Virus record (IMG/VR): IMGVR_UViG_3300028287_000860
Span: 1 to 23,219 of that record
DNA length: 23,219 bases
DNA from: a virus
Direction: 5' to 3' (one strand)
Both the position numbers and the translations under genes were made by a program. The notes under the pieces are model-generated. The model was not told the origin of the DNA. It did not search any database and saw only the letters and a program-made list of their open reading frames with translations. Of this stretch, positions 1 to 23,219 are shown piece by piece (positions within the stretch are counted from its first letter, which is position 1; each line of letters opens with the position of its first letter).

Positions 1-1
1 T

Positions 2-529
2 GAATATGAATTTTTTGGAAATATGTCACCATCAACTATTAGATATATCAAGAATACTTTAGATATTTTTAACTTTGTTGGTAATAAAGATATTAAAAAT
101 ATCGTTGAGATTGGTGGTGGATATGGTGGTCTTTGCAAAACCATGAATGTTATTTTTGATTATGATAACTATGTTTTACTTGATTTACCTGAAGCGAAAA
201 AATTGTCAAAAAAATATACTGATAAATTTTCCAAATTAAATGGAAAGGTATTACAATTATCTCTTGATGAATTAGATGAAATTGAAAATATTGATTTAGT
301 AATTAGTAATTATGCTTTTTCGGAGTGTAGTTATTCTGCTCAAATGAAGTATTATGATGATGTAATTTCAAATTCAGAATACTTTTATATGGTGTATAAT
401 AATATTACTCCTGACAATATGAATTCAAATAATTTCTTTGATTTTGCTTCAAGAAAATTTGATATTATTACCGAACAAGAAGTTAGACCTTCTCATACAA
501 ATTACATTTATTACGCAACTAGAAAATGA
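2..529 (+). CDS. Putative sugar O-methyltransferase (5' partial)
   Basis: SAM-dependent methyltransferase, probably acting on a sugar. The reading frame is open to the left edge (frame from base 2), and an EYEFFGN-like stretch precedes the first ATG at 23, so the true start is likely outside the window. Glycine-rich motif I (VEIGGGYGG) lies near residues 28-36 from that ATG, followed by an acidic LLDLPE motif typical of the second strand of the Rossmann fold. VEIGGGYGG is characteristic of the 'putative sugar O-methyltransferase' group seen in surface-polysaccharide clusters. It overlaps the next gene by ATGA, so the two are translationally coupled. The family is a confident guess; the substrate is inferred only from the glycosyltransferase neighbours. 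Confidence 0.75.
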   Translation, partial: EYEFFGNMSPSTIRYIKNTLDIFNFVGNKDIKNIVEIGGGYGGLCKTMNVIFDYDNYVLLDLPEAKKLSKKYTDKFSKLNGKVLQLSLDELDEIENIDLVISNYAFSECSYSAQMKYYDDVISNSEYFYMVYNNITPDNMNSNNFFDFASRKFDIITEQEVRPSHTNYIYYATRK

Positions 530-1317
530 TTGGATTTAATAACTTGGGAAATCATGGACATTTGGGAAATCAAATGTTTCAATATGCATCTTTGAGAGGA
601 ATATCTTCGAATAGAAATTATGATTGGTGTATTCCTCCAAAAGATTCTTTTGGAAAATTTTATAATTTGAGAAGTAGTATATACGATTGTTTCAAGTTGC
701 ATTCGTTAAAAAATATTGGATTTGTTGATCAAAAAACTTTAAATGAACCTCACTTTCATTTTAGTCAAAATCTTTTTGATAATTGTCCTGATGATGTAGA
801 TTTACTTGGATATTTTCAAACAGAAAAATACTTTAGGAATATTAAACAAGACATTCTAAAGGATTTTGAATTTCTTGATCATATTGAAGATTCTGCAAAA
901 GATTTTCTTTCCAAGTATATTAACACTAATAAAGTATCTGTTCATTTGAGAAGGACTGATTATGTTGATAAAAAACATTTTCATGTTCCCCCACCTTTAG
1001 AATATTATAAAAATGCTATGGATATATTTGAAGATTCTATATTTTTTATTTTTTCTGATGATATTGAATGGTGTAAACAACAAAATATATTTGGTAAGAG
1101 TAATGTAGTATTTTCTGATACTAACGATGCATACATTGATTTTTGTATTATGAGTATGTGTGATGATAATATCATTGCCAATAGTTCATATAGTTGGTGG
1201 GCTTCTTATTTAAATAAAAATGATACTAAAAGAATTATTGCTCCAAATCGTTGGTTTGGATTTCCATGCAATTTAAGGGATCTTTATATGAGCAATTGGA
1301 CGGTATTGCAGGCATGA
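526..1317 (+). CDS. Alpha-1,2-fucosyltransferase-like glycosyltransferase, family GT11
   Basis: Transfers a sugar, in known members fucose from GDP-fucose, to a glycan acceptor. The family hallmarks are all visible: HLGNQMFQYA at residues 12-21, the nucleotide-sugar-binding HLRRTDYV at 140-147, a FIFSDDI stretch near 190, and NSSYSWW at 219-225. The length of 263 residues is close to bacterial GT11 enzymes. The ATG at 526 overlaps the preceding stop (ATGA), and the end overlaps the next start in the same way, placing it inside a coupled glycan operon. No GDP-fucose synthesis genes (gmd, fcl) are in the window, so the donor would come from the host or from genes outside it. Donor specificity is inferred from the family. 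Confidence 0.9.
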   Translation: MIGFNNLGNHGHLGNQMFQYASLRGISSNRNYDWCIPPKDSFGKFYNLRSSIYDCFKLHSLKNIGFVDQKTLNEPHFHFSQNLFDNCPDDVDLLGYFQTEKYFRNIKQDILKDFEFLDHIEDSAKDFLSKYINTNKVSVHLRRTDYVDKKHFHVPPPLEYYKNAMDIFEDSIFFIFSDDIEWCKQQNIFGKSNVVFSDTNDAYIDFCIMSMCDDNIIANSSYSWWASYLNKNDTKRIIAPNRWFGFPCNLRDLYMSNWTVLQA

Positions 1318-2369
1318 AATTTTTTAATGTTGATTGCCATGTTTCTGTTATTAGCGACATAAAAAATATTTTTTCAAATCTTGGTCATGATGTAGTCAGT
1401 TGGAGTTTATCTGGCCATACTTGGATTTTTAATGAATCTTCGAAGAATGTTGATATTATTGGCGGAAATCTTTGGAGAGGATTGGATCAGGAGATGTGTG
1501 ATAAATTTTATGAAAGATATAAACATGAATTGGATCATTATGATGGATTTATAGTTACATATCCAACTCCATTTGCTCTTTTATATGAAAAATTTAATAA
1601 ACCAATTATAGTTCAGATTCCTATTAGATATGAATATCCTTTTACCTCATCACCAGAAAAATGGAAATGGTTAAATGAATATCTGACAGAATCAAAAAAT
1701 GTTATTTTGATATCTAATAATAAGTATGATAAATCTTATGTGAGAAATTGGATTGATGTTGATGTTAAGTATATTCCCAGTTTATGTGAATATACTAATT
1801 CTAATTATGATAATAGGTATAGTGAATGGTTATTGAATAGTAGATTAGAATTTGATATAGATGGAATAAATGTCTTTCACAAAAAATCTAAATTAAATTC
1901 TGGATATTCCTGGAAAGAATTTTATCAATATGCTGGATTGGTTGAGTTTCCTTATTGCAATTCAACTATGTCAATATTTGAACAATATACTGCAGGATTT
2001 CCTATGATTTTTCCTAGTAAAGAGTTGATGAAAGAACTATATTTTGAATATTTGGATTTGGGGCAAAATAGTATTCTTCATGAAATGTCATTTAATAGAT
2101 TATGTTCTATGGGGAATAAATCTTCATTGAAACCAAAATACTCTGATTTGGATCCCAATGATTTTCTTTCCGAAAAAACGATTGATAATTTTTTAAATCT
2201 ATGTGATTACTATGACAATGAATGGATGCCAGCTATAAGACATTTTGATAATTTTGAAGAATTAGTGTCTATGACAAAGACTCCTGGTACTTTTGATAAT
2301 GATAATAGAGACTTTAGAAGAGATTATATATACACTCAGTGGAATAAAATTTTGCAAAAATTGAAATGA
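1314..2369 (+). CDS. Probable glycosyltransferase (GT-B-like), 351 aa
   Basis: The start at 1314 overlaps the previous stop as ATGA; an in-frame ATG at 1251 would overlap the fucosyltransferase by 67 bases and is unlikely. The protein begins MKFFNVDCHVSVISDIKNIF, followed by an alternating hydrophobic pattern (DVVSW, VDIIGG, YDGFIVTYPTPFALLY, PIIVQIPIRYEYPF, VILISNN). This resembles the N-terminal Rossmann half of GT-B enzymes that lose clear motifs. A later EFPYCNSTMSIFEQYTAG segment looks like the E/S-containing donor-site helix of GT-B proteins. No signal peptide is visible. Its place between a GT11 and GT-A-like enzymes supports a sugar-transfer role. The family is not firmly identified. 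Confidence 0.6.
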   Translation: MKFFNVDCHVSVISDIKNIFSNLGHDVVSWSLSGHTWIFNESSKNVDIIGGNLWRGLDQEMCDKFYERYKHELDHYDGFIVTYPTPFALLYEKFNKPIIVQIPIRYEYPFTSSPEKWKWLNEYLTESKNVILISNNKYDKSYVRNWIDVDVKYIPSLCEYTNSNYDNRYSEWLLNSRLEFDIDGINVFHKKSKLNSGYSWKEFYQYAGLVEFPYCNSTMSIFEQYTAGFPMIFPSKELMKELYFEYLDLGQNSILHEMSFNRLCSMGNKSSLKPKYSDLDPNDFLSEKTIDNFLNLCDYYDNEWMPAIRHFDNFEELVSMTKTPGTFDNDNRDFRRDYIYTQWNKILQKLK

Positions 2370-3070
2370 AAATTCACCCCTTCATCTTTAACTGGAAACG
2401 GCAGTTTGAAAAAACTTGTGAAAAGGAATCACAACTTAAAAAAATATTTGATAACGTCACTGTAATTAATAGTGATGATACTAATGAAAAGGATGATTGG
2501 ATAAACATTGGGGATGAATGTTATTATACCGATCAGTTCCTTAAAGCTTTGGAATTATTTGATGGGGACATTTTATTTCATATTCAGGGAGATGCTAGTT
2601 ATGAAAGGTTGTCTGAATTAATTGAAGATGCTAAAAAATATTATGATGAATATGAGTGGGGAATTTACGCACCGAACGTAGATTATACTTGGTATACTTC
2701 GGAAAATACTGATATTCAATCATTACAATCATCTTACCCAAATATTAAGATGGTCGCTGATCCTGACTGTACTTGTTGGTTTATTCACAAGGATATTATT
2801 AATGCATTTAAGGATCGTAAAATTGATATGACTGATCAAAAAATGGGATGGGGTATTGATCTTACTTTATGTGCTCTTTCATTTATTTCTGGTAGACCTG
2901 TTATTAGGGATTATGGTCATACTGTGAATCATCCTTCAGGAACAAATTATAATAAAGAACAAGCTAGCAGAGAGATGAATATTTTATGGAATAGACTTGA
3001 TAACGATATGAGAATTGCAATATCTCATATTAAAGGTGATAGAGAACAACTATCAAATTATTTTAAATGA
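2366..3070 (+). CDS. Putative GT-A-fold glycosyltransferase, 234 aa
   Basis: I see a GT-A-like pattern: an IQGDA stretch around residues 73-77 in the usual place of the DxD metal site, then WGIYAPNVDYTWYTS, a DPDCTCWFIHKDII acceptor-loop-like segment, and KMGWGIDLTLCALS, similar to the GWGxDxxL motif of galactosyltransferase-like enzymes. The C-terminus has a conserved-looking HTVNHPSGTNYN. The ATGA overlap with the upstream gene (start at 2366) and with the next one shows it is part of the coupled cassette. Donor and linkage cannot be told from the sequence. An alternative is a nonenzymatic relative of the same fold, because no canonical DxD is present. Confidence 0.55.
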   Translation: MKIHPFIFNWKRQFEKTCEKESQLKKIFDNVTVINSDDTNEKDDWINIGDECYYTDQFLKALELFDGDILFHIQGDASYERLSELIEDAKKYYDEYEWGIYAPNVDYTWYTSENTDIQSLQSSYPNIKMVADPDCTCWFIHKDIINAFKDRKIDMTDQKMGWGIDLTLCALSFISGRPVIRDYGHTVNHPSGTNYNKEQASREMNILWNRLDNDMRIAISHIKGDREQLSNYFK

Positions 3071-3744
3071 AAAATAAAATTCTTTTTTGTATAAAAACGA
3101 CAGAAAAATATCAAAATAGAATTGATACTATTTTGGATACATGGTTAAGTGGTATTGATGATTTTATATTTTATTCCGATCATGGGGATATGGAAAAGAA
3201 TGTGATTTTGTCGAGCACAGATTCTTCCTACTTTGGTTGCCTCCAAAAAACTATTTGGACTCTTAATAATTTAAAAAACATTTATCTTTCAGATAAGAAT
3301 GTCTTGGAGTGTTATGATTGGATATGTGTAGTCGATGATGATACATTTGTCAATATTAAAAAACTTCATGAGTATATTGATGGAATTGATGACGATTCTG
3401 TTTATGGTGACTTATTAACCCCACAGAATAATCCAGATAATCCAATATGGAAAAACCTCATATTAGATCATGATTATACATATCATTCTACTGGTGGTGG
3501 TATGTTGATTCCAAGTAAATTATTAATGAATATTGAATTTGAAGATTGTGGTACTATTCATGATGATGTTACTGTGGGAGTAATCTTTAGTAGAAACAAT
3601 GTTCCTCTAGTTAATTCCGAATTATTTAACTCACAACCACCAGACTTTTACGGAAAAGGTGATGAAGATGTGAATAATGTAGTTACATATCATCATATTT
3701 CTCCTGATAGAATGAAATCTTTATATAAAATTACTAAAAACTGA
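3067..3744 (+). CDS. Fringe/GT31-like glycosyltransferase, 225 aa
   Basis: The N-terminus FCIKTTEKYQNRIDTILDTW matches the opening of Fringe / core-1 beta-3-galactosyltransferase domains, where a Thr-rich strand is followed by R..T..TW. The metal-binding triad WICVVDDDTFVN is at residues 85-96, with DDD at 90-92. A YHSTGGGMLIPSKLL segment corresponds to the GGAG-type donor loop, and HDDVTVGVIF to the conserved D-V-x-x-G helix. The protein lacks the membrane anchor of eukaryotic relatives. It overlaps its neighbours by 1-4 nt on both sides. The family call rests on these motifs; the sugar donor is unknown. Confidence 0.75.
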   Translation: MKNKILFCIKTTEKYQNRIDTILDTWLSGIDDFIFYSDHGDMEKNVILSSTDSSYFGCLQKTIWTLNNLKNIYLSDKNVLECYDWICVVDDDTFVNIKKLHEYIDGIDDDSVYGDLLTPQNNPDNPIWKNLILDHDYTYHSTGGGMLIPSKLLMNIEFEDCGTIHDDVTVGVIFSRNNVPLVNSELFNSQPPDFYGKGDEDVNNVVTYHHISPDRMKSLYKITKN

Positions 3745-4397
3745 TGAATAAAATTATTTCAATTAGCGTCTGGGGTTCAAAATCTCAGTATTGTATGGGT
3801 GCCATTAAGAATGCACAATTGGCTAAGAAGTTAATGCCAGATTGGAAATGTAGAATTTTTGTCGATCAGACTGTTCCTATTGAATATCAGCAACAGTTGT
3901 ATGATATGGATAATGTTGAAGTTGCTGAACTTAATTGTGATGGCACTTATGGTATGTTTTGGAGATTTTATTCTATGTTTGAGAGTAATGATAATATCTG
4001 TATTTCTAGAGATTCTGACTCCAGAATTACTGAGAGAGAAGTTAGGTGTCTAGATGAATGGTTAGAAAGTGATAAAAAGTTTTCAATTATTAGAGATCAT
4101 GAGAGACATTATGATTGGCCAATGATGGGTGGTATGTGGGGAATGAAGGGAATGTTGGATGATAGAGTGTATGATCTTATGAAAAAGTATTCTGAGCATC
4201 ATCAATATGCGGTAGATCAAGTATTCCTCAAAGATGTTGTTTGGCCAATTGCACAAAATGATTGTATTATTCATGGTCTTAAGGAGACTGACTGGATAAA
4301 TGTGGGAAGAAACGTTGACAATTTTATTGGTCAGGGTTATACTTCTGATGATAGTCCAATTTATAGTTTGAGTGATTCCGGAGCAAAATTGATATGA
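3744..4397 (+). CDS. Putative GT-A glycosyltransferase with DxD motif, 217 aa
   Basis: The protein begins MNKIISISVWGSKSQYCMGAIKNAQLAKKLMPDW, a first strand and helix like those of small phage and bacterial GT-A proteins. It then has FVDQTVP and WRFYSMFESNDNICISRDSDSRI, with the DSD (residues 90-92) in DxD position. DQVFLKDVVWP near residues 153-163 matches the acidic base-containing helix of this group. The ATG shares one base with the preceding stop, and the end overlaps the epimerase start by ATGA. This is probably a sugar transferase using a nucleotide-diphosphate donor and a divalent metal; the specific activity is unknown. Confidence 0.65.
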   Translation: MNKIISISVWGSKSQYCMGAIKNAQLAKKLMPDWKCRIFVDQTVPIEYQQQLYDMDNVEVAELNCDGTYGMFWRFYSMFESNDNICISRDSDSRITEREVRCLDEWLESDKKFSIIRDHERHYDWPMMGGMWGMKGMLDDRVYDLMKKYSEHHQYAVDQVFLKDVVWPIAQNDCIIHGLKETDWINVGRNVDNFIGQGYTSDDSPIYSLSDSGAKLI

Positions 4398-5275
4398 AAT
4401 CATTAATTACAGGTGGATGTGGATTTATTGGTTCCAATCTTGCAAATCGTTTAGTTGAAATTGGGCATGAGGTTATTGTTTTGGATAAGGTGCATCCTTC
4501 CAATCCAAATCCAAAAGTAATATATTATCTTCAAGATCTTTCAGAAAATTATGCAAAATATATTCATTTATTTGAAAGTGTTAATAATGTTTTTCATATG
4601 GCATCGGAAGTTTCAATTCCGTATTGCGTAGAAAAACCCAATGAAAGTATGGCAAATAATGTTTTGTCTACTATGAATGTACTTGAGTGCGCAAGAGTTC
4701 ATAATATTAATAAGTTTATATTCTCATCTACTTCTGCAATATATGGAAATTCTATGTTTAATCCCAACTATGAGACAAATCAGGTACAATGTCTGAATAC
4801 TTATTCTATTTCTAAGTATTCGGGTGAGCAATTGTGTAAGATGTACTATGATTTGTATGGACTTAAGACAGTAATCTTTAGGTATTTTAATGTTTATGGT
4901 GAAGGTCAGCATAAGACGGGTCAATATGCTCCCGTAATGTCTATCTTTAAAAGGCAGAAAGATAATAAAGAACCACTAACAGTTATTGATCCGGGATATC
5001 AGACCAGAGACTTTGTGTATGTTTCTGATGTGGTTTATGCAAATATCCTTGCATCACAAAAAAATATTGATGTTTATGGTGAAGTATTTAATATTGGTAC
5101 TGGAACTAGAACTGAAATTCAAGAGATTGCTGATTTGATGTCAGATTATCAAATTAAAATACCTGAAAGATCTGGTGAAGTCATGCATTCAACGGCAAAT
5201 ATTGACAAAGTAAAGGAATGGTTTGGTTGGAATTATAGTATAAAAGTTCTAGATTGGATTAAGAAAAATGGATAA
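4394..5275 (+). CDS. NAD-dependent nucleotide-sugar epimerase/dehydratase (GalE-like extended SDR)
   Basis: Extended short-chain dehydrogenase that interconverts nucleotide-activated sugars, most likely a UDP-hexose 4-epimerase type. The dinucleotide-binding GGCGFIG is at residues 7-13, an aspartate (VLDKV) follows the second strand, and FSSTSAIYG provides the catalytic Ser/Thr. The Y137-S-I-S-K141 pair gives YxxxK. Downstream, FRYFNVYGEGQ and RDFVYVSDVV are typical of GalE/WbpP-like enzymes. At 293 residues it is somewhat shorter than the usual 310-340, mainly at the C-terminus. It probably supplies the donor sugar for the surrounding transferases. The exact substrate cannot be fixed by reading. 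Confidence 0.85.
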   Translation: MKSLITGGCGFIGSNLANRLVEIGHEVIVLDKVHPSNPNPKVIYYLQDLSENYAKYIHLFESVNNVFHMASEVSIPYCVEKPNESMANNVLSTMNVLECARVHNINKFIFSSTSAIYGNSMFNPNYETNQVQCLNTYSISKYSGEQLCKMYYDLYGLKTVIFRYFNVYGEGQHKTGQYAPVMSIFKRQKDNKEPLTVIDPGYQTRDFVYVSDVVYANILASQKNIDVYGEVFNIGTGTRTEIQEIADLMSDYQIKIPERSGEVMHSTANIDKVKEWFGWNYSIKVLDWIKKNG

Positions 5276-6059
5276 AAATAAATCAGTATTTAAAATTAAA
5301 GGACTTCCTGCAATTTATTGGTTAAATCTGGATGCAGATGCTCATCGTCGTGAGTATATGGAGGAACAGTTTGAGTACTGGCAGATTAAAAATCATACTC
5401 GTATTTCTGGATATGATGGAAGGACTGATGATGTGTGTGAGCATATTACAGGAATTGCCCCAGATAATGTATCAACAAATGAATTGGGATGTTGTTTGTC
5501 TCATTTGAAAGCAATTAAACATTTTTATCAAGAAACTGATGATGAATATTGCCTCATCTTTGAGGATGATGTTGTTTTAGATATTGTAAAGTACTGGAAT
5601 TTTAATTGGAAAGATTTTGTAGCAAAACTTCCATACAATTGGGACTGTGTTCAATTGACTACTATTTGTACTGGAAATATTCATGTTTGTCTTCATCATT
5701 ATTTTATTAATGATTTTTCTGCTGCGGCATATTTGATTACAAGACATCATGCATCTAAAATTGTCAAGAACCATGTGCGTGGTGATAAATTTAAATTGGA
5801 TAATGGTATCAAACCTCGTGCAGTTTCTGAAGATACTGTTTTTGGATCTGGAGTCACATATTCAATTCCTATTTTCTTATATCGTCTTGATTTAGGATCT
5901 GCTATTCATCCAGAACATATTGACATTTACCATAGAGGAAGTTATAATGCCTTGGAAAATTTTTGGAAAACTAATGGATGTGAAATGTCTTTGGACCAAT
6001 TTATGACATATGATCCATACCTGAATAGAATTAGTGAACATTCTCCAAATACCCAATAA
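5268..6059 (+). CDS. GT25-family glycosyltransferase (LPS-type), 263 aa
   Basis: Matches the glycosyltransferase family 25 (LPS biosynthesis protein) pattern. IYWLNLDADAHRREYM near residues 16-31 corresponds to the family's I.LD...R...M start. NELGCCLSHLKAIK is the hallmark GC..SH segment, and CLIFEDDVVLD carries the E99-D100-D101 metal site. A YLITRHHASKIV segment and a C-terminal SAIHPEH region follow. In bacteria these enzymes add galactose or glucose to lipopolysaccharide. It overlaps the epimerase by 8 nt and is the last gene of the coupled cassette; a new promoter follows at once. Confidence 0.85.
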   Translation: MDKNKSVFKIKGLPAIYWLNLDADAHRREYMEEQFEYWQIKNHTRISGYDGRTDDVCEHITGIAPDNVSTNELGCCLSHLKAIKHFYQETDDEYCLIFEDDVVLDIVKYWNFNWKDFVAKLPYNWDCVQLTTICTGNIHVCLHHYFINDFSAAAYLITRHHASKIVKNHVRGDKFKLDNGIKPRAVSEDTVFGSGVTYSIPIFLYRLDLGSAIHPEHIDIYHRGSYNALENFWKTNGCEMSLDQFMTYDPYLNRISEHSPNTQ

Positions 6060-6063
6060 AAGG

Positions 6064-6092
6064 TTGACAAGACTTTATGTTTCCTATATAAT
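6064..6092 (+). promoter_or_regulatory. Sigma70-type promoter for hli
   Basis: TTGACA at 6064-6069, a 17-base spacer and TATAAT at 6087-6092, a perfect consensus. The expected transcription start near 6099 coincides with an upstream in-frame ATG, so this promoter decides that hli starts at 6120 instead. Confidence 0.85.
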
Positions 6093-6119
6093 ATTGTAAT
6101 GTTTCTTAACAAAACTCAA

Positions 6120-6338
6120 ATGACTGTAACAACCGAAGACGGTGGACGCACAAACATGTGGGCTACCGAACCCCGCATGTATGTTGATCCCTCTTATACT
6201 GAGGCATATGGTCTTGAGACACATGCAGAACGTGCAGAGAAACTCAATGGTCGCACGGCAATGATTGGATTTGCTGCTGCCCTGATTTCTTATGCCACGA
6301 CTGGTAGTGTGTTCTTTTTTGGACTTTTCGGTTTCTGA
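6120..6338 (+). CDS. hli: High-light-inducible protein (Hli), 72 aa
   Basis: Small single-helix protein of the chlorophyll a/b-binding superfamily that protects photosystem II during light stress or infection. The motif AEKLNGRTAMIGFAAALISYATTG carries the ExxNGRxAMIG chlorophyll-binding signature in one transmembrane helix. The N-terminal EDGGRTNMWATEPRMY extension is typical of cyanophage hli proteins. I choose ATG 6120: the ATG at 6099 would fall on the predicted transcription start and adds only MFLNKTQ. This is the first gene of a cassette continuing to ferredoxin. It is likely thylakoid-located in the infected host. Confidence 0.9.
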   Translation: MTVTTEDGGRTNMWATEPRMYVDPSYTEAYGLETHAERAEKLNGRTAMIGFAAALISYATTGSVFFFGLFGF

Positions 6339-6342
6339 GCAC

Positions 6343-6371
6343 TTGACAATGTATCAAATCTTGTTTACAAT
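6343..6371 (+). promoter_or_regulatory. Sigma70-type promoter for ferredoxin
   Basis: TTGACA at 6343-6348, a 17-base spacer and TACAAT at 6366-6371, giving a transcription start near 6378 and a leader of about 57 bases before the ferredoxin ATG. It lies inside the micro-ORF 6349-6435, so one of the two readings may be coincidental. Confidence 0.65.
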
Positions 6372-6435
6372 GACCAGTATTGCCTTCTTCGTATTGTTGG
6401 CATATTCCATCGAAAAATTATCTGAAACTTACTAA
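6349..6435 (+). CDS. Putative 28-aa single-pass membrane micro-protein
   Basis: The ATG at 6349 opens a 28-codon frame that begins [20 protein letters not shown] and ends IEKLSETY. It has one hydrophobic helix of about 16 residues and a short charged tail, like small photosystem or cytochrome subunits. Its stop TAA shares a base with the ferredoxin ATG (TAATG at 6433-6437), the same coupling used by neighbouring genes. Against it: no ribosome-binding site is visible, and the frame covers a good promoter. I do not recognise the family. Confidence 0.45.
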
Positions 6436-6728
6436 TGTCTTTTAATATTACTCTCCGCACTCCAGATGGTGCTGAAACCACTGTCACTTGCGAAGATGAT
6501 CAATACATCCTTGATGCAGCAGAGGAAGGTGGAGTTGATTTAAACTACTCTTGCCGTGCCGGTGCTTGCTCTTCTTGTGCAGGTAAGATTGTATCGGGTA
6601 CAGTAGATCAAAGTGATCAATCATTCTTGGATGATGATCAAATGGAAGAAGGATTTGTGCTCACTTGTGTTGCATATCCAACTTCTGATGTTATACTTGA
6701 AACTGAACAAGAAGAAAACCTCTACTGA
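6435..6728 (+). CDS. petF: Plant-type [2Fe-2S] ferredoxin
   Basis: Soluble electron carrier that accepts electrons from photosystem I and passes them to ferredoxin-NADP reductase, phycobilin reductases and others. The cluster ligands are C40, C45 and C48 in [13 protein letters not shown], plus C78 in VLTCVAYP. The length of 97 residues is normal. The start overlaps the stop of the micro-ORF upstream, and its own stop overlaps the start of the 105-residue gene. Phage ferredoxins are known in cyanophages. It is acidic throughout, with DDQ and EQEE clusters suited to docking with reductase partners. Confidence 0.95.
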
Positions 6729-7045
6729 TGCACGGAAGTCTTGAACCAGAAGATCGAGTAATGGACACTCCATCTGTTTATGAACAAGTTGCTTCTCTTG
6801 CCCAAAAATATGGGTGGGAAGAAGGTGATGATATTGTAGTTGAAATGGCAGGAACTCAAGTTTCTGGTATTGATGTAGGTGAAGTGTATAACAAGAAATG
6901 GCAATCACCTATTGGAACTCGTAAGTGTAACAAAGAGGCATTTATTGTTATCAAAAATCTCTCAAGAGATCCTTTTGAGTCTTCTAAACCTATGGATAGA
7001 GAGCACAAACCTCAACATCCATATGAACCAGTAAAGAATGTTTAA
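6728..7045 (+). CDS. Conserved hypothetical protein, 105 aa
   Basis: I do not recognise a domain. The N-terminal 40 residues are acidic and probably helical (SVYEQVASLAQKYGWEEGDDI). A KKWQSPIGTRKCNKEAFIVIKNLSRDPF core follows, and the tail is rich in Pro, Lys and His. There is no signal peptide or membrane segment. The ATG shares a base with the ferredoxin stop and the end overlaps the next small gene, so it is co-translated within the hli-ferredoxin cassette. A role linked to photosynthetic electron flow is guessed only from its position. Confidence 0.75.
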   Translation: MHGSLEPEDRVMDTPSVYEQVASLAQKYGWEEGDDIVVEMAGTQVSGIDVGEVYNKKWQSPIGTRKCNKEAFIVIKNLSRDPFESSKPMDREHKPQHPYEPVKNV

Positions 7046-7187
7046 TCCAAATCAACTCTATGATGATATGGAGAGACTAAATGCCCTATACGAAGAACTC
7101 TGCTGGGCACATGATGATGAATTAGTATTCACTCATGAAAATGGTAGAGTCATTATTTACAACAAAACACAGGAGCAAGAACAATGA
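7038..7187 (+). CDS. Small conserved hypothetical protein, 49 aa
   Basis: A 49-codon frame, MFNPNQLYDDMERLNALYEE and onward, ends in VIIYNKTQEQEQ. It overlaps the preceding stop (7043-7045) and its own stop overlaps the start of the short hli at 7184. The N-terminal half is amphipathic helix and the C-terminal half a likely beta hairpin (ELVFTHENGRVIIYN). Codon structure and tight overlaps on both sides support translation. Function unknown. Confidence 0.7.
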   Translation: MFNPNQLYDDMERLNALYEELCWAHDDELVFTHENGRVIIYNKTQEQEQ

Positions 7188-7291
7188 ACGAAAGAGCAGA
7201 ACGTATTAATGGTTGGGCAGCAATGATTGGTGTCATTGCCGCAATGGGATCATATGCCCTTACTGGCGACATTATCCCTGGAGTATGGTAA
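7184..7291 (+). CDS. hli: Minimal high-light-inducible protein, 35 aa
   Basis: This very short Hli is almost only the chlorophyll-binding helix: ERAERINGWAAMIGVIAAMG followed by SYALTG. The ExxNGxxAMIG signature is intact except that the usual Arg after Gly is Trp (NGW rather than NGR). It starts by overlapping the stop of the 49-residue gene (ATGA at 7184-7187) and ends one base before the next ATG. It is the second hli copy in the cassette and distinct from the 72-residue one. It likely sits in the thylakoid and may work as a dimer, as other one-helix proteins do. Confidence 0.85.
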   Translation: MNERAERINGWAAMIGVIAAMGSYALTGDIIPGVW

Positions 7292-7292
7292 A

Positions 7293-7418
7293 ATGATGAT
7301 ATTAGCAACCTTTATGTTGGGTGCTTTTATAATTCATTCCGTATTTACAGAAGATATTGATGATGACGATGATATGGGTGGTGGTATGTTGATACCAGCA
7401 CAAAACCCAATTCAATAA
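7293..7418 (+). CDS. Small membrane protein, 41 aa
   Basis: The frame starts at ATG 7293, one base after the short hli stop. An N-terminal hydrophobic helix (MILATFMLGAFIIHSVF) is followed by an acidic run (TEDIDDDDDMGGGM) and LIPAQNPIQ. The frame stays open upstream to 7227, but that extension would lie inside hli in another frame and is rejected. It appears to be a single-pass protein with its acidic tail in solution. The family is unknown; its position suggests a thylakoid-linked role. Confidence 0.7.
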   Translation: MMILATFMLGAFIIHSVFTEDIDDDDDMGGGMLIPAQNPIQ

Positions 7419-7447
7419 CAGACAAAAAGGACTTTACTCTATATACT
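7419..7447 (+). promoter_or_regulatory. Candidate promoter embedded in a terminator hairpin
   Basis: CAGACA at 7419-7424 matches TTGACA at 4 of 6 positions. A 17-base spacer and TATACT at 7442-7447 follow. The -10 lies in the loop of the hairpin 7430-7457, and the expected start near 7454 is in its right arm, so new transcripts would escape the terminator and reach the ATG at 7470. Confidence 0.45.
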
Positions 7448-7464
7448 GAGTAGAGTCTTTTTTT
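7430..7464 (+). terminator. Rho-independent terminator of the hli-ferredoxin cassette
   Basis: Arms GACTTTACTC (7430-7439) and GAGTAGAGTC (7448-7457) pair over 10 positions with one G-U, followed by seven T (7458-7464). It lies just after the last small gene of the cassette. Confidence 0.85.
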
Positions 7465-7469
7465 ATTAT

Positions 7470-7631
7470 ATGCCAAAGAATCAATTGAATAAGGATGAAC
7501 TGATATGCCATGTTCTTAAACTTAAGAATGAAGTTGATACAGAATCGAAATCAGTTTGGCAGAAAGAAAAGGACTTGGCACACAAGTATCTCAATAAGGT
7601 GTTGGATCGGATTCAAGAGTATCGATACTAG
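7470..7631 (+). CDS. Small conserved hypothetical protein upstream of psbA, 53 aa
   Basis: MPKNQLNKDELICHVLKLKN and onward, ending HKYLNKVLDRIQEYRY, is a highly charged, probably all-helical protein of 53 residues with one Cys and one Trp. There is no membrane segment. The ATG lies six bases after the T-tract of the preceding terminator, leaving no room for an ordinary leader, so expression depends on read-through or on the candidate promoter inside that hairpin. Its position directly upstream of psbA fits small genes I recall from other cyanomyoviruses. Function unknown. Confidence 0.7.
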   Translation: MPKNQLNKDELICHVLKLKNEVDTESKSVWQKEKDLAHKYLNKVLDRIQEYRY

Positions 7632-7634
7632 GGC

Positions 7635-7663
7635 TTGACGGAATTTTCAAAGACCTGTATGAT
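7635..7663 (+). promoter_or_regulatory. Distal sigma70-type promoter upstream of psbA
   Basis: TTGACG at 7635-7640, a 17-base spacer and TATGAT at 7658-7663, with an expected start near 7670. AAGACC (7650-7655) and GGTCTT (7669-7674) could pair around the -10, which may be a decayed terminator stem. Confidence 0.7.
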
Positions 7664-7711
7664 AGACGGGTCTTCGGGAAACCACCTCAAAACACTCCCA
7701 ACACGGGGGGG

Positions 7712-7740
7712 TTGACAGAGATGGGAAACCGTAGTATACT
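7712..7740 (+). promoter_or_regulatory. psbA: Proximal sigma70-type promoter of psbA
   Basis: TTGACA at 7712-7717, a 17-base spacer and TATACT at 7735-7740. The expected start near 7747 gives a leader of about 160 bases. The -10 overlaps a late-like CTAAATA motif (7739-7745). Confidence 0.85.
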
Positions 7741-7745
7741 AAATA
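7739..7745 (+). promoter_or_regulatory. psbA: T4-late-like promoter motif CTAAATA before psbA
   Basis: CTAAATA resembles the T4 late element TATAAATA. It shares bases with the sigma70 -10, so psbA could be read both early and late from almost the same start. Confidence 0.5.
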
Positions 7746-7754
7746 AGTCAGCAA

Positions 7755-7790
7755 GTTAAGAAATCAACACATTTCTTAACTGTTCTTAAC
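7755..7790 (+). promoter_or_regulatory. Hairpin with competing arm in the psbA leader
   Basis: GTTAAGAAAT (7755-7764) and ATTTCTTAAC (7771-7780) form a perfect 10-bp stem with a 6-base loop. A second TTCTTAAC at 7783-7790 can pair with the same left arm over 8 bp, giving two mutually exclusive folds. No T-tract follows, so it is not a terminator. Confidence 0.6.
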
Positions 7791-7810
7791 ACCCCTCAAA
7801 CCAAGACCTC

Positions 7811-7859
7811 TAGGGTGTCTAAACACGTCTTTCATATCCTAGACTTAGGGTGTCTAGGA
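7811..7859 (+). promoter_or_regulatory. Repeat and hairpin in the psbA leader
   Basis: The 11-base direct repeat TAGGGTGTCTA occurs at 7811-7821 and 7846-7856. The second copy takes part in a perfect 8-bp stem, TCCTAGAC (7837-7844) with GTCTAGGA (7852-7859), around a 7-base loop. The rest of the leader to 7908 shows no clear ribosome-binding site. Confidence 0.55.
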
Positions 7860-7908
7860 AATAGTAACTCCACCATTCCCTGATGGTCTTACTTTTTCGT
7901 TCAAAACA

Positions 7909-8988
7909 ATGGCAACAACTCTTTCAAGGCAACAATCTACATCTCCATGGCAGAATTTCTGTGAGTGGGTGACATCAACTAACAACCGTTTGTATGTTGG
8001 TTGGTTCGGTGTACTGATGATTCCAACACTGTTGGCAGCAACTACTTGCTTCATCGTTGCATTCATCGCAGCACCACCCGTCGATATTGACGGTATTCGT
8101 GAACCCGTAGCAGGTTCACTCATGTATGGCAACAACATCATTTCTGGTGCAGTTGTCCCAAGTTCAAACGCAATCGGTCTCCACTTCTACCCAATCTGGG
8201 AAGCAGCATCACTCGATGAGTGGTTGTACAACGGTGGTCCTTTCCAACTGGTAGTCTTTCACTTCCTTATCGGCATCTATGCTTATATGGGACGTGAATG
8301 GGAACTCTCATATCGTTTAGGTATGCGTCCATGGATCTGTGTGGCATATTCTGCTCCAGTCGCTGCTGCGAGTGCAGTATTCCTCGTCTATCCTTTCGGT
8401 CAAGGTTCTTTCTCCGATGCTATGCCTCTTGGTATCTCTGGTACTTTTAACTACATGCTTGTATTCCAGGCAGAACACAATATCCTTATGCACCCGTTCC
8501 ACATGCTCGGTGTTGCTGGGGTATTCGGTGGATCTCTTTTCTCTGCTATGCACGGAAGTCTGGTTACATCTTCACTCGTCCGTGAGACGACTGAAACTGA
8601 GTCACAGAACTATGGTTATAAGTTCGGTCAAGAAGAAGAGACCTATAACATCGTCGCAGCCCATGGTTACTTCGGTCGTTTGATCTTCCAATATGCTTCG
8701 TTCAACAACTCACGTTCCTTGCACTTCTTCCTTGCTGCATGGCCCGTTGTTGGTATCTGGTTCACCGCACTTGGTGTATCCACGATGGCATTCAATCTCA
8801 ACGGGTTTAACTTTAATCAGTCCATCCTTGATGGTCAGGGCCGCGTCCTGAACACATGGGCAGACGTATTGAACCGTGCCGGTCTTGGTTTAGAAGTGAT
8901 ACATGAAAGGAACGCCCATAACTTTCCTTTGGATCTTGCTGCTGCTGAGTCAACTCCTGTTGCACTTACTGCTCCTTCTATCGGTTGA
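7909..8988 (+). CDS. psbA: Photosystem II reaction-centre protein D1
   Basis: D1 core subunit of photosystem II, which turns over rapidly in light; phage copies keep water oxidation and energy supply running during infection. All 359 residues align to host D1 numbering. Visible are Y161 (tyrosine Z), H190, H198 (P680 ligand), H215 and H272 (iron ligands), and S264. The manganese-cluster ligands D170, E189, H332, E333, D342 and A344 are all present, and the C-terminal tail after A344 would be removed by processing. Residue 130 is Glu (GREWEL), the form associated with high-light D1 in cyanobacteria. The gene has no intron. It has its own promoters, structured leader and terminator, and is visibly richer in G and C than the glycan cassette. 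Confidence 0.99.
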
Positions 8989-8997
8989 GTTAGTTAG

Positions 8998-9045
8998 AAA
9001 AACTGAATAACAAGAAAGAGACCTTCACGGGTCTCTTTTTTTATG
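8998..9045 (+). repeat. Direct repeat, left copy (psbA terminator block)
   Basis: This 48-base block starts AAAAACTGAATAACAAG and contains the psbA terminator. It matches 9792-9837 over its whole length except for two extra loop bases (AC). The two copies flank the endonuclease gene and its small partner. Confidence 0.9.
9015..9042 (+). terminator. psbA terminator
   Basis: AAAGAGACC (9015-9023) pairs with GGTCTCTTT (9030-9038) around TTCACG and runs into seven T (9036-9042). It is part of a 48-base block repeated after the endonuclease cassette. Confidence 0.9.
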
Positions 9046-9050
9046 ACTAC

Positions 9051-9088
9051 TTGACTAAATAGTTAAACTTATGGCATAATAAGTTTAA
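9051..9088 (+). promoter_or_regulatory. Promoter with overlapping palindrome before the endonuclease gene
   Basis: TTGACT (9051-9056) and CATAAT (9075-9080), 18 bases apart, form a sigma70-type promoter. CTAAATA (9055-9061) is a late-like motif. A perfect 10-bp inverted repeat, TTAAACTTAT (9063-9072) and ATAAGTTTAA (9079-9088), spans the -10 and the expected start, and could be an operator or RNA hairpin. Confidence 0.6.
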
Positions 9089-9105
9089 TGTTAAATAATC
9101 AAACT

Positions 9106-9555
9106 ATGAAAACATGTAAGGTCTGTGGTGAAGCAAAACCACTTTCGGATTATTATCCAACACAATTTAAGAGTAAGGAGTTTCCTGATAAAACCTATTA
9201 TCATGGAAAGTGTAAATCTTGTTTCATTAAGGCAAAACAAAAGGATTATACTCCCGAAAAGGGTAGGGATAAAAACTTGAGACGGTGTTATGGTATCTCA
9301 CTTAATGAGTATAATGAAATGTTGGAAAACCAAAATAACAAATGTATGACTTGTGGAACTACTGAACCAGGAGGTAGAAAATCTGGTAGAGGTGGAGGTG
9401 CTGATGTATTTGTTGTAGACCACGACCATGAAACGGGTAAAGTCAGGGGACTTCTTTGCTATAGTTGCAATAGAACACTGGGTCTGTTGGGAGACAACAC
9501 CCAAACTCTCCAAAGTATGATAGAATATCTACAAGAACATTGTGTTATCTTATGA
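9106..9555 (+). CDS. Endonuclease VII-like HNH protein, probable free-standing homing endonuclease
   Basis: HNH/endonuclease VII-type nuclease (ββα-Me fold). Paired cysteines C4/C7, C36/C39 and C80/C83 suggest zinc sites (numbered from 9106). The catalytic VVDHDHETGKVRGLLCYSCN is at residues 103-122 and is the hallmark of recombination endonuclease VII relatives. The start is uncertain: ATG 9088 adds MLNNQT but falls on the predicted sigma70 transcription start, so 9106 is preferred. Its place directly after psbA matches F-CphI, the free-standing homing endonuclease reported next to psbA in cyanophage S-PM2, which attacks intronless psbA. It overlaps the next gene by ATGA. Homing is inferred from position and family. 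Confidence 0.85.
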   Translation: MKTCKVCGEAKPLSDYYPTQFKSKEFPDKTYYHGKCKSCFIKAKQKDYTPEKGRDKNLRRCYGISLNEYNEMLENQNNKCMTCGTTEPGGRKSGRGGGADVFVVDHDHETGKVRGLLCYSCNRTLGLLGDNTQTLQSMIEYLQEHCVIL

Positions 9556-9785
9556 AATGGTTATTGAAATCTGTTGAATTTGATTGGGAATTAAATAAAT
9601 GTATTAATCCTCCCGATTTATCAAAGCAACTCAAAATTGTAAATGAAGTTACTTCTGTACCTTGGGTTGGTAAGTCTCCTGATGATGTTGCAGATAAAAT
9701 TTATGCTCAATATGGATATTGTTTAAAGGCAATTGAATGTATTCCAATAAAATCAAATAAATTAAAGGGATTTGGGAAAGATTGA
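9552..9785 (+). CDS. Hypothetical protein coupled to the endonuclease, 77 aa
   Basis: The ATG at 9552 overlaps the endonuclease stop (ATGA); an in-frame ATG at 9540 lies deeper in the upstream gene and is less likely. The protein, beginning MKWLLKSVEFDWELNKCINP, is small and mixed helical, with W, C and K-rich parts and an alkaline C-terminus (IKSNKLKGFGKD). I do not recognise a family. It is carried between the duplicated terminators together with the nuclease, so it probably moves with it. Confidence 0.6.
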   Translation: MKWLLKSVEFDWELNKCINPPDLSKQLKIVNEVTSVPWVGKSPDDVADKIYAQYGYCLKAIECIPIKSNKLKGFGKD

Positions 9786-9791
9786 TAAAGT

Positions 9792-9837
9792 AAAAACTGA
9801 ATAACAAGAAAGAGACCTTCGGGTCTCTTTTTTTATG
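9792..9837 (+). repeat. Direct repeat, right copy (duplicated psbA terminator block)
   Basis: Identical to 8998-9045 apart from loss of two loop bases. It holds a working terminator: AAAGAGACC (9809-9817) and GGTCTCTTT (9822-9830), followed by T to 9834. Confidence 0.9.
9809..9834 (+). terminator. Terminator of the endonuclease cassette
   Basis: Stem AAAGAGACC / GGTCTCTTT with the short loop TTCG and a seven-T tract. TTCG is a tetraloop of the stable UNCG class, whereas the psbA copy has a six-base loop. Confidence 0.85.
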
Positions 9838-9882
9838 TGTAAGTATAAATTCGTAGGCATAAATTTTTGTTTCCTAATTGTA

Positions 9883-9911
9883 TTGATTTACACACAAATC
9901 ATCTATATAGT
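9883..9911 (+). promoter_or_regulatory. Candidate sigma70-type promoter
   Basis: TTGATT at 9883-9888, a 17-base spacer and TATAGT at 9906-9911. It would give a leader of about 70 bases before the GTG at 9988. Confidence 0.5.
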
Positions 9912-9987
9912 GGTAGAATTGGAGAGTTGAGCAAAGTGTAACTAAGTCGATTTTTATTATGAGTAAATTTTATTCGTGGAGGTTATT

Positions 9988-10173
9988 GTGCATAATCTAA
10001 TATCCTATAATCAATTAGCAGGATGGAAAGAAAGTTTTAAAAGGTTCGGTAAAACTCTAGACAGAAGTATAGAGGAATCGGATCTAATCAATGATTATTA
10101 TAATTGTCTAATTGAGTGTGATGATAATCAGTCATCATGCAAACGTATATGTCGGGAAGTTCTTAGGGAATGA
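9988..10173 (+). CDS. Small hypothetical protein, 61 aa, GTG start
   Basis: The frame has GTG codons at 9976 and 9988. A strong ribosome-binding site GGAGG at 9978-9982 sits five bases before GTG 9988 and overlaps the earlier GTG, so 9988 is the likely start. The protein, beginning MHNLISYNQLAGWKESFKRF, continues with an acidic helical segment and a Cys-rich end (CLIECDDNQSSCKRICREVL), with three or four cysteines that could bind metal or form disulfides. No known family is recognised. It is flanked by its own promoter and terminator, making a one-gene cassette. Confidence 0.65.
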   Translation: MHNLISYNQLAGWKESFKRFGKTLDRSIEESDLINDYYNCLIECDDNQSSCKRICREVLRE

Positions 10174-10205
10174 TGCATATGGTCTTATTCAAATATTAAT
10201 ATATT

Positions 10206-10231
10206 AAGGACTCCTCAAGAGTCCTTTTTTT
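10206..10231 (+). terminator. Rho-independent terminator
   Basis: AAGGACTC (10206-10213) pairs with GAGTCCTT (10219-10226) around CTCAA, followed by T to 10231. The arms are identical to those of the terminator at 11147-11171. Confidence 0.9.
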
Positions 10232-10242
10232 GTGGAAAGCAC

Positions 10243-10271
10243 TTGACACCTCACCCGTAATGCCTTATAAT
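10243..10271 (+). promoter_or_regulatory. Consensus sigma70 promoter for the Asn/Gln-rich secreted protein
   Basis: TTGACA at 10243-10248, a 17-base spacer and TATAAT at 10266-10271, a perfect match. The expected start near 10278 leaves a 34-base leader. Confidence 0.9.
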
Positions 10272-10311
10272 GATCTCGAACACAAGTTCAGGCACTTCTC
10301 AGAAAAATTAA

Positions 10312-11121
10312 ATGAAAACCAAAGTATTTTTGTCTACTCTTGCAATCCTCGGAACTCTAACCACTCCTGTTTTTGCATCTGGTCAAACCATTAAAAATGG
10401 CAACGATGTAGAAAATACTAATCGCAATAAAGTAGAAAATACCAATCGTAACTCCATTGATAATAGTAGCGATAATACCAATCGAAATCGCAATAAGAAC
10501 GACAACTTTAATAGCAACACTGCTGACAACAGCAATCGTAATCGTAATAGTGCTGATAATACCAACAGCAATAGTCAAGGTCAACTTCAAGGTCAAGGAC
10601 AGTTGCAGGGTCAAGGTCAACTCCAAGGTCAAGCACAACAAGCTACCTCTGACCAAGGACAAGATCAATCTCAACAGGCTTCCTCCAGTCAGTCTCAAAC
10701 CTCTGCTAATAACGGAAACTCTCAAGGAACATTTGTTGATGCTTCAAACCGTAGCACCAACACCTATGTTGAACTTCCGGAAGCAGCAGTAGCACCTCTT
10801 CCTGTTGGGAATGCTGGTAGTGGTGGTATTGGTGATATTGTAGTTCCTTTGCCTGGTTTCCAAGTTGGTGCTTTCTATTCCAATGATGACAATGCTGGAT
10901 ATGGGAGTGGTACAAGTCGTAATGCTACTGGTGTAACTGCTGGTTTCAGTGTTCCTCTTGGTGCTGGTGAGTTTCGTGAAGCAGCACGTAATGAGGTTCG
11001 TCGTCGTGCAGCATCTCAACGGATTCAGTTAATCAAAGAAGCAGTATGGCTTCAGCAAAATGATATTGAAGTCACTGCTGAAGCATTCCCCGAACATTAT
11101 GCTGCAATGGGTCTTGATTGA
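10312..11121 (+). CDS. Exported Asn/Gln-rich repeat protein, 269 aa
   Basis: A classical signal peptide (MKTKVFLSTLAILGTLTTPV followed by FA, cleavage near residue 23) sends the protein out of the cytoplasm. Residues 24-88 are an Asn-rich repeat region (NTNRN, NRNRN, DNSN units). Residues 89-106 are three QGQLQG hexads, and 107-145 continue Gln/Ser-rich. From about 146 there is a folded-looking domain with PLPVGNAGSGG, VGAFYSNDDNAG and GVTAGFSVPLG, resembling beta strands of outer-membrane or curli-like proteins, then a helical, Arg-rich C-terminus. It has a perfect promoter and terminators on both sides. Function unknown; an amyloid-like, envelope or virion-surface role is a guess. Confidence 0.85.
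   Translation: MKTKVFLSTLAILGTLTTPVFASGQTIKNGNDVENTNRNKVENTNRNSIDNSSDNTNRNRNKNDNFNSNTADNSNRNRNSADNTNSNSQGQLQGQGQLQGQGQLQGQAQQATSDQGQDQSQQASSSQSQTSANNGNSQGTFVDASNRSTNTYVELPEAAVAPLPVGNAGSGGIGDIVVPLPGFQVGAFYSNDDNAGYGSGTSRNATGVTAGFSVPLGAGEFREAARNEVRRRAASQRIQLIKEAVWLQQNDIEVTAEAFPEHYAAMGLD
10576..10629 (+). repeat. Three QGQLQG-coding 18-bp units
   Basis: Three consecutive units encode QGQLQG (residues 89-94, 95-100, 101-106). Their codons differ (CAA/CAG, CTT/TTG/CTC), so the peptide has been kept while the DNA drifted. Confidence 0.85.
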
Positions 11122-11146
11122 TATAAAAACTAAATATTAATGTAAT

Positions 11147-11171
11147 AAGGACTCCGGATGAGTCCTTTTTT
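11147..11171 (+). terminator. Rho-independent terminator
   Basis: AAGGACTC (11147-11154) and GAGTCCTT (11160-11167) pair around CGGAT, with T to 11171. A CTAAATA motif lies just upstream at 11130-11136. Confidence 0.9.
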
Positions 11172-11182
11172 AATGGTCGAAT

Positions 11183-11422
11183 ATGAGTAAAAAGAAAAAG
11201 AGTAAATTATTTTGGAGATTGTGGTGTAAAGCACTTGGACAGAAAGCATCAGATAATGATAAAGAATCTGATGTTGTTGCGATCATCCGAACATTTGTTT
11301 TTCTTACATACCTTATTACTAATATTGCAATCGTTTCAAATGCAGTAAGACATTGGAATGATAATGAATTTTCTAATCAGGGATTCATAACACATCCAAA
11401 GTACCCAGACATAAGAATGTGA
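11183..11422 (+). CDS. Small membrane protein, 79 aa
   Basis: The protein starts with a very basic MSKKKKSKLFWRLWCKALG, followed by an acidic patch (DNDKESD), one transmembrane helix (IIRTFVFLTYLITNIAIVSN) and a soluble tail, NAVRHWNDNEFSNQGFITHP and onward. The Lys-rich end suggests N-in topology. I do not recognise the family; similar short genes occur near plastocyanin or psbD in cyanomyoviruses as far as I recall. The ATG follows the preceding terminator by 11 bases. Confidence 0.7.
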   Translation: MSKKKKSKLFWRLWCKALGQKASDNDKESDVVAIIRTFVFLTYLITNIAIVSNAVRHWNDNEFSNQGFITHPKYPDIRM

Positions 11423-11447
11423 TAGATAGAGTACTTGCAAATATTCA

Positions 11448-11771
11448 ATGAAATTTCTTTTTGCATTTCTTGCTACACTCTTTCTTGCCGCACCCGCATG
11501 GGCAATTGATGTTACAATGGGTTCTGGTGGAAACTTGATTTTTGACCCATCAGATGTTACAATTAATGCTGGAGATACCGTTCATTTTGTGAATGGTATG
11601 CTTCCACCCCACAACATTATTGTTGAGGGACGTGCTGATCTCTCAAGAGAATCACTAATGTTTAATCCTGGAGAATCACAAGACATTGTTTTTGCCGATG
11701 CCGGAGATTATACTTTTTTCTGTGCTCCTCATCAGGGTGCCGGAATGACAGGAACTATTCACGTTAACTAA
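11448..11771 (+). CDS. petE: Plastocyanin
   Basis: Blue copper protein of the thylakoid lumen that carries electrons from cytochrome b6f to photosystem I. A signal peptide (MKFLFAFLATLFLAAPAWA) is cleaved after residue 19. The type-1 copper ligands are H55 (PPHN), C92, H95 and M100 (CAPHQGAGM). The length of 107 residues, about 88 mature, is short but within the cyanophage range. The stop overlaps the talC start as TAATG, giving a petE-talC operon. No strong promoter is visible directly upstream, so it may be read from the late-like motif near 11130 or from further upstream. Confidence 0.97.
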   Translation: MKFLFAFLATLFLAAPAWAIDVTMGSGGNLIFDPSDVTINAGDTVHFVNGMLPPHNIIVEGRADLSRESLMFNPGESQDIVFADAGDYTFFCAPHQGAGMTGTIHVN

Positions 11772-12421
11772 TGAAAATATTTTTAGATACTGCTGATATC
11801 GATGAAATCAGCAAGGCAAATACAACAGGAATGATTGAAGGAATCACAACCAATCCTACTTTGATAAAAAGAAGTGGTCGTGATCCTGTGGAAGTTATCA
11901 AAGAGATTTCTTCTATGAGTAATCAATTTGAATCCGTATCAGCAGAAGTTGTTGCTGATACTGCCGAGGAGATGATTGATCAGGCAATGGAATTTGAAGG
12001 ACTATGGAATGTTACAATCAAAGTTCCTTGCACTGTAGAAGGACTGAAGGCATGTACTGCACTTGCTACCGTTGGAAAGAAAGTTAATGTAACTCTTATC
12101 TTCTCTGTAGCACAGGCAATCCTTGCTCGTCGTGCAGGTGCCGCATATGTTTCTCCTTTTGTGGGGAGACTAAATGATAACTCTGTTTCTGGGGTCGCAC
12201 TTGTCCAGGCAATTGCCGGTGTTTATGATCGTCACTTCAGCACGACTCAAGTTCTTGCCGCATCAGTTCGTGATGTTCATCAGGTAGGAAGATGTTTTGA
12301 TGCTGGTGCGAACATTTGCACTATCCCTCCAAAAGTATTCTGGGGAATGTATAATCATGTTCTAACGGATCAAGGTCTGGAGCAGTTTCAGCAAGACTGG
12401 AACTCTGTTAAGGGTCTGTGA
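11771..12421 (+). CDS. talC: Transaldolase, small TalC/FSA-type
   Basis: Transfers a three-carbon dihydroxyacetone unit in the pentose phosphate pathway. During infection the phage enzyme is thought to push host carbon away from the Calvin cycle towards NADPH and ribose. The short 216-residue TalC form is complete: MKIFLDTADIDEI with the catalytic D6, GITTNPTLI at 24-32, the Schiff-base lysine K84 in TIKVPCT, NVTLIFS and SPFVGR. It is coupled to petE by TAATG and overlaps the following micro-ORF by GTGA. This form is widespread in cyanophages. Confidence 0.97.
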   Translation: MKIFLDTADIDEISKANTTGMIEGITTNPTLIKRSGRDPVEVIKEISSMSNQFESVSAEVVADTAEEMIDQAMEFEGLWNVTIKVPCTVEGLKACTALATVGKKVNVTLIFSVAQAILARRAGAAYVSPFVGRLNDNSVSGVALVQAIAGVYDRHFSTTQVLAASVRDVHQVGRCFDAGANICTIPPKVFWGMYNHVLTDQGLEQFQQDWNSVKGL

Positions 12422-12516
12422 TTAGTTCATCTACACCCGATAAACTGGCAGAGATTATTCGGGACACCTGGCCTCAACTCTATCGAAAACAAAAAGTAGG
12501 TATAACTTCTTATTGA
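12418..12516 (+). CDS. Putative 32-aa micro-protein after talC
   Basis: GTG at 12418 overlaps the talC stop (GTGA). The frame begins MISSSTPDKLAEIIRDTWPQ and ends LYRKQKVGITSY, a short amphipathic helix with a basic end. It stops at 12516, overlapping the psbD -35 box. Support comes only from stop/start coupling and helix-like composition. Function unknown. Confidence 0.4.
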   Translation: MISSSTPDKLAEIIRDTWPQLYRKQKVGITSY

Positions 12517-12546
12517 CACCAATTGTAAAGAAGTGTAAACTAAATA
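12513..12546 (+). promoter_or_regulatory. psbD: psbD promoter with overlapping late-like motif
   Basis: TTGACA at 12513-12518, a 17-base spacer and TAAACT at 12536-12541. CTAAATA at 12540-12546 overlaps the -10 exactly as it does at psbA. A GGAG at 12562-12565 lies two bases before the ATG, which is unusually close for a ribosome-binding site. Confidence 0.7.
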
Positions 12547-12567
12547 TCATAAGTTTATTACGGAGTT

Positions 12568-13623
12568 ATGACTACTTCAACATTACAACAATCAGGGAGG
12601 GGATGGTTTGACATCTTGGATGACTGGCTTAAACGGGATCGTTTTGTCTTTGTGGGCTGGTCTGGACTACTACTTCTTCCCACTGCTTATTTGTCAATTG
12701 GTGGCTGGCTTACTGGCACAACTTTCGTTACGTCGTGGTACACCCACGGGTTGGCAAGTTCCTATCTTGAGGGTGCTAATTTCCTTACAGCGGCTGTGTC
12801 AACGCCTGCTGATGCTATGGGTCATTCTCTTCTTCTACTTTGGGGTCCTGAGTCTCAGGGGGACTTTCAGCGGTGGCTCCAACTTGGAGGGCTTTGGGCC
12901 TTTGTTGCTCTCCACGGTGCCTTTGCACTTATAGGTTTCATGCTTCGTCAGTTTGAACTATCACGTCTTATCGGAATCCGTCCCTACAATGCGATTGCTT
13001 TTTCTGGTCCTATTGCTGTATTCGTGTCTGTATTCCTCATCTATCCTTTGGGACAGTCATCTTGGTTCTTTGCGCCGAGTTTCGGTGTTGCGGCGATTTT
13101 CAGGTTCCTTCTCTTCCTCCAGGGCTTTCATAACTGGACGCTCAACCCCTTCCATATGATGGGAGTTGCTGGTATACTGGGTGGAGCACTGCTCAGTGCT
13201 ATCCATGGTGTAACTGTAGAGAACACATTGTATGAAGATGGAGAACAAGCAAACACCTTTAAGGCGTTTGATTCGACACAGGAAGAAGAGACTTATTCTA
13301 TGGTCACTGCAAACCGCTTCTGGTCGCAGATCTTCGGTGTTGCGTTTTCTAACAAGCGGTGGCTTCATTTTTTCATGTTGTTTGTGCCTGTTATGGGTCT
13401 TTGGGTCTCCTCTATTGGCATTATTGGGCTTGCTCTTAATCTTCGTGCTTATGATTTTGTGAGTCAAGAGATCAGAGCAGCAGAAGATCCTGAATTTGAG
13501 ACGTTCTATACAAAGAACATACTTCTTAACGAAGGATTGAGAGCATGGTTAGCACCTGCTGATCAACCACATGAGAATTTTATTTTTCCAGAGGAGGTTC
13601 TACCTCGCGGAAATGCTCTGTAA
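12568..13623 (+). CDS. psbD: Photosystem II reaction-centre protein D2
   Basis: D2, partner of D1 in the photosystem II core. At 351 residues it is one shorter than common host D2, so numbering shifts by one. Y159 in FLIYPLG is tyrosine D and H188 its partner. H196 is the P680 ligand, and H213 and H267 bind the non-haem iron. The N-terminal [20 protein letters not shown] and C-terminal [12 protein letters not shown] are typical. The reading frame is uninterrupted. psbD has its own promoter. GC content is higher than in the neighbours, and the hairpins after the stop may protect or end the message. Confidence 0.99.
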
Positions 13624-13632
13624 CTTTTAAAC

Positions 13633-13699
13633 TTAACACATCAAAGACAATGTGTTAAAGAAATCTCATATCTTTAACACATCAAAGACAACGTGTTAA
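13633..13699 (+). promoter_or_regulatory. Repeat with three competing hairpins downstream of psbD
   Basis: Two near-identical 26-base copies (13633-13658 and 13674-13699) each form a hairpin: TTAACACA/TGTGTTAA, and TTAACAC/GTGTTAA. The right arm of the first plus the left arm of the second form a stronger alternative: TGTGTTAAAGA (13651-13661) with TCTTTAACACA (13671-13681), a perfect 11-bp stem with a 9-base loop. None is followed by a T-tract. Confidence 0.75.
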
Positions 13700-13715
13700 G
13701 TGTTACACCACCACC

Positions 13716-13744
13716 TAGACCCAACAAATAATCTATGGTATAAT
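13716..13744 (+). promoter_or_regulatory. purC: purC promoter overlapping a terminator
   Basis: TAGACC (4 of 6 of TTGACA) at 13716-13721, a 17-base spacer, and an extended -10, TGG followed by TATAAT (13736-13744). The expected start near 13751 lies inside the left arm of the following hairpin. Confidence 0.6.
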
Positions 13745-13746
13745 AC

Positions 13747-13769
13747 GAGGGTTAGAAACCCTCTTTTTT
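13747..13769 (+). terminator. Terminator abutting the purC start codon
   Basis: GAGGGTT (13747-13753) and AACCCTC (13757-13763) form a 7-bp stem with a 3-base loop, followed by six T directly before ATG 13770. It would stop psbD transcripts, while transcripts begun at 13751 lack most of the left arm. Confidence 0.75.
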
Positions 13770-14468
13770 ATGGAAGTAATTATAGAAGGCAAGGTCAAAA
13801 CTGTTTATCAGGGTGATGATGCTGATCGTGTCATCATTGAGTACCATGATAAGGTAACTGCTGGTAATGGCGAGATGGTTGATCATCCATTGGGTAAAGG
13901 ATCTCTCTGCTGTAGTATCTCTGCTCTTATCTTTGAGACACTTGCCAAAGAACATATCCCAACTCATTACATTAATATGGTTGGAGCTAATAAGATGATC
14001 TGTAGAAAGGTAGAGATCGTTCCACTGGAAGTTATCTGTCGTAATCGTGCTGCTGGATCTATTGTTCGTGAGACAACTCTCCAAGAAGGTTACTCACTAC
14101 CACATCCTATTGTTGAGTTCTTTCTGAAGGATGATAGTAAGCATGATCCTCTACTCACAAAAGATCGTGTACGTCTGATGGGATACGATCCAGAACCTTT
14201 CATTGAGATGACACTACGAATCAATGATTACCTTCGGCAGATGTTTTACATCATGGGCATTGATTTGGTTGACTTCAAGATTGAGTATGGTTATGATGCT
14301 CATGGTGATTTGTATCTTGCTGATGAGATTAGTCCTGATAGTATGAGATTGTGGAAGATTGGTGGTGAGGAAAGATTTGATAAAGATCTATTCAGAAACG
14401 ATGAAGGTGACATCGTTCCTGCTTATCGAGAGATTCTTGACCGACTACAACCTTTAGCAATTCAATGA
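13770..14468 (+). CDS. purC: Phosphoribosylaminoimidazole-succinocarboxamide (SAICAR) synthase
   Basis: ATP-dependent step of purine synthesis that joins CAIR and aspartate to give SAICAR. EGKVKTVY at residues 6-13 is the phosphate/ATP-binding start of the family. VEIVPLEVICRNRAAGSIVR is the conserved central block, and LADEISPDSMRLW the substrate-binding C-terminal motif. The length of 232 residues is near normal. The end overlaps the next gene by ATGA. Cyanomyoviruses often carry purine genes; here purC and purM are separated by a restriction-modification pair. Confidence 0.95.
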   Translation: MEVIIEGKVKTVYQGDDADRVIIEYHDKVTAGNGEMVDHPLGKGSLCCSISALIFETLAKEHIPTHYINMVGANKMICRKVEIVPLEVICRNRAAGSIVRETTLQEGYSLPHPIVEFFLKDDSKHDPLLTKDRVRLMGYDPEPFIEMTLRINDYLRQMFYIMGIDLVDFKIEYGYDAHGDLYLADEISPDSMRLWKIGGEERFDKDLFRNDEGDIVPAYREILDRLQPLAIQ

Positions 14469-14767
14469 AACTCTACCTTGATGATGTAAGAACACCACCA
14501 GAAGGTTGGACTCTCGTATCAACTGTAAAGGATATGATGTTCTTAACAGCAACTGAAAATCCTACTCATATCTCTTTAGATCACGACCTTGGAGATACAG
14601 ATCCAGATCATACTGGATATGACTTTATGTGTTGGTTAGAAGAGGCAGTTTTCTCTGGTGAATATACTAAAGACGACTTTCCAATCATCACATTTCATAC
14701 AGACAATCCAGTAGGTCGTGAAAATATGAGAAAATCTTTGGAAAGTATTAATCGTATGCTATACTAA
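14465..14767 (+). CDS. Cyclic-phosphate-processing receiver-like (cREC) protein, 100 aa
   Basis: Resembles the receiver-type family termed cyclic-phosphate processing receiver domain. It has LYLDDVRTPPEGW at residues 3-15 with paired aspartates D6-D7, ISLDHDLG near 37-44 with a central acidic pocket, and GYDFMCWL afterwards. Known relatives are predicted, from genomic context, to act in RNA or nucleotide end-processing. The gene overlaps purC by ATGA. Whether it serves the purine genes, the restriction system or neither cannot be told. The family match is by motif only. Confidence 0.65.
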   Translation: MKLYLDDVRTPPEGWTLVSTVKDMMFLTATENPTHISLDHDLGDTDPDHTGYDFMCWLEEAVFSGEYTKDDFPIITFHTDNPVGRENMRKSLESINRMLY

Positions 14768-14780
14768 TGGAAGACAACTA

Positions 14781-14876
14781 ATGAAACCAATTGAGGAACT
14801 GTCCATTCTATCACTGATTCGTCTCAATCTGCCTTATAATAGGTTCATACGAAATCAAACCGAGTGGCACTTCTAA
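14781..14876 (+). CDS. Putative 31-aa micro-protein before the restriction endonuclease
   Basis: The ATG at 14781 opens a frame beginning MKPIEELSILSLIRLNLPYN that ends 13 bases inside the GTG start region of the endonuclease (stop 14874-14876). The overlap could couple or dampen translation of the endonuclease. A TATAAT at 14835-14840 without a good -35 lies inside it. Support is weak, coming only from overlap and helix-like content. Confidence 0.35.
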   Translation: MKPIEELSILSLIRLNLPYNRFIRNQTEWHF

Positions 14877-15382
14877 AATACATAGGATCCGTCATCAACC
14901 TTGCTAACAGTTTTTCTCAATCTACCAGACCTAAACATGTAGGTCAGATGAGTGAACTGATTCAGCAGTTTAGAGATGAGTGTGACAGTCACAAAGTTGA
15001 TGACTGGGAGAAGTTCTATGATGGTGACGACAAGATTGATGCTGCATCAGAAAAGATCTGGGAATGTGTTCTCGATATGAAAGAGAACCTTGATCTACTC
15101 ACTAAAGATGATGTTCGTGCATGGACCAAAGATCTTATCATTAATAAGACTCATTCGGGTTTACAGATTCAACTTGACGTGTTAAAATTATGTGCTGATG
15201 GTCAACCCTACCGTCTTGCTAACGTAGAAGAAGAATCAAAAGGTATTGATGGTTTCATTGTCGATGAACCAGTGTCAATCAAACCAAACACTTACAAGAA
15301 GACACCTAACTATGGTAAGGAACACATTCCATATAGAATTATCTACTACATTAACGGAAAAAACGGACTCAAAATTGTATGA
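14864..15382 (+). CDS. MjaI-family type II restriction endonuclease
   Basis: Resembles R.MjaI, a type II enzyme that cuts CTAG. Family blocks are visible in order. INLANSFSQSTRPKHVGQMS with ELIQQF (residues 11-36) is the family's N-terminal signature. KTHSGLQIQLDVLKL (95-109) follows. YRLANVEEESKGIDGFI with VSIKP (116-141) holds the PD-(D/E)xK-like centre, probably E124, D129 and K140. The GTG at 14864 is the only start after the in-frame stop at 14840. It overlaps the methyltransferase by ATGA. The family is read from memory of the motifs; the site CTAG is inferred. Order is nuclease first, then methylase. Confidence 0.8.
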   Translation: MALLKYIGSVINLANSFSQSTRPKHVGQMSELIQQFRDECDSHKVDDWEKFYDGDDKIDAASEKIWECVLDMKENLDLLTKDDVRAWTKDLIINKTHSGLQIQLDVLKLCADGQPYRLANVEEESKGIDGFIVDEPVSIKPNTYKKTPNYGKEHIPYRIIYYINGKNGLKIV

Positions 15383-16134
15383 ATAAAATTATCTGTTCAG
15401 ATTCTCTCATTGCATTGAAAGAGATGGATGAGGAATCTGTTGATATTGTTTTAACATCTCCTCCATACAATTATGGTATGGAGTACGATACTCATGATGA
15501 TAGTGGTGATGCAGATGAATACTTTGATCAGATCATGGAAGTATTTGTTGAGTGTAAACGTGTTCTAAAGTCTGGTGGTAGGTTAATTATTAATATTCAA
15601 CCAAATTATAAACAATACTCACCTACTCATCATAAAATTACTGAAAGAATGATTTCTGAAGGTATGATCTGGCGAGGTGAGATCATTTGGTTGAAAAATA
15701 ATATTAGAAAACTAACTGCTTGGGGTAGTTGGAAGTCACCATCATGTCCTTATCTTTCATATCCATTTGAATTTATTGAGGTGTATAGTAAAGATACTTT
15801 GAAACATCATGGAGACAAAGAGAAGATTGACATTACTAAAGATGAGTTCATTAAGTATGTTAATGGACACTGGTCAATGGCACCAGAAACAAAGATGAAA
15901 GAGTATGGACATCCAGCAATGTTTCCAGAAGAATTGGTAGAACGTTGTTTAAAATTGTTTTCTTACAAAGATGATGTTGTCCTTGATCCCTTCAATGGAG
16001 CAGGAACAACTACATTTATAGCAAACAAATTGGGTAGAAAATATATTGGTATTGATATGAGTGAGACCTATTGTGTAGTAGCAGAAAATAGAATTGCAAA
16101 ATTTAATCCTCTTGACAAATTTTTAGAAAACTGA
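15379..16134 (+). CDS. Beta-class DNA methyltransferase (N4-cytosine or N6-adenine), R-M partner
   Basis: Methylates an exocyclic amino group in DNA. The catalytic TSPPYN is at residues 26-31, and the SAM-binding DPFNGAGTT at 203-211 comes after it, the beta-class order. LKSGGRLIINI and WLKNNIRKLTAWGSWKSPS lie between, the latter probably part of target recognition. TSPPYN enzymes are mostly N4-cytosine methylases, which fits M.MjaI (CTAG). Coupling by ATGA to the MjaI-like nuclease implies that it protects phage DNA from that enzyme. A solitary regulatory or anti-restriction methylase would be the alternative without the neighbour. Confidence 0.9.
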   Translation: MNKIICSDSLIALKEMDEESVDIVLTSPPYNYGMEYDTHDDSGDADEYFDQIMEVFVECKRVLKSGGRLIINIQPNYKQYSPTHHKITERMISEGMIWRGEIIWLKNNIRKLTAWGSWKSPSCPYLSYPFEFIEVYSKDTLKHHGDKEKIDITKDEFIKYVNGHWSMAPETKMKEYGHPAMFPEELVERCLKLFSYKDDVVLDPFNGAGTTTFIANKLGRKYIGIDMSETYCVVAENRIAKFNPLDKFLEN

Positions 16135-16136
16135 AA

Positions 16137-16457
16137 ATGAAACACCACGTCCCTGATGAGATTAGAAAGAATTGCTTTGATTGTTTCAAGAGTTTAAATG
16201 AAGCAGAGAGAGCAGTTGTTTTACTCGGTGATGAAGCATATCGTGAGTCATTAGACCTTGAGAATGATGATGCTCCTTGTTGGGTTATGAATTCTGGTGA
16301 GACACATGGGTTTGTAGGTTGGAATCCTATGTGTGTCCCAACAATGGATTACATCGTATGGAAACTAGCAGGTTTTAGTAAGATTAAAGCAGAAAAATAC
16401 TCGCGTGATGTCATGTCTCGATATCGCAAACAATTATCTAAAGGAGAGATTTACTAA
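16137..16457 (+). CDS. Hypothetical protein between the methyltransferase and purM, 106 aa
   Basis: A soluble, Cys- and Trp-containing protein beginning MKHHVPDEIRKNCFDCFKSL. It is mixed acidic/basic with CWVMNSGETHGFVGWNPMCV and a basic helical C-terminus (RDVMSRYRKQLSKGEIY). No domain recognised. It starts two bases after the methyltransferase stop, and its stop overlaps purM as TAATG, so it is co-translated with both. Confidence 0.7.
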   Translation: MKHHVPDEIRKNCFDCFKSLNEAERAVVLLGDEAYRESLDLENDDAPCWVMNSGETHGFVGWNPMCVPTMDYIVWKLAGFSKIKAEKYSRDVMSRYRKQLSKGEIY

Positions 16458-17443
16458 TGGATTACAAAACTTCTGGTGTTGACATTATCAAAGGTAGATC
16501 TTTTGTAGATTATATCAAAGCATTAGCACCTAATATTGGTGGGTTCAGTGGAATGATGGAGATCCCATCAGGATATGAGAAACCTGTGTTGGTATCTGGT
16601 GCTGATGGTGTTGGAACTAAAATTAATATCTGTAGGATTGCTAATGATTACACCTCTATTGGTCAGGATCTCGTTGCTATGTGCGTCAATGACGTTATAT
16701 GTTCTGGTGCTAAACCATTATATTTTTTAGATTATATCTCTACTAAGAAACTCGATGATAATGTCACTGACATTGTAAATGGAATTGCCACTGGTTGTGC
16801 TATGGCAGGAATGGAATTGCTAGGTGGAGAAACTGCAGAGCATTATAGAGCAAATGACTATGACCTTGCTGGTTTCTGCACTGGTATTGTAGAGAAGAAT
16901 GAGATTGTTGACGGCAGTAATATCGGAGAAGGTGATGTAGTCATTGGTATTGAGAGTAGTGGACTTCATAGTAATGGATATACTCTTGTCAATGATATGC
17001 TGTGGAGAAATTATATTTACTATAAAGAGATGCCCGAGTTGCTGAGACCCACTACCATCTATGCCCGTCTGATTCGGAATCTGTTGTTGGAACAAGTTCC
17101 CATCTCAGGTATGGCACACATCACAGGTGGAGGACTGCCTGAGAACCTCCCACGATGCCTTCCAGAGCATCTGACTGTCGATATTGATTGGTCTGCTTGG
17201 GAACGACCAGAACTCTTTAACAAGATTCAGGAGGCAGGAGATATTGCTGAGGAGGAGATGCGTAATGTATTCAACTGTGGTATTGGATTCTGTTTATTGG
17301 TGCCAGATTGGGCAGCAACATTGGCTCAGCTCTTAATTGCTGATATCAACGGGCCTGTTAGTAGAGCAACTGATGGAACGGTTGCAATTAATCATCCATT
17401 TGGCATGAGATCATGGGTCATTGGAACTGTTAGAAACAAATGA
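16457..17443 (+). CDS. purM: Phosphoribosylformylglycinamidine cyclo-ligase (AIR synthetase)
   Basis: Catalyses the ATP-dependent ring closure of FGAM to aminoimidazole ribonucleotide. SGADGVGTK at residues 47-55 and VAMCVNDVICSGAKPLYFLD are the ATP/substrate motifs. LLGGETAEH and HITGGGLPENLPR are also diagnostic. The 328 residues are complete though slightly short. Base use changes from AT-rich to GC-richer at about 17030, suggesting recombination inside the gene. It is coupled to the upstream 106-residue gene and followed directly by a GTG. Confidence 0.97.
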   Translation: MDYKTSGVDIIKGRSFVDYIKALAPNIGGFSGMMEIPSGYEKPVLVSGADGVGTKINICRIANDYTSIGQDLVAMCVNDVICSGAKPLYFLDYISTKKLDDNVTDIVNGIATGCAMAGMELLGGETAEHYRANDYDLAGFCTGIVEKNEIVDGSNIGEGDVVIGIESSGLHSNGYTLVNDMLWRNYIYYKEMPELLRPTTIYARLIRNLLLEQVPISGMAHITGGGLPENLPRCLPEHLTVDIDWSAWERPELFNKIQEAGDIAEEEMRNVFNCGIGFCLLVPDWAATLAQLLIADINGPVSRATDGTVAINHPFGMRSWVIGTVRNK

Positions 17444-17452
17444 GTGAATATT

Positions 17453-17944
17453 ATGGAAGTTAATCAACAGTATTATAAGTATTGGAAGGACATTTGGAGT
17501 TCTCAATCTCAAGAAGTATTAGATGCGACTGCACTTATTCGTGTTGTGGAATGCACGAATGGATGTGTGCAACATGCATTTAGAGATGGTGATGAGAGAG
17601 CATTGTCTGTCGAACAGAGTCGAGAGTGTATGAAACTCTCTATGGGAACAATTAAGAATAAGGTATTGCCATTACCTGATGGAAGAACGAAGGTTATACT
17701 TCCAGAAGAATGTCATGAGATTATGAATACTGCACGGGATTTATATGTTCGTGGATTTAAGCAAGGAGATGAAGAAGCACTCGAAGAATTTTTTGCATTA
17801 TCAAAGGCACACTTCCAAGTATTAGGTCGTAAACTTATTGATGAGAAGTTTAGATTTTTTGCGGAACATTTTGAGGATATGTTCACTTCATATTGGATTA
17901 TGATGGGAAGAATGTATATCTATGATATGGGTGAGTTTATCTAA
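17453..17944 (+). CDS. Hypothetical protein, 163 aa
   Basis: A possible GTG start at 17444 directly follows the purM stop; the ATG at 17453 is preferred and removes three residues (MNI). The protein is largely alpha-helical and acidic, with Trp/Tyr-rich beginnings ([10 protein letters not shown]) and an aromatic end ([20 protein letters not shown]). No signal peptide or known domain is recognised. Its stop codon lies within a CTAAATA motif that marks the switch to the late genes. Confidence 0.75.
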
Positions 17945-17947
17945 ATA
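17941..17947 (+). promoter_or_regulatory. T4-late-like motif CTAAATA before the second HNH gene
   Basis: Lies 20 bases upstream of ATG 17968 and contains the stop codon of the preceding gene. No sigma70 -35 is visible, so a late role is more plausible here than at psbA. Confidence 0.5.
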
Positions 17948-17967
17948 ATCGTAAGACGCAATCTTTT

Positions 17968-18339
17968 ATGCCTCTCTACAATTCTCCTCAAGCCTATGTC
18001 TTCAACCTCCAAACAACAAGTTCTGCAGAAGCAAAAAGGTTATGGAGGTCAAAGATAAAGGAAGAATGGGGTTATGAGTGTGCCTATTGTGGATCGCAAG
18101 ATAATCTTACGATAGACCATATTGTTCCAAAGGCAAAGGGTGGACCAGATTTTACAAAAAATCTTTTATGTGCCTGCCATGATTGCAATCAAGATAAAGC
18201 ATATTCTCCTATGGAAGAGTGGTATCTTTCGCAGGAGTTTTTTAATGTTGATAGGTATGAAAAAATTAAGAAGTGGATGAAACCAGAACCAGCAGTAAAC
18301 CTTTATCGATATGGATCAAGAACAAATAAGGTCTCTTGA
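17968..18339 (+). CDS. HNH endonuclease-domain protein, 123 aa
   Basis: Classical HNH nuclease (not the endonuclease VII type). CAYCG at residues 38-42, [13 protein letters not shown] at 47-59 with D50-H51, N65, and CACHDCN at 68-74 provide the metal and catalytic residues. The protein is small, with an aromatic C-terminus. Unlike the one next to psbA it is not flanked by repeats, and it sits at the front of tail genes, so it may be a resident phage protein rather than a mobile element. Its end overlaps the following micro-ORF. Confidence 0.9.
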
Positions 18340-18391
18340 ATTTATTATAAATAATTTGAAGAGAAAATGTAAAGAATCTGGAATAGAATAG
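18311..18391 (+). CDS. Putative 26-aa micro-protein
   Basis: The ATG at 18311 opens a frame beginning [20 protein letters not shown], a charged helix. It overlaps the HNH gene by 29 bases, and its stop TAG directly abuts the ATG of the large virion gene. The late-like TATAAATA at 18346-18353 is inside it. Exact abutment argues for translation, but its length makes it uncertain. Confidence 0.45.
18346..18353 (+). promoter_or_regulatory. T4 late promoter motif TATAAATA
   Basis: Exact match to the T4 late promoter element, 38 bases before the ATG of the 1027-residue virion protein, as expected for a structural gene. Confidence 0.65.
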
Positions 18392-21300
18392 ATGGCAACA
18401 CCCATTAGAATCAGAAGGTCTGCAGTTCCAGCAAAAAAACCACTTAATAATGACTTGCTTTTTGCTGAATTAGGTCTGAATACTTTTGATGGAAGAGTAT
18501 TCTTAAAGCAAGATCAAGGTAAGTTAGGAATTAGTACTCGTGTTATTGAGGTAGGTGCTGGTTCTGTTTTAGGAAAAACTATTTTTGTTACCGCTACTGG
18601 TAATGATGAAAATAGTGGATTGAATGAGATTGATTCAAAGGCAACTATTAAAGGTGCTGCTGCAATTTCACTTCCTGGTGACACAATTAAAGTTTATCCT
18701 GGTATCTATGTCGAAGATAATCCAATCATTCTTGATAGGAGTGTTTCATTAGAGGGAACAGAACTTCGTAACTGTATCGTAACACCAAAGAACGTTGATA
18801 GAGATTTATTTTATGTAAACAATAGTGTTCATGTCACTGACATGAGTTTTAGATTGGATGATGGTCGTGATATGACCGATGGAGCAGCAGTGCTTTCTTT
18901 TGAACCATTAGTTGGTGTAACATCAGATAGATTTTTTGATGCTGCAAGAATGATTCGTTATAATTTAGATTATATTGCGAATGAAACGGTAGGATATATT
19001 ACAAGTACAGATTATAAAAATCCTGCAATTAGTATTGACTCAACTAATTGTGCCGATGATATTAAAGATGTTTATCGTGCAATTTGTCATGATATAACAA
19101 GAGGTGGAAATTCTAAGTGTATTGATGCAGGTAAAAAGTATTTTGATATTAATGGAAACTTAGATCATATTGTTGGATTTGGTTCTACTACAATTGATGC
19201 ATTCAATTATTCTAGACAAATAGCAAGAGCAGTAATTAATAATGCAACTTGGGGTGCAACTGGTGCTGGATCTACTACAAATGTAACTGGGGCTCAGTAT
19301 GGTAAGACTACTGGAATTTTAACTGTAACATCTGTTTCTCATGGTCTTTTAAAAGATGATCCAGTTAAATTAGTAGGATTAGCATTTACTTGTCCTGGTG
19401 GATCTGGAATTACAACTACAATATTCCCTGACGGAAAATATGGATCTATTTTCCCTGTAAAAAATGTTGTCGGTGTTAATACTTTTGAGGTAGTTGTTGG
19501 AATATCTACAATTGATCATAGTTATGATACTGGGGGAACGGTAGAGAAGCATCAAAATCATCAATCAGAATTTTTACAATTAAGAGATTTATCGATTCAA
19601 CCTGATCCCTTTACTGGATTTAATAATGCAATTCCTTCATGTTCTAATGTGATCTCTGCAGTTTATACTTGTGTAGGAATTGTAACTAACATTATTCAGA
19701 ATGGTATTGATGGAAATCCGTCAACAACTGGATTAACAACTAACTATCCAGGAAATGGTGGGTCTGGTTTTACTGGAACCATTGGAGTTACAAGTGCATT
19801 ATATAATGAGAGAACAGGTAATCTTTATCTTGAGGCACCAGGAATTTCTGTAGTTAAAGGAGATAGATTTGAGATTCGTGATTTAATATTCTCTTGTGAC
19901 TCTGGAGCAGGAGTTGGAACTACTACTCAATTCTTCCCTTCCGGTAAATATGGAAATGAGTTTTATGTTGATAGAGTAAATGCTGACGAATCCTTTGTTG
20001 TAAATGTTGGAACATCAACTCTTCCACATACCTATGTTTCTGGTGGATTTATTGTTGATCGTTCTGTTGCGATAACAACAGCATCATATGATAATGTGAG
20101 TGGTATTATTACATTCACTTCACCTGGTGCTAATTTAAAAGTAAATGAATTCATTACTTTAAGAAACTTATTATTCTCTTGTGACTCTGGAGCAGGAATT
20201 GGAACCACAACACAAGAATTTCCTTCGGGTAAAAATGGATATGACTTTAAAGTTCTTACTGGTGTCGGAAATACTTTCTCAGTAAATGTCGGAACATCAA
20301 CTCTTCCACATACTTATGTTTCTAGTGGAATTGTAAGACCTCCATATTCTCCTGGTGTTGGACCGATTACACAAGGTCCTTATGTAAGAAACTGTACCAA
20401 CTTTATTCCAAAGAGTATTGGAATGAGAATTAATGGATTTGATGCTGAACCAGCAGACCAAGAAGATATTGGTGTTACTGGTTCGATGAGTGTGGACTCA
20501 TTTACTCAGTTTAATCAGGGTGGAATTGGAGTTTCGATTACGAACGGTGCTTATGCTCAGTTAGTATCTATCTTCACAATTTGTGATGAGATAGCAATCT
20601 ATACTAATTCTGGTGGTCAGTGTGATTTAACGAACTCTAATGCATCATTCGGAACTTTTGGATTATATTCTGAGGGTGTTGGTGACGAAACTTCTAAATC
20701 AATTTATCGTTACACTGGAATTGCAAATACGGAATCATTAATTGATAATGATATTCTTGTAGTATCAGGTCTTGGACAACAAAGACCTTATGATGGTCAG
20801 GCACTTTATTTTGGGGAACTCTTTTACTTTGTAAAAGGAATTAAAGTTACTAATCCTGGTTCTGGATATGCAAAACCACCAAGGGTGACGATTGATAGTC
20901 CAAGTGGACCACAAGGAGCTACTGCCGAAGGTTCTCCTAATATTAATTCATCGGGACAAGTTGCCTCAGTTGATATTATTGCCGATGGAAGTCAGTATCG
21001 TCTTACTGATAATCCTCAAGTTGTATTTGATGCTCCTCCTGGTGTTGGAGTAACCGCAACAGGAGAATTGGAATTGTTCCCAATTTATTATTCTATTGAG
21101 AGTGCAACGAAACCATCTGTCGGTATTTCTACGATTGTTCTGAATCAAAGATTGAACAATACTATAGGTGCAGGCACCACGATATTCTTCAGTCGTGTGA
21201 GTTTACAGATTACATCTTCTCATTCATTTGAGTGGGTCGGATCTGGTAATACAATCAATCCTGCAAAACCTGCTCTTGGTGGTGTCGTTATTCCAGAAAA

Positions 21301-21475
21301 TGAAGTGATAGAAGTTGGAGGTGGTCAAGTTGTTTACACAAGTACTGATCAGGCAGGAAACTTCAGAATTGGTGATGGTTTGGTTGCAAATCAACTAACA
21401 GGAACTATCTCTGGTAGATCTTTCGATCAGAGTATCATAAATAAAGTAAATCCCCTAATTATCGCACTAGGATAA
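18392..21475 (+). CDS. Large virion structural protein (tail fibre/baseplate-associated), 1027 aa
   Basis: The N-terminus MATPIRIRRSAVPAKKPLNN with LLFAELGLNTFDGRVFLK is the cyanophage tail-protein opening (I.I.RS.VP...P....L..GELALN..DG..Y.K). A pectin-lyase-like beta-helix stretch follows (GLNEIDSKATIKGAAAISLP and GDTIKVYPGIYVEDNPIIL). Three related repeat units (about 297-384, 465-553 and 560-650) each contain FSCDSGAG/FTCPGG, FPSGK and HTYVSGG or similar. GSGYAKPPRVTI and a TDQAGNFRIGDG ending are typical of phage fibre proteins. A late promoter lies upstream. It has no signal peptide. It is likely part of the tail tip or fibre; the exact place is not known. Confidence 0.85.
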   Translation: MATPIRIRRSAVPAKKPLNNDLLFAELGLNTFDGRVFLKQDQGKLGISTRVIEVGAGSVLGKTIFVTATGNDENSGLNEIDSKATIKGAAAISLPGDTIKVYPGIYVEDNPIILDRSVSLEGTELRNCIVTPKNVDRDLFYVNNSVHVTDMSFRLDDGRDMTDGAAVLSFEPLVGVTSDRFFDAARMIRYNLDYIANETVGYITSTDYKNPAISIDSTNCADDIKDVYRAICHDITRGGNSKCIDAGKKYFDINGNLDHIVGFGSTTIDAFNYSRQIARAVINNATWGATGAGSTTNVTGAQYGKTTGILTVTSVSHGLLKDDPVKLVGLAFTCPGGSGITTTIFPDGKYGSIFPVKNVVGVNTFEVVVGISTIDHSYDTGGTVEKHQNHQSEFLQLRDLSIQPDPFTGFNNAIPSCSNVISAVYTCVGIVTNIIQNGIDGNPSTTGLTTNYPGNGGSGFTGTIGVTSALYNERTGNLYLEAPGISVVKGDRFEIRDLIFSCDSGAGVGTTTQFFPSGKYGNEFYVDRVNADESFVVNVGTSTLPHTYVSGGFIVDRSVAITTASYDNVSGIITFTSPGANLKVNEFITLRNLLFSCDSGAGIGTTTQEFPSGKNGYDFKVLTGVGNTFSVNVGTSTLPHTYVSSGIVRPPYSPGVGPITQGPYVRNCTNFIPKSIGMRINGFDAEPADQEDIGVTGSMSVDSFTQFNQGGIGVSITNGAYAQLVSIFTICDEIAIYTNSGGQCDLTNSNASFGTFGLYSEGVGDETSKSIYRYTGIANTESLIDNDILVVSGLGQQRPYDGQALYFGELFYFVKGIKVTNPGSGYAKPPRVTIDSPSGPQGATAEGSPNINSSGQVASVDIIADGSQYRLTDNPQVVFDAPPGVGVTATGELELFPIYYSIESATKPSVGISTIVLNQRLNNTIGAGTTIFFSRVSLQITSSHSFEWVGSGNTINPAKPALGGVVIPENEVIEVGGGQVVYTSTDQAGNFRIGDGLVANQLTGTISGRSFDQSIINKVNPLIIALG
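19282..20334 (+). repeat. Three diverged internal repeats of the virion gene
   Basis: Units begin near 19282, 19785 and 20069. Units 2 and 3 share long near-exact DNA, such as CTCTTGTGACTCTGGAGCAG and GGAACATCAACTCTTCCACA; unit 1 is more diverged. They suggest recent duplication of units 2 and 3. Confidence 0.75.
21436..21443 (+). promoter_or_regulatory. T4-late-like motif CATAAATA
   Basis: One mismatch from TATAAATA, 37 bases before ATG 21481, matching the spacing seen upstream of the large virion gene. Confidence 0.5.
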
Positions 21476-21480
21476 AAAAA

Positions 21481-21825
21481 ATGGCAGCAGTAGCACTTAA
21501 TACTTTTAAGACTATACGATACAATCTTACGAACTCTACTGTTGGAATTTATACTGCTCCAATTGGAGTTGCTAGTATTATTGTTTCGGCACAGATTGCA
21601 AATGTATCTACCGGAAATACCACTTATCTTGCAACATTTTCTCATTTTAGAACAGAGGGTGGACAATTTGACCTGATAAAAAATGGGGGCATTCCTGCAA
21701 GGGATGCTTTGAGTCCTCTTACGGGTCGTTTAGTTTTAGAAACTGATGATGAAATTCGAGTGAGTTCAAATGAGAACGGTGTTCTCCAGATTACTATGAG
21801 TGTATTAGAAACAGCAAAGGGTTGA
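21481..21825 (+). CDS. Conserved cyanophage structural-type protein, 114 aa
   Basis: The sequence begins MAAVALNTFKTIRYNLTNST and continues with beta-rich segments (GIYTAPIGVASIIVSAQIANVS, TYLATFSHFR, GGQFDLIKNGGIPARDAL, LVLETDDEIRVSSN, VLQITMSVLET). It looks like a small beta-sandwich. I recall similar proteins in tail/virion clusters of cyanomyoviruses but do not know the role. It begins five bases after the big virion gene and is followed directly by the fibre-like gene. Confidence 0.75.
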   Translation: MAAVALNTFKTIRYNLTNSTVGIYTAPIGVASIIVSAQIANVSTGNTTYLATFSHFRTEGGQFDLIKNGGIPARDALSPLTGRLVLETDDEIRVSSNENGVLQITMSVLETAKG

Positions 21826-21833
21826 TTTAAAAA

Positions 21834-23219
21834 ATGCAATACATATCAGGAAGAAGAATTAGTCAGGATTTTGGTATTCCTGATTTTACTACAAATGACA
21901 CGGTAGTCAATGTAGACGGAAGAATTGCTGTAGGTATCGGGGAGAGTGCAACAGCTAATATTGATACTAATAGTATTAGAATTAGGGAGGATATTCTAGA
22001 TTTTGACGGATTTAGTGGTGAATTTGGATATTTTCTTTCGAAAGATGCTGATGGATTGAAATGGGTAGCTGTTACTCCTATTCAATCTAATTCAATTTTT
22101 ATTTCAGAAAATAGTGATTTTGTAGGTGTTAGTTCTTTTACAGGATTTAATATTATAAGTGATCAACTCCTTGGAATTTCTACAAATCCTGATAACAGCA
22201 CCATTGCTGATATAAGAATTGATCCTAGATGGTTTAGAGATAGAACTCCTGGTGGTGGAGGAGGAATTTATACTACAGGAACAGTTGGTATTGGTCTCAC
22301 ACAACCTAGACTTGGACCTGTTGGAATTCTTACTGAGGTAAAATTAGATGTTCTTGGAGATGCGATATTTTCTGGTGTTGTAAGTGCAAGATCTTTTGTT
22401 GGTGAGTTTGATATTGATACACAAAATCTTAATGTATCAGGTCTTGCAACATTTAAGGGAGAAGATGATAATACACTTGGTGATCCCGATACTGGTGCAG
22501 TACAAATTGATGGTGGAGTTGGGATTAATAAGAATGTAAGTATTGGTGCGAGTCTTTTTGTTAATACTTTAGTTGGTATTGGAACTTCTACTAATCTTGA
22601 TGACAATGCACTTACTATAAATGGTGGTAATGTAGATATTCTTGGTGATAATAATACTGTAAAAATTGGCACTGCAGTTACGATTGGTAATGGTATTGTA
22701 AGTGCAACTACAGGAGATTTTACAAATCTTGAATTGGATAATCTAGATGTATCAGGTATTGCAACAATCAATTCTGGTATTATTACAAATTTAAAGGTAA
22801 CTGGATTTTCTACATTTGGAAATACTGCAAGATTTGATGGTGCAGTTAATATATTTGATAACTTATTTGTTTCTGGTAATATTTCTGTCGGTGGAACAGG
22901 AGTTACATTAGATACTGAAACTATTCGTATTGAGGGTCAAGAATTATTAATTGGATTCACTACAACAATTACTCCGAATGATGATACTGCAAATGCTGCT
23001 GGTATTGCGGTTGCTTCAACTGAAGGATATTTTCTTGCAGATTTACAAGTCCCTGGAATTAATACTACACCTAATACTTATAAGCAATTTAAGTGGTTTA
23101 AGAATGAAACATTTTCTGGACAAGGTACTGATGCATTTATAAGTAATCAACCAATAAGTATTGGAAATACTCAAATTGAAAATGGAGTTGTATTTTCTGC
23201 TGGTAATTTAAATGTAAAA
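21834..23219 (+). CDS. Tail-fibre-like protein (3' partial, at least 462 aa)
   Basis: The ATG at 21834 opens 462 codons without a stop up to the right edge. The start MQYISGRRISQDFGIPDFTT is followed by a long repetitive beta region with phrases such as VGIGLTQPRLGP, LDVLGDAIFSGVVSARSF, LNVSGLATFKG, GIGTSTNLDD and LDVSGIATINSG. These V-S-G/T-F strands are typical of fibre proteins and of the 'collagen-like/trimeric' phage stems. Gly-rich GGGGGI occurs once. The end and any receptor-binding tip lie outside the window. It is probably an adhesin or fibre. Confidence 0.8.
   Translation, partial: MQYISGRRISQDFGIPDFTTNDTVVNVDGRIAVGIGESATANIDTNSIRIREDILDFDGFSGEFGYFLSKDADGLKWVAVTPIQSNSIFISENSDFVGVSSFTGFNIISDQLLGISTNPDNSTIADIRIDPRWFRDRTPGGGGGIYTTGTVGIGLTQPRLGPVGILTEVKLDVLGDAIFSGVVSARSFVGEFDIDTQNLNVSGLATFKGEDDNTLGDPDTGAVQIDGGVGINKNVSIGASLFVNTLVGIGTSTNLDDNALTINGGNVDILGDNNTVKIGTAVTIGNGIVSATTGDFTNLELDNLDVSGIATINSGIITNLKVTGFSTFGNTARFDGAVNIFDNLFVSGNISVGGTGVTLDTETIRIEGQELLIGFTTTITPNDDTANAAGIAVASTEGYFLADLQVPGINTTPNTYKQFKWFKNETFSGQGTDAFISNQPISIGNTQIENGVVFSAGNLNVK

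Follow-up and report, generated by a model that had tools for sequence, protein, structure and literature searches.

The cassette that lies directly behind psbA in this viral DNA is probably a psbA-linked, free-standing homing endonuclease element of the F-CphI kind, founded by a cut in psbA and one-sided repair and later changed by exchange of its endonuclease. The DNA analyzed, called the window here, is a virus fragment of 23,219 nt that is close to Synechococcus phage S-SKS1: where the psbA-to-talC region is matched, which is half of it, the two are 94% identical. Table 1 lists the features of the locus; loci on other viral contigs are given by L numbers.

Table 1. Features of the psbA locus and of the cassettes behind it in the window
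Feature	Position	Strand	Basis
psbA (photosystem II D1), intronless	7909..8988	+	ORF list; 0-nt gap at intron site
First terminator copy, incoming side (proposed), loop TTCACG	8998..9045	+	Repeat and folding
Putative cassette promoter, sigma-70-like, TTGACT - 18 nt - CATAAT	9051..9080	+	Read and aligned by eye
EndoVII-type (DHHRN) endonuclease, 149 aa	9106..9555	+	Pfam PF02945 (E=2e-23); PHROG endonuclease VII; motif residues
Endonuclease 3′ block in common with the S-SKS1 enzyme, 64 nt at 95%	9476..9539	+	5′ part not shared
77-aa cargo ORF	9552..9785	+	Overlaps the endonuclease stop by ATGA
Second terminator copy, recipient's native copy, loop TTCG	9792..9837	+	Identical to cassette-free L040 over the repeat
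Right flank, conserved, also in empty alleles	9838..9978	+	Allele comparison
phrog_665 gene, conserved right neighbor, used for finding alleles	9976..10173	+	PHROG match
Second duplicated terminator, first copy, variant limited to occupied alleles	10191..10235	+	Repeat and allele comparison
269-aa ORF, low-complexity and secreted-type, carried by the second cassette	10312..11121	+	ORF list, Pfam search
Second duplicated terminator, second copy, type of the single copy in empty alleles	11132..11176	+	Repeat and allele comparison

Results

The cassette lies between two copies of the psbA terminator

An earlier note on this DNA had described a 48-base block that recurs, with a two-base difference, after the endonuclease gene and the small ORF coupled to it. 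Our comparison confirms this: the second block is 46 nt long, and the sole difference is one 2-nt indel in the hairpin loop. The two blocks fold as intrinsic terminators (-18.4 and -15.6 kcal/mol), and none of 200 shuffles folded equally well. Exact direct repeats in the surrounding 5 kb reach 29 nt, against a maximum of 17 nt in 300 Markov-1 resamples.

We then considered whether the block is a common hairpin found elsewhere in the genome, which the earlier note had named as a result that would speak against its reading. This is ruled out for S-SKS1 (complete, 208 kb), which has exactly one copy of the block's 21-nt core with 3 mismatches allowed and in which no two of the terminator-like sites in ~199 of the 208 kb are alike. 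The copy count for the window's own phage covers the 23,219-nt fragment, which holds two similar terminator pairs, each flanking a cassette. DNA matches to the block region in Brochothrix, S-RIM2 and elsewhere turned out to be merely short hairpin or flank matches. Among Rfam families in the region only PhotoRC-II, upstream of psbA, passes its threshold; MicX and mir-5879 fall far below theirs. A 28-nt intergenic sequence in the right flank (9843-9870), GTATAAAYTCGTAGGCATAAATTTTTGT, is present in 113 viral-contig stretches behind many different genes, and no Rfam family matches it above threshold.

The endonuclease resembles F-CphI but belongs to another clade

F-CphI of S-PM2 is a DHHRN homing endonuclease of a collaborative homing system; it cuts intronless psbA and targets the psbA intron site (PMC6083498). 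The window enzyme has the complete catalytic motif of this class, CX2C-DHxH-R-CX2C-N, with C80, C83, D105, H106, H108, R114, C118, C121 and N122 invariant in the alignment with F-CphI (41% identity), and its profile matches the structures of Hpy99I and T4 EndoVII. The gene is free-standing beside psbA, and in relatives it is present, absent or replaced by other endonucleases. An additional in-frame ATG lies at 9088. The sigma-70-like promoter sequence is kept, in a by-eye alignment, in the same-clade loci L107, L109 and L111.

The two enzymes are both EndoVII-type, free-standing and directly behind psbA, and each has a small cargo ORF behind it. Enzymes of the F-CphI type linked to psbA, which the earlier note had drawn on, are indeed the right comparison, but the window enzyme is not a member of the F-CphI clade. 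In a 104-row tree, which has few columns, an unsettled bootstrap and unreliable deep branches, it belongs to a separate supported clade (99/99, 14 rows), of which 13 members lie directly behind psbA and one lies at a contig edge. The clades also differ in their introns: an insertion of 202-233 nt is found at the psbA intron site in 10 of the 10 F-CphI-clade loci with data and in 1 of 13 loci of the window clade, psbA being intronless in the other 12 (Fisher p ~1e-5, kinship ignored). Rfam confirmed a group I intron in S-PM2, L029 and L117. The window psbA is intronless, as the earlier note had said: the S-PM2 intron-insertion site maps to 8910|8911 and shows no gap. The group I intron that shields the neighboring psbA in collaborative homing is thus absent here.

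The 77-aa ORF matches phrog_2460 (6e-5), a PHROG without assigned function, and searching for it gave no informative relative.

The second terminator matches cassette-free alleles

We collected alleles by scanning viral contigs for the terminator, for the gene downstream of it and for the flank. Empty alleles (L025/L030, L005/L036, L021/L041, L016/L040, L039 and L056) have a single terminator, as had been expected of cassette-free relatives, and a psbA-to-phrog_665 gap of 190-199 nt; in occupied alleles this gap is 592 to ~1500 nt. The left boundary of the occupied alleles is always directly behind a psbA terminator, and the right boundary varies. It is a full terminator in the window and in L013/L028, half a terminator in S-SKS1 and a terminator stem in L121 and L177; in L126 it starts from AAAAACTGAATAA, and at the right boundary of L027, L009 and L034 the native terminator is absent. 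The second terminator is therefore not universal. The idea that termination is kept on both sides fits the window, where by our model psbA and the cassette would each keep a terminator, and fails for the several occupied alleles that do not have a second one.

Beginning at the psbA stop codon, the right copy and its flank align with cassette-free L040 at 93% over 218 nt, and the loop of this copy is the same as in L039/L040. Just ahead of the repeat, the right copy has bases of the TGATA type, as most empty alleles do, and the left copy has bases of the TGAGTTAGTTAG type; these few bases point to a native right copy, and a stretch so short is only suggestive. Because the right copy and its flank match cassette-free alleles, we take this copy to be the recipient's original terminator and the left copy to go with the incoming psbA end. 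The alignment to L040 begins at 9782, and the TGA of the 77-aa ORF could be the stop codon of the displaced psbA end. At the psbA target site, CAT or CAC separates four occupied marine alleles with EndoVII-type genes and intronless psbA from the group's empty alleles; we dropped it as an immunity mark, since the split fails across all clades.

Comparison with the sibling locus L013/L028 shows that the cassette is a mosaic. Against L028, psbA is 94% and the first terminator 97% identical, the promoter and the 5′ part of the endonuclease gene only 52%; the endonuclease 3′ end, the 77-aa ORF and the second terminator are at 99% against L013/L028 (359/362 nt). For the promoter and endonuclease 5′ part, the match is instead to psbA-linked loci, among them L111 (81%). 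The sibling thus has the same right half as the window and a different, S-SKS1-type endonuclease. Since the 52% block sits between blocks of 97% and 99%, the window endonuclease and its promoter appear to have replaced an S-SKS1-type one inside an existing cassette, and the 3′ block in common with the S-SKS1 enzyme looks like the recombination boundary.

The earlier note had supposed that the terminator was duplicated within one genome, by repair, as this endonuclease inserted. Near-identical copies on both sides of the gene and the one copy in empty alleles would be expected from such an event, but the second copy is also present in L013/L028 beside a different endonuclease, so that it is older here than the endonuclease of the window. 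The affinity of the right copy and its flank to cassette-free alleles speaks against the proposal as well, and so do the two psbA ends of different lineages found in relatives (below). We consider internal duplication improbable.

Displaced psbA 3′ ends in relatives start shortly after the intron site

In relatives, 3′ stubs of psbA are found behind the cargo (L137, L020, L134/L261, L125/L255 and L029/L022), and L281/L282/L284 have a psbA tail to which the 3′ end of an endonuclease is directly fused. We took the S-PM2 intron site, CGT|AATGCACACAAC, as the zero point for stub starts. Six stubs begin at about +2, +6, +6, +20, +22 and +24 from it; the search misses stubs of fewer than ~17 codons, so that the true rightward spread is larger. 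None of the 126 locus-strands with a psbA tail has a stub that starts upstream of the site, and longer stubs were detectable. Zeng and colleagues reportedly described, in 2009, targeting of the psbA intron site by F-CphI. The stubs in relatives point to the same site as a cut site.

The tails allowed us to ask where each end comes from. The 57-nt in-gene tail of L029 is identical to those of L006, L009, L011 and L270, at least three of which have the same endonuclease type, and its stub is identical to S-SKS1 at 56 of 57 positions; tail and stub share 49 of 57 positions, with 8 differences. L125 has an in-gene tail identical (57/57) to that of the endonuclease carrier L126 and a stub unlike the L126 tail. 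The stub of L020 and the psbA tail of L007/L027 are identical, and in L137 neither tail has a clear affinity by the 57-nt comparison. A native 3′ end downstream, with affinity to the recipient, is seen in L029 and partly in L125 and L020. These comparisons show that, judged by their tails, the in-gene psbA end and the displaced stub of relatives derive from different lineages. In the window itself, only the terminator and a few bases around TGA are left of the displaced end.

Could the arrangement in the window be an assembly artifact, in which the 46-nt repeat led a short-read assembler to bridge two alleles? A short repeat in a metagenomic fragment makes this conceivable, but the independent contig L013/L028 has both copies and the same right half, two-terminator or stub structures of an equivalent kind occur on other contigs, and the isolate S-SKS1 carries a cassette in the same slot. 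We regard an artifact as highly implausible.

Several further features of these junctions were seen. The fusion in L281/L282/L284 (~4501-4860; 1-362 in L284) joins the 3′ end of an F-CphI-type endonuclease in frame to the psbA 3′ end, and on the contig of L023/L281 it lies ~5 kb downstream of psbA. The last cargo ORF stops a few bases from the displaced psbA end or terminator in L020, L029, L121, L125, L126, L137 and L177, and at stub junctions it sometimes borrows the TGA of the displaced end as its stop.

A second cassette has the same polarity and no endonuclease

The second terminator pair (Table 1), absent from the earlier note, flanks a 269-aa ORF, and no endonuclease lies inside this cassette. 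Relatives without the ORF have one terminator copy; the window, L007/L027, L031/L168 and L032/L171 have two. The polarity is that of the first cassette: the variant copy on the left is one that occupied alleles share, and on the right stands a copy of the native type. Since this polarity arises here without an endonuclease, terminator recombination alone can make such pairs, and the window's right junction as it now stands may also be its product.

T4-type phages are reported, by Arbiol in 2010 and Comeau in 2014, to have mobile promoter/stem-loop cassettes known as PeSL. By analogy, the terminators behind psbA could be a recombination substrate, with PeSL-like promoter and terminator repeats shuffling the genes between them and the endonuclease as one passenger. 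The two systems are alike in that terminator hairpins and promoters bound variable genes. The second cassette fits this explanation, and so does the similar AAAAACTRAATA at which the right copy begins in the window, in L126 and in the second cassette. It leaves unexplained, however, why psbA coding stubs begin at the intron site and why the psbA end within the gene moves along with the cassette. S-SKS1, moreover, has no family of similar terminators: judged on that genome, the hairpin is not part of a promoter and stem-loop unit dispersed genome-wide. The involvement of psbA stubs is a further difference from PeSL. We hold this explanation to be unlikely, although clearly ahead of internal duplication.

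Other endonucleases occupy the slot behind psbA

The slot behind psbA appears, from its occupants, to attract endonucleases. It holds an HNH gene in S-SKS1 and a GIY-YIG-like gene (motif by eye; no Pfam match) in L034 and L038; the slot gene of L177 is probably LAGLIDADG-like, by eye. In L034 (4787-5410) and L038, the GIY-YIG-like gene seems to have overwritten an EndoVII-type gene, whose last ~50 nt remain behind it. The cargo behind the psbA-linked EndoVII-type gene of L128/L168 (3392-5411) includes, by eye, a DNA-methyltransferase-like ORF and another large ORF, and that of L137 includes a DNA methylase (PF01555). In S-SKS1 (NC_020851), an endonuclease gene lies directly behind psbD (22787-23326); it is absent at the corresponding place in the window (13624-13769), and psbD may have a similar slot.

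Discussion

We infer cleavage, the cleavage site, one-sided repair and present-day mobility from the arrangements described above. In the founding events, an endonuclease would have cut the psbA of a recipient at or near the intron-insertion site. On the left side, repair by homologous recombination would have imported from the donor its psbA 3′ end along with the terminator and the endonuclease; on the right side, the end of the cargo would have been joined illegitimately, with no long homology, to the recipient end left by the cut or by resection. The psbA 3′ stub and terminator of the recipient would then survive downstream of the cargo, and in the window the stub would have been trimmed to about the stop codon and the terminator. 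At a later step, a related endonuclease with its own promoter would have been swapped in by recombination, the exchange being bounded to the left by the T-run of the terminator and to the right by the endonuclease 3′ end, which is conserved.

Some points weigh against this model, which we still consider the probable one. The window psbA does not have the intron that protects S-PM2. The second cassette has the same terminator polarity without an endonuclease, and terminators may suffice for the right junction of the window. L020 has a stub at the intron site, yet no recognizable endonuclease. For the window's own stub, the reading rests on the terminator and a few bases around TGA.

A similar arrangement is known from fungal mitochondria, where mobile ORFs (Allomyces atp6; Glomus atp6, atp9, cox2 and nad3) duplicate the C terminus of their target, the native C terminus lying downstream of the element (PMC3630166). 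Judged by the phage relatives, the element here likewise brings its own 3′ end of the target gene, the native end lies downstream of the endonuclease, and the two ends differ in affinity. The differences are that the host of the element here is a phage, that the enzyme is EndoVII-type rather than LAGLIDADG or GIY-YIG, and that the displaced end carries a transcription terminator. HEG-islands at boundaries of genetic exchange in phages show polar homology and have no discrete boundaries (PMC10448857). As in those islands, endonuclease genes with cargo adjoin conserved genes, but here one boundary is fixed behind psbA and the other is variable, and in some alleles the displaced target end can be recognized. 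In the literature searched, with subscription papers mostly outside it, we found no report of displaced psbA ends or terminators beside phage endonucleases, and priority is not established.

We give about an even chance to a broader proposal: that cyanophage psbA has been captured repeatedly by endonuclease cassettes that replace its 3′ end through one-sided homologous repair and illegitimate joining at the cut, leaving the old end and terminator downstream. Such cassettes would be a phage counterpart of the fungal mitochondrial mobile ORFs and also a loading dock at which new genes arrive and psbA ends are exchanged, whether or not the intron is present.

Displaced target ends, starting as they do at the presumed cut site, would be a footprint from which the targets and past activity of free-standing phage endonucleases can be read from sequence alone. 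The psbA-linked EndoVII-type enzymes comprise one intron-associated clade and others that are mostly intronless; for the enzymes of an intronless clade, how their own psbA escapes cutting becomes a testable question. The model also offers a concrete route by which a virus-borne photosynthesis gene could keep swapping its 3′ end and gaining neighbors. Since the cassettes would bring their own psbA end and push the original end and terminator downstream, the slot behind psbA would be a hotspot for gene turnover.
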